A stretch of DNA of 64,000 nt from assembly GCF_005377625.1 (NCBI RefSeq), contig NZ_CP040098.1, forward strand, positions 1,240,001 through 1,304,000, given 5' to 3'. The notes beneath the pieces are model-generated. The model saw nothing but the letters and a program-made list of their open reading frames with translations, was not told the origin of the DNA and did not search any database. Source of the DNA: Desulfoglaeba alkanexedens ALDC. GTDB lineage: Bacteria > Desulfobacterota > Syntrophobacteria > Syntrophobacterales > DSM-9756. This document shows, piece by piece, positions 1 through 64,000 of this stretch. Position 1 is the stretch's first letter; every line of letters begins with the position of its first letter. Position numbers and translations under genes: made by a program.

Positions 1-240
1 CAAGGCAAGGAGCCGATGGTCTCGAATGAAGGCTCCGATATCGTCCAGATTCAGCGAGGAACCTCGGAGGAGCAGGCTGGCGGCATGCAAATTGACGTGG
101 ACTTCTTCGATCTGACCGCATTCCAAGAGTTTTTGAGCCAACCCCGGGGCCTGATGTGGATTGTCCCGCAGAGCAGGGACCTTGATGCGAAGTCGAGTGG
201 GGGTCCAATGGGTCACGCGGCCCTGCGGCACGTCCACCAT
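1..240 (-). CDS. HMA2-domain protein, C-terminal part outside window
   Basis: Open frame of 80 codons with no stop that runs off the left edge. It starts MVDVPQGRVTHWTPTRLRIK and resembles the N-terminal HMA2-type domain of the P-type ATPase at 9839-12901 (beta strand 'GRxRLxVxxLRD', then 'THVSAS'-like second half). The start is well supported: the minus strand reads TAAGGAG six bases before ATG. HMA2 domains occur alone or at the N-terminus of cation P-type ATPases; too little is visible to choose. The upstream neighbour on the same strand is a DUF5132 gene, a pairing I associate with metal or cation ATPase loci. Function is inferred from domain resemblance only. Confidence 0.72.
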   Translation of the reverse strand, partial: MVDVPQGRVTHWTPTRLRIKVPALRDNPHQAPGLAQKLLECGQIEEVHVNLHAASLLLRGSSLNLDDIGAFIRDHRLLAL

Positions 241-474
241 GCTTAACTCCTTACATTTCAGCTCTAATGTAACGCCCCGCCGATCCCCGATCCCGCATCA
301 GACGGTCTCGACCAAATGGATACACCCGGGCTTCCCAGGGACTCTGCCGAAGGACGGCAGAGCCCGACGTCAGCGCACACTCCACGCCTTCCGTCTGCTC
401 CTCAAGGGCGAAACAGATCCCGATCCGTTCCTGCTCCCCAAACTACTGGATAAGGCGAGACCTTCATCCAGTGA
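241..474. other. spacer between DUF5132 and HMA2 genes
   Basis: About 235 bases containing the HMA2 gene ribosome-binding site at its left end. No other structure or open frame with a convincing start was seen. Confidence 0.5.
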
Positions 475-732
475 TCAGGCTTCCGTGGCTTCCATCGGGG
501 GAGCGTTGATCTCAGCCTTGGCTTCCGCCACCAGATCCTCGACGCTTTCGCCTACTTCGGCAACAGCCTGCCGGCCCTTTCGATAGACCAAGATGCCACC
601 CTTGATGGCCGTCTTAGCCACCGGCTTCAAAACAGCCGCCACCGCGGGGATGACTATCGGGGCAAGAATCACCGCACCGATCCCGACCATCATTCCTGTG
701 CTCGCGCTGAAACCATTGCTGAAAAGCTTCAT
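475..732 (-). CDS. DUF5132 family small membrane protein
   Basis: An 85-residue protein beginning MKLFSNGFSASTGMMVGIG. It has one long hydrophobic segment (about residues 12-38, glycine, valine and proline rich) followed by a basic stretch (KGGILVYRKGR) and an acidic tail (EVGESVEDLVAEAKAEI). This layout is typical of DUF5132. The frame is open further upstream, but the ATG at 732 follows a clear GAAGGAG ribosome-binding site and the conserved part begins there. It lies upstream of the HMA2 gene on the same strand, about 235 bases apart, so the two may be cotranscribed. DUF5132 has no established function; association with HMA2-type cation ATPases is the only hint. Confidence 0.78.
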   Translation of the reverse strand: MKLFSNGFSASTGMMVGIGAVILAPIVIPAVAAVLKPVAKTAIKGGILVYRKGRQAVAEVGESVEDLVAEAKAEINAPPMEATEA

Positions 733-1242
733 GTCTTCTCCTTCTTCGCACTCCGCCCTTCGCTCGAAGGCCTCGTGCCTTGGGACTTTATATAATCGCT
801 CTAACGAGACTCTTGCGAGGGCCGGGTGACTCAGCCGGCTGCTTTGTTCCCACCATTTGCTCGGCCCCAAACGCCAAATCAATCGGCTTCCGACACACTC
901 GAACCCGCAAGATTTGTGAATTACATATCATGGCGCAATGGTAGTGAGCAATGGGGAAAATCATGTCTTGCCTACGGATAAACATTTATTTTTACCAACC
1001 CATGTTACACGCGCACCGCACGGCGGTGACAATACGGTTACGCTCGCCTCGCGGGGCGGTCAGGGTTTGCGGGTTCAGGGATTGAGGAAGCGTAAGGTTC
1101 TGAAAAATGACTCCCGTTTACTCTTTCCTAATCCGGCGGACAGGAAAACAGCAAACGTTTTCTTGACTTAAGCGGTGGAAGCGGCGGGGCGGCCCGGATC
1201 AGCGGAGCCGCTGTAGGGGAAGCGGTCTTCGACTCTGGAGCA
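733..1242. other. non-coding gap with AT-rich core
   Basis: About 500 bases between the start of the DUF5132 gene and the stop of the PHP-glycosyltransferase gene, both on the minus strand. Bases about 905-1010 are clearly richer in A and T than the surroundings. A small hairpin CACCGC-ACG-GCGGTG sits near 1016-1031. No coding frame or RNA gene is convincing. Confidence 0.5.
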
Positions 1243-1255
1243 TCAGACCGCTTCC
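1218..1255 (-). terminator. inverted repeat overlapping the PHP-GT4 stop codon
   Basis: Perfect 11-bp arms GGAAGCGGTCT (1218-1228) and AGACCGCTTCC (1245-1255) with a 16-base loop. The right arm covers the stop codon of the minus-strand gene. No T-run follows on the minus strand, so it is at best a weak or factor-assisted terminator, or an mRNA 3-prime stabiliser. Confidence 0.35.
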
Positions 1256-3711
1256 GGAAGGACGATACCATCTGCCGTTTGGCCACGGATACCACGGTAG
1301 AGGTCCCACGTCATTTCGAACGCTTTTCTGAAAGAACGGTATTCCATGGCCTTCCGGGCCGCCTCGGCCATGGTCTTGCGGCGATCCGGATCCTGCAAAA
1401 GTTTCCTCGCAGCTTGATAGAAGGCCTGTTCATCGTCGGCCTTAACGATGAAGCCGGTTTTTCGGTCGATAACGTTTTCCTGGGGACCGCCGGCGTCGGT
1501 CACGATGGCGGGAAGTCCTGAGGCTTGAGCTTCCAGCACCACGTTGCCGAAGGTGTCCGTTGTACTGGGAAAGGCGAAGATGTGGCAGGAAGCATAGGCC
1601 GCGGCCAGTTCAGCCCCGGAGAGGTATCCTGTGAAAACGGCGGGCATGCCTTCAAGTTCGGCTTTCATTTCGTTCAGGTAGGGTCCGTCTCCCACCACAA
1701 CCAGTGACAGGTTTTGAATGGTTCGGTTCAGCCTTTTGAAGACGCGGACCAGGAGATCCAGGTCCTTTTCCTTGGAGACTCGGCCGACGTACAGGAGCCT
1801 GATACGGTCTCGCAGTCCGTAGCGGCGCTCGAAGTCCTCCGAAAACCGGGAAGGATGGAAGTGCTCGATGTCGACCCCTCGCGTGTAGGTCTGAATTTTT
1901 TCCGCCGCTATTCCCTTGCGGACCAGTTCATCCCCCGTGGCCCGAGACGGAACGTAGACCGTGTCCATCTGTTGGTAGTACCAGAGAACGAATTTCCACA
2001 TAATATCTTCCAGAAAAGCATCGCCGGTGATGTGCCGGGCGTACTGGGGAAGGGCCGTGTGGTAGGTGGCGCTGATGGGCAGGTTGAGGATGCGGGCGAC
2101 GGCGAGGGCGGCCAAGCCGATGGGGCCCGGCGTCGCCGAAAGGATGTGGGTGAAGCCCTTTTCGAAGCAGTAGCGAAGCATGTCGAGAAACGGAGGAAAA
2201 TACAGTTTGATTTCAGGATACTCCGGGAGTTGATACACGCCGACGGGCTTAAAGTTCAGCACCCCCGTACGGGATTCATGGTGTCCATCGTGGCAGGTGA
2301 TCACGGTCAGTCGCCTGCCGGTCTCCGCGGCGAGCTGCGCCTGTTGCAGGATGGTGAGGGCTACACCGTTGATCTGGTAGAGCGTGTCGGTGAAGTGAGC
2401 CAGCACCATGGTATCTGCGCCGTCACCGCCCCCTGCATTTTCTTCCAGCTTAAATCGGGCCTTGACTTCTCGGGCGATCTGAATGTCCTTGGTGAAGAGA
2501 GAAAAGGAAACAAAGTAGGGAGCGAGAAGGGTGTAGAGGGTTCCGGCGGAACCGATGCTACTGAAAACATCGAAGAAATCAGCACCCGCAATCTGATCAA
2601 GGACTCGCCGGGAAAACTGTGCCAGCACATTATTGGACACCCTGTTGACGAAATCGAACCAGGCTTCTTCGTGAGAGGCCCCTTCGGCCTCCCGGGAATC
2701 GGCGATGCGCTTCAAGGCCGGAATATTGGAAATGAGCCGGTGGGATTCCTGCCATAGGGCGGCAGCCGCCGAGGGTTTCTTATCGTTTCCGGAACGTTTG
2801 AATACCCTGCCGTAACGGGGAAGGAACCTGAGGCGCGGACTCCAATCGCCAGGGCGCGCCCCTTCCGAACGCTGCAGGACCCGTTCGAGAAACTGGAGCA
2901 GTTGGTCCCGGTGCACCTGGCGTTCGAAATGAAAGCGGTGCTTGTAGAACTGATAGGCGATTCCGTAGAGGTTGTGAGCCATGGTGAGTGGCGTGGACGA
3001 GACCCCGCCCACCGTTCCCTTACCGGCCTGTACCTCCCGTAGAAACGAACCGGCATCGGATGCTCCGGGGACTTCCGTCCAGGTCCGGGCGATGTTGAGG
3101 GAACTGTGATCGTCGGAGCCGCCGGTGAAGACCTTTTCCCAAGGAAGGTCAAACGCCGGGCGGATGCCGTGCTTTTCTTCGAGCCGCTCCATGACCGCGG
3201 GATTCAGGCGGGACGCGATGCATTCCAAGACCTGGTTTTGGATTTCGTTTCTCGCCCCGTTGATTTCTATGTACTTGAAGAGCAGTAGGAGCTTCTCGAA
3301 GTGGTCGGTGGTCAGGCGGTCATTGATGGCATAGAGCGGGTGCGCCACGGCGTGAAAGATCTTTTCACTCCGCAGGTAGCCTATCAGATCGAAAATGTTC
3401 TCCCGCGCCTTCTGGATCGCCTCATGCTGCCGTTCGTCGATGCTGTAGACGAGCACGTGGATCTTGCAGCCGTCTTCGGGGAAGTACGTGGTCACCTCCT
3501 CACCGATGAAGGTGTTGGGCAGGTGCGCGATCTCCAGGGCACCGCTGATGGTGTTGTGATCGGTGATGGTCACCGCCGTCATGCCCTTGGCCTGGGCGAT
3601 GCGATAAAGCTCCAGGGGTTCGGTGAAGCTCTCCGGGCAACCGATCTTCTGGAGAATCCATTGAGACGGCCGATTGGAAAACTTGGAATGTACGTGAAGG
3701 TCGGCTTTCAT
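1243..3711 (-). CDS. PHP-domain / GT4 glycosyltransferase fusion
   Basis: An 822-residue protein. Residues 1 to about 240 form a PHP metal-dependent phosphoesterase domain, with DLHVHSKFS (residue 4), TDHNTISG, AVAHP and GGSDDHS as metal-binding motifs. The C-terminal half (about 430-800) is a GT-B fold family 4 glycosyltransferase, with an acceptor/donor region 'LLYVGRVSKEKDL' and a donor-site block 'DTFGNVVLEAQASG'. The middle 200 residues are not recognised. The ATG at 3711 has AGGAGAG upstream and begins exactly at the PHP motif; the open frame continues 46 codons upstream without conserved features. Such fusions are known in deltaproteobacterial genomes, but the acceptor is unknown; the PHP part may remove a phosphate from the lipid or sugar product. 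It stands alone, without sugar-pathway neighbours. Confidence 0.85.
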   Translation of the reverse strand: MKADLHVHSKFSNRPSQWILQKIGCPESFTEPLELYRIAQAKGMTAVTITDHNTISGALEIAHLPNTFIGEEVTTYFPEDGCKIHVLVYSIDERQHEAIQKARENIFDLIGYLRSEKIFHAVAHPLYAINDRLTTDHFEKLLLLFKYIEINGARNEIQNQVLECIASRLNPAVMERLEEKHGIRPAFDLPWEKVFTGGSDDHSSLNIARTWTEVPGASDAGSFLREVQAGKGTVGGVSSTPLTMAHNLYGIAYQFYKHRFHFERQVHRDQLLQFLERVLQRSEGARPGDWSPRLRFLPRYGRVFKRSGNDKKPSAAAALWQESHRLISNIPALKRIADSREAEGASHEEAWFDFVNRVSNNVLAQFSRRVLDQIAGADFFDVFSSIGSAGTLYTLLAPYFVSFSLFTKDIQIAREVKARFKLEENAGGGDGADTMVLAHFTDTLYQINGVALTILQQAQLAAETGRRLTVITCHDGHHESRTGVLNFKPVGVYQLPEYPEIKLYFPPFLDMLRYCFEKGFTHILSATPGPIGLAALAVARILNLPISATYHTALPQYARHITGDAFLEDIMWKFVLWYYQQMDTVYVPSRATGDELVRKGIAAEKIQTYTRGVDIEHFHPSRFSEDFERRYGLRDRIRLLYVGRVSKEKDLDLLVRVFKRLNRTIQNLSLVVVGDGPYLNEMKAELEGMPAVFTGYLSGAELAAAYASCHIFAFPSTTDTFGNVVLEAQASGLPAIVTDAGGPQENVIDRKTGFIVKADDEQAFYQAARKLLQDPDRRKTMAEAARKAMEYRSFRKAFEMTWDLYRGIRGQTADGIVLPEAV

Positions 3712-4115
3712 GCTGCAGTCTCTCCTGGTGGTGGAATGCTCTATGGACGGAGTCATGTTCCGGCATGTGTCCTCCGCCGCCTTGCCCCTGAGAATCTTAC
3801 GTTCTGATTGACTTGGGGTGTTTATGGCAGCCCTTGTCTTCGGCACCATCGCGGACAGGTTACGGTTGAGTCACAGGGCGGACTTCTTTGTAATGTCACC
3901 GAGCCGTCACGGAAACGCCGCCGATCTTGCCTCATTTGGGGTCTTCGTTGAGCGGTTCAGCCGCTCCTTTGGTCTCTCTGGTTGTTCCCGTCCCCGGGGT
4001 GCGTTATAGTCTTAAATGCTGAACGGCCCGACACCGGAGCCCGCAAGGCGAAGATCGTTTGCGCTCCCATGGATCGAACTCTCACCCCCACCTCGATGAG
4101 GAAACCACACGGAAA
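3712..4115. other. divergent intergenic region upstream of PIN-PhoH
   Basis: About 400 bases between two divergent genes. It holds a hairpin GAGCGG-TTCAG-CCGCTC (3950-3966) and a good plus-strand promoter just downstream of it. Nothing else is recognised. Confidence 0.5.
3982..4010 (+). promoter_or_regulatory. sigma-70-like promoter for the PIN-PhoH gene
   Basis: TTGTTC (3982-3987), a 17-base spacer, then TATAGT (4005-4010), about 105 bases before the PIN-PhoH start. Assigned by consensus only. Confidence 0.5.
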
Positions 4116-5417
4116 ATGCCCAAAACCTATATCCTGGACACCAACGTTTTGCTGCACAACCCCGATGCCCTTCTTGCTTTCGCCGATAACCTGGTCATTG
4201 TGCCTTTTGCGGTCATCGAGGAAATCGACAACCAGAAGCGCCGCCAAGACGAAATCGGGCGCAACGCCCGCCTGGTTTCGCGCCGCCTGGACGAAATGCG
4301 GGCGCTGGGACATCTTTCGGAGGGAATCGCGTTGCCCAATGGAGGGACCCTTCGCGTCGAACTGAATCACCAGGAACTGGCAGACTGTCCGCCGGGGCTC
4401 GACCCCGGCAAGTATGACAACCGTATCCTCACCTTGGCCCAGGGACTCCGGCGCCAGAGCGCCCAGACCGTCATCATCGTGACCAAGGACCTGAACCTTC
4501 GCATCAAGGCCGATGTGCTGGGCTTGGCCGCCGAGGACTTCTACAGCGACAAGGTGGACTATCATGAGTTATATAAAGGAGTTAGGGAGCTCTTTCTGGC
4601 AAGCGAGGAGCTGAATACATTCTACCAGGAAAACGGGCTGCCGTGGAACGGCCCAACCGCCTTCTATCCCAACGAATTTGTGGTCCTCAAGAGCCTGGAC
4701 AACCCATCGCAGTCCGCTCTCTGCCGCCACATCGGCAGGCACCTGCACCCACTCCGCCACGAGCAGGCCGTGACCTGGGGCGTCAAGCCGAGAAACAAGG
4801 AACAGAAATTCGCCCTGGAGCTCCTGCTGGACGATTCCGTCCAGGTGGTCACCTTGGTGGGACGCGCCGGTACCGGAAAGACGCTTCTCGCTCTAGCGGC
4901 CGGCATGGAAAAGGTCCTGGAGCAAAACGCGTACTGCCGGTTCCTGGTAACCCGCCCCGTGATCCCCATGGGAGACGACCTGGGTTTTCTTCCGGGCACC
5001 AAGGAAGAAAAGCTTCGCCCTTGGATGCAGCCCATTTACGACAACCTGGAGTACCTCTTTCGAGATGCCGACGACCCATCGGACCTGATCGACGACCTCC
5101 TCCACCGGGGAACCCTGGAACTGGAAGCGCTCACCTACATTCGCGGGCGCAGCATCCCCAGCCAGTTCATCTTGTGCGACGAAGCGCAGAATCTGTCGCC
5201 CAACATGATCAAGGCGCTCATCACCCGGGTGGGGGAAGGGACGAAGATCGTCTTCACGGGGGATCCGGAACAGATCGACCATCCCTATCTGGACGCCAGC
5301 AGCAACGGCCTCACCTATCTGGTGGAAAAGCTCAAGGGCGAAAACCTGGCGGGGCACGTGACGCTTTTCCAGGGAGAACGTTCGCGGGTGGCGGAAATGG
5401 GAGCGAGCCTCCTTTAG
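4116..5417 (+). CDS. PIN-PhoH fusion ATPase (YlaK/PhoH2 type)
   Basis: A 433-residue protein. The N-terminal PIN domain (about residues 1-150) starts MPKTYILDTNVLLHNP with acidic nuclease residues in DTNVLL, IEEID and later 'VTKDLNLRIKAD'. The C-terminal PhoH ATPase has Walker A GRAGTGKT (about residue 248), a DEAQN Walker B/Q motif (about 353) and a 'TGDPEQID' sensor. PIN-PhoH proteins are thought to be NTP-dependent ribonucleases/RNA helicases and are often linked to toxin-antitoxin or RNA turnover roles. A TTG 19 codons upstream could also start the frame, but homologous sequence begins at this ATG. Seven bases separate it from mqnB, so the two may be cotranscribed. Confidence 0.93.
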   Translation: MPKTYILDTNVLLHNPDALLAFADNLVIVPFAVIEEIDNQKRRQDEIGRNARLVSRRLDEMRALGHLSEGIALPNGGTLRVELNHQELADCPPGLDPGKYDNRILTLAQGLRRQSAQTVIIVTKDLNLRIKADVLGLAAEDFYSDKVDYHELYKGVRELFLASEELNTFYQENGLPWNGPTAFYPNEFVVLKSLDNPSQSALCRHIGRHLHPLRHEQAVTWGVKPRNKEQKFALELLLDDSVQVVTLVGRAGTGKTLLALAAGMEKVLEQNAYCRFLVTRPVIPMGDDLGFLPGTKEEKLRPWMQPIYDNLEYLFRDADDPSDLIDDLLHRGTLELEALTYIRGRSIPSQFILCDEAQNLSPNMIKALITRVGEGTKIVFTGDPEQIDHPYLDASSNGLTYLVEKLKGENLAGHVTLFQGERSRVAEMGASLL

Positions 5418-5424
5418 GATTTCC

Positions 5425-6300
5425 ATGCCCGACAGCCTCAACCCCGTCGATGTAGCGTTGATGGGCGCCGTCTCGAGCGAAGTGGACCGCTTTGCCACGA
5501 TGCTGCGCAGCCCCTTCGCCCTGGATCTATTTCCGGGCGCGACGGGGGTCTGCGGTCGGGTGGGAGCACTCGGCGTGGCCCTCCTCGTTTCCGGTGTCGG
5601 AAAGGTGAACGCATCGGCCCTCAGCGCCGCACTCCTTACCCGCTATCCGGTGAAATCCTTGTGGCTCGTGGGCTCGGCGGGAGCCTACCGGGAAGGCCCC
5701 CTGCAGGTAGGTGACGTTCTGGTTTCGGAAACCATCTTCTGCGGCGACGAAGGGGTCCTCAAGTCCGACGGGACGCTCGGCAATCGGGCCATCGGTATCC
5801 CACTCTTTCACCGGGACGGAGAGCCCTTCTTCGAGACCCTTCCCATAGATTTTTCGCCCGCCCTTCGTAGAGTTCGGGAAATCACTCCGGCGGGCCGATA
5901 TCGCTTGGAAGAAGGTCGGGCACTGAAAGCTTCCGGTGAATTCGGAACGGATTCCCCGGGCATAAGAAAAGACCGTGATGCGGGGGCAGACTTCCGGCTT
6001 TTCTTCGGGCCCAGCGTGACCGTGAGCCTCGTGAGCGGCGACCGACAGACGGCATGCGACCGTTACCGGATGTACGGAGCCTGGGCTGAAAACATGGAAG
6101 GAAGCGCCGTGGCCCAGGTTTGTTGTCGTTTCAGGGTCCCCTTCCTGGAATGCCGGGGCATCAGCAATTTCGCGGGCGATCGACGAAAAGACCGCTGGCG
6201 TCTGGACGAGGCGCTGGAGCACCTCTACGGCGTGGTGCGCGTCTGGCTGGAAACTTATAGTGCCGCGACGCCCGAAGGACGCGTTGAGAAGCTCGGGTAG
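5425..6300 (+). CDS. mqnB: futalosine hydrolase
   Basis: A 291-residue protein of the nucleoside phosphorylase/nucleosidase fold. MqnB releases hypoxanthine from futalosine to give dehypoxanthinyl futalosine in the futalosine route to menaquinone. Visible motifs are 'SGVGKVNAS', 'VGSAGAY' and the purine-nucleosidase signature ENMEGSAVAQ near residue 217, then 'RGISNFAGDR'. It is longer than the usual 220-240 residues; the extra length lies around residues 135-190 and is rich in charged residues. The assignment is strengthened by mqnD 200 bases downstream on the same strand. Other MqnA/C/E steps are not in this window. Confidence 0.85.
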   Translation: MPDSLNPVDVALMGAVSSEVDRFATMLRSPFALDLFPGATGVCGRVGALGVALLVSGVGKVNASALSAALLTRYPVKSLWLVGSAGAYREGPLQVGDVLVSETIFCGDEGVLKSDGTLGNRAIGIPLFHRDGEPFFETLPIDFSPALRRVREITPAGRYRLEEGRALKASGEFGTDSPGIRKDRDAGADFRLFFGPSVTVSLVSGDRQTACDRYRMYGAWAENMEGSAVAQVCCRFRVPFLECRGISNFAGDRRKDRWRLDEALEHLYGVVRVWLETYSAATPEGRVEKLG

Positions 6301-6501
6301 CGAGGCAAACCCGAGGGGAGAACTTCCTTTTTCAGGTGCGCGTGTTTGGTGTATAGGAACTTCGAACAAGGCGCCTTGAAGGGTACGGCCCGGCTGATGG
6401 ATTCCGGCCCGTTTCATGAGTCATTTTGTCGCCTGGGCCGGGGGCCCACCACATCGGGCCTGGAAATGCAGCCCGGCCGGCTTTTTTTGTCGGAGATCGT
6501 C
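6301..6501 (+). promoter_or_regulatory. structured leader upstream of mqnD with T7 run
   Basis: About 200 bases between mqnB and mqnD contain several GC-rich inverted repeats: GGCCCGG/CCGGCC near 6388-6412, GGGCC-GGG-GGCCC near 6437-6450, and a GC-rich block at about 6469-6479 followed by seven T residues that ends about 15 bases before mqnD. This looks like an intrinsic terminator placed just upstream of a start codon, so it could act as an attenuator. I do not recognise a known riboswitch class. Confidence 0.35.
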
Positions 6502-7350
6502 ATGGCTCTTTATCGATTCAGCCTGGGGTATTCGCCATGCCCCAACGACACTTTCATCTTTTGGGCCCTGGCCACGGAACGGTTTCCCACCGATCCGTTC
6601 CGATTCAACCCTTTCCTTGCCGACGTAGACATGCTGAACCGCAAGGCGGTCGCCGGTGAACTGGAAATCACCAAGATCTCTTTCCACGCTTTGCTGGAAT
6701 GCCTCGAAGATTACTGGGTGCTTCGTTCGGGAGGCGCCTTGGGCCGGGGCTGCGGGCCGCTCATCGTGGCTCGCCGACCCGTGTCTTTGGAAGACCTCGC
6801 CGACCAGCCCATCGCCATTCCAGGCCGCCTCACCACCGCGCACCTGCTGCTGCAGGCTACCGGGCGCCATCGGGGCGAACGGGTGGTGATGCCTTTCGAT
6901 CGGATCATGCCTGCCGTGGCCTCCGGCGATGTTGCCGCCGGCCTGGTGATCCACGAAGGCCGTTTCACCTATCCGTCGTGGGGGTTGCATCGAGTACTGG
7001 ACCTGGGCAAGTGGTGGGAGGATGAGACCGGGTTACCGCTTCCCTTGGGATGCATCGTGATGCGCCGTGACTTGGGACGAGAAGCGGCTCGGGCGGTGGA
7101 GGAGCTCATCCGGGAAAGCCTGCTCTGGGGACGGCGCGAACCGGAACGCGCCTGGCGTTATGTCACACGGCACGCCCAGGAAATGGCTCCGGAGGTCATC
7201 CGACAGCACATAGACACCTTTGTGAATGAATTCAGCATGAACGTGGGGCGAGAAGGGAAGCGGGCGGTGCGCCGGTTGCTGGATGAGGGACTCCGGCTGG
7301 CGGGAAAGGCTTCGCCGACGCTATCGATTTTCTGGGACGACGAGCCATGA
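6502..7350 (+). CDS. mqnD: 1,4-dihydroxy-6-naphthoate synthase
   Basis: A 282-residue periplasmic-binding-like enzyme of the futalosine menaquinone pathway, converting cyclic dehypoxanthinyl futalosine to 1,4-dihydroxy-6-naphthoate. The hallmark N-terminus 'LGYSPCPNDTFIFWAL' is present; the length matches the family, and 'VIHEGRFTY' and the C-terminal helix 'HIDTFVNEFSMNVG' are typical MqnD features. The open frame extends 52 codons upstream, but the protein family begins at this ATG (MALYRFSLG), and the upstream stretch is a structured leader. MqnB lies directly upstream, so two steps of the pathway are clustered. Confidence 0.92.
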   Translation: MALYRFSLGYSPCPNDTFIFWALATERFPTDPFRFNPFLADVDMLNRKAVAGELEITKISFHALLECLEDYWVLRSGGALGRGCGPLIVARRPVSLEDLADQPIAIPGRLTTAHLLLQATGRHRGERVVMPFDRIMPAVASGDVAAGLVIHEGRFTYPSWGLHRVLDLGKWWEDETGLPLPLGCIVMRRDLGREAARAVEELIRESLLWGRREPERAWRYVTRHAQEMAPEVIRQHIDTFVNEFSMNVGREGKRAVRRLLDEGLRLAGKASPTLSIFWDDEP

Positions 7351-7407
7351 TGTCCCGACCGCCCGACGACCGGCTTCACTCAATGCTTTCACCGGGAGGA
7401 GCACACC

Positions 7408-8523
7408 ATGGAGAATGCCGCAGGACCTGTTTTCTTGTTCCCTCATACGACGTTGCCCGAAACCCTTTTCCGTCAGTCTTTCTTTATGCTTCCGCCGTTG
7501 CGCCTGCTGGAAGTTCTGAAGCCTGCGGTCGTTCCCGGCTGGGGACAAGCGCGGTTTCACACCTGGCCCGTCTTCGCCGACGAATCCTGGCGGCAGCCCG
7601 TCCGGAGTTTGCTCGAACAGTATCGCGGTATAGCGTCGGTCTATGGCGATGAAGGAATACTCACCTTCGTCCAAGGGCGTCTCCAGGGAGACGACCTATC
7701 GGAAACGCGATTCCGCATCCAATCGGAGCTTCGGGGACGCGCGGCGACAGCGGAGGACCCCGCCCGTGAACTGGCGTTGGAGGCCGCGGTCTTCCTGGAA
7801 TTGGCTCGAGAGCTGGACGAAAAGGAACTGGAACTCATGCAAAGTCTGTCTCAAGTGGGGCGGCTGGAAGAGGCGTTCCGTAAAATCCTTGGGGCCACCG
7901 ACGAAGAGGAAGCTGAACTTCAGCATGCGGTCCAAACGGAAAACCCGCCATTGGCTCCGGATTGGGGACACTTTTCACACGAAATGAGGCGCCGGGTCGG
8001 GATGGCTTTTCGTCTGCTGAGTCTACGGCCGCCGGAGAAGGCCCCGGTTTTCGTCGCGATACACCAAGATGTGGTAACCGAATTGATGGATCCCTTTCAG
8101 ACCGAGAGAGAACGAAGTGGTGAAGCCTGGGAGCCTTTGGTTTACGAGCTATGCACGTTTCCCAGTTTGGAAGGCCTGGACGCGGCGACCTTCACGGACA
8201 TGATGGAGGCGATGGAAGATTCGGGGATCCTATCGGCTTACTTCGACGCGTTCCAACCCGTCTTCGATGATCCACAACATGAGGGGCGACGCCGTTCCTT
8301 GGTTCTTGCGGGAGAAGCACTTCAGCAACGCGCTGAAGCCTTTCTGGAAAACCGCGGCATCCAAACGGCTCATTCGGTGAAGCTCATCGGCACGTTTCCC
8401 GACCGGCTTACATTGTCCGACGTGTGGAAGCGCTTCGACAAGAGAGGTTGGGAAACGCTCGGGAAATCCCAGGCCCTTTGGGAAGCCGTTCCAGCGCTGC
8501 TCCATCTGGAAATCGGCGGCTGA
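7408..8523 (+). CDS. unrecognised conserved-looking protein
   Basis: A 371-residue soluble protein with no signal peptide or membrane segment. A strong ribosome-binding site GGGAGGAG precedes the ATG, and the codon use matches the neighbours, so it is probably a real gene. The centre (about residues 95-175) is rich in Glu, Leu and Ala and is predicted to be helical or coiled ('LELARELDEKELELMQSL'). The N-terminus has an aromatic, proline-rich stretch (FLFPHTTLPETLFRQSFFML). No catalytic motif is visible. It begins 57 bases after mqnD on the same strand, so it may be cotranscribed, but no link to menaquinone synthesis can be seen. Confidence 0.75.
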   Translation: MENAAGPVFLFPHTTLPETLFRQSFFMLPPLRLLEVLKPAVVPGWGQARFHTWPVFADESWRQPVRSLLEQYRGIASVYGDEGILTFVQGRLQGDDLSETRFRIQSELRGRAATAEDPARELALEAAVFLELARELDEKELELMQSLSQVGRLEEAFRKILGATDEEEAELQHAVQTENPPLAPDWGHFSHEMRRRVGMAFRLLSLRPPEKAPVFVAIHQDVVTELMDPFQTERERSGEAWEPLVYELCTFPSLEGLDAATFTDMMEAMEDSGILSAYFDAFQPVFDDPQHEGRRRSLVLAGEALQQRAEAFLENRGIQTAHSVKLIGTFPDRLTLSDVWKRFDKRGWETLGKSQALWEAVPALLHLEIGG

Positions 8524-8636
8524 ACGCGGGAGGCGGGTTCTCAAGGCGCCCTTCGCCGATCTCTCTCAATGGTACCGCTTCGCGACAGCGTATAGAACTT
8601 GTCCAAAAAACGGACACGCCATCCCCTGGCCGGAAC

Positions 8637-9842
8637 TCATGGGCGGCCCGCATCTTCGGCAAGGATTGCGGCGCGGTCGGTCTTTTCCCAAGGCAGATCC
8701 AAATCCGTTCTTCCCACCTGCCCATAAGCTGCGAGTTTTTGGTAAAAGCCTTTGGGGTAGCGGGCCGGCAAAAGGCGCAGTTCGAAGTTCTTGAGAATCC
8801 CTGCGAGCCTGAACTCGAAATGCCGCTTCAACAACTCCGCGATCCGGGCTTCGGGAAAGGCGCCGCTTCCGAAAGTCTCCACCTGAAGGCTGAGAGGCCC
8901 CGGCAGGCCGATGGAATAGCTCAGCTGGATTTCACATTCGCGGGCGAGTCCGGCGGCAACCACGTTTTTGGCGGCATATCGGGCCGCATACACCCCGGAA
9001 CGGTCGATCCGGGTCGGATCCTTCCCGCTGAGGGCCTTCTGGCTGTGGCGGCAGTATTCTCCATAGGTGTCGACGGCATTTTTTCTTCCGGTGAGCCCCG
9101 AATGGGAGGCAGGTCCCCCACCGATGATGGGACCATCGGGGTTGATGAAGATCTTCGTTCGAGCATCCGGTTTGATCGGCTCGCTTCCGAAAACCGGCGA
9201 GATGACAGTGTCCATCAAATCGTCTTGAACGCGTTGGGCCTTGGGATGGTCGGGTCTTTCCTGACTCGTGGTAATAATGATGCTTTGGATTCTGACGGGT
9301 TGGCGGCTGCGGTATTCGACGCCGACTTGAACTCGTCCGTCCGCCAGGAGGTAAGGGAGGGTTCCGTCCATACGGACGGATCCAAGCTTTCGAGACAGAC
9401 GATGAGCCAAATACAACGGAAGCGGCAAAAAGGCCGAAGTCTGGTCACAGGCGAAGCCGAAAACCGTGGCCTGGTTCTTGACCGCGATCCGATTGATTTC
9501 TTCTTCCGACAATCGCCGTTCGTCGAAGGCGTAGGCGGGATCTGCGGGAGTTTCCTGCAACGTGGTGAGGATACTGGCGGATTTGGGATTGAAATCGGGT
9601 AGATCGTAGCCGACGGAATGGATGACCTGCCGAGCGGTGTGGGCGCAATCCACGCCGGCGGACGAAGCGTAGCGAACAGCGATGAAAATAACGGCCTTGG
9701 AGACCGCGCATTCGGCGCGAACTCGGGATGTGGGGTCCTGAATCAGGAAGTGATCCACGATGCCGTCGCTGATCTGGTCACATAATTTATCGGGATGACC
9801 GGAAGTGACGGATTCGGATATAAAGACGAAGTCTTCTCTCAT
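8637..9842 (-). CDS. metK: divergent S-adenosylmethionine synthetase
   Basis: A 401-residue member of the MetK family, which makes SAM from ATP and methionine. Conserved parts include 'SESVTSGHPDKLCDQISDGIVD' (written here as overlapping short motifs SGHPDK and DQISD), 'TGRKNAVDTYG' and 'SGKDPTRIDRSGVYAARY'. Two usual acidic loops are changed. GDQG is KNQA (Asn123) and GDxG is SHSG (His247), where canonical enzymes have aspartate. This may be a recognised divergent subfamily or a paralogue with altered activity. Its ATG overlaps the stop of the P-type ATPase by four bases (ATGA), so it is translated with that pump. The frame open upstream belongs to the ATPase region. Confidence 0.85.
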   Translation of the reverse strand: MREDFVFISESVTSGHPDKLCDQISDGIVDHFLIQDPTSRVRAECAVSKAVIFIAVRYASSAGVDCAHTARQVIHSVGYDLPDFNPKSASILTTLQETPADPAYAFDERRLSEEEINRIAVKNQATVFGFACDQTSAFLPLPLYLAHRLSRKLGSVRMDGTLPYLLADGRVQVGVEYRSRQPVRIQSIIITTSQERPDHPKAQRVQDDLMDTVISPVFGSEPIKPDARTKIFINPDGPIIGGGPASHSGLTGRKNAVDTYGEYCRHSQKALSGKDPTRIDRSGVYAARYAAKNVVAAGLARECEIQLSYSIGLPGPLSLQVETFGSGAFPEARIAELLKRHFEFRLAGILKNFELRLLPARYPKGFYQKLAAYGQVGRTDLDLPWEKTDRAAILAEDAGRP

Positions 9843-12800
9843 GGCTGGATTCCCGAAGCTTTCGTTGTTTTTGTGGATTCGTTGACGAGAAACGAGGCTA
9901 GAGCGGTTCCGCCGATCACGGCCGCGTCGAGCCAATTCAGGGCCGGTATGCCCAGCAGGCGTCGCAACGATGGAACGAAGAAGGTACACGCTTGAAGGAG
10001 CAACGTGCCGGCCATCGCCCAGTTGAGATGTGGATTCGGCGGTCGAGCGTCTTCTTTGAAAAGGGAATGGTGTTCCGAGCGGCAACTGAAGGCGTGAAGG
10101 AGTTGGCCGAGGGTGAGGCTTTGGAATGCCAAGCTGCCAGCAGCCGGGCCCATTCCATATCGTCTGATACCGTAGGCATAAGCCCCCATCGCGGCGGCGC
10201 TGATGGTCGCCGATTCCCAAGTCATTCGCCGGTAGTCTTCCTTGGAAAAGAGCGGCGCTTGAGCCTCGCGAGGCGGTTGCTTCAGAATGTCAGGTTCCGC
10301 AGGCTCCAAGGCCAGCGCCAGCCCCGGAAAGATGTCCGACACGGTGTTGATCCAAAGGAGCTGCATGGTGTTGAGCGGCGCGCCGATGCCCATGGCCATG
10401 GCGGAGGCCATGACCATGATTTCACTGAAATTGGTGGAAAGGAAATAATGGACGGACTTTTTGATATTGGTATGAATAGTTCGTCCGTCCGCCAAGGCGG
10501 TGACCAGAGTCTCCAAATCGTCGTTTTCCAAGACGACGTCGGCGACTTCCCGGGCGAGATCGGTGCCGCTCCGGCCCATGGCGATGCCGATATCCGCGGC
10601 TTTGAGTGCCGGCCCGTCGTTGATGCCGTCGCCGGTCATGGCCACGACGCGATTGCCCAACTGAAGCGCCTGCACGATTTGAAGCTTGAGGGCCGGACTC
10701 ACCCGCGAATAGGCATGCGCCTTGGTCGCCAAAGCTTCCATCATTTCGGGGCTCAAGGACCAAAACTCTGAGGAATCCAAAATCACCAACGGCTTTCCTC
10801 GGCTCAGGTTCAGCTGCTGCGCCACCGCCTGGGCCGTGGGGCTCTGATCACCGGTGATCATGATCGTATCGATCCCCGCTTGGTGAAAGACAGCAATCAG
10901 CTCCTTGACGCCTTCTCGGATGGGGTCGGCCATGCCGATCAGTCCGAGCCACGTGAGACCATCTTCCGGCTGATCCCCGTCGAAGGTGGCATACGCCACT
11001 CCAAGAACACGCAAGGCATTGCCGGCCATGCGTTCATTTTCCATTTGGATCTGCAGGCGGTCTTCTTCGGAAATCGCCACAATGGTGCCTCCCGCTTCCA
11101 GTCTCCACGCACACTGCTCCAGGACCTCCACAGGATTGCCCTTTACCGCAAGCAGGCGACCTCCTTCCGGCCGTTGATGTGTGGTGCTCATGAAAAGGCG
11201 GTTTTCTGCGCGGTGCCGGGTGTGGAGCACGGGATGGCTCCGTCGAAAAGCCACGATATCGAGTCCGGCCTCAAGCGCTGTTTCCATAATGGCTCGTTCG
11301 GTGGGAGAACCTCGCAGCTTGTAAGACCGTTCTTTCTTGGAATCGTTTTCGATTTCGGTTTCGTTGCAAAGCGCGGCCACCTGAAGAAGCCGCCACAGGC
11401 ATTCGTCCTTCGCCGCTTCGATCTCCTGATCTCGCCATATGAAACGGCCGTCACGAACGTCTACGCGGCCTCTTCCGCAATCCAGCGCCATGACGGTCAT
11501 CCAATTTTGGGTGATGGTGCCCGTTTTGTCGAAGCAGATCACTTGAACGGCTCCCAGGGTTTCAGCCGCGTGGAGATGACGAATCAGCACACCGTGTTCT
11601 TTCATGCCTCGGATAGCCAAAGCGAAGGTCGTGGTTGCTGCGGCTGGGAGCCCCTCCGGAATGGCGGCGGCAGCCAAGGACACGGCGGTTCGTAGCATCA
11701 TCAACAGCCCGTAACCGCGTACCAGCCCCACAACGAAGACAAAGCCGCAGATGCTCAGACCGAAGAGGACTAGATGATCGCCCATCTGGCGCAGCTGTCG
11801 TTCGATGGGTGTCTCCGGCGCTGTCGTCTCCTGAAGCAGGATGTGGATGCTTCCCATCTCGGAATGGCGACCCGTGGCGACCACAATGGCAAGGCCCCGC
11901 CCGCTCAAGACGAGAGTTCCCATATAAACCATGTTCGTCCGATCCGACAGAGGGGCGTTCGCCGACAAGAGGGCATCTACGGTTTTGGCTACAGGGATGC
12001 TTTCCCCGGTGAGCGCTGATTCGTCCACAGTCAGTTGATCGGAGGCGACAAGGCGAGCGTCCGCCGGGATGAAGTCTCCCGGACTCAACGCGATGAGGTC
12101 TCCCGGAACCAATTCATGAGCTGGAATTGTCCGGAGTCGGCCTGCGCGGACCAAGGAGGCGTGGGGTCTCACAACCTTCTGCAACGACTGGATGGTGCGT
12201 TCCGATTCGCTTTCGGTGACGTAGCCGATGATAGCGTTCGCGACGACGACCCCCATGATGGCCACCGCCTCGAACAGTCCACCGGTCACCACCGAAAGGC
12301 CGGCGGCAGTACCCAATAGAGCCACCGGCAGGGAAAGAAACTGGCTGGCAAAGAGCGTCCATTTGGAACGGGGCGAAGGCTCCGGAAGCTGGTTCGGTCC
12401 ATAGGTTTGGAGGCGCCTTCCGGCTTCTTCCTCGCTGAGGCCGTAGGTCACATGGGTGTCGAGTACCGCCGCCACCTCTTCCACCGATTTGGTGTGCCAT
12501 GGCTCTGAGGGATACTCCGATTCGGTTTTGAAGCGCCTCAAGAGCTGATGCGCCACCGTTTTTCCCGATGGAGTGCGGTCTCGCATCGCCTGCTGTACCG
12601 GTCCGCCTCCAGGGTTCCGCTCAAACGGCGGGGTTTTCGATTCCTTACTGCATGCCGATGGCGGTGTTTCGGTCCAACCATCAAGGAGTTGGTAGACGGT
12701 GTCGATGATCGTGGCATGATCTTGTTTCGAATTGAAAGACAGCAACACGTTTCCGGTGATGGTGCTCGCCGAGACATGAGTGATCCCGCGTCTGTGCCTC

Positions 12801-12901
12801 AGGCCGGCTTCCAGATAATCTTTCAACGTCCGAGAATCCCGAAGGCCTTGGACATGAAGGCGGATCCGGCCCGCAACCTTGTCATGAACAACTTTCAGCA
12901 C
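9839..12901 (-). CDS. cation P-type ATPase with N-terminal HMA2 domain
   Basis: A 1020-residue pump. Residues 1 to about 80 form an HMA2 domain (MLKVVHDKVAGRIRLHVQG). From about 120 it follows the P2A plan: cation ATPase N-terminus, 'DESALTGESIPV' actuator loop, a PEGLP transmembrane motif, the phosphorylation site DKTGT (Asp near residue 457) and 'MTGDGINDGPALKAADIG'. It has the C-terminal membrane helices, with 'LLWINTVSDIFPGLALALEP'. P2A pumps usually carry Ca2+ or Mn2+; PEGLP rather than a CPC motif argues against a soft-metal pump despite the HMA-like domain. The start is GTG with AAGGTGG upstream; a nearby ATG is out of frame. It is coupled to the SAM synthetase gene by a 4-bp overlap. 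Confidence 0.92.
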   Translation of the reverse strand: MLKVVHDKVAGRIRLHVQGLRDSRTLKDYLEAGLRHRRGITHVSASTITGNVLLSFNSKQDHATIIDTVYQLLDGWTETPPSACSKESKTPPFERNPGGGPVQQAMRDRTPSGKTVAHQLLRRFKTESEYPSEPWHTKSVEEVAAVLDTHVTYGLSEEEAGRRLQTYGPNQLPEPSPRSKWTLFASQFLSLPVALLGTAAGLSVVTGGLFEAVAIMGVVVANAIIGYVTESESERTIQSLQKVVRPHASLVRAGRLRTIPAHELVPGDLIALSPGDFIPADARLVASDQLTVDESALTGESIPVAKTVDALLSANAPLSDRTNMVYMGTLVLSGRGLAIVVATGRHSEMGSIHILLQETTAPETPIERQLRQMGDHLVLFGLSICGFVFVVGLVRGYGLLMMLRTAVSLAAAAIPEGLPAAATTTFALAIRGMKEHGVLIRHLHAAETLGAVQVICFDKTGTITQNWMTVMALDCGRGRVDVRDGRFIWRDQEIEAAKDECLWRLLQVAALCNETEIENDSKKERSYKLRGSPTERAIMETALEAGLDIVAFRRSHPVLHTRHRAENRLFMSTTHQRPEGGRLLAVKGNPVEVLEQCAWRLEAGGTIVAISEEDRLQIQMENERMAGNALRVLGVAYATFDGDQPEDGLTWLGLIGMADPIREGVKELIAVFHQAGIDTIMITGDQSPTAQAVAQQLNLSRGKPLVILDSSEFWSLSPEMMEALATKAHAYSRVSPALKLQIVQALQLGNRVVAMTGDGINDGPALKAADIGIAMGRSGTDLAREVADVVLENDDLETLVTALADGRTIHTNIKKSVHYFLSTNFSEIMVMASAMAMGIGAPLNTMQLLWINTVSDIFPGLALALEPAEPDILKQPPREAQAPLFSKEDYRRMTWESATISAAAMGAYAYGIRRYGMGPAAGSLAFQSLTLGQLLHAFSCRSEHHSLFKEDARPPNPHLNWAMAGTLLLQACTFFVPSLRRLLGIPALNWLDAAVIGGTALASFLVNESTKTTKASGIQP

Positions 12902-13160
12902 GTCCTTCCACCTTCATGTACCCCAAGGTTCAACGCACTCCTTGGCTGCATTTGTTTGTTTCAGGCGATTCAGAAACCAGCCCGCTTGGACCCGGGAAGC
13001 GATTCATAGTGTGGGTGAGCGACCGGAACCTTTTTCCTACGTGTTTATTGTTACATTTACGTGACGATCCCTCAAAATGCTTTGATCCTTCGATCCCTAC
13101 GGCTTGCCGAACTCATCGTGTGAAGGGAGCTGCGGGGATCCCGCCTCGGCCCTTCCACAG

Positions 13161-13264
13161 TTCCACCTTGTTCCCAAGCTCCAGATTGGGAACACAACCG
13201 TGCAGAAGCTCCAGCTTCGATTCCCACGAGGCCGTTCCCAAGCCAAAGCCTGGGAACGAGGGGA
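13161..13264 (+). repeat. dispersed double-hairpin repeat, copy 1
   Basis: About 100 bases containing TTCCCAAGCTCCAGATTGGG, then AGAAGCTCCAGCTTCG, then GTTCCCAAGCC...GGGAACGAGGGG. Near-identical units occur at 24675-24778 (opposite strand), 32932-33024 and 39023-39127, with a partial one at 24361-24421. Confidence 0.85.
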
Positions 13265-13290
13265 AACGCCAGAGCTTGGAAACGAGCGGG

Positions 13291-13363
13291 AAATTCTATT
13301 TCCCCTCCCCTTGTGGGAGGGGATTAAGGGGAGGGGGAAAGGGGGAATTTTTCATCCTTCGTT
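13291..13363 (+). repeat. core of MITE-like repeat without end sequences
   Basis: Palindromic core 'TTCCCCTCCCC-TTGTG-GGAGGGGATTAAGGGG' (shown in parts) followed by AATTTTTCATCCTTCGTT. The same core lies inside the longer elements at 24438-24643 and 58506-58650; here the GTAGCG ends are absent. Confidence 0.75.
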
Positions 13364-13472
13364 GTGCCCGTGCCCGGGCATGGGGGTTCGTTAGACTTTT
13401 CCGTGTTCACCGGATGGAGCTTGAAGATCCCATGGGAAAACGGTTAAGGATTCCATTCCGGCGGCATGAGCC

Positions 13473-16400
13473 ATGATCCGGAACCGAGGGTTCATGAAGG
13501 AGGCGGAAGCTCAAGTGGAAACGAGTCGGTCGATGTCCCCCTCGGGACAAATACCGGATGAGGAGGCACCCGCCATCAGGCTGCGCGGAGTCTCACAGCA
13601 CAACCTCAAGGGAATCGACCTGGACCTCCCGCTTCATCGGCTTATCGCGGTCTCGGGGGTGAGCGGATCTGGGAAATCGAGCCTCGCCCTGCACACGCTT
13701 TACGCCGAAGGGCAGCGCCGCTACGTGGAGACCTTTTCCCCCTACGCTCGGCAATTTCTCGAACGGATGGACCGTCCGAACGCCGACCGTATCGAAGGCG
13801 TTCCACCCGCCATCGCCATCGAATCGGGAACCACGGTTCGCACATCGCGGTCCACCGTGGGCACCATGACGGAAATCAACGACCACCTGAAGTTCCTGTT
13901 CGCGCGGCTTGCGGTGGCCCATTGCCCGCGCTGCGGCCAACCCATAGCTGAAGATACTCCGGAAAGTGTCGCCGAAAGGCTGAAGGGGCTTCCCGCCGGA
14001 AGTCGGGTACTCGTGACGTTTCCGTTTGTCGCGGAGCCCGAGGCCGGCTGGCCCGAGGCCCTGATTTCCCAAGGATTTCTGAGAATTTTTCGCGACGGGC
14101 GAACGGTGGAACTGGATGAACTGGACGAAAGGGAGCAAGCCGCGCTTTCCGGAAGTGAGGTGCTCGTGGTCGTGGACCGGCTTCAATGGCCGAAGGCCGC
14201 TCCGGAGAGGGTCTCGGATTCCCTGAGGACCGCTTTTTCACGCGGCGGCGGCCGGTTGTGCGTGGTGGCGCTCCCCGACGAACGTTACTGGTTCAGCCAG
14301 GATTTCGGATGCGCCCGATGCCGCCTGGATATTCCACCGCCTTCTCCCAATCTTTTTTCGTTCAACAGTCCTTTGGGAGCGTGCCCCACCTGCCGGGGTT
14401 TCGGACGCATCATCGGGGTGGACCTGGACCTCGTGATTCCGGACCGGCGGCGTTCCATCCGCGAAGGCGCGATCAAACCGTGGAGTCCCGACCGGGTGGA
14501 GTACGAGGAGCTTCTCGATTTCTGCCGCAGGGAAGAGATTCCCGTGGACGTTCCCTTCGAAGATCTCGCGGAAGACCAGCAGCGAAAGATCCTCGACGGC
14601 ACCCGTAGCTACTACGGCGTCCGCGGATTCTTCCAGTGGCTGGAAACCAAGACATACAAAATGCACGTGCGGGTGTTTCTCTCACGCTACCGGGCGTATC
14701 TGCCCTGTGCCACCTGCGGCGGGACCCGCTTTCAGGATGCCGCCCGGTGGTACCGCCTCCGGGGCAGAACCATCGACGCCATCAATGCCTGGCCGGTGCA
14801 TCAATGCCGCGGGTTCTTCAGCGAGCCCTGGCCGGAACTGGAAAAGGACCCCGCCGCTCGCCTGCTGGTGGATGAAATCCGAAGCCGGCTCGATTTCCTC
14901 CACCAAGTGGGCCTCGATTACCTCACCCTGGATCGCCAGTCGCGGACCCTTTCAGGCGGCGAAGTTCAAAGAGTCCACCTCACCCGCGCATTGGGTTCGG
15001 CGCTTGCCGATGTACTCTACGTTTTGGACGAACCCAGTGTCGGGCTGCACGCCCGGGACAGCCGAAGGCTCATGGAGCAACTCCGCCGGCTGGTAGAACT
15101 GGGAAACACGGTTGTCGTGGTCGAACATGACCCGGACATGATCCGATTCTGCGACCACGTGGTGGACATCGGCCCGGGAGGGGGCGAAAAGGGAGGCGAG
15201 CTGGTCTACCAGGGAGCGCCGGCCGGTTTGGAACGCGAACCGCGGAGCCTGACCGGGGCCTATTTGGCCGGGCGGCTTTCTCCGGTGCAAGATAGGATGC
15301 GGAGGCCACCGGACTGGAATCGGGCGATTGTGGTCGAGGAAGCCGCGGAACACAATCTGAAGCGCGTCACCGTCGCTTTCCCCTTGGGATGTCTGGTGGG
15401 GGTGAGTGGCGTCTCGGGATCCGGAAAGAGCACGCTCATCGATGAAATCCTCCACCGGGGCTGGCTTCGCGCCCGGGGGCTTCCCACCGAAAGCCCCGGT
15501 CGATGCCGGCGGATCACGGGCTTCGATCTCGTGGACGAACTGGTCTTGGTGGACCAACAGCCCATCGGCCGGACTCCCCGCGCCAACCTCCTCACCTACA
15601 CCCGGGTGCTCGACCCGCTCCGCAGACTCTTCGCCCGAACGCCCGAAGCGCAGGGGCGCGGCTTCACGGCCCGCCATTTCTCCTTCAATACCCCGGGCGG
15701 TCGCTGCGACGCGTGCCGAGGCGAAGGTTATCAGCGCGTGGAAATGCAGTTCCTGGCCGATGTCTTGATCCGTTGCCCGCGCTGCGACGGCCGTCGTTTC
15801 AAGGACGACATCCTCGCCATTAGCCTCCGGGGCCTTTCCATCGGGGACGTCCTGGAGTGCACAGCGAGTGAACTGCTGGAGCGTTTCGGTGACGAACCTG
15901 CGGTGGTTCGAGCCCTGGAACCGGTGGTCGCCATCGGGCTCGACTACCTGCGACTGGGGCAACCCCTGAACACCCTTTCCGGCGGCGAAGCCCAGCGCCT
16001 CAAGCTGATCCGCTATCTGACGCCGCAAAAATCCACAGATGACCCCCGCTGCCTCTTTCTGCTGGACGAACCCACAACCGGCCTCCACCCCCACGACCTG
16101 AAGCGGCTCCTGGACGTGCTCCATCGCCTGGTGGACCGAGGGCATTCCGCCGTGGTGGTGGAACACAATCTGGATCTCCTCGCTTCCTGCGATTGGTTGA
16201 TCGATCTGGGGCCGGAAGGCGGCGAAAAAGGCGGCTATGTCGTGGCCGCTGGACCTCCCGAAAGGATCTGTAATACCGCGGAAAGCATTACAGGCCGTTT
16301 CCTCCGGGGCCGCATGGGACATCAAGGGCGGGAAGCGCGGGAACCCCTCCGTGAAAGCAATGTGCCGGTCGAGACCGAATCGGACGGGGTCGCCTTCGCA

Positions 16401-19184
16401 ACGGCCCCGCGGCTGTCGGCTCCCCCACGGATCCTTGTGCGAGGCGCGAAGGAGCACAACCTCCGGTTGGACCACGTGAGCCTGCCCCGGGACCGGATGA
16501 CCGTCATCACAGGGTTGAGCGGTTCCGGAAAATCCACGCTGGCTTTCGATGTGCTCTTCGCTGAAGGTCAGCGCCGATACCTGGAATGCCTCTCCTCTTA
16601 CGTACGCCAGTATTTCAAGATTCTCGAAAAGCCCGACGTGGACCAGATTCTCGGGCTTCCGCCGACGGTCGCCATCGAACAACGCTCCTCGCAACCGGGC
16701 CGAAGGTCCACCGTGGCGACCATCACGGAGATCTATCATTTCCTGAGGCTCCTTTACGCCAAGTTGGGCCGCCAGCACTGCCCGGACTGCGGGTTACCGC
16801 TGGAAGCGTTGAGCGCCGACGCCATCCTCGCCATGGTCGAACGGGCGGCCGCCGACGGCCCCGTGCGCCTTCTGGCACCGCTCATTCACGGGCGCAAGGG
16901 CATCTACCGCGACCTCTTTGAAAAACTCCACCGGATGGGATTCACGACGGTTCGGGTGGACGGCGTCCTCCTCCCACTGGCCCCCCCGCCATCCCTCCAC
17001 CGGCACCGGGAACACGACATTGCGGTGGTGGTCACGGATCAGGAGGAGGCCACCGGGGAAGGCATGGGTCTCCGCGACGCGGTACTCCAAGGATTGAGTC
17101 TCGGCGGCGGTACCATCGAAATCATGACCGGCGAGTCGCAGAAAATCCTTAGCCGCCACCTCTACTGTCCTCGCTGCGACAAAGGCCTGGCTCCGCTGGA
17201 CCCGCGGCTCTTTTCCTTCAACAGCCGCCATGGGGCCTGCCCCCGCTGCGACGGCCTCGGCCGGATCCGCAGACTCAACACGGACCGTCTCATCGGACCC
17301 CCTGGTCGCTCGATCCGCCAGGGACTTCTCGCCTTCCTCCAGTCACGACGCCGCTGGCGCAACAAGGTTTCCCGGTTGGAACGCCAGTGGACCCGGCAGC
17401 TTGGCATCGACCTGGATCGACCTTTTGAGGATCTCGACGAGCAACAGCGGCAGGAACTGCTCCACGGTGGGAAAGGCCGCATCACGGGCGTTGTGCCACT
17501 CCTCGAACAGATGGCCAAGGACGGCTCTTCGGGAAACGGGGCTCAGGATCTCTACGACGATGTGACGTGCCCGCAGTGCGAGGGAAAGCGCCTGAACGCC
17601 CAGGCCCGTTCCGTTTATGTCCAGGACCGGACGCTCGCTGACCTTGTGGCCCTGAGCGTGGCCGATTTTCGCGAAACCTGTGCCGACTTTCGATTTGATG
17701 CGCAAAGCCGGCCCGTTTGGGACGCCATCAGCCGTGAAGTGATGGAGCGCACCGATTTTCTCATGCGCGTGGGGCTCGACTACCTGGAACTGGACCGTTC
17801 GGGCGATACCCTTTCCGGCGGGGAGGCTCAACGGATACGGCTCGCGGCCCAGCTCGGTTCCAACCTCCGGGGCGTCTGCTACATCTTGGATGAACCCACC
17901 ATCGGTCTGCACCCCGTAGACAACGCCCGGCTCCTGGAAAGCCTTCACCAGTTGAAGCGCCGCGGAAACACCATCGTGGTGGTGGAACACGATCTGGAAA
18001 CCATGCGCCAGGGCGACCTGGTGGTCGAACTGGGACCCGGTGCCGGCCGCGACGGTGGACTGCTCGTCGCCCAGGGATCCTTCGATGAGCTGGTGCACCG
18101 CGCGGATACGCTCACCGCCCAATGGTTCGGAGCGCCCGCCGCCTCGATCTTCGACCGCGGTTCGGCCCGATCCGCCGGCGAAAAGGGCTGGCTGGAAGTG
18201 AGCGGAGCGCGGGTCCACAACCTCCGGGGAATCGATGTCCGGGTACCCTTGAGCTGCCTGGTTTGCGTGACGGGAGTTTCGGGATCGGGAAAAAGCACAT
18301 TGGTCCATGACGTGATCCATGCCGGGATCCGGCGATGCCTGGGCTTGGACTTTGCGGGAACTGCACCCTTTGACCGCCTGGAAGGCTGGCAGCCGCTTCA
18401 TCGGGTGGTGGAAGTGGATCACAACCCCATCGGACGGACCCCCCGGTCCACTCCCGCCACCTACGTGGGCGTCTGGGACGAAATCCGACGGCTCTTCGCG
18501 GCATTACCGGAAAGTCGGGCCATGGGTTTCGCCGCCGGTCGGTTTTCTTTCAACGTCAAGGGCGGACGTTGCGAATCCTGCCAGGGGCAAGGAGCGGTTC
18601 GGGTGGCAATGAACTTCCTACCGGATGTGTATGTTCCCTGCACCGACTGCCAAGGGAAGCGCTTCAACCGCGAAACCCTGTCCATCCGCTACAAGGGAAA
18701 AAGTATCGCCGACGTGCTCGGAATGACGCTTTCCGAAGCCGCCGACTTTTTCGGCGCGGTCCCGAAAGTGTCCCGCCCTCTCCGTGTCCTCACCGACCTG
18801 GGGATGGGCTACCTCACCCTGGGGCAACCGAGTCCGACCCTTTCCGGCGGCGAAGCCCAGCGCATGAAGTTGGCCGCCGAACTGAGCAACCACCGCTCGG
18901 CGACTCTCTACTTGCTGGACGAACCCACCACCGGGCTTCACCGCGCCGATGTGAAACGCCTGCTGGGGATTCTCCACACGCTCGTCGACCAAGGCCACAC
19001 GGTGATGGTGATCGAACACAACCTGGACTTCATCGGAGCTTCCGATTACGTCATTGACCTGGGGCCGGGCAGCGGGAAACACGGAGGCCGCGTGGCGGCT
19101 CAAGGTCCGCCCCGGGAATTGATTGCCCTGGCCGATCGTTCCGCCACCGCCCGCGCCTTGAGGGATCAAAAACGAACCCTGTAA
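13473..19184 (+). CDS. uvrA: double-length UvrA-like excinuclease subunit (four ABC domains)
   Basis: A 1903-residue protein made of two complete UvrA units in tandem. Each unit has two ABC domains. The four Walker A motifs ([36 protein letters not shown]) fall near residues 61, 646, 1013 and 1600. The signatures ([16 protein letters not shown] x3) fall near 492, 835, 1446 and 1790, each followed by a Walker B 'LDEP' motif. Both C-terminal zinc modules are present (CDACRGEG near 745, CESCQGQG near 1700), as are the insertion-domain cysteine pairs. UvrA normally acts as a dimer of about 940-residue chains to find DNA lesions for UvrB; this chain is a covalent dimer. ATG 13494 with GAGGG upstream is an alternative start. 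No uvrB or uvrC lies nearby. Confidence 0.95.
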
Positions 19185-19357
19185 TTTCGATGGCGTGCTG
19201 CGACCTTCCCAAACAGGCGGGGCATGAAGGCGAAGATGTGGAGTTTTTCGGTTCGTGCCGTGGGAAAGCCGCCGGGTGGACGTGCCCGGCAAACCGAAGG
19301 CGCCGACGAGGGAAGTACCGCCGGCGAGGGCCGATGTGTGGAGAAATCGAGAGAGGG

Positions 19358-19597
19358 TCAGCCGCCGCCCACGGGGGGAAAGAAGGCCACCCGTTCGTCA
19401 CCTTGAAGCACCTGATCCAGCGAGGCAATGACGCCGTTCACCATAACGAGCTTCACCTCGTCTTCCGGGAGGTTCAAGCTGGAAGCCAGTTCGCGGACGG
19501 TGGTTCCGGGGTGAACCTCGACCCGGCGGCCTGTCAGGGGATCGTAGCCGGGAAGATGCTTTCGAAGGGTTGCGGCAAGCAGCACATGCACGGCCAT
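19358..19597 (-). CDS. MoaD/ThiS-family sulfur carrier-like protein
   Basis: A 79-residue beta-grasp protein ending in PPVGGG. MoaD/ThiS carriers end in a Gly-Gly tail that is adenylated and thiocarboxylated; this one has three glycines with the stop directly after, consistent with a working tail. The sequence 'VLQGDERVAFFPPVGGG' is a typical MoaD/ThiS C-terminus. It is the last gene of the min operon, 25 bases after minE. No moaE, thiG or activating enzyme is nearby, so its partner cannot be named; roles in molybdopterin, thiamine, tungsten-cofactor or tRNA sulfur transfer are all possible. Confidence 0.82.
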   Translation of the reverse strand: MAVHVLLAATLRKHLPGYDPLTGRRVEVHPGTTVRELASSLNLPEDEVKLVMVNGVIASLDQVLQGDERVAFFPPVGGG

Positions 19598-19622
19598 GAT
19601 TTCGCGGCTCCATCTTGGGTGT

Positions 19623-19895
19623 TCAGGTGCTCGCGGCCCGCCGCCGGTAGACGCGCTTCACCTGAACGTTGGAAACGAGCGCCGTGTACCCCTTGCCCTG
19701 TTCCAGATCCACGCGGATGGAGTTTTGGTCGATTTCCATGTAACGCGACAGAACCGCGAGAATGTCGTTCTTGAGACTGTCCATGATGTCGGGGGTGAGG
19801 TCCATGCGGTCGTGCATGAGGACCACCTGCATCCGTTCCCGGGCCACCTTGGCGCTGCTTCTATCGGTAAAAAACCGCTGGATCGCCTTGAGCAT
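19623..19895 (-). CDS. minE: cell division topological specificity factor MinE
   Basis: A 90-residue protein with the MinE plan: an N-terminal amphipathic helix (MLKAIQRFF), the anti-MinCD helix 'VARERMQVVLMHDR', then the topological-specificity domain 'DILAVLSRYMEIDQNSIRVDLEQG'. MinE stimulates the MinD ATPase and releases MinCD from the membrane, restricting the division block to the poles. It starts 14 bases after the minD stop. Confidence 0.95.
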   Translation of the reverse strand: MLKAIQRFFTDRSSAKVARERMQVVLMHDRMDLTPDIMDSLKNDILAVLSRYMEIDQNSIRVDLEQGKGYTALVSNVQVKRVYRRRAAST

Positions 19896-19909
19896 GATTC
19901 CACTCCTTG

Positions 19910-20704
19910 TCAGCTCCGAAAGAACCGCACCATCCGGCTCAGCAACCCGTCCTCCTCATCTTCATCGTCGAAGGGGACGCTTTCTCCGTTCAGCCGCGCG
20001 GCGATCTTTTGGAAAGCCCTCCCGGGCCGACTCGACCGCTCGTGCACCAGAGGCACACCTCGGTTGGTGGACACCACTACCTCTTCACTTTCGGGAATCA
20101 CCCCGATAAGCGGGACCGACAGGAGCGAAACAATGTCGGCCGTGGACATCATGTCGCCCTTTTTGACCATTCTGGGGTTCAAGCGGTTGATGATGAGGTG
20201 GATGTCTTTCAAAAGGTTCGCTTCCAGAAGCCCGATGACCCGGTCGGCGTCCCGGATGGCGGATACTTCGGGCGTGGTGACCACCAGTGCCGTTTCCGCC
20301 GCCGCCACCGCGTTCTTGAAGCCTCTTTCAATCCCGGCCGGACAGTCCACGATGATGTAGTCGAATTCGCCCGCCAGCTCGGCGCATAACGTCTTCATCT
20401 GTTCGGGGTGGACGGCGTCCTTTTCCCGGGTTTGAGCCGCCGGGATGATGTTCAGCTTGGGGAGCTTCCGGTCCCGGATCATGGCCTGCTCCTTGCGGCA
20501 CGTTCCTTCGATGACGTCCACAAGGTTATAGACGATGCGGTTTTCGAGGCCCATCACCACGTCCAGGTTCCGAAGCCCGATGTCAGCGTCGATCAGGACT
20601 ACGCTGTAGCCCTTCTTGGCGAGCGCCGTGCCGATATTGGCGACGGTCGTGGTCTTGCCGACGCCGCCCTTGCCCGAAGTCACCACCAAGGTTTTTCCCG
20701 CCAT
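19910..20704 (-). CDS. minD: septum site-determining ATPase MinD
   Basis: A 264-residue deviant-Walker ATPase. It has the signature SGKGGVGKTTT near residue 10, 'LIDADIGLRNLD', 'IIVDCPAGIERGF', and a C-terminal amphipathic membrane-targeting helix (LLSRMVRFFRS) preceded by an acidic run. MinD binds the membrane in the ATP form and recruits MinC. It lies 48 bases after minC and directly before minE in a classic minCDE order. Confidence 0.97.
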   Translation of the reverse strand: MAGKTLVVTSGKGGVGKTTTVANIGTALAKKGYSVVLIDADIGLRNLDVVMGLENRIVYNLVDVIEGTCRKEQAMIRDRKLPKLNIIPAAQTREKDAVHPEQMKTLCAELAGEFDYIIVDCPAGIERGFKNAVAAAETALVVTTPEVSAIRDADRVIGLLEANLLKDIHLIINRLNPRMVKKGDMMSTADIVSLLSVPLIGVIPESEEVVVSTNRGVPLVHERSSRPGRAFQKIAARLNGESVPFDDEDEEDGLLSRMVRFFRS

Positions 20705-20752
20705 AGTTCATCCTTTTTGCCGGTGCCGTCTTGCCTGAAGGTGCGAGACGCC

Positions 20753-21472
20753 TCACACACTAACAACTTCAATGTGATCGGCCGTGATTTCGGCGACTTC
20801 AAAACGTTTCGGCGAAGACCCGCCCCTGGAACCGCTTCGCGGCGGCAAGGCCACCAGGTCCGCGATCCGAAGCTGGTTCGGCTCGATGCTGAGCGCCCAG
20901 ATCCGTGCCGAGCGGTCGCCGGTCATGCCGGCATGAGCAACCCCGCGCAGGCTCCCGAATACCACGATGTCTCCCACTGCCAGCACCTCCGCCCCGGGAT
21001 TCACATCACCCAAAACCACGCAATCCGCCGGCGATTCGATGCGCGTTCCCGACCGGCAGGTACTTCGCACAATCACCGCGCCACCCGGCTTCTCTTCCAT
21101 TTCCCGGTCTGCAAGCTCGCCGGAAGGCCGCTGACCGGCGCCCGCCCGAACAGGAACCCCCACGGCTTCCGACGCCCACTTCAGCACAGGCTCCAAGTCT
21201 TCGCCCAAACGCACCTCCGCCAGCACCACGTCGGCGGTCACCTGAAGCACCTTCCGAATGACCTGGACTTCGTCGATGCGAAACGCCCGCTTTCCCAGAT
21301 CCAGGATCATCTTGGAACGCTGAAAGAAACTCCGCGAATCCTCGATTTTCTGTTTCAGCGCCTGGACCACGTCCCGCAGCGGCGCCTCGGGATGGGGAAT
21401 CAAGAGAAATCCGTCGCGGTCCGCCTTGATCTGCAGAAAGGAGACGGCATCTTTTTCACTGGCTGTGATCAT
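20753..21472 (-). CDS. minC: septum formation inhibitor MinC
   Basis: A 239-residue protein. The N-terminal domain (1 to about 105) contains 'DLGKRAFRIDEVQVIRKVL', and the C-terminal beta-helix domain (about 130-239) contains 'GDVNPGAEVLAVGDIVVFGSLRG', the conserved MinD-binding face. MinC inhibits FtsZ assembly away from mid-cell. The frame is open upstream for 108 codons, but these overlap the HAD gene and lack conservation; the ATG at 21472 has GAAGGG upstream and overlaps the HAD stop by four bases (ATGA). Confidence 0.95.
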   Translation of the reverse strand: MITASEKDAVSFLQIKADRDGFLLIPHPEAPLRDVVQALKQKIEDSRSFFQRSKMILDLGKRAFRIDEVQVIRKVLQVTADVVLAEVRLGEDLEPVLKWASEAVGVPVRAGAGQRPSGELADREMEEKPGGAVIVRSTCRSGTRIESPADCVVLGDVNPGAEVLAVGDIVVFGSLRGVAHAGMTGDRSARIWALSIEPNQLRIADLVALPPRSGSRGGSSPKRFEVAEITADHIEVVSV

Positions 21473-22143
21473 GGTTCCCTTCCATGAGGGAGTGCGATCA
21501 GATCCCGGAACTGCCGCCATGCGACGATCCGCGGAAACGGGCTCCACTGCCGGTTCCACGGCTGATCGAAAAGGAGGGGCTGTATGCCGTCTTTCGCCAG
21601 CATATGGCACGTTTCCAGACGGTCTTCCAGAAAATACCTCACGTTCATCCGTTGCAGTACTTCCAACTTGGCGTCGGGATCCCCCGTGGCGATGACCTGG
21701 ATGCGCTCCCGCGGCACCTCCGGCAGATTCCGCTCCAGCCAGGCGACCATGGATTCCGGCCAGATCCGAGCCGTGACAAACCGCAACGGTCCGCATCGCG
21801 CCAGTTCCGTAAGCACCTCAACGGCATCCGGCATGGCGGGAATAAGCGGCGTGTGTTCGTCGTCCAGCGTCAGGCAGATCAATTCGTCCACAACGTCCCG
21901 TGCCGCAGGGACGCACAGGTGCAGGTCATAGCAGGTGAGGTGATCTTTCGTGAGGAAGTTCAGGTGAAAGCGTTCCCGGGCCAGGGTGACAAAAAGCGCC
22001 ATGGTGTCCGCCACCACCCCGTCGATATCGAAGGCCACTTCGCGAACGTCAATGGTATGATGACCGAAGGCCGCTGAGGCCTTCTCTCTTCGTGCGGGAA
22101 AGGTCAGATGCGCCTCGCCGCTTTCCGCTTCACGTTTTTCCAT
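21469..22143 (-). CDS. HAD-family phosphatase (5'-nucleotidase-like)
   Basis: A HAD hydrolase of about 224 residues. Motif I is 'FDIDGVVADTM' with the nucleophile and acid aspartates. 'VTARIWPESM' gives the motif II Ser/Thr region and 'YFLEDRLETCHML' the motif IV acidic site, a pattern close to NT5C-type deoxynucleotidases and YqfW-like proteins. The substrate is unknown. The start is uncertain: ATG 22143 gives a short overlap with the upstream gene, while starts at 22200 or 22206 would give longer overlaps and an N-terminus read from the neighbour's tail. It overlaps minC by four bases, so it is translated with the division inhibitor. Confidence 0.82.
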   Translation of the reverse strand: MEKREAESGEAHLTFPARREKASAAFGHHTIDVREVAFDIDGVVADTMALFVTLARERFHLNFLTKDHLTCYDLHLCVPAARDVVDELICLTLDDEHTPLIPAMPDAVEVLTELARCGPLRFVTARIWPESMVAWLERNLPEVPRERIQVIATGDPDAKLEVLQRMNVRYFLEDRLETCHMLAKDGIQPLLFDQPWNRQWSPFPRIVAWRQFRDLIALPHGREP

Positions 22144-24052
22144 CGTTCGATTCGGTGAAACACACGTCGGCCGGTTCGTCAAATCGGAAAGAGATTTCAT
22201 AGACACCGTCTTCCAATACGCTACGTACCACGTAACCCACCTTGTGGAAAACGGCCAGCATCTTCCGATTGGAGGCGAGCACGTAGGCCGTAAAGCCGCT
22301 GACCCCCTTGCTCTTGGCGATTTCGCACAGGCAGTGAAGTAGAAACGTTCCGATGCCCCGCCGCTGCCATTCGGTTCTCACGGCGAAATCCACTTCCGCC
22401 ATGTTGCTTTTCTGGTCCACGATGTAACGGCCCAACGCGATGATCCTTTCCGACCCGATCTCGCCGACAGTCCCCACAATGGCCATTTCGTGTTCGTAAT
22501 CGATGTTGCACATGGCCTGGGTGTTGCGATGGGGAAACACGCGCATGGCCGAAAGGAACCGATAGTAGATGTCCTGGTCGGGCAGCGAGTAAAAAAACTC
22601 CTGGAGCGCCCGTTCATCGGTGGGCTTGATGGGCCGGAAGAAAACCCGCTGGTCTCCCTCTGGGGAGGGGAAGATCTGATAGGTTTCCCACTGGCCGGGG
22701 TAAAGCGGTTCGAAAATGGGCGGAAGAATCTGGTCTTGATAGACGTAACGGAGCTTTTTCGCTTCCAAGAGCAGCCGCTCGCGGAACCTGGGGTGCGCCA
22801 CGTTGATAAGCGCCAGAGCCCGTTCCCGGATGGTCTTGCCGTGCAGATTGGCGATGCCGAACTCGGTGACTACAAACTGGACCACGCTCCGGGAACTCAC
22901 CACCCCCGCACCGCCCGTGAGATGGCTCACGATTCGTGACTTTTGCCCATCGGGGCTCGTCGAAGGCATCACGATGATGGACTTACCCGCCTGGGAATAG
23001 GCCGCCCCCAGCATGAAATCCACGTAGCCGCCAATGCCGCTGTAGACCCGGTGACCGATGGAATCGGCGCAGACCTGGCCGGTGAGATCGATTTCGAGAG
23101 CTGAGTTGATGGCCACCATCTGGTGGTTCCGGCTGATGATGCTGCTGTTGTTCACGTACTCGGTGGGATAGAGCTCCACTTCCGGGTTGTTGTGGACGAA
23201 ATCGTAGAGTTCCCTGGATCCGAGGCAGAAGCTGGCGATGATTTTCCCCCGGTGCAGGTTCTTTCGATTTCCCGTGATCACACCCTTTCGCATCAGGTGA
23301 AGGTGGGCATCCGTGATCATTTCCGAATGAACCCCCAGATCCTTCTTGTCTTCGAGGTTCCGGAGCACGGCGTTGGTGATCCGCCCCAGCCCCACCTGGA
23401 TGGTGGACCCGTCCTCCACGAGGCTCGAAACATACCTGGCCATCCGTTCGGCCATGGCGCTGCGCTCATCATAAGTGAACTCGATGAGCGGTTCTTCATA
23501 CTCCACGAAATGGTCAATCTGGCTCACGTGAAGAAAGCTGTCGCCGAGGGTCCGTGGCATGGCGGGGTTCACCTGCGCCACCACGATCCTGGCTTGCTCC
23601 GCCGCCGCCTTGGTCATTTCCACGGAAATGCCCAGCGAGCAGAACCCGTGTTCGTCGGGAGGCGACACCTGTACCAGGCAGATATCGATCCCCAGGGGAC
23701 CTTCTTGCCGGAGAAGCTTGGGCACCTGGGAAAAGTAGATGGGGATGTAATCGGCCAGCCCGCTGTTGACCGCCCTGCGACTTCTCGGGCCCACAAAAAA
23801 CGTTCGCAGCCGGCAGTGCTGATACAGATCACCCCAGTCTTCCGGAAGTTCCCCCATGGAAAGGCTCTGGATCAGCTCCAGGTCTCGATAGCGGGTCAAG
23901 CAACCCGTGAGGGTCCTCGTGAGATGGCGGGGTTCACCCATCGCAGGCCCAATCCAGATGCGCCGGCCGTCGGCAAGCAGCTCGTCGAGGATTCCCTCGG
24001 CACTCGCCAACCTGCGTCGGTAAAGGGGCTGCCAGCCTTTTCCAAGATACAT
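22130..24052 (-). CDS. acetyl-CoA hydrolase/CoA-transferase fused to GNAT domain
   Basis: About 640 residues. Residues 1 to about 430 form an acetyl-CoA hydrolase/4-hydroxybutyrate CoA-transferase-type domain: 'GPAMGEPRHL', 'VSPPDEHGFCSLG', 'GVHSEMITDAHLHL', 'NSALEIDLTGQV' and the C-terminal 'TEFGIANLHGKTIRERA'. From about 470 a GNAT acetyltransferase follows, with 'EWQRRGIGTFLL' as the acetyl-CoA-binding A motif. Such fusions are known and may couple acyl-CoA handling to protein lysine acetylation. Possible starts are ATG at 24052 (AAAGG upstream, where homology begins), 24076 and 24151; I chose 24052. It is the first gene of the operon that continues with the HAD gene and minCDE. Confidence 0.88.
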   Translation of the reverse strand: MYLGKGWQPLYRRRLASAEGILDELLADGRRIWIGPAMGEPRHLTRTLTGCLTRYRDLELIQSLSMGELPEDWGDLYQHCRLRTFFVGPRSRRAVNSGLADYIPIYFSQVPKLLRQEGPLGIDICLVQVSPPDEHGFCSLGISVEMTKAAAEQARIVVAQVNPAMPRTLGDSFLHVSQIDHFVEYEEPLIEFTYDERSAMAERMARYVSSLVEDGSTIQVGLGRITNAVLRNLEDKKDLGVHSEMITDAHLHLMRKGVITGNRKNLHRGKIIASFCLGSRELYDFVHNNPEVELYPTEYVNNSSIISRNHQMVAINSALEIDLTGQVCADSIGHRVYSGIGGYVDFMLGAAYSQAGKSIIVMPSTSPDGQKSRIVSHLTGGAGVVSSRSVVQFVVTEFGIANLHGKTIRERALALINVAHPRFRERLLLEAKKLRYVYQDQILPPIFEPLYPGQWETYQIFPSPEGDQRVFFRPIKPTDERALQEFFYSLPDQDIYYRFLSAMRVFPHRNTQAMCNIDYEHEMAIVGTVGEIGSERIIALGRYIVDQKSNMAEVDFAVRTEWQRRGIGTFLLHCLCEIAKSKGVSGFTAYVLASNRKMLAVFHKVGYVVRSVLEDGVYEISFRFDEPADVCFTESNDGKT

Positions 24053-24278
24053 GGAGCCGCGCCTTTCACATGACATTTCGTAGCACAGCCGGTCTTGGCT
24101 GCCGGGAACCGATCTTTTGCGGATCTTTTCCTCTGGAAACACCGATTTCATAATGGATGGGTCGGTCTTCAGAGTCAAGTCGGAACCCGGGCGTGGGCGC
24201 GAAAAGGCCGCGGGCGGCCGGTGGGGGCCCGCCCCCATACGGCATCAAGCTAAGGTAGCGGCCACGAGGAGTTCGTCC

Positions 24279-24355
24279 CTGGGAGCGCGGGCGTCCCCGC
24301 CCGCAACTCTTAGGCTCCATGGCGTTCACTGCGGGCGAGACGCCCGCGCTCCCAG
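24279..24355. repeat. perfect 17-bp inverted repeat
   Basis: Arms CTGGGAGCGCGGGCGTC (24279-24295) and GACGCCCGCGCTCCCAG (24339-24355) are exact reverse complements around a 43-base loop, which itself has smaller complementary pieces (CCCGCCCGC/GCGGGCG). A palindromic dispersed-repeat type; no transposase is present. Confidence 0.75.
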
Positions 24356-24360
24356 GTTGT

Positions 24361-24421
24361 TTCCCCTCGTTCCCAAGCTATGGCTTGGGAACGACCTGCC
24401 CGGGAAGCTCCGGCTTCGCCT
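24361..24421 (-). repeat. partial copy of the double-hairpin repeat
   Basis: Contains CGTTCCCAAGCTATGGCTTG and GGAAGCTCCGGCTTC, the two hairpins of the element seen at 13161, in reverse orientation and shortened. Confidence 0.65.
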
Positions 24422-24437
24422 CGCTGTAAAGGATTTA

Positions 24438-24643
24438 GTAGCGTTCTAAAGTGGAGACCTTAGGAAAAAAGGATAACGAAGGTCAAAAAATCCCCCTCTC
24501 CCTTGATGGGAGAGGGTTGGGGTGAGGGTGAGAAAATCAACGTATGTCAATCAGTTACATTCCCCTCCCCTTAATCCCCTCCCACAAGGGGAGGGGAAAT
24601 AGAATTCGGCATCAAATATTAAGTCTATTATTTTCTACGCTAC
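24438..24643. mobile_element. MITE-like element with GTAGCG ends, long copy
   Basis: A 206-base non-coding unit bounded by GTAGCGTTCTAAA at the left and TTTTCTACGCTAC at the right (inverted match GTAGCGTnnnAAA). Inside are two palindromic blocks, CCCCCTCTCCC...GGGAGAGGG and CCCCTCCCC...GGGGAGGGG. An inverted shorter copy with the same ends and the same flanks of the core lies at 58506-58650. No coding capacity. Confidence 0.65.
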
Positions 24644-24674
24644 CATGGATTTTGTAGCGGGTTCGCATGGGTCA

Positions 24675-24778
24675 AGGCCTCATGGGAACCGAAGCTGGAG
24701 CTTCTGCACAGTTGTGTTCCCAAGCTGGAGCTTGGGAACAAGGGGAAGGGGATGGTGGAACTTGGGAACAAGGTGGAA
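24675..24778 (-). repeat. dispersed double-hairpin repeat, copy 2 (inverted)
   Basis: Reverse-orientation copy of the element at 13161: GAAGCTGGAGCTTC, then TTCCCAAGCTGGAGCTTGGG, then GGAACTTGGGAACAAGGTGG. Confidence 0.85.
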
Positions 24779-24862
24779 TTTCCAGGAAATTTTAACATCT
24801 CACAATGAACACTCTATTCTGTGGACCTGTACTAAGGAGCCGACCTTCAGGACCCACGCCCG

Positions 24863-26458
<1,596 letters not shown>

Positions 26459-27316
26459 TCAATAGACCGCCATAGAGCGCAGCCGTCGAATCCTTTCTTC
26501 AATGGGCGGGTGCGTGCTGAAAAGATTGGCGAATGCTCTTCCCGAAAGCGGATTCACGATGAAAAGGTGCGCTGTCGCCGGCTTTGCCTCCGTCATGGGA
26601 AGCCGATGGGAGGCCGCGGCCAGCTTCTCCAGTGCAGCAGCCAAGCCCTGTGGATTTCCCGCAAAACGGGCCCCCGTTTCGTCAGCCAAGTACTCCCGGG
26701 AACGCGAAATAGCCATCTGGATCAGCATCGCCGCGATAGGAGCCACGATGGAAATCACCAGGCCGGCGATGAGCCCGCCGCCGCTCTCTTCGTCGTCTCC
26801 GCCCCGAAAACCACCGAAAATAGCCGCCCAGCGCACCATGTCGGCAAGCATCATCACCACGCCGGCCAAGGTGGCCGCGATGGAACCCACCAGGATGTCC
26901 CGGTTTTTCACGTGAGCCAGTTCGTGGGCCAGCACACCGCGGACCTCCTCACGGTTCAAGATGCGCAGCAACCCTTCCGTCACCGCCACTACCGCCTTCT
27001 CCGGGTTCCGGCCGGTGGCGAAGGCGTTGGGCGTTTCGCTGGGGATGACGAACAACCTGGGCATGGGAAGTCCCGCGTTCATCGAGAGTTCCCTCACTAT
27101 CTGGTACAGTTCCGGAGCGTCGCTTTCATCAAGAGGCTTAGCCCGGTACATCCCGAGCACGATCTTGTCGGAAAACCAGTAGCTCCCCAAATTCATGACG
27201 GCCGCCAAGACAAATGCGATCACCATTCCATGAGGGCCGCCCAGCGCCCGCCCGATCCAGACGATCAGGACGGTCAGCAACGCCAGCAAGAAGGTGGTTC
27301 TCAACCGATTGCCCAT
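26459..27316 (-). CDS. htpX: HtpX-family membrane zinc metalloprotease
   Basis: A 285-residue M48 peptidase. Two N-terminal transmembrane segments (about 6-25 and 30-48) precede the zinc site HELAH (about residue 129), with the third ligand in '[13 protein letters not shown]'. Two further hydrophobic segments lie between these. HtpX degrades damaged membrane proteins with FtsH and is usually heat or envelope-stress induced. It follows hsp20 after 45 bases on the same strand and ends at a strong terminator, making a two-gene stress operon. Confidence 0.95.
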
Positions 27317-27361
27317 CGTTTCTTGTCCTCCTGCCCAATCGCCCCGGGCGCCGCGTCGCGC

Positions 27362-27826
27362 CTAGGCCGATCCGACTGTGATTTTCTTATGATTTTGCGA
27401 TATCTTGGGAATTCTTACCGTGAGAATTCCCTGGCACAGTTCCGCATCCACCTTGTCGGAGGCGGCATCCGCTGGAACCATCAGTCTTGTCTTGAAAAAC
27501 CCCTGAGGCCGTTCGTTCTGAATCGCCTTCGCCTCGAAAGGTCTCCGCCGGCTGTTCCGCCTCCCGCTTACGGTGAGCACCTCGCCTTTGATCTGCACTT
27601 TCAGATCAGTTTGATCCACTCCGGGGAGATCCAATACCGCCGTCCATTCCTCTTCGGTTTCCCAAACATCCGTCGGGGGCACCCAAAGCGCCTCGGGAGC
27701 TTCGGCGGACGCATGGCGAACCGACTTGACACTTTCTGAATACAAGGTGTCCATCCTTTGCTTCATCTGAAGCAATTCGTCCATGATCCCCTGCCGACTC
27801 GCTTTCACCACGCCTGTCCTTTCCAT
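27362..27826 (-). CDS. small heat-shock protein Hsp20
   Basis: A 154-residue alpha-crystallin-domain protein. The core 'VWETEEEWTAVLDLPGV' begins near residue 54, followed by 'LKVQIKGEVLTVSGRR', and the C-terminal strand holds 'GILTVRIPKI' with the I-x-I-type anchor. The N-terminal 50 residues are helical. It is an ATP-independent holdase chaperone. It is the first gene of the hsp20-htpX operon behind a consensus promoter; no CIRCE element was seen. Confidence 0.93.
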   Translation of the reverse strand: MERTGVVKASRQGIMDELLQMKQRMDTLYSESVKSVRHASAEAPEALWVPPTDVWETEEEWTAVLDLPGVDQTDLKVQIKGEVLTVSGRRNSRRRPFEAKAIQNERPQGFFKTRLMVPADAASDKVDAELCQGILTVRIPKISQNHKKITVGSA

Positions 27827-27864
27827 ATTCGGTTGAATAACAAGTAGTTGGTCCAGCGAAAGTA

Positions 27865-27893
27865 AGGTTAAGCAAGGGCTTCAGGTCTGTCAA
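27865..27893 (-). promoter_or_regulatory. sigma-70-type promoter for hsp20-htpX
   Basis: On the minus strand TTGACA (27893-27888), 17 bases, then TAACCT (27870-27865), about 40 bases before the hsp20 start. It is arranged back to back with the plus-strand promoter at 27925. Confidence 0.65.
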
Positions 27894-27924
27894 GGGAATC
27901 CGGACGCCCCGAAAACCCGCTGCA

Positions 27925-27953
27925 TTGACAGGGCGCGGCAGGATTCCTACCAT
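27925..27953 (+). promoter_or_regulatory. sigma-70-type promoter for the DUF3786 gene
   Basis: TTGACA (27925-27930), 17 bases, TACCAT (27948-27953), about 50 bases before the start at 28004. Confidence 0.65.
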
Positions 27954-28003
27954 CGTTATCAAACCCCAGCCGTATGGGAGGGTATCACAGCAAAGGGGAT
28001 TTC

Positions 28004-28861
28004 ATGGACGACGAACGACGTAAGAAACTGGCCAACCGGCTGACACCCATCCAGCTCTACCAGCTGACCCCCAAAACCAACTGCGGCGAATGCGGCCATC
28101 CGACATGCCTGGCCTATGCCACCCAAGTGATCGTCGGACATTCCGACATGGATGCCTGCCCCTACCTGGACCCCGAGCAGAAGGAAGCCTTCCGGGCCCG
28201 GCTGGAAGATCAACACGCCGATGGTATCGGGGTCAAGCGGGAAGGCTTCGACAAGGCTCTCGAATTCCTCCGCTCCGAAGTCCGAAAATGGGATTTTCCC
28301 GGGATCGCTGGGAGCCTGGGTGCGGTTTTGGTCGACGAGCCGGGAGAAGCGGCGCTGCGGTTTTCCTATTTCGGCCGACCGGTCATTCTGAGCGCCGAAG
28401 ACGTGACCGGCTTCTCAGGCGAACCCCTAAACCCCTGGGAAAAAATTCTTCTCTACAATTACGTCATCGGAGGCGCCGCAGAACCGGCAGGGCGCTGGGT
28501 CGGAATGGAAAGCCTTCCCAACTCCATTTCCAAAATCAAGAGTCTCAACGCTCATTGCGAAGCACCGCTCGCCCGGGCCTTCGCCGGAAGACTCGAGCTG
28601 CTGCCGGAGACCACCCGCTGTGTCGGGCCGGCCCTGGAAATTTCAGAGCAGGGCGTGGATTTCGGAGCTCAGTTCCAGATTCTTCCCAAGCTGTCCTTCC
28701 GGGTGTTGTGGTGGGACGAAGATACGGAAGAAGGCTTCCCTCCTCGAGTGAAATTCCTCTTCGATGCCTCCGTCCTCAAGGTCCTCGACCTGGAGTCTCT
28801 CCTCTTCGCCTGCGAACAGCTGACCGACCGGTTGCTGGACTGTTTGAAGAAAGCACCATGA
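28004..28861 (+). CDS. DUF3786 protein with 4Fe-4S motif
   Basis: A 285-residue protein. Near residue 26 it has CGECGHPTCLAYA with a fourth cysteine at 'DACPYLD', the C-x2-C-x4-C-xn-C pattern of the Fe-S domain seen in the corrinoid protein of the CO dehydrogenase/acetyl-CoA synthase complex. The remainder matches DUF3786 ('GRPVILSAEDVTG', 'WEKILLYNYVIGGA', 'LPNSISKIKSL'). The start at 28004 has AAGGGG upstream; the frame is open ten codons earlier. The function is unknown; an Fe-S or corrinoid role in anaerobic C1 metabolism is inferred from family context. It converges with the gene at 28895-29812. Confidence 0.85.
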   Translation: MDDERRKKLANRLTPIQLYQLTPKTNCGECGHPTCLAYATQVIVGHSDMDACPYLDPEQKEAFRARLEDQHADGIGVKREGFDKALEFLRSEVRKWDFPGIAGSLGAVLVDEPGEAALRFSYFGRPVILSAEDVTGFSGEPLNPWEKILLYNYVIGGAAEPAGRWVGMESLPNSISKIKSLNAHCEAPLARAFAGRLELLPETTRCVGPALEISEQGVDFGAQFQILPKLSFRVLWWDEDTEEGFPPRVKFLFDASVLKVLDLESLLFACEQLTDRLLDCLKKAP

Positions 28862-28894
28862 GCAACATGGGCCGGTGAACCGACATGGCGCAGG

Positions 28895-29812
28895 TCAGGA
28901 AGCGCCGAACCCGTTCAACCAATTTTCAAGGCTGTCTTGGACCTTCCGGACTTCTTCAAGAGAAGCGCGGTACCATCCAAAGCGCAGGCGAAGAAAGTCG
29001 GCCAGTTCCGCTTCAATGGGAAGCCGATGAACAAAAGGCCGCCCCCCTGAGGTCTGTCCGCAAGGCGAACCGTGAGACGGACGGCCCGGCCGGACGAAGC
29101 GCTCCACCGCGCGAAGCCTCAACTCTTCCGCCGCGACGAAGATCCACTTCATCCATTGGCTTTGAGTGGAACAGGCGCGCGCTGCCATCACTTGCCCCAA
29201 GAGATAGCGATCGGCGCGGGGATTCCATGAGGAGTCCAGAAGTTCGGGGACATGCCAGAGAAGTTCCGTCACGGTCCAGCCCAGACTCCCGGCCCGGAAC
29301 CGAAAGTCTTCCAATACGCGGCAGCCCCACAATAGCAGGTGAAACAACGGGTTGGCTCTCCGGCTGGAATAATAGAGAGGGCTCAACCCAGCCGCCACCG
29401 GCAGCCAGAACTCTTGGCCCTCTGGAGGAAGCACCTCGAAGACCCCGGCGGCCAGACATTTTTCCCGAGCGCACTTGGCCTGATAGCCCGTGAGGTAGCG
29501 CAGATCGGTACCGCGGTTTTGGGCGGGATGAAGCAGGCAGCCGGCCCGCCGGCCCTTCCGGTCCAGGAAGCCCAAAGCCCAACAGGTGAAGCCCACCACG
29601 GGCCGCCCCCAGGCGGTCGGACCAGCCAGGAAACGGGAACGATGGTCGCTCAATTCCCGCCGAAGACTCCCCGCCCAATCCAACGGATCGTATCCCGCCG
29701 GCCGGATCGGCGGACAGCAGCCGAAACAGCGCGGCTCGCCGTCGGGCGCACAAAGCGTCCGTTCATCTCCGCCGGAGCTCGGGCGGTTCTGCCTTTCACT
29801 CACATCCATCAC
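28895..29812 (-). CDS. unrecognised cysteine-containing protein
   Basis: A 305-residue protein of unknown family. The N-terminal part has a cysteine cluster 'PRCFGCCPPIRPAGYDPLDW' (residues about 28-47), followed by 'GCLLHP' and 'KCAREKC', so a metal site is possible. It is rich in Trp, Arg and Leu and has no transmembrane segment. The start is GTG 29812 or ATG 29809; the ribosome-binding site is weak. It ends 33 bases from the convergent DUF3786 gene. Codon use is like the neighbours, which supports a real gene, but the function cannot be named. Confidence 0.7.
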   Translation of the reverse strand: MMDVSERQNRPSSGGDERTLCAPDGEPRCFGCCPPIRPAGYDPLDWAGSLRRELSDHRSRFLAGPTAWGRPVVGFTCWALGFLDRKGRRAGCLLHPAQNRGTDLRYLTGYQAKCAREKCLAAGVFEVLPPEGQEFWLPVAAGLSPLYYSSRRANPLFHLLLWGCRVLEDFRFRAGSLGWTVTELLWHVPELLDSSWNPRADRYLLGQVMAARACSTQSQWMKWIFVAAEELRLRAVERFVRPGRPSHGSPCGQTSGGRPFVHRLPIEAELADFLRLRFGWYRASLEEVRKVQDSLENWLNGFGAS

Positions 29813-29973
29813 GGCCCCGATTCCCGGGGATCACGGCCCCGATTTGGGTCGATCGGCCTGAAGCGGATATCAGTCGAATTGACTCAACATCGGCATTTTG
29901 ATATGAAGGCCGGGAACCTCCGATCGGATAAGGATTCCCTTCAAACAACTCAATGGACAAACGAGGATCGAAC

Positions 29974-30216
29974 ATGCCCATTTACGAGTTTCGGTGCGTC
30001 CGGTGCGGCGAAATCCAGGAAGTGCTTGTTTCGAATTCGAAAAGCGAAGTGAAGATGGCATGTAAGGCCTGTGGAGGCGAGGACCTGGTCCGCGTGCTCA
30101 GCCGCGTGAGCTACACCATGGGTTCTTCCGGGGGCGAATCCCCCAGGGTCACCACCAGGACCTGCGGACCTGAAAGCAGCTGCGCCACCATCGATCTTCC
30201 CGGCTACACCCGGTGA
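29974..30216 (+). CDS. FmdB-family zinc-ribbon protein
   Basis: An 80-residue protein starting MPIYEFRCVRCGEIQEVLV, the hallmark of FmdB-type putative regulators, with a zinc ribbon C-x2-C (CVRC) and C-x2-C (CKACG). The usual Ser-rich tail is reduced. The start is the ATG at 29974 with GAGG upstream. The family is linked to regulation of amidase/formamidase genes in some bacteria, but the real role is not established. Confidence 0.88.
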   Translation: MPIYEFRCVRCGEIQEVLVSNSKSEVKMACKACGGEDLVRVLSRVSYTMGSSGGESPRVTTRTCGPESSCATIDLPGYTR

Positions 30217-30224
30217 CGCCCGAA

Positions 30225-30278
30225 AGACGCCGCAACCGGGTAACCCCGGACCGCAGGCCCGAAACCGGTTCGGCGTCT
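30225..30278. terminator. 14-bp inverted repeat between convergent genes
   Basis: AGACGCCG-c-AACCGG (30225-30239) pairs with CCGGTTCGGCGTCT (30265-30278) with a single bulge. It lies between the convergent FmdB and CoA-transferase genes, a usual place for a bidirectional terminator, although no long T-run follows. Confidence 0.5.
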
Positions 30279-30313
30279 CAACGTGCGCCGGCCGACGGCC
30301 CTTTCGAACGCCG

Positions 30314-31492
30314 TCAAACCACGCCCGCTTCTCGAAGGCGCTGGATTTCACCTTCAGAATAACCGTGTTCCAAGAGCAGGCTTTCGGTGTGCTCCCCCAG
30401 TTCCGGGGCGGGCGTCCGAAGGCTTCCCGGCGTTGCGGAAAACTTGGGAGCGATGCCCAGTTGCCGGTAGGCCCCGAAGCCTTCGTGGATGAGCTCCACC
30501 ACCATGCCGCGGGCCCGAACGGCCCGGTCCGCCATCACCTCGTCCAGGTTCAAAACCGGTTCACAACAGCAGTCCACTTCCCGGAAGTGTTCCACCCATT
30601 CCGCCTGGGTTTTGGCGGCGAAGACCTCCGCCACCTCTTTTTCAAGACGTTTCTGGTGCGGGCCTGGTTTGAAATACTCCGCCTGCTCCCAGTCGTCTCG
30701 ACCCACCGACCGGCAGAAAGCCTTCCAGAACTGAGGTTCCAGGGCACCCAGCGACATCCACCGGCCGTCTTTCGTTTCGTACAAGTTGTAGCAGGCGTAA
30801 CCGTGGTTGAGCATGTCGTCGGCGGAGCGGGGCACGACGCCGTCGGCCAGGAATTTTCCCCAGCGCAGGCAGTTCCAGGCGACGGCGCCATCGGTCATTG
30901 AAATATCGATGTACTGGCCTTCGCCCAGGCGTTCCCGGGCCAGCAACGCGGCCGTAATACTGAAGGCGGCCATGAGGGCCCCGCCGCCCAGGTCGCCGAT
31001 CTGCACGTTGGGAACAACGAGCTTGCCATCCCGCCCGCTATAGGACAGCACGCCGGCAAGCGCCAGGTAATTGATGTCGTGGCCCGCACGCAAAGCCCGT
31101 TCGCCGTCCTGACCGTACCCGGAAATGGAGCAGTAAACGATCCTTGGGTTCAGGACCCTCAACGCCGCGTAACCCAGACCCAACCGTTCCATCACCCCCG
31201 GCCGGAACCCTTCCAGCACCACGTCGGCGCGCTTTACCATCGCCTCGAAAACAGCCCGGCCTTCTTCGCACTTCAGGTCGATCGTCACCGAGCGCTTGTT
31301 ACGGTTGAGAACCGTGTGAAAACCGCTGTTTTTCCCCAGGAGCGGCGGCCACCAGCGGATGTAGTCGCCCACCTTCGGATCTTCAACCTTGATGACGTCG
31401 GCGCCGAGATCCGCCATGAGCATGGAGCAAAACGGGCCGGGGAGCAGCCGCGAAAGATCGAGTACGCGAAATCCTGCAAGTGGTCCGGACAT
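30314..31492 (-). CDS. CaiB/BaiF family CoA-transferase
   Basis: A 392-residue family III CoA-transferase or 2-methylacyl-CoA racemase-like protein. It starts '[20 protein letters not shown]'. '[11 protein letters not shown]' is typical, and '[12 protein letters not shown]' carries the aspartate (family catalytic Asp) expected in the active site. '[12 protein letters not shown]' and '[11 protein letters not shown]'-like blocks follow. The substrate cannot be told from sequence. The ATG at 31492 has AAGGAGGG upstream. It starts 20 bases after the ftsY stop and is probably cotranscribed, an unusual pairing. Confidence 0.9.
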
Positions 31493-31512
31493 AGATCCCT
31501 CCTTGTACGTGA

Positions 31513-32700
31513 TCACACAATGGCCCGGGCAAATTCCCCAGGGTCGAAGGGTCGGAGGTCTTCCACTTTTTCGCCGACCCCGATAAAACGGACGGGAAGC
31601 TGCAGTTCGTGGCAGACCGGAACGATCACCCCTCCTTTGGCCGTACCGTCCAGCTTGGTGAGCACCAGACCAGTGACGCCCACGGTGTCCTTAAAGAGCC
31701 GCGCCTGCGAAAGGGCATTCTGGCCGGTGGTCGCGTCGAGGACAAGAAGGATTTCATGGGGAGCGCCTGGCATCTTCTTTTGGATCACTCGGTGAACCTT
31801 CTTGATTTCTTCCATGAGGTTCACCTTGGTGTGCATGCGGCCGGCGGTATCGAGAATCACCACGTCGACGTCACGGGATGTTGCCGCTTCCAGCGCATCG
31901 AAGGCCACCGCCGAGGGATCGGCACCATGCTTCTGGCGCACCACAGGAGCCCCGATCCTTTCTCCCCAGAGCACCAGCTGTTCGATGGCGGCGGCGCGGA
32001 AGGTATCCCCCGCCACCAGCAAGGGCTGAAACCCATCGCCTTTCAATCGATGCGCCAGCTTGCCGATCGTGGTCGTCTTTCCGACACCGTTCACCCCGAC
32101 CACCAAGATAACGAAAGGACGCGCCGCCGCCGGGTCCCAAGGGGGAGCCGGTACCTGGAGCAGGCGGGCGACGGCACTTCGAAGTTCTTCCTGCAGCCTC
32201 GCCGGGTCTTTCAATTCATTGCGCCGAACGCGCTCGGAAACCTGTTCCAGGAGGAACCGGGTCGCCGATACCCCCAAATCCGACGTTATGAGGATCTCCT
32301 CCAGTTCCTCCAGCAGCTCGTCATCGATGTGTTTTTTCCCAAGTACCAATCGATCCACGCGGTCGGCGAGCCGCTCGCGGGTCTTCTGCAGCCGCTCTCG
32401 GAGCTTCGGGAAAAAATGCCCCCTTCTTAGAAGTTCCCCCCGTTCGCCCGCGCCCTCTTCCGCGACAGGAACCTCTTTCTCAGGGTCGCCGTCATCCGGA
32501 ACCACGTCTGGAAAAGCGTCCGATCGAGAACCGGAACCTCTTGGAAGTACTCCGGCATCCTTCGCTGCACCGGGGTCGTACTCTCCAGGCGCGGCAGCCG
32601 TTTCCGGCAAGACTGCGTCTTCGCCGGCCGCCCGGCCGTCCGACTCCGAACAGGCCTCGTCCATTTCGGCTCGGCGTTTTCGCTTGAACCACGTGATCAT
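31513..32700 (-). CDS. ftsY: signal recognition particle receptor FtsY
   Basis: A 395-residue SRP-GTPase. A charged, acidic N-terminal A domain (about 1-90) precedes the NG domain: helical N domain around '[26 protein letters not shown]', G1 '[15 protein letters not shown]', '[12 protein letters not shown]', '[10 protein letters not shown]' and '[11 protein letters not shown]'. FtsY docks the SRP-ribosome complex at the membrane for cotranslational insertion. ATG at 32700 ([10 protein letters not shown]) has AAGGG upstream and is preferred over the earlier in-frame start. It is followed by the CaiB-type gene. Confidence 0.96.
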
Positions 32701-32750
32701 GGAACCCTTGGATCCCCCCATAAGCACTAAGTTATTTTGTCAACATTCAT

Positions 32751-32921
32751 GGGTTGCATTTATGCCATTAGGTTGTTTTCAAAGATGAACGTCGAACATC
32801 GAACATTGAACGTTCAATATCGAATGAAAAAAACCGGGTTGCATTTATGCCGTTGGGTTGTTTTTAAAGATGAACGTCGAACATCGAACATCGAACGTTG
32901 AACATCGAATGAAAAAAAACC
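32751..32921 (+). repeat. two tandem ~85-base direct repeats
   Basis: Units 32751-32835 and 32836-32921, each starting GGGTTGCATTTATGCC, with an internal stretch 'GAACGTCGAACATCGAAC' built of heptamers and a poly-A block before the next unit. A third unit begins (GGGTTGC) and is cut by the double-hairpin repeat. Confidence 0.85.
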
Positions 32922-32931
32922 GGGTTGCTTC

Positions 32932-33024
32932 TTGTTCCCAAGCTCCAGCTTGGGAACACAACTGTGCAGAAGCTCCAGCTTCGGTGAGGCCGTTCCCAAG
33001 CCAGAGCTTGGGAACGAGGGGAAA
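32932..33024 (+). repeat. dispersed double-hairpin repeat, copy 3
   Basis: TTCCCAAGCTCCAGCTTGGG, AGAAGCTCCAGCTTCG and GTTCCCAAGCCAGAGCTTGG in the same order as the copy at 13161. It interrupts the heptamer-rich segment. Confidence 0.85.
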
Positions 33025-33095
33025 CGGAGCTGATGCGCTTGCTGCTTCAAGGCCATCTAGATCTACCTCAGAGGGTTACCTTCGATGTTCATTTC

Positions 33096-33262
<167 letters not shown>

Positions 33263-33510
33263 ATCTTTTCCAGTCGATACAGGAAAAAACAACTTAGCGC
33301 TTATGCCCCCCGCGCGAAAGATTTCATTGAAAAGCATGTTCGAGCAACATTGAATATAGCACAGACGCCTCCCTCCTCAAAAAGCAATTCGCGGAGCCTC
33401 TGTAACGGCTTGAAAACCGAGCCTTGAAGGATTTCGTTTTCGCAAACCCGACGACCCTCTTTTCATGCCCGCTCTTCACCCAAAGACGATCCGCTCCGGG
33501 AATCGCCGAC

Positions 33511-36500
33511 TCAACGAAACGCCCGTAGGGGCCGTGGTGTTTGAGGTGAAGACGTAACTCCGGCTGGAACATGGAACCGCTGAACATTCAGGTGGACCGC
33601 TCCGAACTCGCTTTCGACTTCTCCGTAAAGCCGGTAGGCCCGTTCCATGACCAGATCCCGGCAGAAGCGCCGGAAGGCTCCGGGAAAGAAAATCGTTTCG
33701 TAAATGGCCGACTCGTCTTCGAACGAAACGAACTCCATGGGCTCCCCGTCCCGGGTCAGAACTTCTTTTCTCGTAATGGGCCACCCCTTCACCCAGACCC
33801 GCCGGCCCGCGAAATGCTCCAATTTCGCGGCGGGAACCACCGGGTGCGGCCAACCGCCATCCCAGAGTGCCAGAGGATGGACTGAAAGGACGAAACCCAG
33901 CGCGTCCCGTTCCTGGATCCATTTTTCCCGAAGGGTGAAGTCGGGAAGCGCAGGGGCGGCTGGTTCGAGAGAAGCGCCGGGCGGGCGGAGAGGCGCCCGC
34001 ATCTGGGCGGGAGGACCCTCGGAACGGGAAGTCCGTCGATGGAGCCCCGTGGCCATCGCCCACAGCAGCCGGGGCCGGTTGAGTCCTCCCGCCAGGGAAT
34101 CGAGCGTGCCGCTTTTGATCAGCCCGGCAACGTCCGATGGGTGACAGGGAACGCGCCGTTGAAAATCGGCAAGCGACGTGAAGGGGCCGTTCCGCCCCCG
34201 CTCATCGAGGATCCTTTCCAGGGTTTCCCGCCGTACGCCCCGGATCTGCTGCAGCCCCACCCGGACGGTCCGATCTTTTCCCGTGTAACTCCAGTCGCTC
34301 CCGTTCACGTCCGGCCCCACAACGTCAAGGCCCATGCGCCGTGCTTCGGAGATATAGGCGAAGGTACTGTAGTAGCCGCCGCCGTTGCTCAAAACCGCCG
34401 CCATGAACTCCGCCGGATGATGCACCTTGAGATAGGCCGCCTTGAAGCTCACCAGCGCGTAGGATGCCGAATGCGGTTTACAGAAGGAATAACCGGCAAA
34501 CGAGAGAAACATGTCCCAGACGCTTCCGGCGACTTCCGGGGAAACCCCTCGCCAGCCGCAACCCTCAAAAAACCGTTGCCGGAACTTTTCCAGGACCTCC
34601 GAACTCTTCTTGCTGATCACCTTCCGCAGCCGGTCGCCTTCCGCCCAGCTGAAGCCGGCGAGTCCCATGGCCACCTGGATCACATCTTCCTGGTAGACCA
34701 GGATGCCGTAGGTCTCGGAAAGAAGCCGTTCCAGCGCCGGGTGGATGTAGGCATGAGGTTCGCCGCGAAGGCGGCGTACGTACTCGTTGATGTAGCGGTT
34801 TGCAGCCGGCCGGATAATGGACGAATGGATCACCAGGTGTTCGAAGTCGCCTCGACCGGTTTTCCGCTGCAGCTGCCGCATGGCCGGGGATTCCACGTAG
34901 AAGATGCCCATGGTGTCGCCCCGCGCCAGAAGATCGCGGGTCGCCGGGTCTTCCACGGGATCCAAGGCCGCGTAATCGATCGTCTTTCCAGTGTTTCGAG
35001 CTACGGCGGCCAGGGCATCCCGGATGACCGCAAGCGACCGATTGCCCAGCAGGTCGATCTTAACCAGGCCGGCTTTTTCCGCCTGGTCCTTTTCCCATTG
35101 AATGATCGGGACGCCCCCGGCGCTCCGCTGCACCGGAGCGTGGCGCGACACCCGGTCGGGGGTGAGCACCACGCCGCCGCAATGAACGGCCAGGTGCCGC
35201 GGGATGGATTCCAGCCGAGCCGCCAGCCGAAAGATTTCGGGCCAGGGCGGGTCCAACGGAAATCCCTGAAACCGGGGATGGTTCCGGGTTCGATCTTCGA
35301 TCCCCGACGGGTGGGTCCAATAACTCAACCGCCGGGTGACTTCCCGGATTTCCGCAGCCGCAACACCGTAGACTTTGGCGGTTTCGCGAACGGCGGCCCG
35401 GGCGCCGAATCCCACGTGGTTGGCCACCCGCGCCGTGCGCTCATCCCCGTAGCGCCGCCGCACACTCTGCTGCACGTCTTCCCGCTCGTCCCACGGAAAA
35501 TCCACGTCGATATCCGGCGGGTCCTTCCGTTCGGGATTGAGGAACCGGCCGAAAAGCAGCCCGTGGCGGATTGGATCCACGTGTGTGATCCCGAGCAGGT
35601 AGCTCACGAGGCTCGCCGCCGCACTTCCCCGTCCGCAATGGATCGGCCGCTCTTTCACGATGTCCGCCACCACGAGGAAATAGTCCACGTACCCCTTGGC
35701 GACGATGAGTTCCAATTCCTCCGAAAGCCGAGCCTCCACGGCCGGATCGCTTTTTCCGTAGCGGCGCCCGATGCCTTCGCGGCACCGTTCCACAAGGATG
35801 TCCAGCGAATTTCTTTCGCCGCACGGGTAACACGGAAAAACGGGTTCAAACCGATCCCAGTCCGTTCGGCACCGGCGGGCCAGCCGCCAGGCGTTTCTCA
35901 GCGCTTCCGGGCAGTGTGAAAATCGGGCGGCCATGTCCCGGGGCGGCTTCAGCCACCGGTCGGGACCCACCACCTCTTCGGCTGTCAGCGTGCTCAAGGT
36001 TTTGTTGAGCCCGATGGCCCGTACCAGGCGGTGAAGCGGGTGATCTTCGACCCGGGCGAAATAAACGGCGTTGGAGGCCACCGGCGGCACCCCCAGTTCG
36101 CCGGCCGACCGGAGCGCCTCCCGCTCGGAACACCCCGGAATCACTTCCACGTAACAATCGGCTCGCGGCACCAGAGCGCGAAGCAGTTCCGGATCGCGGG
36201 CCAGGACGGCCAGGTCGTCCGGGACGGCGGAAACATGACGGCACAGTGAAAAACGGGGATCCAGGTGGCGGCAAGAAACCATTTCCGAAAGGACTTCGAA
36301 GCCCTTTGCCGTCTTGGCCAGAACGACCGCCGTTTCACCGCCGTTTCGGAAATCAACGCCCACAATGGGGCATATCCCTTCCTCCCGGGCCGCTTCCAAG
36401 AAATGCAGCGCGCCGTAAAGACCGTTGGTGTCCGTAAGAGCCAGGAAGGAGTATCCCGCTTCCGCAGCCGTTCGGCAAAGGTCACGAACGGAACTCACCC

Positions 36501-36555
36501 CCCATTGGAGCGAATAATGCGAATGAACATGGAGATGGGCGAAAGCTGCCGTCAT
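33511..36555 (-). CDS. dnaE2: error-prone DNA polymerase DnaE2 (ImuC)
   Basis: A 1014-residue C-family polymerase, shorter than replicative DnaE. An N-terminal PHP domain starts 'FAHLHVHSHYSLQWG'. The palm holds 'PPDIDVDFPWDERED' with the catalytic aspartates, and the finger/thumb region holds 'LVYQEDVIQVAMGLAG' and 'FCKPHSASYALVSFKAAYLK'. An OB fold follows near the C-terminus ('RRVWVKGWPITRKEV'). DnaE2 carries out SOS-induced translesion synthesis with ImuB. The ATG at 36555 has GGGGAGGTG upstream and lies five bases after the imuB stop; the frame is open upstream for 131 codons only because it overlaps imuB. Confidence 0.95.
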   Translation of the reverse strand: MTAAFAHLHVHSHYSLQWGVSSVRDLCRTAAEAGYSFLALTDTNGLYGALHFLEAAREEGICPIVGVDFRNGGETAVVLAKTAKGFEVLSEMVSCRHLDPRFSLCRHVSAVPDDLAVLARDPELLRALVPRADCYVEVIPGCSEREALRSAGELGVPPVASNAVYFARVEDHPLHRLVRAIGLNKTLSTLTAEEVVGPDRWLKPPRDMAARFSHCPEALRNAWRLARRCRTDWDRFEPVFPCYPCGERNSLDILVERCREGIGRRYGKSDPAVEARLSEELELIVAKGYVDYFLVVADIVKERPIHCGRGSAAASLVSYLLGITHVDPIRHGLLFGRFLNPERKDPPDIDVDFPWDEREDVQQSVRRRYGDERTARVANHVGFGARAAVRETAKVYGVAAAEIREVTRRLSYWTHPSGIEDRTRNHPRFQGFPLDPPWPEIFRLAARLESIPRHLAVHCGGVVLTPDRVSRHAPVQRSAGGVPIIQWEKDQAEKAGLVKIDLLGNRSLAVIRDALAAVARNTGKTIDYAALDPVEDPATRDLLARGDTMGIFYVESPAMRQLQRKTGRGDFEHLVIHSSIIRPAANRYINEYVRRLRGEPHAYIHPALERLLSETYGILVYQEDVIQVAMGLAGFSWAEGDRLRKVISKKSSEVLEKFRQRFFEGCGWRGVSPEVAGSVWDMFLSFAGYSFCKPHSASYALVSFKAAYLKVHHPAEFMAAVLSNGGGYYSTFAYISEARRMGLDVVGPDVNGSDWSYTGKDRTVRVGLQQIRGVRRETLERILDERGRNGPFTSLADFQRRVPCHPSDVAGLIKSGTLDSLAGGLNRPRLLWAMATGLHRRTSRSEGPPAQMRAPLRPPGASLEPAAPALPDFTLREKWIQERDALGFVLSVHPLALWDGGWPHPVVPAAKLEHFAGRRVWVKGWPITRKEVLTRDGEPMEFVSFEDESAIYETIFFPGAFRRFCRDLVMERAYRLYGEVESEFGAVHLNVQRFHVPAGVTSSPQTPRPLRAFR

Positions 36556-36560
36556 GGGTT

Positions 36561-37868
36561 TCACCTCCCCGCGGTGGCGTTCCCGGGCGCCGCCGGACCA
36601 CCCGAAGCCCCGGACGGGTTCCGCTGCGGCGCCCCCCGGTTCGAAAACCCCTCGCCCGCGGCTCCCTGGACCGCCGGTGGATCGCCCAATCCCTTGCCCC
36701 AGGCGATGGCCTCCCGGCCGAAGCGGTTCCGTACAGCGTCCAGTGCCTTCTGAAGTTTTTCTTCCCGGTCCAGCGCAGCGTCTTCCCAAGAAAAAAGCGA
36801 AAGCTGCCGAGCCGGCATGGAAAAATCGCAAAGCTCCAATACGATCCGGCGGACGGCCGTCCGCCGCCGGAAGGCCTTTGCCACGGCGGAACGGGCCGCG
36901 AAAAAGAGCCTCCGATCCAGGGATGCCGGAACGGAAGCGAGCGAACACCGGGCCGAGGCCGAAACGCCGTCGGCATAATGGACTTCCAGGGTGAGCCTTC
37001 CGGGGGAACGATTCCAGCGGCGGAGGTTCCAGCCGGCTTCTTCCGTGAGTCGAAAAAGACGGCTTTCCAGCTGGTGGCTGTCGATTTCGTCCCGGTCGAG
37101 GATGCAGGCGAACCGCAGTCGAGGCATCCGAAGCGAAGGCAGCACGGGGGAGGGATCCACGCCTCGGGCCAACTGGATAAGCCGAAGCCCCTGGCGCCCG
37201 AAAACGCCGAAGACGCTTTCCGCTGGAAGCGAGGCCAGCTGGGCGATGCGGCGGATGTTGAGATCGGCGAGCTTCTCCGCCGTCTTGGAACCGACTCCCG
37301 GAAGACAGCTTACGGGAAGCGGGGAAAGAAACGCCGATTCGCCCCCGGGAAAGATGCAGTTCAAATCCCCGGGAGGCACGACCTCAGCCGCTACCTGGCT
37401 CACCAGCTTGCTGGCTGCGATTCCGACGCGCGCGTAAAAACCCGACCTGGAAACGAGCTCGGCCGCCATGCGGCAGGCGGCGTCCGGCGCCGGCCCCCAC
37501 AGGCGACGGGTTCCCGTGATGTCCACCACGTAGCTTCCAGGAGCAGGTCCTTCGGCAAGCGGCGAAAAACGCTCCAGTTCTCCAAGAAGCCCCCTGTGGC
37601 GCTCCCGGTAAAGGCCCGGATCGGGGGGGAGCACCGTGAGGCGGCGGCAGAGCCTCCGGGCGGCCCCGAGGGGCATCCCTTCCCGGACACCTTCCTTTCG
37701 AGCCGCGGCGTTGACCCCCTGGACCACGGCCCGATCTCGAATCTGCGAAAGCACGAAGGGGCGCCGCCGCAGTTCCGGGTGGCGCCGTTCTTCCACAGCG
37801 GCACAAAAGTCCGGAACGCTCAGATGGACGATGAGCCGGGAATGAAGCCCTTCAACCATGGCCGTCAA
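36561..37868 (-). CDS. imuB: ImuB, Y-family polymerase-like protein
   Basis: A 435-residue Y-family homologue. The first catalytic block DxDxF is replaced by 'LSVPDFCAAVE', and the usual SIDEA block reads 'VVDITGTRRLWG', so at least part of the metal-binding aspartate/glutamate set is missing, as in inactive ImuB. 'LPGVGSKTAEKLADL' is the helix-hairpin-helix, and 'ARQLSLFSW' near the C-terminus is a probable beta-clamp-binding motif. ImuB links DnaE2 to the clamp. The frame starts at TTG 37868, with AAGGA eight bases upstream, or at ATG 37859. It lies directly upstream of dnaE2 in the same operon, after lexA. Confidence 0.9.
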   Translation of the reverse strand: MTAMVEGLHSRLIVHLSVPDFCAAVEERRHPELRRRPFVLSQIRDRAVVQGVNAAARKEGVREGMPLGAARRLCRRLTVLPPDPGLYRERHRGLLGELERFSPLAEGPAPGSYVVDITGTRRLWGPAPDAACRMAAELVSRSGFYARVGIAASKLVSQVAAEVVPPGDLNCIFPGGESAFLSPLPVSCLPGVGSKTAEKLADLNIRRIAQLASLPAESVFGVFGRQGLRLIQLARGVDPSPVLPSLRMPRLRFACILDRDEIDSHQLESRLFRLTEEAGWNLRRWNRSPGRLTLEVHYADGVSASARCSLASVPASLDRRLFFAARSAVAKAFRRRTAVRRIVLELCDFSMPARQLSLFSWEDAALDREEKLQKALDAVRNRFGREAIAWGKGLGDPPAVQGAAGEGFSNRGAPQRNPSGASGGPAAPGNATAGR

Positions 37869-37960
37869 CTGCCGTTTCCTTCCACCGGAAACTCTTTCCC
37901 GGAGACCTGAAGCGATTCTTGAAGAAAGCCTGCCGCAGCGCGAGCATTCTCACAGGATCA

Positions 37961-38578
37961 CTACAAAGGCGGACGCCGGTAGTCCCGTAAAAGCCCGATC
38001 ACCGTGCCGACGATTTCCACCTGGTCGGCGGGAACCCTCAAGGAATTCATCCGGCGGTTCGCAGGCCGGAGTTCCACTTCGTTTTCGTTCCGGTAGAATT
38101 TTTTCACGGTCGCATTGCCTTGGACCAGGGCGACCACCGTTTGTCCGTTTTCCGCGTGAGGCCGGCGGGCGATGATGAGGATATCCCCTTCCCGGATGCC
38201 CTCTTCGATCATGGAATCGCCTCGAACCCGAAGGGCGAAATTGTCGCCCTTACCGAGGAAGCTTTCCGGAACGTCGATGGATTCGGGAATTTCCACGGCT
38301 TCGATGGGTGTTCCGGCCGCCACCACTCCCAGAAAGGGAATGGAGGCGGTTTCCGCGCCCGCCTGCAAGGGGACAAGTTCAAGCGCGCGCTTCCGGTAAC
38401 GGCCGGGCAGGCGCACATAGCCCCGCGATTCCAACTGCCGGATGTGCTTGGTCACGGCGTTCGGAGACTTGAAGCCGAGGTGTGTCCGGATCTCCTCGTA
38501 AGACGGTGCGCAGCCGTGGCACTCCACGTAGTTTCGAATGAACCGGTAGACTCTTTCCTGAGCCGGAGTCAGTCCCAT
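37961..38578 (-). CDS. lexA: SOS repressor LexA
   Basis: A 205-residue repressor. The winged helix-turn-helix is at about 1-65 ('LTPAQERVYRFIRNYVE', 'SPNAVTKHIRQLESRGYV'). The self-cleavage site is Ala-Gly in 'VVAAGTPIEAVE', the Ser nucleophile is in 'VRGDSMIEEGI' and the Lys in 'NATVKKFYR'. It is strong in RecA-dependent autolysis features. It begins the lexA-imuB-dnaE2 cassette, 92 bases before imuB, so it probably represses its own operon. AAGGAAAGG precedes the ATG. Confidence 0.96.
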   Translation of the reverse strand: MGLTPAQERVYRFIRNYVECHGCAPSYEEIRTHLGFKSPNAVTKHIRQLESRGYVRLPGRYRKRALELVPLQAGAETASIPFLGVVAAGTPIEAVEIPESIDVPESFLGKGDNFALRVRGDSMIEEGIREGDILIIARRPHAENGQTVVALVQGNATVKKFYRNENEVELRPANRRMNSLRVPADQVEIVGTVIGLLRDYRRPPL

Positions 38579-38617
38579 GCCGTTCTTTCCTTTCCTTCCC
38601 GACCGCGGGGAGGGGTC

Positions 38618-38628
38618 GTTGTGACCAC
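38618..38628. promoter_or_regulatory. candidate operator GTTGTGACCAC upstream of lexA
   Basis: An 11-bp symmetric site of the form GTNGTNACNAC, 40 bases before the lexA start. A second site of the same form occurs at 38845-38855. Its symmetry and place fit an autoregulatory LexA site, but the LexA motif of this lineage is not known to me. Confidence 0.4.
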
Positions 38629-38715
38629 CTACAAATCACCCACCGTGATCATCGAAATCTCCCCCACCCTGGGTCTTTGTTTTCCTCCTGATCCTGGGTC
38701 GGGATCGGGGCCGGC

Positions 38716-38877
38716 GGAGTGGGGAAACTCCAGTCGCCTCCTTCCGTTTCCCCACTCCCCCAACACCGGTCTCGCCCCAAGACCCTTGCCAAAAACTTGA
38801 CCAGGGTAGGGGAATTTTCAGCCATCGAGGCGGGGGAATTTTCGGTTGTCACTACGATAAGGCGACTGGAGTTCCCC
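38716..38877. repeat. nested inverted repeats with competing partners
   Basis: GGAGTGGGGAAAC (38716-38728) is complementary to GTTTCCCCACTCC (38746-38758). The overlapping segment 38721-38739 (GGGGAAACTCCAGTCGCCT) is also complementary to AGGCGACTGGAGTTCCCC at 38860-38877. Only one pairing can form at a time. Confidence 0.6.
38845..38855. promoter_or_regulatory. second GTNGTNACNAC site (GTTGTCACTAC)
   Basis: Same symmetric pattern as 38618-38628, about 270 bases upstream of lexA. It lies between the arms of a larger inverted repeat. Confidence 0.3.
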
Positions 38878-39022
38878 ATGGAACCTCCACGACCCGCCGG
38901 CCGCACCGTCCCAACACTCACGTGAAGCATAGGTGTCTATAAGGTGTATGTCAAGAGGGCACGCAGGCCACTTTCGGCTGCTTGGTTTCAATCCGCGCCC
39001 CCGCGCGGGGGGCGACCCGCGC

Positions 39023-39127
39023 TTCCACCTTGTTCCCAAGCTCCAGCTTGGGAACACAACTGTGCAGAAGCTCCAGCTTCGATTCCCATGAGCCCGTTCC
39101 CAAACCGGAGCTAGGGAACGAAGGGAA
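39023..39127 (+). repeat. dispersed double-hairpin repeat, copy 4
   Basis: TTCCCAAGCTCCAGCTTGGG and AGAAGCTCCAGCTTCG as at 13161; the last hairpin has diverged (GTTCCCAAACCGGAGCTAGG). Confidence 0.85.
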
Positions 39128-39403
39128 TCAGAACGCTCATCACTTTAACTTGACTACCAAGTCTGTAGCAAAGATCATGGCTTATGTTCACCCACTGAAG
39201 ACTGCTGCATACTGGCCACTTTATTATGTGGAGCTGTACTGAGGGCATCTTCGGCAAAGTTTACCCCGGAAACTTCCTTCGGAGCCCGAAAGGACCCGCC
39301 GCGTTTGCGAAAACGAAATCCTTCAAGTCCCGGTTTTCAAGCCTTCACAGGGGCTCCTGGAATTGCCGGCCCAGGGCCAAAGATGGTGGACGCAAACAAG
39401 CCG

Positions 39404-39435
39404 TTGACAGGCACCCTGCATCATATATGTATATT
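39404..39435 (+). promoter_or_regulatory. probable promoter of the defence operon
   Basis: A perfect TTGACA (39404-39409) is followed after 16-20 bases by an AT-rich stretch CATATATGTATATTT (39422-39436), which offers several imperfect -10 boxes and a partly palindromic operator-like site. It lies about 80 bases before the Xre remnant. Confidence 0.45.
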
Positions 39436-39489
39436 TCTCGGCGCATTCGCAGACGAGGGTTCGATGTGACGCCATGAAGTAAGGAGCAC

Positions 39490-39732
39490 ATCCCGGCAGT
39501 CATTCGCAGGATTCGACAACGGCTGGGTTTTACCCACGAACAGTTCGCCCTGCGGGTCGGCGTCACATAAAGCACCGTGAACCATTCGGAGAACGGCAAA
39601 CGCATTCCCCTGTCCTTTCTCATCAAGCGAGTTGTTGAGATGAAAACGGAATTGGATTTCCAGGACCTGCCTGCGCCGCGAGCGTCGCGGCAGGCATTGG
39701 CGAAGGGCCCACGGAAGAAGTCGCTGAAATGA
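39490..39732 (+). pseudogene. Xre-family HTH regulator, broken by a stop codon
   Basis: The frame reads PAVIRRIRQRLGFTHEQFAL, then RVGVT-stop-STVNHSENGK, then RIPLSFLIKRVVEMKTELD. This is an Xre/Cro-type helix-turn-helix with an in-frame TAA at 39568-39570 in the recognition-helix region. The start is also lost: a good TAAGGAG site is followed by ATC at 39490 where ATG would fit. The remainder is intact and its TGA overlaps the helicase ATG by four bases, showing that it was the first gene of the operon. A sequencing error could explain one defect but hardly both. Confidence 0.7.
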
Positions 39733-42700
39733 GTAACATGCTCCTCCACGAAGGCCAGATTCTTACCGGCCCGCTCTTCAATGAGCCGATGCGGGTGGAG
39801 ACCGTGCGGGCGAACGGCCCGGACACATGGGTGGCGGGCTTGGTCGGGACGCAGTCGGAGCGGTTCCGAAAGGTCACCCTCACGACGCGTGACCTCAAGA
39901 GCCTCACGATTCAGGAGGCGCGGCCCACCTACCATGGCGACGGCCGGCTGTTGCGCCTCGGCTTGCAAGCCTATTCCCTTGGCATTGCCTACGAGTTCGA
40001 TCCGTATTTTGGCCTTTCGATTTCTCGTGTGGACCCGTTGCCGCACCAGCTCGAGGCAGTCTACGACTATCTGCTCAAGCTCGCGCGGGTTCGGTTTCTG
40101 CTCGCGGATGACGCCGGGGCCGGGAAGACGATCATGGCCGGGATCCTCATCCGCGAACTCGAACTGCGCGGTCTCGCCGAGCGCATCTTGATCGTCTGCC
40201 CCGCCAACCTCTCGTTCCAATGGCAGCGTGAACTGAAGGAAAAGTTCGACGAGAAGTTCCTCGTTCTCAAGGGCAGCAACATCCGGGACCAGTTCGGCGT
40301 CAACCAGTGGCTGGAGCAGAAGCGTGTCATCACCTCGCTCGACCTCGCCAAACGGTCGGACATCCTGCCGGGGCTTCGGCAGGTCCACTGGGACCTGGTG
40401 ATCGTCGACGAGGCGCACCGCATGTCGGCCGCCGACGAAACCCACAAGAGCCTGCGCTACAAGCTGGGCGAGCTCTTGCGGGACACGTCGGACCACATGC
40501 TCCTGCTCACGGCCACCCCACACAAGGGCGATCCGGAGAATTTCAGCCTCTTCCTTCGGCTCCTCGACGCGGATGCCTATGCGGACGTCCGGTCCATCCG
40601 CAAGGCGATGGACCGTCGCCGTGCGCCCTTCTATTTGCGCCGCACGAAGGAAGCGATGGTCTACTTCCCGCAGCCGCAACCGGATGGAACGTGGGCGGCA
40701 CAGAAAATCTTCACGAAGCGCATCGCACACACGGTGGAGTTCCAGATCGACGGGGCGGAGTTCGACCTCTACCGCGACATCACGCGCTTTGTGAAGCAGC
40801 AGAGCACCAAAGCTGCATCGCAGGGTGACGACCCGCGCGCCCGCGCCGTGGGCTTTTTGATGTCCCTCTACCAGCGGAGACTTGCCTCTAGCACCTACGC
40901 CATACGGCACTCACTCGAAAACCGGGCCAAGCGGCTGGAAGATGACTTGAAGCGTGCTCAGGACCTTGCACGGGTGGCTCCTCCGGAGCTTCCCGACCCG
41001 GATGAGTTGGACGAAATGGAGGAAAGCAAGCGCGAGCGCCTCGAGGAGCTGCTTGAGGCCGTCACGCTTGCGGGCAACGCCCAACAGGTCCAGGAGGAGA
41101 TTCAGGCACTCAGGGCGCTGGCCGGCCAGGCCCATGCGGTGGAGGATTCCGGTGCTGAGGCCAAGCTATCGAAGCTGAAGGAGCTCCTCCAGCAGGAAGG
41201 TTTCTTCGACAACCAGGAGAAACAGCTCCTCATCTTCACGGAGTTCAAGGACACGCTGGACTACCTCGTGGATCGCCTCAAATCGTGGGGCTTCCGCGTA
41301 GGCTTCATCCACGGGGGCATGAAACCGGGATCGCGCGACGATCCCGGCACCCGGCTCTATGCGGAACAGCAGTTCCGCGAAGGGGCCATTCAGGTCCTCG
41401 TAGCGACCGAGGCAGCCGGCGAGGGCATCAACCTTCAGGTCTGCAACATCCTCTTCAACTACGACATCCCGTGGAACCCGAACCGCCTTGAACAGCGCAT
41501 GGGCCGCATCCACCGCTACGGTCAGCGCAAGGACTGCCTGATCTTCAACTTCGTGGCTACGAACACCATTGAGGGCCGGGTGCTCAAGCGGCTCTTGGAA
41601 AAGCTCCAGGAGATCCGGGACGCGCTCGATGACGACGCGGTCTTCAACGTGGTCGGTGAGGTTCTCCCAGCATCCCAGGTGGAACGTATCCTGCGCGACT
41701 ACTACGCCGGACGTCTCGGCGACGCAGACCTTGAGGAACGGCTCTTGCGGAACGTGGACGAGGGCCACTTTCGCAACATCTGCCAGAACGCCCTCGAAGG
41801 TTTGGCCTCGAAGAAGCTCAACCTGGAGATGCTCATCGAGCGCCGTGCGCGGGCCCGGGAACGGCGCGTCGTGCCCGAGACCATCGCGCGGTTCATCCGG
41901 GAGGCGGCCGAGTACGTTCCGCTCACCCTCAAGACCTTTCCGCATCTTCCCCACACCTTCGATCCGGGCAGGACCCCGCCGGTGCTGCGCCGCTACGAGA
42001 GCGACCCGACCTGGAAGCTGTCGGCGCTGGCGGCCAAGTACCCCCGCTGTTCCACAGACCGGGAGACGGCCGAGAAACACAGCCTGGAATGGGTCACGCC
42101 CGGCCACCCTCTCTTCGAGGCGATCCGGAGGCACACTTACGCGCAGGCGCTCGACGTGTTCGGGAAAGGGGCGACCTTCTACTCCCTCCAGCATGATGCG
42201 CCCGCGCGAATCGACTTCTACCGCGCACGTGTCGTCGACGGCCTCGGCCAGGTGATCCACGAGCGGCTCTTTGCGGTCGAGATCTCGGCCGACGTGAAAC
42301 CGCGCCTGTGCGAACCCAACATCCTCGGGAACTTCACGCCCGCGGGCGCTCCCGATGAATCCCCGACGGTCGCTACACTTCCCGAAGCAACGGCCTGGCT
42401 CAACGAACAGGCGCTCACGCCGTTCCTAGAAGAGACGCGCAAGGATCGCCTGGCCGAGGTCGAACGGATCTCGGCGCACATCGAACTGTCGCTGACGGAG
42501 CTCCTACAGCGGGCCGACGACGAAATCGGCCGGGCGCACGAGGCCGTGGACCGCGGTGAGCAGGGTGCCGAAGGCCGTCTCACTCAGGCGGAGGCACGGC
42601 ATGACGAATTGCGCGAACGGCGCGAGCGGCGGCGCCGGGAGATCGATCAGCAGCGGGCGCTTTCCCTCCAGGGGGTGGAGCGCATCGCAAGCGTTCTCGT

Positions 42701-43160
42701 CCTGCCCCATCCCGAGCGGGAGGCCCCCGAGGTCCAGCGCCTCCAGCCCAACCCGGAGACTGAGGCTACCGCCATGCGGGTGGTGCTGGATTACGAGCGT
42801 GCCCAGGGCCGGCAGGTCTACGACGTCCACGAGAAAAACTTGGGCTACGACGTCACCAGCCTGGACCTCGACTCCGGGGAGCTACGCCTCATCGAGGTCA
42901 AAGGCCTGGTCGGTGCTACAGGCACCATCCTCCTCACCCCCAACGAACGCCGCGTGGCCGAGGACCGGCGCGACTGCTACTGGCTTTACGTCGTCACCAG
43001 CTGCGCTACCCAGCCCGAACTCCAGGAACCGATCAAGGACCCCGCCCGCTTCGACTGGCACGAGGTCACCAAGGTGGCTCACTATTACCTGTCGGTGGAT
43101 GCGCTGACCAAGCCGATGGAGGTGCGCGAAGACCTGCTGCCATACGGAGAAAAACAATGA
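39729..43160 (+). CDS. SNF2-family helicase with DUF3883 domain
   Basis: A 1143-residue superfamily 2 helicase. The SNF2 N-lobe has 'LLADDAGAGKTIMAG' (Walker A near residue 126) and 'VIVDEAHRMS' (near 226). The C-lobe has 'LVATEAAGEGINLQ' and 'RMGRIHRYGQRK' near 595. A coiled region (about 920-985) leads to a C-terminal DUF3883 domain with a restriction-endonuclease-like core 'LGYDVTSLDLDSGELRLIEVKG' (D...ExK near 1040-1060). Such proteins are typical of DNA-targeting defence systems. It overlaps the Xre remnant and the downstream ATPase gene by four bases each. Confidence 0.93.
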   Translation: MSNMLLHEGQILTGPLFNEPMRVETVRANGPDTWVAGLVGTQSERFRKVTLTTRDLKSLTIQEARPTYHGDGRLLRLGLQAYSLGIAYEFDPYFGLSISRVDPLPHQLEAVYDYLLKLARVRFLLADDAGAGKTIMAGILIRELELRGLAERILIVCPANLSFQWQRELKEKFDEKFLVLKGSNIRDQFGVNQWLEQKRVITSLDLAKRSDILPGLRQVHWDLVIVDEAHRMSAADETHKSLRYKLGELLRDTSDHMLLLTATPHKGDPENFSLFLRLLDADAYADVRSIRKAMDRRRAPFYLRRTKEAMVYFPQPQPDGTWAAQKIFTKRIAHTVEFQIDGAEFDLYRDITRFVKQQSTKAASQGDDPRARAVGFLMSLYQRRLASSTYAIRHSLENRAKRLEDDLKRAQDLARVAPPELPDPDELDEMEESKRERLEELLEAVTLAGNAQQVQEEIQALRALAGQAHAVEDSGAEAKLSKLKELLQQEGFFDNQEKQLLIFTEFKDTLDYLVDRLKSWGFRVGFIHGGMKPGSRDDPGTRLYAEQQFREGAIQVLVATEAAGEGINLQVCNILFNYDIPWNPNRLEQRMGRIHRYGQRKDCLIFNFVATNTIEGRVLKRLLEKLQEIRDALDDDAVFNVVGEVLPASQVERILRDYYAGRLGDADLEERLLRNVDEGHFRNICQNALEGLASKKLNLEMLIERRARARERRVVPETIARFIREAAEYVPLTLKTFPHLPHTFDPGRTPPVLRRYESDPTWKLSALAAKYPRCSTDRETAEKHSLEWVTPGHPLFEAIRRHTYAQALDVFGKGATFYSLQHDAPARIDFYRARVVDGLGQVIHERLFAVEISADVKPRLCEPNILGNFTPAGAPDESPTVATLPEATAWLNEQALTPFLEETRKDRLAEVERISAHIELSLTELLQRADDEIGRAHEAVDRGEQGAEGRLTQAEARHDELRERRERRRREIDQQRALSLQGVERIASVLVLPHPEREAPEVQRLQPNPETEATAMRVVLDYERAQGRQVYDVHEKNLGYDVTSLDLDSGELRLIEVKGLVGATGTILLTPNERRVAEDRRDCYWLYVVTSCATQPELQEPIKDPARFDWHEVTKVAHYYLSVDALTKPMEVREDLLPYGEKQ

Positions 43161-44290
43161 AGATTCAAAAGCTCACGCTAAGGAATTGGAAGAACTTCAC
43201 CGAGGCTGACGTCGAGATCCACGATCGGCTGTTTCTGGTCGGACCGAATGCCTCGGGCAAGTCCAATTTCCTCGATGCGTTCCGTTTCCTGCGCGATCTG
43301 GCGTCTACCGGCGGCGGATTTCAGGTGGCTGTTGAGCGCCGCGGCGGGGTGACAGCGTTGCGCTGCTTGGCTGCGCGACGCAACTCGAACATCACGCTAG
43401 GCGTTGTCGTCCGCAACGGCGCAGAAGAGTGGGAATACGAGCTTTCATTCAACCAGGACAAGCAGCGCCGTGCAGCCGTGCGTTCGGAACGGGTGCGCCG
43501 GGGCGACGACATCCTCCTGAGTAGACCGACCGACGAAGATGAGAAAGACCCCGCGCGGCTTACGCAGACTTATCTGGAGCAGGTCAACGTCAATCAGCCG
43601 TTCCGCGCCCTTGCGACCTTTTTCGCCTCGATCCGGTACCTGCACATTGTACCGCAGCTCGTGCGCGAGCCGGATCGCTCCGTGGGACGCGCCAATGATC
43701 CGTTCGGGGGCGATTTTCTGGAGCAGGTGGCGAAAATTCCAGAGAAGACCAGGAATAAACGCTTGCAGCAGATTCAAGAAGCGCTGCGCGTGGCCGTGCC
43801 GCAGCTTGAGAAGATCGAGCTCTATCGGGATCAACGCGGCACCCCGCACCTGCGAGGCAAATATCAACACTGGCGGCCGCAAGGTGCCTGGCAGACCGAG
43901 GAACAGTTTTCCGACGGGACGCTGCGCCTGATGGGACTTCTTTGGGTCGCCCTCGAAAGCGGCGGGCCGCTGCTGCTGGAAGAACCGGAACTATCGCTTC
44001 ATCCGGAAGTGGTGCGTTTTCTGCCGCAGATGTTCGCGCGCGTCCAGCGGCGCACCAAGCGGCAGATCTTTTTGAGCACCCATTCGCCAGCACTCCTTTG
44101 CGACGAAGGGATCGGCCTCGACGAAGTCCTGCTGCTAAGCCCCACGCCGGAGGGCACCAAGGTTTCTGTGGCCGGCAGTCACCAGGAAATCCGCGACCTC
44201 CTCGAAGGCGGTCTTACGCTTGCGGAGGCGGTGATCCCGCTCACCAAGCCCGAGCGCGCGTCGCAACTCACGTCGTTCGGGGAAGCGTAA
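43157..44290 (+). CDS. AAA ATPase of the RecF/OLD-like type
   Basis: A 377-residue ABC-like AAA ATPase. It starts 'MKIQKLTLRNWKNFTEADVEI'. Walker A GPNASGKSN is near residue 29-37, Walker B 'LLLEEPELSLHPE' near 274, with the following 'FLSTHSPALL' switch His. No nuclease domain is fused; the next gene supplies a TOPRIM-like protein. Paired OLD-like ATPase and TOPRIM genes occur in abortive-infection systems such as PARIS-type pairs. It overlaps the helicase stop by four bases. Confidence 0.88.
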   Translation: MKIQKLTLRNWKNFTEADVEIHDRLFLVGPNASGKSNFLDAFRFLRDLASTGGGFQVAVERRGGVTALRCLAARRNSNITLGVVVRNGAEEWEYELSFNQDKQRRAAVRSERVRRGDDILLSRPTDEDEKDPARLTQTYLEQVNVNQPFRALATFFASIRYLHIVPQLVREPDRSVGRANDPFGGDFLEQVAKIPEKTRNKRLQQIQEALRVAVPQLEKIELYRDQRGTPHLRGKYQHWRPQGAWQTEEQFSDGTLRLMGLLWVALESGGPLLLEEPELSLHPEVVRFLPQMFARVQRRTKRQIFLSTHSPALLCDEGIGLDEVLLLSPTPEGTKVSVAGSHQEIRDLLEGGLTLAEAVIPLTKPERASQLTSFGEA

Positions 44291-44291
44291 G

Positions 44292-44891
44292 GTGAGCGTC
44301 GTCATCAACGCGGCAGTCGAGGGACCGACGGACGAAGCTGTCGCCATGCGTCTGATCTGCCACGTCGGGGCCAAAGTCGGTACCGTATACGGCAAGAACG
44401 GCAAACCCCACCTCCGGAAAAGGCTCAACGCTTACAGCCAGGCCGCGCGACACAGTTCGTGGCTTGTTCTGGTGGATCTCGATCGCGACGCAAACTGTGC
44501 GCCGCCACTGAAAACTGCGTGGCTACCCAATCCCCCGCCGCGGTTGTGTTTTCGTATCGCGGTTCGTGCCGTCGAGTCGTGGCTGCTCGCCGACGCGCAG
44601 CGGATCGCCGAATTCATGGCTGTGGCACGAAATCGAGTGCCTGCGAATCCGGAGGGCTTGCCTGATCCGAAGGTCGAGTTGGTGAGCCTGGCGCGTCGCT
44701 CGCGCCGAAAGGATATCCGACAGGACATGGTGCCGCGCGAATCCAGCGGTCGGGCGGTCGGTCCCGCCTACACCTCGCGATTGATCGAATTTGCCGGCCG
44801 GCACTGGCGACCTGACGAAGCGGCCAGGCGCGCCGACAGCCTCGCTCGCGCCATACGATGCCTGCGCAGGCTTGTGGAGGAAAGAGCATGA
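44292..44891 (+). CDS. TOPRIM-like (DUF4276-type) partner protein
   Basis: A 199-residue protein with the TOPRIM acidic signature: Glu10 in '[15 protein letters not shown]' and Asp62/Asp64 in '[11 protein letters not shown]'. This matches the metal-binding E...DxD layout of OLD-like nucleases and DUF4276 proteins. GTG start one base after the ATPase stop, with GGGGAAG upstream. The pair is probably an ATPase-regulated nuclease or effector. Its stop overlaps the methylase start by four bases (ATGA), so it is embedded in the operon. Confidence 0.8.
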
Positions 44892-47800
44892 TCCCCAAAG
44901 ACTGCAGGCGTCTGGCCGAGGTGGACTTCCCGATTGCCGAGGTGTCAAAGCACGCGGCGCGGGAGAAGTCCATTCGCCACGGCCATCCGAGCACCTTGCA
45001 CCTGTGGTGGGCGCGGCGGCCGCTGGCTTCTAGCCGGGCCGTGTTGCTGGCGCTTCTGTTGCCGGATCCGTGCGATCCGGTTTGCCCAGAGGGCTTCAAG
45101 ATGAAGGCCCGGGAACTGCTACCCACAGTCCCGGGCAGGGTCGGCCCCACGGATGATGACCTGCGCAAGGCATTGCTGAGGTTCATTGCGGACTTCGCCA
45201 ACTGGGACCTGGCATCCCATCGCGCCTATCTTGGCGTCAGCCGGGCGCTGGTCAGGGCTGCGCATGGCGAGGAGCCGCCGCTGGTCGTGGACCCGTTTGC
45301 CGGCGGTGGATCGATCCCGCTCGAGGCGCTGCGACTGGGCTGTGAGGCGTTCGCCAGCGACTTGAACCCCGTTGCGTGCCTCATCCTCAAGGTCATGCTC
45401 GAAGACATTCCTCGGCACGGGCGGGAGCTGGCAGAGGAGTTGCGGCGCGTCGGGGCGGAGATCAAGCGCCAGGCCGAGAAGGAACTGGCCGAGTTCTACC
45501 CGCCCGACCCCGATGGGGCCCGGCCCATCGCCTACCTCTGGGCGCGCACCGTGCGCTGCGAGGCGCCCAACTGCGGGGCGGAGATTCCGCTTATGCGCTC
45601 GTTGTGGCTTTGCAAGAAGGCCAATCGAAAACGAGCGCTACGGTACAAGGTGGTGAAGCCAAGATTGACAGGCTTCCAGCCTGTCAATCCCTGGAAAAAC
45701 CCTGAACTGGGGATTCAATCCCGACACCTTCCGCACCTGCAAACTCCGGATGCCACATACTTCGTGACCTTCCGTTGTGCGAAGGGGGTGGAGCTACCGG
45801 AAGCGGCCCGCGACCTTGTCCTGTCCTCGGTAATCCACTGGCATGGCGAGAGAATCGATTTGGATGCCGCTGTAGTCATGCCGGATCACGTACACATGAT
45901 CTTCAGGTTGATGCTTGATTCCGACAGGCAAGATACCTCTCCTTCATTAAGCAAGGTATTACATAGTATCAAAAGCTTCTCGGCCAATGAGGTCAACAAA
46001 CTGCTCAAGCGGAAAGGCTCGTTGTGGCAGGACGAGAGTTTCGACCACATCATTCGGAACGGGGAGGAGTGGGCTGAAAAGATAGAGTACATTCGGCAGA
46101 ATGCGGTGAAGAAAGGTCTGGTAGAAAGGCCGGAAGCATACAAATGGCTTTGGGCAAGAAGTGACAGGCAGGATGCCTGTCCCACTGTCCAGTTCGAGGT
46201 TTTCGAGCCGAAGAGCGAGAAGGAAGTTCCGAACGGCACGGTCGCGCGGGCCAAGGCGACCTGCCTTTGCTGCGGGGCGGTCCTGCCGCCGGAGCGGGTG
46301 CGCGCACAGCTCGCGGCGCAGCGCGGCGGTGCGGATGTGATTTTTCACCACAGAGACACCGAGAACACAGAGAAAAGCCAGAAAAAACACTCTGTATGCT
46401 CTGTGTCTCCGTGGTGCAGAACCGGTGGTGCGCGACTGCTTGCGGTGGTGACGCTGAAGCCCGGCCAAACCGGCAGGCACTACCGCCTGCCGACGGAGCG
46501 GGATTATCAGGCCGTCTGGAAGGCCCAGGAGCGCCTCAAGGCGATCCTCGACGAATGGGAACGCAGCGGTAGGAAGGGCCTTTGCCCAGTGCCGGATGAG
46601 CCGCTTCCGCCGATTGGCACTCTTGGCTTTCGCGTTCAGCGCTACGGCATGCTCCAGTGGGGCGACCTTTTCACGGCGCGGCAGAAGGTGGCGCTGCTTG
46701 ACCTGGGCTCGCGCCTGAGGAGTGCACCATCGAGCGTTGGCGAAACGGGTGCCGCTGCGCTCTCGCGGCTGGCGGACAAGAACGCATCGCTCGCCGTTTG
46801 GAATCAGATCGGCGAGAAGATTGAACACGTCTTCGGCCGGCAAGCGTTGCCGATAGTGTGGGACTTCGCAGAGGTCTCGATATTTTCCGACTCGACCGGA
46901 AACTTTCTGAGCGGCTTGGATCTGGTCGCGAAGGTTGTCGACGCCTGGCCCCCTTCACACGCTGGGCAGGTTCAGTCCGCCGACGCGACTGCGCATCTAC
47001 TCCCCGACGAAACAACCCACGTCTGGTTCACCGACCCGCCCTACTACGACGCGGTCCCCTATGCGGACCTCTCGGACTTCTTCTTCGTCTGGCTCAAGCG
47101 CGCATTGCCGGGTCATCCACTGCTGCGCGATCCTTTCGATCCGACGAACTCGCTGACGCCCAAGAATCGTGAAGCCGTGCAGGACGAGACCAAATGTGAC
47201 AATGGCCGCGCGAAGGACCGTGCCTGGTTCGAGAAGACGATGGCCAAGGCCTTCGCCGAGGGCCGCCGCGTCCTGCGGAAGGATGGCATTGGCTCGGTGG
47301 TCTTCGCCCACAAGACCACCGAAGGGTGGGAGGCGCTCCTCTACGGCATGATCCGCGGGGGCTGGACCATCACCGGTTCTTGGCCCATCGCCACGGAAAG
47401 ACCGGGTCGACTGCGCTCTCAGGATTCCGCCGCGCTCGCCACCAGCGTCCATCTCGTCTGCCGCCCGCGGCCTGAGGATGCGCCGGTCGGCGACTGGGCC
47501 CACGTGCTGCGCGAGCTCCCGAAGCGCGTCGGCGATTGGATGGAGCGGCTCCAGGAGGAAGGCATTCGAGGCGCGGACTTGGTCTTTGCCTGCATCGGCC
47601 CCGCCTTGGAGATCTTTAGCCGGTACAGCAGGGTGGAGACCCCCGATGGCCGAGAAATCAGGCTGGCCGAGTACTTGGAGAAGGTGTGGGAGGTTGTGGG
47701 CCGCACCGCGCTGGAGCAGGTGCTTGGCAGTAGGTCAGGCTTCCAGCCTGACATGACAGGCAAGATACCTGTCCCACTCCAGGGAGGCTTGGAAGAAGAC

Positions 47801-48496
47801 GCGCGATTGACGGCTCTGTTCCTCTGGACGCTCCAAAGCACCAATGGGGAATCTGCGGGAGCAGACCCCCACGAAACCGACGAGGATGATCTCCCCGCCG
47901 AGGATGAAGACGAACAGCAGATCGCCTCCGGAAAGGCAAAGGGCTATTCGCTCGTCTTCGACGTGGTGCGCCGCTTCGCCCAGCCCCTGGGCATCAACCT
48001 TCCGAAGTGGGAAGGCAGGATTATCGAGATAAAGAAGGGGGTCGTGCGCCTGCTGCCCATCACCGAACGCGCGCTGATCCTCTTTGGCAAGGACGGGGCC
48101 GAGGCCGTGGCCCACCGGCTGGAGAAGGCCCCTGTCACAGGATTCCACCAGCTGAGGCTCTTCCCGGAGGATGCTGCGGCAAAGGGCAAGGGGCGCAGGA
48201 ACAGACGTAGAAAGGCTGACGTGAACGTGACGAACCTGCCTGCCGCGTCCCGGGACGCGGCGCAGGCACGCGAGGCCTTGGAGATCAGCCGCGAAGCCAC
48301 GACGCTTGACCGGGTCCACATGGCGATGCTGCTTCAGGCCGGCGGTCGAGCGAGCGCCCTGCGGGCTCTCCTGAAGGCTGAACAGGAGCGCGGGCATGAT
48401 TTCCTCCGTCTGGCCAACGCGCTCTCCGCCCTGTACCCGAAGGGAAGCGAAGAGAAGCGGCTGCTTGACGCGATGTTGCTCGCGGTGCCAAGATGA
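44888..48496 (+). CDS. DUF1156 adenine-specific DNA methylase, carrying in-frame insertions
   Basis: A 1202-residue protein. The methylase core has the SAM-binding motif '[14 protein letters not shown]' (near residue 135), 'FASDLNPVA', and the catalytic DPPY motif ('[17 protein letters not shown]') near residue 715. A zinc ribbon is made of 'RCEAPNCG' and 'CLCCG'. Three segments look inserted without frame loss: a RAYT transposase domain at 45659-46189, between the two zinc-ribbon halves; a palindromic element at 46346-46416; and a REP doublet at 47734-47773. Without them the protein would be near 980 residues, closer to what I expect of the family. Whether it still methylates DNA is unknown. 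GGAGGAAAG precedes the ATG; it overlaps both neighbours. Confidence 0.88.
45662..45688 (+). repeat. REP hairpin at left end of RAYT insertion
   Basis: Perfect 11-bp arms GATTGACAGGC and GCCTGTCAATC around TTCCA. Translated in frame as LTGFQPVN. Confidence 0.9.
45923..45941 (+). repeat. REP remnant within the RAYT coding part
   Basis: GACAGGCAAGATACCTCTC differs at one base from the REP unit at 47755-47773 (GACAGGCAAGATACCTGTC). It reads in frame as DRQDTS. Confidence 0.75.
46163..46181 (+). repeat. REP hairpin at right end of RAYT insertion
   Basis: GACAGGC-AGGAT-GCCTGTC, perfect 7-bp arms, read in frame as DRQDACP. Confidence 0.9.
46346..46416 (+). mobile_element. 71-bp palindromic element in the methylase frame
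   Basis: Long imperfect inverted repeat: CACCACAGAGACACCGAGAA at the left matches the reverse complement of the right arm (CACCACGGAGACACAGAGCA). It reads in frame as [11 protein letters not shown]...SVCSVSPW. The flanking protein 'GGADV' and '[11 protein letters not shown]' would join directly without it. Confidence 0.8.
47734..47773 (+). repeat. REP doublet in the methylase frame
   Basis: GTCAGGC-TTCCA-GCCTGAC (47734-47752), then GACAGGCAAGATACCTGTC (47755-47773), two adjacent hairpins of the same family as those flanking the RAYT. Translated in frame as [14 protein letters not shown]. Confidence 0.85.
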
Positions 48497-48777
48497 TTGC
48501 AGAACCGCTCAGGGATTACGTGTTCACGCCCCATGCGCGCTTCGAAATAGAGCGACGTGGGTTGGGCGAGGAGCTTGTCCGCGGCGTGCTGGAAGCACCG
48601 GGGCAGCGGTGGGACTTGCAGCCCGGAAGACATGTGTTGCAGTCAAAAATCTCGATGGGTGAACCGCCCCGGGTCTACGTACTCCGGGTGATCGTTGATG
48701 TGGACAAGCAGCCGAATGAGGTGGTTACAGCGTACCGAAGCAGTAAAATAGACAAATACTGGAGGAACGAGCCATGA
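48493..48777 (+). CDS. DUF4258 protein
   Basis: A 94-residue protein typical of DUF4258: '[25 protein letters not shown]' with the conserved His-Ala-x-x-x-Ile/Arg-Arg motif and a basic C-terminal strand '[14 protein letters not shown]'. DUF4258 has a RelE-like fold in many predictions and is often paired with DUF2283, as here. It overlaps the methylase stop and the DUF2283 start by four bases each. A toxin or nucleic-acid-binding role is possible but not shown. Confidence 0.85.
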
Positions 48778-48974
48778 AAGTTTCCTACGATCAGAGGACC
48801 GACACCCTGAGCGTGGTGCTCAAAGAGGGTGTGCAGGTGTCCGAGAGCGATGAGGACAAACCGGGCGTGATCCTGGACTACGATGAGCAGGGAGATCTGA
48901 TCTCGCTCGAAATTCTCGATGCGTCGAAGCGCGTCACCGACGCCCGCAAGATCGAGTACCAAGCCATGCCGTGA
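48774..48974 (+). CDS. DUF2283 protein
   Basis: A 66-residue protein with the family pattern '[16 protein letters not shown]' followed by 'GVILDYDEQGDLISLEILDASKR'. DUF2283 proteins are frequent second members of small gene pairs with DUF4258 and may act as the antitoxin-like partner. It is translationally coupled to the DUF4258 gene (ATGA). Confidence 0.85.
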   Translation: MKVSYDQRTDTLSVVLKEGVQVSESDEDKPGVILDYDEQGDLISLEILDASKRVTDARKIEYQAMP

Positions 48975-48995
48975 AGCGACTATAGGATGACCGTT

Positions 48996-51794
48996 ATGGA
49001 CCCCTGGTACAAAGTTGCCACGCCACGAAAAGAGGTCCGGGAAGGACGGTCCTTCAACCCGGACGAATTCGCCATCGCCCTCGAACAGGTCGTGGCGAAG
49101 ACGGCTCCCGAGGACTACCGTGACCCGAAGCAGTTCTTTGCGCGCACCTGCTTCACGAGGGCACTGCGGGAGCACGCCGGCATGGTGCTTCGAAGGCTCT
49201 CGGGGAAGACCGACAACACCGCTCCGGTCCTGACCCTGATCACCCAGTTCGGCGGCGGTAAGACGCACACGCTGACCACCCTCTACCACCTCGCCACGAG
49301 CGGCGAACAGGCGGCCGGCTACCCGGGGATCTCCGACCTCTTGCGCAACGCCGGCATCTCGTCGGTTCCGAAGGTGCGGGTGGGCGTGTTTGTAGGGAAC
49401 GCGTGGGATCCTCAGGACGGCCGGGAGACCCCGTGGATTGACATCGCCCGCCAGCTCGCAGGCGACAAGGGCGTCGAAGCGCTGGGGACCGCCGCGAAGA
49501 CGACCCCACCGGGGACAGAGTCTATCGGGCGCGTCTTTCAGGCGGCGAACGCGCCCGTGCTCCTTCTTTTCGATGAAGTCCTCAACTTCCTCAACCGGCA
49601 TCGCGGCATGGCCGAGTCGTTCCATGCCTTCATCCAGAACCTCACGGTCGCCACCACGGGAACGACGCACGCCGTGGCGGTGATCAGCCTTCCGCGCAGC
49701 CAGGTCGAGATGACCGGCTGGGACATGCAGTGGCAGGACAAGATCACCAAGGTCGTCCGGCGCGTCGCCAAGGACCTCATCGCCAACGACGAGTCGGAGA
49801 TCAGCGAAGTTGTCCGGCGGAGGCTCTTCGAGGACCTGGGGAGTGAGCGCACCAGAAAGAACGTGGCCAAAGCCTTTGCGGACTGGTGCTTCGAACGGAG
49901 GGCGCAACTGCCGCCGGAATGGACGGCCGTGGACACGGCGGCGACGGAGGCGAAGGCGAGAGAGTTCCTCTTGCGGCGATTCGAGGCCTGCTACCCCTTC
50001 CATCCGGCCACCCTCTCCGTATTCCAACGCAAGTGGCAGGCGCTGTCGCAGTACCAGCAGACGCGCGGCACACTGGCGATGCTGGCCCAATGGATTGTTT
50101 GGGCCTATCGGGACGGATTTACCTCCGCCCGGCGCGAGCCGCTAATCACCCTTGGGTCTGCCCCCCTTCACGATATGGGGTTCCGCAGCACGATCCTCGG
50201 CCAACTGGGGGAGTCCCGACTCGTTGCGGCCATCGACGCGGACATCGCTGGCGAACAAGCCCACGCGAAGGCGCTGGACGCCGACACGAAAGGGCCGCTT
50301 CGCGACATCCATCGTCGTGTAGGAACGGCGATCCTCTTTGAGTCCTCCGGCGGACAGACAGACAAGGTTGCGCACCTCCCGGAGCTTCGCTTCGCCCTCG
50401 GCGAGCCGGAGGTGGACACGACCTCGGTGGATAACGCCGCGTTTGCCCTGGAGGACAAGTCCTACTTCATTCGCAAGGTGGGCTCCGATGGGTTCAAGAT
50501 CGGCCACCAGCCTACGCTGAGGAAGGTAGTCAACGACCGGCGGGCGTCACTGGACGAAGAGTCCGAGATCAAGCCCGCCATTCGCAAGCTCGTCGAGGAT
50601 GAATTCCGCCGAGGAGCCAGTATTCCCGTTTTGCCGTTTCCCAACGACGGCGCGGAAGTCCCGGACACGCCAAGGTTGACGCTCGTGATCACCGCGCCGG
50701 AGGCCGAGTGGACCGGCGGCGGCTCGTTGCGGAGCCAGATCGCGGAATGGACCAGGCAGCGCGGCAAGTCCCCGCGCCTCTACCCGGGATCGCTCGTGTG
50801 GTGCATCAAGAAGCCGGGCCGGGACCTGCGCGAGAAGGTGGAGCTGTGGCTCGCCTGGGAGCGAGTCGACCGTGAAGTGACGGACGGAACGCTGGGAGGC
50901 GATTTCGACCGGACGGATCGCACCGATCTGCATTCGAAGGTCAAGGCCGCAAAGGAGGCCGCCAAGGACGAGGTCTGGGGCGGCTATCGGTTCGCGGTGA
51001 TCGCCGACCACCAGGAGGCCGACGGCCTCAAGACCATCGACCTCGGAGCCGGTCACTCCTCAAGCGGCGAGACCTTGTGCGGCAGGGTCATCGCTGCACT
51101 CAAATCAGAGGCGCTGCTCAACGAGTCCGTCGGCGCCGGCTACATTGACCGGAACTGGCCGCCGGCGCTGAAGGAATCGGGGGCGTGGCCGCTCACAAGC
51201 CTGCGGCAAAGTTTCCTGAACGGCTCGTTGACGCGGCTGCTCGATCCCGACACCACCCTGCGGGGGAAGATCGTCGAGTTCGTCGGAAAGGGCGATTTCG
51301 GACTCGCCTCGGGCCAGAAGGCAGATGGAACCTACGAACGGGTCTGGTTCCAGGAACCGGTCAGCGCGGATGAGGTGGCCTTCGAATCCGGCGTCTTCCT
51401 GCTGACGAAGGCCAAGGCGCAGGCTCTCAAGGCCGGTGTCCATGCGCCTCCCCCCGGACCAAAATCGCAAGCGGGCCAACCGTTGCCAAGTCCGGGGTAC
51501 GGTCCCCAAACCAGCCCTGGCCCAGGACCAGGCTACGAAACCGAGCCCAGCCCGAGTCCCCTGTCGGGCACGGAGCAGAAGACCATCCGGCTGGTCGGTA
51601 CCGTGCCGCCCGAACTGTGGAATCGGCTGGGGACGAAACTCCTGCCGAAGCTCCGCTCGGGCTCCGACCTCAAGGTCGGTGTCGATTTCTCCGTGACAGT
51701 CAACCGCGATGTGGCGACAAGCCTGACGTCGGACCTACGTCAGATCCTTGATGACCTGGGTATCAAGGGCCAAGTACAGATCCGCGACGCCTGA
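48996..51794 (+). CDS. DUF499 family ATPase
   Basis: A 932-residue ATPase. The Walker A is 'TQFGGGKTHTLTTLYHL' (near residue 88) and the Walker B 'VLLLFDEVLNFLNRHRG' is near 185. The C-terminal third is poorly conserved, has a proline-rich linker ('SPGYGPQTSPGPGPG') and ends in a domain around 'TIRLVGTVPPELWNRLG'. DUF499 ATPases accompany DUF1156 methylases and SNF2 helicases in defence loci. ATG 48996 has AGGATGA eight bases upstream; an ATG three codons earlier lacks spacing for its own site. It is the last gene of the operon. Confidence 0.88.
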   Translation: MDPWYKVATPRKEVREGRSFNPDEFAIALEQVVAKTAPEDYRDPKQFFARTCFTRALREHAGMVLRRLSGKTDNTAPVLTLITQFGGGKTHTLTTLYHLATSGEQAAGYPGISDLLRNAGISSVPKVRVGVFVGNAWDPQDGRETPWIDIARQLAGDKGVEALGTAAKTTPPGTESIGRVFQAANAPVLLLFDEVLNFLNRHRGMAESFHAFIQNLTVATTGTTHAVAVISLPRSQVEMTGWDMQWQDKITKVVRRVAKDLIANDESEISEVVRRRLFEDLGSERTRKNVAKAFADWCFERRAQLPPEWTAVDTAATEAKAREFLLRRFEACYPFHPATLSVFQRKWQALSQYQQTRGTLAMLAQWIVWAYRDGFTSARREPLITLGSAPLHDMGFRSTILGQLGESRLVAAIDADIAGEQAHAKALDADTKGPLRDIHRRVGTAILFESSGGQTDKVAHLPELRFALGEPEVDTTSVDNAAFALEDKSYFIRKVGSDGFKIGHQPTLRKVVNDRRASLDEESEIKPAIRKLVEDEFRRGASIPVLPFPNDGAEVPDTPRLTLVITAPEAEWTGGGSLRSQIAEWTRQRGKSPRLYPGSLVWCIKKPGRDLREKVELWLAWERVDREVTDGTLGGDFDRTDRTDLHSKVKAAKEAAKDEVWGGYRFAVIADHQEADGLKTIDLGAGHSSSGETLCGRVIAALKSEALLNESVGAGYIDRNWPPALKESGAWPLTSLRQSFLNGSLTRLLDPDTTLRGKIVEFVGKGDFGLASGQKADGTYERVWFQEPVSADEVAFESGVFLLTKAKAQALKAGVHAPPPGPKSQAGQPLPSPGYGPQTSPGPGPGYETEPSPSPLSGTEQKTIRLVGTVPPELWNRLGTKLLPKLRSGSDLKVGVDFSVTVNRDVATSLTSDLRQILDDLGIKGQVQIRDA

Positions 51795-51867
51795 TGGGCT
51801 TGAACGCTGGTTACCGATGAAGGTAGTGTCCCTCGGTTCCTCCTCGCACACGCGGCTGGCATGCGGA

Positions 51868-52134
51868 TCAACCGAAAAACTCCATGATTTTCGATTCCAA
51901 CAGCGACCAGGGGATGTAGACGGGTTTTTTTTGGATCGTGATATGGACCGAGCCATCTTTGACCCAGTACCGGCCCTGGACTCCGAAAACGGAAAAGCTT
52001 CCCCCGTTTCGGTCCCCGGAAAAGCGACCACCGTTTTCGTGGACGATGATTTTTTCCGCTCGTTCGAGGAAGGTTTTTATGCTGCCTTTGAGTTCCACCT
52101 CAAAGGATCGCAGGGGTTTTGCTGTGCCTTGCAT
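51868..52134 (-). CDS. small protein, possibly of the polyhydroxyalkanoic acid system family
   Basis: An 88-residue protein starting MQGTAKPLRSFEVELKG. The C-terminal part 'GRFSGDRNGGSFSVFGVQG' followed by 'VHITIQKKPVYIPWSLLESK' resembles the PHA-granule-region family (PF09650), which I offer with caution. GGGAG lies before the ATG; the frame is open 27 codons further but less plausibly. It converges with the defence operon. Function unknown. Confidence 0.65.
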   Translation of the reverse strand: MQGTAKPLRSFEVELKGSIKTFLERAEKIIVHENGGRFSGDRNGGSFSVFGVQGRYWVKDGSVHITIQKKPVYIPWSLLESKIMEFFG

Positions 52135-52274
52135 TGACTCCCGCTCGGTATTGATGAGCTGCACGCAGTGCGACGCACCGCCTCTGCTCGCGAAAACGAT
52201 TCCTTTCATCCCCATATGGCAGGCCTATGACTTTCGTATCTCATTGTCATGTCATAAGGATGACAGGCCGCTGT

Positions 52275-55022
52275 TCACCGCCGTTTCACCGTTTCAGTGT
52301 ATGCCATCGAACGGTTAACCGCCGGAAACGGTGGCAGGTACGAGGGAACGGGAACAGCCGGGGACTTTTCCCCTTCTGCAGGGACGACGGCCGGTACCGG
52401 CCGAGCCCTTTCAGCACCGCGTTTCGGCCTGCCGAAAAGGCCGGCCGGCAGGCCGGGAAACCCGCTGATCAGCGAAACCACGAGCGCCGCCAAATAGGGA
52501 ATGGACTGGATGACGAGAACCGCCGTCCACATGTGAAGGTCCGGCGTGATGAACGCCTGCTGGTCGGCGATGGCTCCCGCCGCCAGGAGCAGCGCGACGA
52601 GCATGAGGGTCTCTTCACGGGCCGCATGAATGGCCCGAAGGACCGCATGGGTGTCCGCCATCTTGGGAGTGCGGAAAAACGGCTTGTCCTTGGTGAAAAC
52701 CCCCAGCCAAACCGCCTTGGCGATGGTATGGGAAAGTCCGAGGCCCGCCAGGGCGGCCGCGAAGGTCTGGGCGATCGTCGCATGGACCCGGGTCCGGTAG
52801 AGATAGATGAGCTTCCCCAGCTTGAAGGCGAAAAGGGCTAGCGGAAGGATGGAAAACTCCATCATGGGCGGATCCACCCGCTTCGGAGCGACGACCATGG
52901 CCAGCGACCAGCAGAGCGCGCCGATATTGAACAGCAAACAGGCGCCGTCGGCCATCCAGGGAAGCCAGCCGCCGATGAAATGGTAGCGCTGCCCCCAGGT
53001 GAGGCGGCTCGGACGAAGCCCCAGGAGCACTCCCGCGTGCCTGCGAAGGATCTGGACCGCCCCGTAGGCCCATCGAAACCGCTGCTTTTTGTAATCGATG
53101 AAAGTATCCGGCATGAGGCCCTTGCCGTAACTCCACGGGATGTAGACAGCCTCGTGGCCGTGCTCGAACACGCGAAGGCCCAGTTCCGCATCTTCGGTGA
53201 TACACCATTCGCCCCAGCCGCCGATCGCTTCCAGAACCGATCGCCGGATCATGGTCATGGTGCCGTGCTCGATGATGGCGTTCCGGTCGTTCCGAGTGAC
53301 CATCCCGATCAAGAAGAAACCCTGGTATTCCGCGTAACACATGGCCTTGAAGGCGTTCGCCCGGTCGTCCCGGTAATCCTGGGGCGCCTGGACAACCGCG
53401 ACCCTGGCATTGGAAAACTGGGGCACCAGATCCCGCAGCCAATCCGCATCCACCGTGTAGTCGCTGTCGATGACAGCGATTACTTCCGCTGCCGGATCGG
53501 TCCGGGCCAAAGCGAAGTTTAAGGCGCCCGCCTTGAATCCCGCCAGCGGATCGACGTGGAAGAAGCGGAACCGGTCGCCGAGACGCGAACAATGGGCTTC
53601 CACCGGCCGCCACACCTCGGGATCCTTGGTGTTGTTGTCGATGACCAAGACTTCGTACGTAGGATAATTCAATCGAGCGAGAGCGTTCAGCGTTTCGATC
53701 ACCATATCCGGCGGCTCATTGTAAGTAGGGACATGGATCGAAACCATGGGGAGGGCTCTTTCTTCCAAGGTGAGCGGGTGAAAAGGCCGGCGCCGATCGC
53801 GAACCCAAAGCGCTTCAGCCCATTCGTGGGCTTCGGTCAGAAGCACCACGATGACTCCGATCATGCCAGCCATCATGAGGCTCCCGACCACGATGGTAGT
53901 CATCGTCAGGTACTGGTCGGTAACCTGGTAGACGATGAGCACGGCGACGGTGGCCGCCGCATACGCGATGATCGCCAGGAAGCTCCTTCCACGATTTTCC
54001 AACGTTCCGCTGTCCAGTAGAAGCACCGAAAGGGTGATTCCTGCGATGAGCACGGATATCGCCGCCAGGACCCGCCAGTTCGGAATGGCGACAATCGGCT
54101 CGGTGAACGGAAACTTGGGCTTCCGATAGACGTCGTACACACCCCAGTACGCCCCCACGGCCCCTTCCGTGTCCCGTTTCCAAGGCTGATCGAAGGCCTC
54201 CATCACGTAGTAGATGTAGTTTTCCCTTTCAGCCCGGGCCAGAAACCTGCGGAGAAAGACCGCTTCGTTGGCTTCCGAAGCCACCGCCTGGTGGCGGATA
54301 CGCCCGTTGCTGGGCCAGCCGACTTCCGCGATCACGATGGGTTTGCGCGGAAACTTGGCTTTCAGCTCGGCCAAGCGCTCATCGATATAATCCACCGCCC
54401 TTTCCACAGGTACGCCTTCCCAGTACGGAAGCATGTGGACCGCCAGGTAATCCACGTGATCGGCCAGTTCCGGATATTTCAGCCAGACATGCCAGGGTTC
54501 GGCGGTGCTCACCGGGACGCCCACCGCTTTCCGAACCCGGTCCAAGTAGCCGATCAACCGCTCGACCGGGATCTCTTCGCGCAGGAGCACTTCGTTTCCC
54601 ACGATAATTCGGACGACGTTGTTTAGGTTGGAACCGGCCACCTTCAGGAGCGTTTTGATTTCCCGTTCATTTTTTTCCAAGTCCTTATCGATCCAGCACC
54701 CGAGAGCCACGTTGATCCCGTGCTTTCGCGCCAGTTCCGGAATTTTCGTGTACACGTCGGCCTCCAGCGTGTACGTCCTCACCGCGTTGGTCTTTCCCGC
54801 CAGAAGAGCCAGATCCGCATCCACCTCTTCCAGGCTCGGGTAGTCCCGGGTCAAGGGGCTGTCGTCGGCTCTCAGGGGCGAAAAGGAGAACCCCTGGATC
54901 CGCTTCGGCCACACGGGTTCTTCTTCCGGTCGGTTCGCGTAGGCCCAAAGGCCCACGGTGAGGATCGCTATGGACAGACCGATGAGAATGTTGGCTCGCG
55001 TCATATCGCTATTTCGTTTCAT
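52275..55022 (-). CDS. GH17-GT2 beta-glucan synthase/glucosyltransferase fusion
   Basis: A 915-residue membrane protein. After one N-terminal transmembrane segment comes a GH17-type domain (about 30-320) with 'VVRIIVGNEVLLR' (acid/base Glu) and 'PIVIAEVGWPSNG' (nucleophile Glu). Two transmembrane helices lead to a family 2 processive glycosyltransferase with 'VIDSDYTVDADWL' (DxD), 'WCITEDAELG' (TED) and 'KKQRFRWAYG' (QxxRW). Several C-terminal helices follow. NdvB-like enzymes of this plan make cyclic or linear beta-1,3/1,6-glucans, with the GH17 domain acting as a transglycosylase. ATG 55022 has AAGGATA upstream; the longer frame is unlikely. No other glucan gene is adjacent. Confidence 0.92.
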   Translation of the reverse strand: MKRNSDMTRANILIGLSIAILTVGLWAYANRPEEEPVWPKRIQGFSFSPLRADDSPLTRDYPSLEEVDADLALLAGKTNAVRTYTLEADVYTKIPELARKHGINVALGCWIDKDLEKNEREIKTLLKVAGSNLNNVVRIIVGNEVLLREEIPVERLIGYLDRVRKAVGVPVSTAEPWHVWLKYPELADHVDYLAVHMLPYWEGVPVERAVDYIDERLAELKAKFPRKPIVIAEVGWPSNGRIRHQAVASEANEAVFLRRFLARAERENYIYYVMEAFDQPWKRDTEGAVGAYWGVYDVYRKPKFPFTEPIVAIPNWRVLAAISVLIAGITLSVLLLDSGTLENRGRSFLAIIAYAAATVAVLIVYQVTDQYLTMTTIVVGSLMMAGMIGVIVVLLTEAHEWAEALWVRDRRRPFHPLTLEERALPMVSIHVPTYNEPPDMVIETLNALARLNYPTYEVLVIDNNTKDPEVWRPVEAHCSRLGDRFRFFHVDPLAGFKAGALNFALARTDPAAEVIAVIDSDYTVDADWLRDLVPQFSNARVAVVQAPQDYRDDRANAFKAMCYAEYQGFFLIGMVTRNDRNAIIEHGTMTMIRRSVLEAIGGWGEWCITEDAELGLRVFEHGHEAVYIPWSYGKGLMPDTFIDYKKQRFRWAYGAVQILRRHAGVLLGLRPSRLTWGQRYHFIGGWLPWMADGACLLFNIGALCWSLAMVVAPKRVDPPMMEFSILPLALFAFKLGKLIYLYRTRVHATIAQTFAAALAGLGLSHTIAKAVWLGVFTKDKPFFRTPKMADTHAVLRAIHAAREETLMLVALLLAAGAIADQQAFITPDLHMWTAVLVIQSIPYLAALVVSLISGFPGLPAGLFGRPKRGAERARPVPAVVPAEGEKSPAVPVPSYLPPFPAVNRSMAYTETVKRR

Positions 55023-55429
55023 GGTCTCGGTATCCTTGAAAGATGAAGTCTTCCTGTCCCGGAAACACGCACGTTTCATGCTTTTGACGGCTGTTCCCGC
55101 ACCGCGCAGGTCTTCGATGAATGCAAAAGCCTCTCCACATGAGCACTTATCGTGAAAAATCAACGCCCTCGCCGCGGATTCGTCGGTCACGGCCTATCCA
55201 AAAGACTTTCCCGTGCTGGACTCCTCCGGCATTCAGCCTCGGCACTCTAAGACAAACCATCCCTTCAAACAAGTCAAAGCCGGCCCCATGCCGCCGGCGC
55301 CCAAGCCCACCGGATTCCGGCCCTGGCCGGTTTGCCGTATCATTGGATCATTCATTATCGGTGCCGCAATCATTCGTTTGATGCCGCAACCCTCATGCGG
55401 CGCACAGGTGAATCCACCCTGCAGCCCGC
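55023..55429. other. gap between the glucan synthase and gtrA-like genes
   Basis: About 400 bases with no supported gene or repeat. The readable upstream frame from the glucan synthase region lacks conserved sequence. Confidence 0.5.
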
Positions 55430-55837
55430 TCAACTCACCGCCGCCGTCCGGAACACCAGGAACTTGGAAGCAAGAAAGTTCACCAGCAGTCCGGCGAGGG
55501 ATCCGGCGGCGACACCGAGGAAGAGATATGACGACACCAGTTGCGAACCATGCACACAGAGGGCATACACCCCGTAATTGACGGCGCCACCCATTGCGTT
55601 GACCGTCACGTAAAGACCCCATTGCCGGGCTCTTGCACGATGCGCCACGGAAGATCTGAATGTGAACCGGCGGTTTAAAGCCCAGGTGGCGGTCGCCGCA
55701 ACAAGGAAGGATAAGACCCTAGAATCGTAAGGGCCGCCGGAAAAAACCTCGACCATGACGTGAAGCGTCCCGGCGTCCACCACGAAGCCGATGGTCCCCA
55801 CCATGCAGAAGCGAAGAAACTGTGCGGAAAACGTCAT
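55430..55837 (-). CDS. GtrA-family membrane protein
   Basis: A 135-residue protein with four predicted transmembrane segments and the GtrA signatures 'FLRFCMVGTIGFVVDAGTLH', 'ATATWALNRRFTF' and 'LVNFLASKFLVFR'. GtrA proteins are thought to flip lipid-linked sugars made by a partner GT2 enzyme. It is the third gene of an operon, overlapping the GT2 stop by four bases. Confidence 0.92.
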   Translation of the reverse strand: MTFSAQFLRFCMVGTIGFVVDAGTLHVMVEVFSGGPYDSRVLSFLVAATATWALNRRFTFRSSVAHRARARQWGLYVTVNAMGGAVNYGVYALCVHGSQLVSSYLFLGVAAGSLAGLLVNFLASKFLVFRTAAVS

Positions 55838-56796
55838 GCCGAGTCTTTTCCGTTACCCACCGCCGGGACCGACAGGTAAAACAGCCGCTTCATTTCCAGC
55901 CGGCCCCTCGTCACTGTATCCAGGATGAATCCCGCAGTAAGGCTGAGAAACGCCAGCAGCATCATGCCCGTGGAAAGAATCGCCGTGGGAAATCTCGGCA
56001 CCAGCCCCGTTTTGAGGTAGGTGACCACAATGGGTACGGCGAGCGCCAACGATGTGGAAGCCAGCGCTCCGAAAACGAGCATGAAAAAGGCGAGCGGCCG
56101 TTCTTCGCGAAAGAGTGTGAGAATCATCATCAGAATGCGCCAGCCGTCTCGGTAGGTGCGGAGCTTGCTCGTCGAGCCCTCGGGACGTGATCGATAGGGG
56201 GTTTCGATCTCCGCAATCGGCATCCTGAGTTCCAGCGCGTGCACCGTGAGTTCCGTTTCGGTCTCGAAACCCTGGGCGAGCGCCGGGAAGGACTTGACGA
56301 ACCGCCTCGAAAAGACACGGTATCCCGAAAGCATGTCCGTGAAGGTGCGCCCGAAAAGCAGCGCCACGCACCGGGTGAGCAGGCGGTTTCCCAGCTTGTG
56401 GCCCGCCCGGAATGCAGTGGTTTCGAAGCGCCCGAAGCGTGTTCCGACCACCATGTCGAGCTGTTCGTCCAACAGTTTGCTCACCAGGACGGGAGCACTC
56501 GAGGCGTCGTAGGTATCGTCGCCGTCCACCAACACATAAACGTCGGCATCGATATCGGCAAACATGCGCCGCACCACGTTCCCCTTACCCTGCTGAATGA
56601 CGCTTCGGACCACGGCACCGGCTTCGCGTGCCACCAAAGCGGTCCCGTCCGACGAGTTGTTGTCATACACGTACACCTCGGCCCCGGGAAGAGACTCCTT
56701 GAAATCCCGGATTACCGCAGCGATCGACCGGGCTTCGTTGTAGCAGGGAACGAGGACGGCCAGGCGGTAGGGACTGAATGGTTTGCGATGGTTCAT
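55834..56796 (-). CDS. GT2-family (dolichyl-/polyprenyl-phosphate sugar synthase-like) glycosyltransferase
   Basis: A 320-residue enzyme. The GT-A domain has 'AVLVPCYNEARSIAAVI', 'YVYDNNSSDGTA' and 'YVLVDGDDTYDA' (DxD), then 'MLSGYRVFSRRF'. Two C-terminal transmembrane segments follow. The order GT2-GtrA is typical of polyprenyl-phosphate-glucose or -mannose synthases with a flippase. ATG 56796 overlaps the upstream gene by four bases. Confidence 0.92.
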   Translation of the reverse strand: MNHRKPFSPYRLAVLVPCYNEARSIAAVIRDFKESLPGAEVYVYDNNSSDGTALVAREAGAVVRSVIQQGKGNVVRRMFADIDADVYVLVDGDDTYDASSAPVLVSKLLDEQLDMVVGTRFGRFETTAFRAGHKLGNRLLTRCVALLFGRTFTDMLSGYRVFSRRFVKSFPALAQGFETETELTVHALELRMPIAEIETPYRSRPEGSTSKLRTYRDGWRILMMILTLFREERPLAFFMLVFGALASTSLALAVPIVVTYLKTGLVPRFPTAILSTGMMLLAFLSLTAGFILDTVTRGRLEMKRLFYLSVPAVGNGKDSA

Positions 56797-58418
56797 ATGT
56801 TCGAGCGATCCCCTCCAACTTTTGCCACAGGGCAGAAAAGGAGCGGCTGCTCGATGCGCTGCTCGATATGCGGCCGCAAGGGAACACATCCGTCCGCCTT
56901 TCTTTCCAGGCCGTAAGCTTCGAGCGCCGCGTCCGTCGATTCTTCTTCATATTCGCGATAGATGACGTAAATGCTTCCTCCGTGAGCCTCGATGGCCTCT
57001 TCCATCCTTTCGTCAAAGCGATTGGGCGAGGAAGAAGGGCCCGTGAAGTAACTCAAGATACGCAAGAAACGTACCTCCTTTGGAAAAAACGGGACCAGGT
57101 AGGCCATGGGCTCCGTTCCCGCCATGAGTACCAACGTTCGATCCGGAGCTTCCAATTCCGGCGGCCGGACTCCGAAATAATCGTCCCCCCAAGGCACGCG
57201 GCCCCAGTCCGCCGGCTGGCTGCTCAACATCAGAAAAAGCATGCAGCCGGAACTCAGGTAAGCAAAACAGCGGCGGCTTCCCAGGAAAACCTTCAAAATC
57301 AGCCAGATCCCGAGCGGCGCCAGCATTTCCAGAACCAGGAGATACCGATAAATCGCAAACACCTTCAGCCAGACCACAAAGGTGATGATTCCGAACCCCA
57401 GCAGGTATCTGGACTTCAGGGCGGATTCCGGCGTCGCGCTCCCCGGAGTCTTTCCTCGCTTCAGCCGGCAAAGAATCCAAGTCGGGAGAAAGCCCGCCAG
57501 GCAAACGGTCAGAACCGGAATCCGGAAGTCTCGAAAAAAGGCCTCTCCGGTTCGGTAGGGATCGAAAGCGAAGTTGAAGGGAAACCGTAGGGCCGCAGCC
57601 ATGTTCTCCGGAAGGAACCGGGCGTCCCGGTAGTCGGCGGCGGCGCCCCAGGGGGATTGAAACATGTGGTTGAAGTACGGAAAGAGTGGGTTGCCGTAGC
57701 GCTGCCAGAGTTCAGTGAACCAGAAGCCTCCCGTGGCGGCCATACCGGCCAGAACCCCTATGCCGAAAAGAAAGGCCGTAAGCACACCCCGTTGCAGACT
57801 TGGTCCGGCAACCAAGAAGGCCCCGCACAGACCCACGGCATAGACCGCCGTGGGTTGCTTGAGTCCCGCGGCGCATCCGGCAAGGCAGCCCGCAAATAAG
57901 ACGGCTTTCCGGCAAGCCGCTCCCCGCTCTTCCTTGAACCTTTCCACCGTCCCCAAATTCAGCCACAGGCTCCACAGAACCAGGCAGCTCAGGATCGTAT
58001 CGGCAAACGAGGTCCCCAGTTCGCCGAGGAATCCGCCACCGGTAACTCCCGCCACCATGACAAGAAGGACACCCCATGAGCCCTCGGTCAAAAACTTACG
58101 GGCGACGGCGTAAATGAGCGGTCCGTTCAGCCCCTGCAAGGCTCCGATCGCGAACCCCACCACCTTGGGCGGAAGAGCCGCCACAGCATGATAGAAAGGA
58201 ATGTAAAGCAGCGGATTGTAGAAATTGGCCACCTGGGACGGCACCACGTCGTGGTCGAACCGGCCCTCGAGAAACGCATACGGGATATAGAAATGGTAGT
58301 TCCTGAGGTCCCAGTTAGCGTCCTGGCCGAAAAGCAGGGCCGCGATCCCCCCGAACAAGGGACACGCTAACCAGAGCACACCCATCATCGATTTTTCGGA
58401 TTTACCGCCTTCCGCCAT
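56793..58418 (-). CDS. multi-pass membrane glycosyltransferase-like protein
   Basis: A 541-residue protein with about nine to eleven hydrophobic segments. An N-terminal loop holds 'QDANWDLRNYHFYIPYAFLEGRF', with acidic residues of the kind found after the first helix of GT-C enzymes, and the C-terminal part (about 440-541) is a soluble domain. In an operon with GT2 and GtrA it is a good candidate for the enzyme that uses the flipped lipid-linked sugar on the periplasmic face. Assignment to GT-C is by layout, not by named motif. The ATG at 58418 has a weak upstream site; earlier codons lack support. Confidence 0.75.
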   Translation of the reverse strand: MAEGGKSEKSMMGVLWLACPLFGGIAALLFGQDANWDLRNYHFYIPYAFLEGRFDHDVVPSQVANFYNPLLYIPFYHAVAALPPKVVGFAIGALQGLNGPLIYAVARKFLTEGSWGVLLVMVAGVTGGGFLGELGTSFADTILSCLVLWSLWLNLGTVERFKEERGAACRKAVLFAGCLAGCAAGLKQPTAVYAVGLCGAFLVAGPSLQRGVLTAFLFGIGVLAGMAATGGFWFTELWQRYGNPLFPYFNHMFQSPWGAAADYRDARFLPENMAAALRFPFNFAFDPYRTGEAFFRDFRIPVLTVCLAGFLPTWILCRLKRGKTPGSATPESALKSRYLLGFGIITFVVWLKVFAIYRYLLVLEMLAPLGIWLILKVFLGSRRCFAYLSSGCMLFLMLSSQPADWGRVPWGDDYFGVRPPELEAPDRTLVLMAGTEPMAYLVPFFPKEVRFLRILSYFTGPSSSPNRFDERMEEAIEAHGGSIYVIYREYEEESTDAALEAYGLERKADGCVPLRPHIEQRIEQPLLFCPVAKVGGDRSNI

Positions 58419-58949
58419 GGACGCACGTTCCGACGCGGTTCTTCCCGATCTACCGGACGGCAAACCTAATCCAGTCCGCGGGATAACGCAACGGCAATTT
58501 TCTTGGTAGCGTAGAAAATAATAGACGTAATATGTGATGCCAAATTCTATTTCCCCTCCCCTTGTGGGAGGGGATTAAGGGGAGGGGGACAGCGGGATTT
58601 TTCGACCTTCGTTAACCTTTTTGCTTAAGGTGTCTACTTTAGAACGCTACCGATTTTCTTGGGCGAGATCCTCTGTTTTCCGGCTCCCTGACGGCTATGC
58701 CGAAGATGTGAGGCGCTACAGGATCCTGAGCAGGCCTTGGAGGGGCTCATGCCGAAGATTCTTCCGGAGCCGATACGTGCTCCAGAAAAACGCAGCCATC
58801 ACCGGGCTTCCCTCCTGGATCTGAACATCTTGCAGTGCGACATCCTTTTCGGCGAAGGTCATGTGCTGCAGCAGGATCGTTCCTTCGCATGGGATTGAGC
58901 GGCGTTGCCGTTCCGGCAGGAGGCGTCGGGCGGTTCCGGCAGAGGTTCT
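58419..58949. other. gap with one MITE-like element
   Basis: About 530 bases between the glycosyltransferase operon and the ABC permease stop. It contains the element at 58506-58650. The remaining 300 bases hold nothing recognised. Confidence 0.6.
58506..58650. mobile_element. MITE-like element with GTAGCG ends, short inverted copy
   Basis: A 145-base unit from GTAGCGTAGAAAATAATAGA to AGAACGCTAC. It matches the reverse complement of 24438-24643 at both ends and includes the palindromic core, but lacks the internal CCCTCTCCC block. No coding capacity. Confidence 0.65.
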
Positions 58950-59789
58950 TCAGCTGCTCGCACTGCTGTAATGGCGGACCGCGTAACGCCAGAGCCAGGC
59001 ACTGAGTCCGAAAAACACGGCGGCGATGACGGTGGACACGAAGGCGAGCAGCCATCCGGCACGGCCGAGCACGGCCGCGGCGGGGAAGGTGGTGATGAAG
59101 GCCACGGGCACTACGAAGGTGAGAAGCCCACGCATCCACTCGGGATAAACGGTCACGGGAAAGCGTCCCGTTTCGTACACGGCCAGAAACAGCTCGGTGA
59201 TGTTGTCGATCCGGACGAACCAGAAGCAGGTGGTCATCATCGCCAGCCAGATGCTGTAGAGGATGACGGAGCCGTTCAGGAGAAAGAGGGCGAACAGGGC
59301 GACATCTGGCGCTCGGGGGACGAGCCTGAGCCCGACGAGCCCGTACAGGCACACGGCGATTCCCACCAGAACATCGGCGAGGCGCCACACGGCCAGGTTT
59401 CGAAAGGTCGCCATGAACTGGCTGTTGACGGGCTTGACCAGAACGAAATCGAAGGTGCCCAGCCGCACCTGTTCCACCACGCGCACGAGGTTGGGCTGAA
59501 GCACGGCCTCGATGAGCCCATTGAAGAGTGTATAGAATCCAACCACCAGCAAGGCTTCGTGGTAGCTCCAGCCTCCCACGAAATCCCGGTGATGGAAAAA
59601 GATCTGGAGTCCCAAAAGCGCGAACGCGGTCCAGAAGACGCTCATCAACACGCTGGCGGCGAAATTCGCCCGGTATTCCATTTCCACGAGGAGGGAATTC
59701 TTGAAAAAGATTCCCACCAGGCGCACCGACTTGGAAAAGCCGGTCCCTCCCCGGTGAGGCGGTCGGTGATATTCACCTGCGGCTTTCAC
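58950..59789 (-). CDS. ABC-2 type permease subunit 2
   Basis: A 279-residue membrane protein with about six hydrophobic segments. It resembles the ABC-2 permeases of the PF06182 type ('LIEAVLQPNLVRVVEQVRLGTFDFVLVKPVNSQF' region shown in part: LGTFDFVLVKPVN). The start is three bases after the upstream permease stop. Two related permeases and one ATPase form an exporter; the cargo is unknown. Confidence 0.88.
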   Translation of the reverse strand: MKAAGEYHRPPHRGGTGFSKSVRLVGIFFKNSLLVEMEYRANFAASVLMSVFWTAFALLGLQIFFHHRDFVGGWSYHEALLVVGFYTLFNGLIEAVLQPNLVRVVEQVRLGTFDFVLVKPVNSQFMATFRNLAVWRLADVLVGIAVCLYGLVGLRLVPRAPDVALFALFLLNGSVILYSIWLAMMTTCFWFVRIDNITELFLAVYETGRFPVTVYPEWMRGLLTFVVPVAFITTFPAAAVLGRAGWLLAFVSTVIAAVFFGLSAWLWRYAVRHYSSASS

Positions 59790-59792
59790 CTC

Positions 59793-60581
59793 TCACGCTC
59801 CCACCGCACCGTAGCGCCGGACGCCCTTTTTCCACAGGACCTTGTAAAGGCCCCACCAAGCGATCACCCAGGCCGCCTGGATGATGAGCGAGCGGCACAA
59901 CGCGTCGGAACCCAGGCGCCCCAGCAGGATTTCCACCGGGAGCGACAGCATGTAACGAAAGGGAAGCAACGGCACCCATTCTTTCACGCCCGGCGGAAAC
60001 AGATCCAAGGGCGCAATAACGCCCCCCAGCATGAGAAGTCCCGCATACCACATTTCATTCAAGGCGAGCGATTGGGTGATCCAAAAGCTCAACAGCCCGA
60101 TGCAGTATTGCGATAGAAAGCGGACCGCCCAAGCCCCGGCCAAGGAGATTCCGAACCCAGCGAGGTGAACCGGTTCCGTTGCGTAACGAGTTCCCGGGAC
60201 CAGCAAAGCGGCGGCCGCGATCAACGGCACCACGGTGAGGATCCTGAAAACCTTGTCCGCCAAGTTCAAGGCGATGTGGTCGTGGATGGGATTGATGGGC
60301 CGCAGGAGTTTGGGGGAAAGCTCCCCGAGGCGAATCTCGCGGTCCAGGTCCCAGGCGACCCAGACGGTCGTCAGCTGCCGAACCAGCAGGATGGCCAGGT
60401 AGTAACTCACGAAATCGCCCGCCCCGTAGGAACCGACGGGACCCGACCGTGCCAGCGACAACCAGACGGTCATCATCACCAAGGGGAGGATATTCGCCAG
60501 GATCCAGATGACCATTCCGGCCCGGTATTCGAGGATCAATTCCCAGTTGGCCCTGAACAGGGCGAGGTATTTCCGGACCAT
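59793..60581 (-). CDS. ABC-2 type permease subunit 1
   Basis: A 262-residue membrane protein with about six hydrophobic segments. 'LDREIRLGELSPKLLRPINP' mirrors the equivalent cytoplasmic motif in its partner ('RLGTFDFVLVKPVN'), which supports a heterodimeric pair. It starts 12 bases after the ATPase stop. Confidence 0.88.
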   Translation of the reverse strand: MVRKYLALFRANWELILEYRAGMVIWILANILPLVMMTVWLSLARSGPVGSYGAGDFVSYYLAILLVRQLTTVWVAWDLDREIRLGELSPKLLRPINPIHDHIALNLADKVFRILTVVPLIAAAALLVPGTRYATEPVHLAGFGISLAGAWAVRFLSQYCIGLLSFWITQSLALNEMWYAGLLMLGGVIAPLDLFPPGVKEWVPLLPFRYMLSLPVEILLGRLGSDALCRSLIIQAAWVIAWWGLYKVLWKKGVRRYGAVGA

Positions 60582-60593
60582 GAGATCGATCCG

Positions 60594-61601
60594 CTATTCC
60601 AGGCCCGGTTCCGTCGCGGGCGGCCGGCGTCCGAACAGCTGGGAGACGATTTCTTCGACCGGCGGCTCTTCGATGGTCACGTCATCCAGGTCGAGGGTGG
60701 TGAGCAGCCTGGCCGCAGCTTCCGCTGCTTCCTTGCGCGGCACCCTCAAGACGGCCTTCACGCCGTTGCAGTGCCGAACCTCTCCAAAGACTTCCAACTC
60801 ATCCCGGCGACAAGGGGTTCGAAGGACGATTTTCAGTACTTTGTAAGGCGCCATCCGTTCCACCAACAGCCGCAGGTCGCCGTCGTAGACCAGTCGGCCC
60901 AGGTCGATCATAATCACGCGCCGGCAAAGTGCCGTCACATCGGCCATGTAGTGGCTCGTGAGTATCACCGTGGCTCCGAACCGCGCATTGTATTCGGCGA
61001 TGAATTCGCGGATCCTCACCTGCATGGTGACGTCCAGGCCGATGGTGGGCTCGTCCAGAAACAGAACCCGCGGGCGGTGGAGGAGCGCCGCCGCCAGTTC
61101 GCATTTCATCCGCTCCCCCAGGGACAGCTTTCGGACCTGTTTTCTGAGCAGGGGCTCCAGCTCCAAAAGTTCCACCAACTCCGAAAGCACAGCCTGGAAG
61201 TCTCCTTCTTCGATGTCGTAAACGGCCTGGTTCACCCGGAACGTTTCGATGGCCGGCAGATCCCAAAGCAGCTGATTCTTCTGGCCCATGACCAGAGTTA
61301 TTTGCTTGAGAAACCAAGGTGTCCTCTCATGAGGCCTGCCGTTTAAGATCGAGACCCGCCCGCCGGTCGGATACAGGAGGCCGGATAGGACCTTGAGCGT
61401 GGTGGTCTTTCCCGCCCCGTTGGGACCCAGGAAGCCCACCACTTCTCCCGATTCGATGGAAAAGGTGATCCCGTCGACGGCCTTTACATCCCGGTAGCGG
61501 CGGTTCACCAGGCTTCGCACAGACCCCAGAAGCCCCTCTTCCTTATGGTGGACCCGGTAGAACTTCTGCAGATTCTCCACTTCAATCTGAGGCACGGCCA
61601 T
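60594..61601 (-). CDS. ABC transporter ATP-binding protein
   Basis: A 335-residue ATPase. Walker A GPNGAGKTTT, Q-loop 'LVMGQKNQLLWDL', signature 'LSLGERMKCEL', Walker B '[12 protein letters not shown]' and H-loop 'LTSHYMADV'. A C-terminal extension of about 80 residues follows. First gene of the ATPase-permease-permease operon. Related exporters carry lipids, drugs or polysaccharides; the two glycosyltransferase loci nearby make a glycan cargo possible but unproven. Confidence 0.95.
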   Translation of the reverse strand: MAVPQIEVENLQKFYRVHHKEEGLLGSVRSLVNRRYRDVKAVDGITFSIESGEVVGFLGPNGAGKTTTLKVLSGLLYPTGGRVSILNGRPHERTPWFLKQITLVMGQKNQLLWDLPAIETFRVNQAVYDIEEGDFQAVLSELVELLELEPLLRKQVRKLSLGERMKCELAAALLHRPRVLFLDEPTIGLDVTMQVRIREFIAEYNARFGATVILTSHYMADVTALCRRVIMIDLGRLVYDGDLRLLVERMAPYKVLKIVLRTPCRRDELEVFGEVRHCNGVKAVLRVPRKEAAEAAARLLTTLDLDDVTIEEPPVEEIVSQLFGRRPPATEPGLE

Positions 61602-61651
61602 CTCCGGCGCTTACCACCCGCACTCCGATCGCCGCCCTTCGTCCAGCCTCG

Positions 61652-62221
61652 TCAGGTCAGCTCCTTTCCGATGGAAAATCCTTTGCCGAGAAATTCACCG
61701 ATCGCATAGTACTTCTGGGCCTGAGGCGTATAAACGATGGGCTGGATTTTCAAGATATCGGGTTTGCCCTCGTCGTCCAAGCACGATTCGTCCACCTTCA
61801 CGTCCATGATTTCCCCGACAAACTGGGTGTGGAGCCCCAATTCGTAGGTGTGAACCACATTGCATTCAAGTATCATGGGAAATTCCTTGACGTACGGAGC
61901 ATCCACTAATTCGCCTTTCACGGGAGTCAACCCCGCCACCTTGAACTTATCAGCGGACTTTCCCGAAGCGATCCCGAAGTAATCGGCTTCCTTCACATAG
62001 CGCGCCGAAGGCACGTTCAGGGTGTACGCCCGGCGTTCCATGATGTTCCCGTAGGTGTAGGCGGCCTTCCTGACGGAAACGGTCACGCAGGGAGGCTTGG
62101 AACAACAGATGCCGCCCCAGGCGATGGTCATGATGTTGGGATTGCCGTCCTTGTCGTAGGAACCCACGCACCAGACGGGGGTAGGGAAGACAATGGTTTC
62201 GGGACCGAAGGATTTCTTCAT
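61652..62221 (-). CDS. flavin reductase-like FMN-binding protein
   Basis: A 189-residue protein of the flavin-reductase/flavoredoxin family: 'VWCVGSYDKDGNPNIMTIAWGG', then 'SVRKAAYTYGNI', 'FTLNV'-like 'YTLNVPSARYVKEADYFG' and the C-terminal 'YYAIGEFLGKGF'. It binds FMN and passes electrons in anaerobes or reduces free flavin. The ATG at 62221 overlaps the P-type ATPase stop by four bases. The coupling to an ion pump is unexplained. Two adjacent cysteines (GGICCSKPPC) are noted. Confidence 0.9.
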   Translation of the reverse strand: MKKSFGPETIVFPTPVWCVGSYDKDGNPNIMTIAWGGICCSKPPCVTVSVRKAAYTYGNIMERRAYTLNVPSARYVKEADYFGIASGKSADKFKVAGLTPVKGELVDAPYVKEFPMILECNVVHTYELGLHTQFVGEIMDVKVDESCLDDEGKPDILKIQPIVYTPQAQKYYAIGEFLGKGFSIGKELT

Positions 62222-64000
62222 CGCGCACCTCCTTTTCCAACGACTCCTTCACATTTTCCGCGCCATCTAATAAGCGCTTTGGTCACCTCAAGAACAGGTA
62301 ATATGGTTACGGCGGCGAGAAGCACTACACCCCAATCAGAGATGCTTAATGAAAACGTGTGAAACGGCTGCTGTAAAAACGGAACATACACTATCAGGAG
62401 CAGGAGCATGGTTTCCCACATTATCGCCAGATTAAGCCACTTATTCCTGAAGAAACCAAGCGTGAACACGGAACGCTTGTCAGAACGAAAAGCATAAGAT
62501 TTGAAGAATTCGATAAGGGCGAGGGTGAGAAAGCATAAAGCTTGTGCCTCTATCATGCCTCTACCTGCATCCAGCGCCCACTTGAATACGCTCAGATTTA
62601 CCAGAAATGACCAAATTCCTCCGGTAGCTATCAGCAATACCACCGGCCTGGTGAATATACCCTGCCCGCGGGGGCGAGGCTTCTGCGTCATGATTCCCGG
62701 ATCGGGCGGGTCAACGGAAAGAGCGATGGCCGGTAAACCGTCGGTGGCCAGATTGACCCACAATATCTGAATCGCAACCAGCGGAATGGCTCCGGCCGGG
62801 AGTCCGATTAGCGGTCCGAAAAGGATAGCCCCAGCCATCACCAGTATCTCCCCCACATTGGCCGAAAGCAGGTACATCAGGTATTTCTTGATATTGTCAA
62901 ATATACCTCTGCCTTCCTCCACGGCGGCCACTATCGAGGCAAAATTGTCGTCAGTTAGAATCATATCGGCGGCCTCTTTGGCGACGTCGGTGCCGGTAAT
63001 GCCCATGGCAACGCCGATATCCGCTTTTTTTAAGGCCGGGGCGTCATTGACCCCGTCCCCGGTCATGGCCACGACGTGACCTCTCTTGGTCAAGGCTTCC
63101 ACCACCCGGAGCTTGTGGGCTGGAGAGACCCGTGCGTAGACTTCTATGTTCTCTACCTGTTTTTCAAGCTCTTCATGGCTCAGCCTGTCAAGCTCGGCAC
63201 CAGTCAGGACCAGCCCTCCCTTCAGCAATCCCAGATCTCTCGCTATAGCGACGGCTGTGATCTTGTAGTCACCGGTTATCATCACCGTTTTCACACCGGC
63301 TTGGTCACAAAGCTTTATGGCTTCTTTAGCCTCTTCTCGAGGCGGGTCAATCATGCCGACCAGTCCGACAAACACCATTTCCTGTTCCACGGTCTGGTCA
63401 ATTTCAAGGTCACCGGGAAGCCTTTTGTATGCCATGCCCAAAACCCTGAGGGCATCATCTGCCATAGCTTGAGCAATGGCCTGTATGTTTGCCCTCTCTG
63501 TGGCGGTCAACTCCCTTTCCTGTCCTTCTATGTAGATGCAATCGCAGGCGTTCAAAATCTCTTCTGGTGCTCCCTTGGAATAGGCTATCTTCCCATCCCC
63601 CGTACGGTGGATGGTGGTCATCCTTTTCCTTTCAGAAGAGAACGGGATTTCTCCGATGCGGGGAAACCGCTCAGTTACGTCTTTCTTCCACAAACCAGCT
63701 TTGGCGGCGGCTACCAATAAAGAGCCTTCGGTGGGGTCTCCCTTGATTGTCCAGGCACCATCGATATTATTGAGTGAAGTATCATTACATAGGATGCCGG
63801 TATTCAAGAGGACGTAAAGACTGTCTCCCTCTTTCGGCACAAAGGCTATACCATCTACCACAAATTCGCCTTCCGGTTCATATCCAGTGCCGGTAACATC
63901 GGTCAGCTTACCATCCGTGTATATGCGGCGAACGGTCATCTTGTTCTGGGTTAGCGTGCCGGTCTTATCTGTACAGATGAAAGTGGTACAGCCCAAAGTT
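62218..64000 (-). CDS. calcium-type P2A ATPase, N-terminal part outside window
   Basis: 594 codons run off the right edge. It begins mid-protein at 'TLGCTTFICTDKTGTLTQNK', the phosphorylation site. 'KGDPTEGSLLVAAAKAG' is the nucleotide-binding loop, and 'MTGDGVNDAPALKKADIGVA' and the C-terminal helices with 'QILWVNLATDGLPAIALSVDPP' follow. These features match the SERCA-like P2A group. The base composition looks lower in GC than most of the window, suggesting a separate history. It is translationally coupled to the flavin-reductase gene. Confidence 0.93.
   Translation of the reverse strand, partial: TLGCTTFICTDKTGTLTQNKMTVRRIYTDGKLTDVTGTGYEPEGEFVVDGIAFVPKEGDSLYVLLNTGILCNDTSLNNIDGAWTIKGDPTEGSLLVAAAKAGLWKKDVTERFPRIGEIPFSSERKRMTTIHRTGDGKIAYSKGAPEEILNACDCIYIEGQERELTATERANIQAIAQAMADDALRVLGMAYKRLPGDLEIDQTVEQEMVFVGLVGMIDPPREEAKEAIKLCDQAGVKTVMITGDYKITAVAIARDLGLLKGGLVLTGAELDRLSHEELEKQVENIEVYARVSPAHKLRVVEALTKRGHVVAMTGDGVNDAPALKKADIGVAMGITGTDVAKEAADMILTDDNFASIVAAVEEGRGIFDNIKKYLMYLLSANVGEILVMAGAILFGPLIGLPAGAIPLVAIQILWVNLATDGLPAIALSVDPPDPGIMTQKPRPRGQGIFTRPVVLLIATGGIWSFLVNLSVFKWALDAGRGMIEAQALCFLTLALIEFFKSYAFRSDKRSVFTLGFFRNKWLNLAIMWETMLLLLIVYVPFLQQPFHTFSLSISDWGVVLLAAVTILPVLEVTKALIRWRGKCEGVVGKGGAR

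What the first reader, a model, noticed from the sequence alone, without database searches (positions are those of the whole stretch)
44888..48496. A complete RAYT transposase domain sits in frame inside a DNA methylase
Between the two cysteine pairs of the DUF1156 zinc ribbon (RCEAPNCG and CLCCG) about 177 codons encode an HUH-type RAYT domain with DHVHM and the YIRQN tyrosine segment. REP hairpins flank it and all frames are open. A housekeeping-type transposase domain as an internal part of a defence methylase is, as far as I know, not described. It could be a harmless insertion, a protein-level intein-like fusion, or a new activity such as nicking guided by REP hairpins.
Basis: partly seen in the sequence, partly recalled or inferred. 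Interest (0 to 1): 0.9.

Follow-up and report, generated by a model that had tools for sequence, protein, structure and literature searches.

The report
Transposase domains embedded inside bacterial proteins
A small transposase gene with its hairpin repeats sits, without breaking the reading frame, inside a bacterial antivirus DNA methylase, and other bacteria carry the same kind of passenger inside other proteins, including essential ones such as alanyl-tRNA synthetase.

Summary
A catalytically complete RAYT (HUH/Tyr) domain, bounded by REP hairpins, lies in frame inside the HmaB (DUF1156) methylase at 44888-48496; two homologues (66-67% identical) show the empty site. It recurs: RAYT domains sit in frame inside AlaS, ValS, LeuS, RecG, PriA, MetH, CarB, PurH, HypF, PglX and others (22 of 50 scanned ORFs match one host model in two or more stretches). 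With a family HMM in 59 Verrucomicrobiota genomes, 8 of 87 matches are internal domains. All 60 domains in long frames that I compared keep both His and the Tyr; 108 of 120 flanks carry hairpins (9 expected). In AlaS, RAYT and host diverge together (r=0.80), with pN 0.09 against pS 0.71 in the closest pair. In three genomes the ValS-embedded RAYT is the only RAYT-family match flanked on both sides by a dispersed REP. In the window's genome these REPs were found only inside hmaB, so the decorated gene was probably imported. The same HmaB loop carries other nucleases (DUF559, another Y1) in homologues. No splicing family was found. Best reading: a REPtron inserted in frame and translated as an internal domain. 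My searches found no published description.

The parts
44888..48496 (+). hmaB: DUF1156 DNA methylase (BREX-related/Hma system) carrying the embedded RAYT
   Evidence: aligned to RAYT-free homologues L007 and L008
45713..46156 (+). embedded RAYT (HUH, Y1) domain; DHVH and YIRQN intact; no own stop codon
   Evidence: NF047646 94.3 bits; motifs; AF2 model best match 4er8
45663..45689 (.). upstream REP hairpin A (12-bp stem), encodes TGFQPV-type linker
46163..46185 (.). downstream REP hairpin B with CCAC foot, encodes DRQDACPT linker
45923..45942 (.). degenerate REP B inside the RAYT coding region
47730..47777 (.). second in-frame insertion: GTAG-REP A-REP B-CCAC pair (REPIN-like)
   Evidence: not in L007/L008
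46344..46420 (.). third in-frame insertion: unrelated palindrome encoding HHRDTENTE...CSVSPW
39729..43160 (+). hmaA-like SNF2 helicase with C-terminal NOV_C domain
48987..51794 (+). hmaC-like DUF499 ATPase

Best explanation
A RAYT gene with its flanking REP hairpins (a REPtron) inserted in frame into a loop of hmaB, in another genome where this REP family was active. The decorated defence gene later reached the present chromosome by horizontal transfer. The RAYT has no stop of its own, so it must be translated as an internal domain of the methylase, joined by REP-encoded linkers, with no splicing. This is one case of a recurrent, protein-resident mode of life of RAYTs. They enter tolerant loops of long conserved proteins, are expressed with the host, cannot be lost without harming the host, stay catalytically intact under selection, and can act on dispersed cognate REPs in trans. 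Shown by sequence: in-frame insertion, empty sites, REP bounds, recurrence, co-inheritance and purifying selection in AlaS. Inferred: one uncut chain in vivo, ssDNA insertion chemistry, enzymatic activity in the embedded state, action in trans, and the transfer.
For: Empty sites in L007/L008 with conserved flanks. RAYT family, residues and fold. REP bounds: hairpins 55/60 upstream, 53/60 downstream, 50/60 both; in 6 of 11 linker pairs printed I read by eye a GTGG...CCAC-bounded unit (L014, L021, L028, L011, L035, L165). Recurrence: 22 of 50 ORFs scanned with NCBIfam match one host model in 2 or more stretches; 8 of 87 family matches internal in 59 genomes. HUH and Tyr in 60/60. AlaS site 1: RAYT-host identity r=0.80, 0 of 8064 permutations as high; closest pair RAYT pN .09/pS .71. 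In G202, G203 and G204 only the ValS-embedded RAYT has the footed REP at both sides; the pattern occurs 30, 25 and 58 times there, reversed control 0. In G000 the REPs and the second palindrome were found only in hmaB.
Against: For the window's own copy there is one sequence, so selection on it cannot be measured; its left REP lacks the GT[AG]G foot, and the usual NP after the Tyr motif is NA. G202-G204 hold other RAYT-family matches, and in G202 only 12 of the 30 REP copies are identical to the ValS flank (counted by eye), so trans activity is inference. Low pN could partly reflect selection for folding. Picking rows by HMM may favour intact copies. 28 of 50 scanned ORFs did not show two stretches of one host model, and the tables give the place of the best stretch only.
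Confidence: 0.75

Rival explanations
1. Nuclease slot: the loop in HmaB is a selected docking place where the defence methylase acquires a nuclease (RAYT, another Y1, DUF559) that takes part in restriction.
For: By my hand count 7 of 20 HmaB loci at about 50% identity or more that cover the site carry a nuclease there: RAYT in the window, DUF559 in 5, Y1_Tnp in 1. Embedded DUF559 domains are 72-84% identical to each other with pN .08-.18, pS .63-.93 (10 pairs). More distant DUF1156 proteins L088, L090 and L091 carry RAYTs at the same place, by eye (L091's frame ends soon after).
Against: The same kind of RAYT passenger sits in AlaS, LeuS, CarB, PurH and others with no evident need for a nuclease. 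The inserts keep palindromic flanks, and HmaB also carries plain palindromes. PMC12839542 (section 29 read) reports a nuclease fused to the helicase in 79% of type-1 systems, and the window helicase has a NOV_C domain.
Confidence: 0.12
2. Neutral relic: a chance in-frame insertion tolerated in a loop, with no function and on its way to decay.
For: No cognate REPs found elsewhere in the genome; left foot not recognisable; hmaB also carries two other harmless-looking insertions.
Against: The catalytic residues checked are intact in the window. In embedded groups elsewhere pN is far below pS, often at saturated synonymous distance. A clade of 11 RAYTs (8 AlaS, 2 RecG, 1 PriA) has no free member in the tree.
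Confidence: 0.1
3. Intein-like element that is spliced out after translation.
For: In-frame insertion in conserved proteins, some sites re-used, nuclease content.
Against: No intein/Hint family listed in Pfam or NCBIfam scans; junctions are REP-encoded linkers; the HUH fold fills the insert.
Confidence: 0.01
4. Assembly chimera or spurious open frame.
For: The named other cases are MAGs; 5 long frames were judged spurious by eye (L172, L175, L185, L200, L279).
Against: Window genome is one contig. Same-site insertions co-diverge with the host in several genomes. Host models matched in two or more stretches in 22 ORFs.
Confidence: 0.02

Closest known systems
REPtron / RAYT (TnpA_REP) with REPs (PMC2817692 seen as search listing; PMC6006769 section 13 and passages; PDB 4er8)
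   Same: HUH/Tyr enzyme, REP hairpins on both sides, GT[AG]G/C[TC]AC feet in several copies, fold
   Different: No own stop: translated as an internal domain of a host protein. [quoted passage not shown]
REP- and RPE-decorated proteins (PMC3733652, sections 15 and 16 read)
   Same: Palindromes inside ORFs, including DNA repair genes and tRNA synthetases; most intragenic GTAG repeats in O. terrae, a verrucomicrobium
   Different: Those inserts are the small repeats, encoding mostly 20-30 and up to 82 aa; here the whole transposase is inside the protein
Inteins with homing endonucleases (recalled; PMC1635734 and PMC5874633 seen as search listing)
   Same: Nuclease-bearing in-frame insertion in conserved, often essential proteins; some sites re-used
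   Different: No splicing family; HUH transposase instead of Hint plus homing endonuclease; linkers are palindromes
Hma / BREX-related DUF499 systems (PMC8565338 passages; PMC12839542 section 29 and passages)
   Same: Gene set helicase, DUF1156 methylase, DUF499 ATPase
   Different: In the main text of PMC12839542 'transposase', 'DUF559', 'GIY-YIG' and 'HUH' do not occur; I saw no mention of nuclease inserts in the methylase loop in what I read

Membership tests
RAYT (REP-associated tyrosine transposase) | family HMM over curated cut-off | tested here: met
   NF047646 94.3 bits against 80
RAYT (REP-associated tyrosine transposase) | HUH motif and catalytic Tyr | tested here: met
   DHVH and Y intact in the window; 60/60 rows in long frames
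RAYT (REP-associated tyrosine transposase) | fold of REP-bound RAYT | tested here: met
   4er8 best in Foldseek (E 1.1e-7) and VIA-align (Z 14.3, rmsd 3.1, 141 aligned)
RAYT (REP-associated tyrosine transposase) | flanked by REP hairpins | tested here: met
RAYT (REP-associated tyrosine transposase) | GT[AG]G foot at both outer ends | tested here: inconclusive
   right end CCAC present, left end not adjacent
RAYT (REP-associated tyrosine transposase) | cognate REPs dispersed in the same genome (usual, not strictly required) | tested here: not met
   in G000 found only inside hmaB; dispersed in G202-G204 with ValS-embedded RAYTs
RAYT (REP-associated tyrosine transposase) | cleaves REP ssDNA | not testable with these tools
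   needs the purified domain
HmaB / DUF1156 methylase | family match and operon with hmaA, hmaC | tested here: met
   PADLOC HmaB 4.7e-110, HmaA 3.5e-176, HmaC 1.6e-97
HmaB / DUF1156 methylase | NCBIfam equivalog NF042963, cut-off 1000 bits | tested here: not met
   202 bits: related branch, not that equivalog
Intein | Hint/splicing domain | tested here: not met
   none for the window; none listed for other hosts

The most novel reading that the evidence does not exclude
Protein-resident RAYTs are a distinct kind of mobile element: non-splicing, palindrome-bounded transposases that live as internal domains of essential or long proteins, use the host's expression and essentiality to persist, move REPs in trans while embedded, and have lineages with only an embedded life (AlaS/RecG/PriA clade). 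The same niche is used by palindrome-flanked DUF559 and by GIY-YIG nucleases, so in-frame 'domain squatting' by nucleases is a general strategy beside inteins.
Probability: 0.45. Interest if true: 0.93.

Novelty: new variant of a known kind. Interest (0 to 1): 0.85.

Why it matters
RAYTs are usually regarded as free-standing, mostly single-copy and perhaps domesticated genes (recalled). If they also live inside alanyl-tRNA synthetase, RecG or a defence methylase, and are held intact there by selection, then a mobile enzyme can persist by becoming part of a protein without splicing. That makes the open question of how REP/RAYT systems persist directly testable: one can ask whether an essential enzyme is at the same time a REP transposase. 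It also suggests that surveys which discard 'too long' transposases miss a class, and it offers natural examples of large domain insertions tolerated by essential enzymes.

Tried and rejected
Intein/splicing: rejected, no such family listed. 'Only RAYT in the genome': suggested for G198, rejected by the family HMM, which finds further RAYT-like matches; the trans argument now rests on flanking REPs in G202-G204. REP pattern results that do not help: G199, G207, G208 0; G201 1; G206 1 with 1 in the control; in G205 (17 copies) the RdgB-embedded RAYT is not flanked by the pattern; the G198 list was cut off (34 copies, 7 shown). Full-length HmaB model: mean pLDDT 45, not used. Alignments A1 and A2 misplaced the RAYT-free homologues and were replaced by A3 and A4.

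Long frames not counted as real: L172, L175, L185, L200 and L279 (flanks look like antisense or low-complexity sequence, by eye); L196 (two TGA). Of the 50 ORFs scanned for hosts, besides the 22 with two or more stretches: one-sided only L089, L090, L088, L091, L092, L183, L178, L193, L190, L201, L176, L186 (12); C-terminal fusions L164, L280 and N-terminal L194 (3); weak L093, L198, L281 (3); no host family at the E-value used L010, L166, L171, L174, L184, L195, L197, L202, L203, L173 (10). Bias: searches used embedded RAYTs as queries, so their counts (31 of 60 and 17 of 78 rows in frames of 480 aa or more, spurious ones included) overstate the share; one search uses a family HMM, but its 59 genomes include the centre G198, already known (without it 7 of 84).

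Rows dropped before the tree and the residue counts: L172, L175, L185, L200, duplicate short loci, distant tblastn hits L040-L067, L002-L006, L037, L038, L077, L196. The 60 'embedded' rows include 2 terminal fusions (L164, L194) and hosts without a name. One upstream hairpin (L159) is a C/G run. One search left out 5 of 64 free loci for short flanks and used every fifth permutation. The HmaB N-part comparison failed for 7 of 10 pairs (motif not found). The tree does not unite the RAYTs of AlaS site 2, LeuS, RecG or the DUF1156 loop. VIA-align lists Thg1 (Z up to 9.8) and viral Rep (6.9) lower down, read as a shared ferredoxin-like fold only.
Full report
WHAT IS THERE. The ORF at 44888-48496 (+) is uninterrupted (1202 aa). 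Its ends are a DUF1156 DNA methylase of the Hma system (PADLOC HmaB E 4.7e-110), in a gene set with an SNF2 helicase (HmaA, 3.5e-176) and a DUF499 ATPase (HmaC, 1.6e-97); a HEC-01A/B pair sits between hmaA and hmaB. Its middle is a RAYT: NCBIfam NF047646, 94.3 bits against a cut-off of 80 when the segment is scanned alone. The His residues of DHVH and the Tyr of YIRQN are intact. An AlphaFold model of the segment (mean pLDDT 81.7, most of the core over 90, N-terminal linker under 50) has the REP-bound RAYT 4er8 as best match in Foldseek (E 1.1e-7) and in VIA-align (Z 14.3, rmsd 3.1, 141 aligned).

IT IS AN INSERTION. HmaB proteins of a Desulfatibacillum MAG (L007) and a Binatia MAG (L008) align with the window (66-67% identity, tblastn best segment; 70-75% over aligned columns) and lack the segment. 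The window reads ...RYKVVKP[insert]VQFEVFEPK..., L007 ...RYRIVRAKNDVPRVEFEVFEPK..., L008 ...RYRVVRPAEGPQRVELEVFEPE...; 184 residues stand where they have 15. Hairpins bound the insert: GATTGACAGGC-TTCCA-GCCTGTCAATC upstream and GACAGGC-AGGAT-GCCTGTC-CCAC downstream. hmaB holds two further in-frame palindromic inserts that L007 and L008 lack at those places: a GTAG-REP-REP-CCAC pair (47730-47777) and an unrelated palindrome (46344-46420). L007 carries an HHRDTENTE-type insert at another place in its hmaB.

IT PROBABLY CAME FROM ELSEWHERE. In the whole 3.37-Mb genome (one contig) the REP pattern has true copies only at the four REPs inside hmaB (four other matches are unrelated strings). The footed REP occurs once, at the RAYT's right end, and the second palindrome only in hmaB. 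With these patterns there is no sign that the REP family spread in this genome. The simplest inference is that the decorated defence gene was imported; Hma systems are said to be patchy and horizontally spread (PMC8565338, passages). The genome has five other, strong RAYT matches (195-207 bits) in short frames.

IT IS RECURRENT. Of 31 RAYT-matching loci translated, 9 lay inside long ORFs. In a sample of the window's phylum, 7 of 23 matches in 198 genomes lie in frames of 480 aa or more. With embedded RAYTs as queries the figures are 31 of 60 in 288 genomes of the phylum of a Verrucomicrobia MAG and 17 of 78 in 294 of the phylum of a Phycisphaerales MAG, spurious frames included. With the family HMM in 59 genomes of the first phylum, 10 of 87 matches lie in such frames. 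Of these, 8 are internal domains (5 by a host model in two or more stretches: AlaS, PglX, HypF, PriA twice; 3 by eye: CCA nucleotidyltransferase and two B12-radical-SAM-type proteins), 1 is a C-terminal fusion (MenE) and 1 spurious. NCBIfam scans of 50 long ORFs found one host model matched in two or more stretches in 22: ValS (L011, L035, L169), AlaS (L014, L156, L160, L189), LeuS (L165, L180), RecG (L155), PriA (L282, L284), MetH (L161), CarB (L179), PurH (L199), HypF (L283), IspG (L167), NspC (L163), RdgB (L036), HsdR (L168), PglX (L170), salicylyl-CoA hydroxylase/oxidoreductase (L187). In AlaS one site falls, by alignment to human AlaRS 4xem, between the helix ending near residue 420 and IPGDTAWLLYDTYGFP.

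THE UNIT IS A REPTRON. Within 150 nt, 55 of 60 RAYTs in long frames have a hairpin upstream, 53 of 60 downstream and 50 of 60 on both sides; 108 of 120 sides against 9.0 expected from shuffles. Of 11 linker pairs printed, I read by eye a unit with a GTGG left end and a CCAC right end in 6 (L014, L021, L028, L011, L035, L165), and not in the other 5, the window among them. Free copies are similar (43 of 59 with hairpins on both sides), but only 13 of 59 have a frame that stays open through a downstream hairpin, and 8 of 59 through both. Reading through is thus not a general property of RAYT genes.

IT IS KEPT INTACT WHILE EMBEDDED. Both His, the Tyr, the Asn four places on, a Lys and a Trp are present in 60 of 60 rows; free rows keep the HUH and Tyr in 63 of 64. 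In the AlaS site-1 group (8 rows) RAYT identity follows host identity (r 0.80; 0 of 8064 permutations as high). For L014/L021, RAYT identity is 0.85 and host identity 0.84 (N side) and 0.80 (C side), with RAYT pN 0.09 against pS 0.71. Same-host RAYTs form supported clades for MetH, PglX, a DUF1156 branch, 5 of 6 type IIG-like methylases and a B12-radical-SAM-type protein called HemN in my labels; 8 AlaS, 2 RecG and 1 PriA RAYTs form one clade (96) with no free member. AlaS site 2, LeuS, RecG and the DUF1156 loop are not united; the free label needs 12 changes, 3 of them forced by starred branches (FastTree, local support only). In LeuS the hosts are 0.81 (N) and 0.77 (C) identical but the RAYTs 0.47 (L165/L180), which suggests repeated entry at one place.

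IT MAY WORK IN TRANS. In G202, G203 and G204 the footed REP pattern occurs 30, 25 and 58 times (reversed control 0); by eye 12, 22 and 55 of these are identical to the REPs beside the ValS-embedded RAYT, its own included. Of the RAYT-family matches there, only the ValS-embedded one has such REPs at both sides (positions compared by eye). Other RAYT-like matches exist in these genomes, so this is inference.

THE SAME LOOP RECEIVES OTHER NUCLEASES. I counted by hand, HmaB loci at about 50% identity or more that cover the loop. Seven carry a nuclease there: the RAYT (window), DUF559 (L235, L237, L239, L240, L242), another Y1_Tnp (L238) (families; L239 by the PF04480 hit). L241 has only a palindrome and a frame break; L239 has a TGA upstream of the insert. 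GIY-YIG domains lie in frame at other sites in L236 and L248. The DUF559 inserts have their own palindrome-like PSPSGRG/PTPLPGGEG flanks (by eye) and are 72-84% identical to each other with pN .08-.18, pS .63-.93. In 148 genomes of the phylum, 51 DUF559 matches include four in frames over 390 aa, two of them HmaB. More distant DUF1156 proteins L088, L090 and L091 carry RAYTs at the same place by eye (L091's frame ends soon after), L089 at another.

LITERATURE. PMC3733652 (sections 15 and 16 read) describes REPs inside ORFs, including tRNA synthetases, and no RAYT inside a protein in those sections. PMC6006769 (section 13 read, passages) describes REPs in frame inside tnpA_REP genes and says that unexpectedly long proteins were set aside as fusions or annotation errors. 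PMC12839542 (section 29 read, passages) treats Hma as a BREX-related system with a nuclease usually fused to the helicase. Searches listed no paper that by title, abstract start or the passages I opened treats RAYTs as internal protein domains; the library lacks most subscription papers and all preprints.

CONCLUSION. The finding is right and larger than stated: an in-frame REPtron in a defence methylase, one of many protein-resident RAYTs. What is not shown is protein-level: that the chain is made whole and that the embedded enzyme acts.

Noticed in passing
43157-44891: A HEC-01A/HEC-01B pair (AAA ATPase and partner) lies between hmaA and hmaB, a candidate defence pair nested in the Hma operon.
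   Followed up: no
46344-46420: A palindrome encoding HHRDTENTE...CSVSPW is inserted in frame in hmaB, was found nowhere else in the genome, and a like one sits at another place in L007's hmaB.
   Followed up: partly
L235, L237, L239, L240, L242: DUF559 nuclease domains with palindrome-like PSPSGRG/PTPLPGGEG flanks are in frame in the same HmaB loop and similar to each other.
   Followed up: partly
L236, L248: GIY-YIG nuclease domains are in frame inside HmaB/DUF1156 proteins at other sites.
   Followed up: no
L237:640-930: An extra stretch of about 84 aa inside HmaB has no Pfam match.
   Followed up: no
L239 (G020:C9): An in-frame TGA stands where the second Cys codon of CESPNC is expected in HmaB; mutation, error or recoding not told apart.
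   Followed up: no
L281 and L173, L182, L184: A B12-binding radical-SAM-type protein carries similar RAYTs at two different sites in different genomes, and HypF (L283) carries a like one, by eye: possible movement between host proteins.
   Followed up: partly
L008:7470-8790: The Binatia hmaB is broken by an IS3-like insertion (transposase-like ORF), seen by eye.
   Followed up: no
48493-48777: A small DUF4258-like ORF overlaps the end of hmaB by four bases.
   Followed up: no
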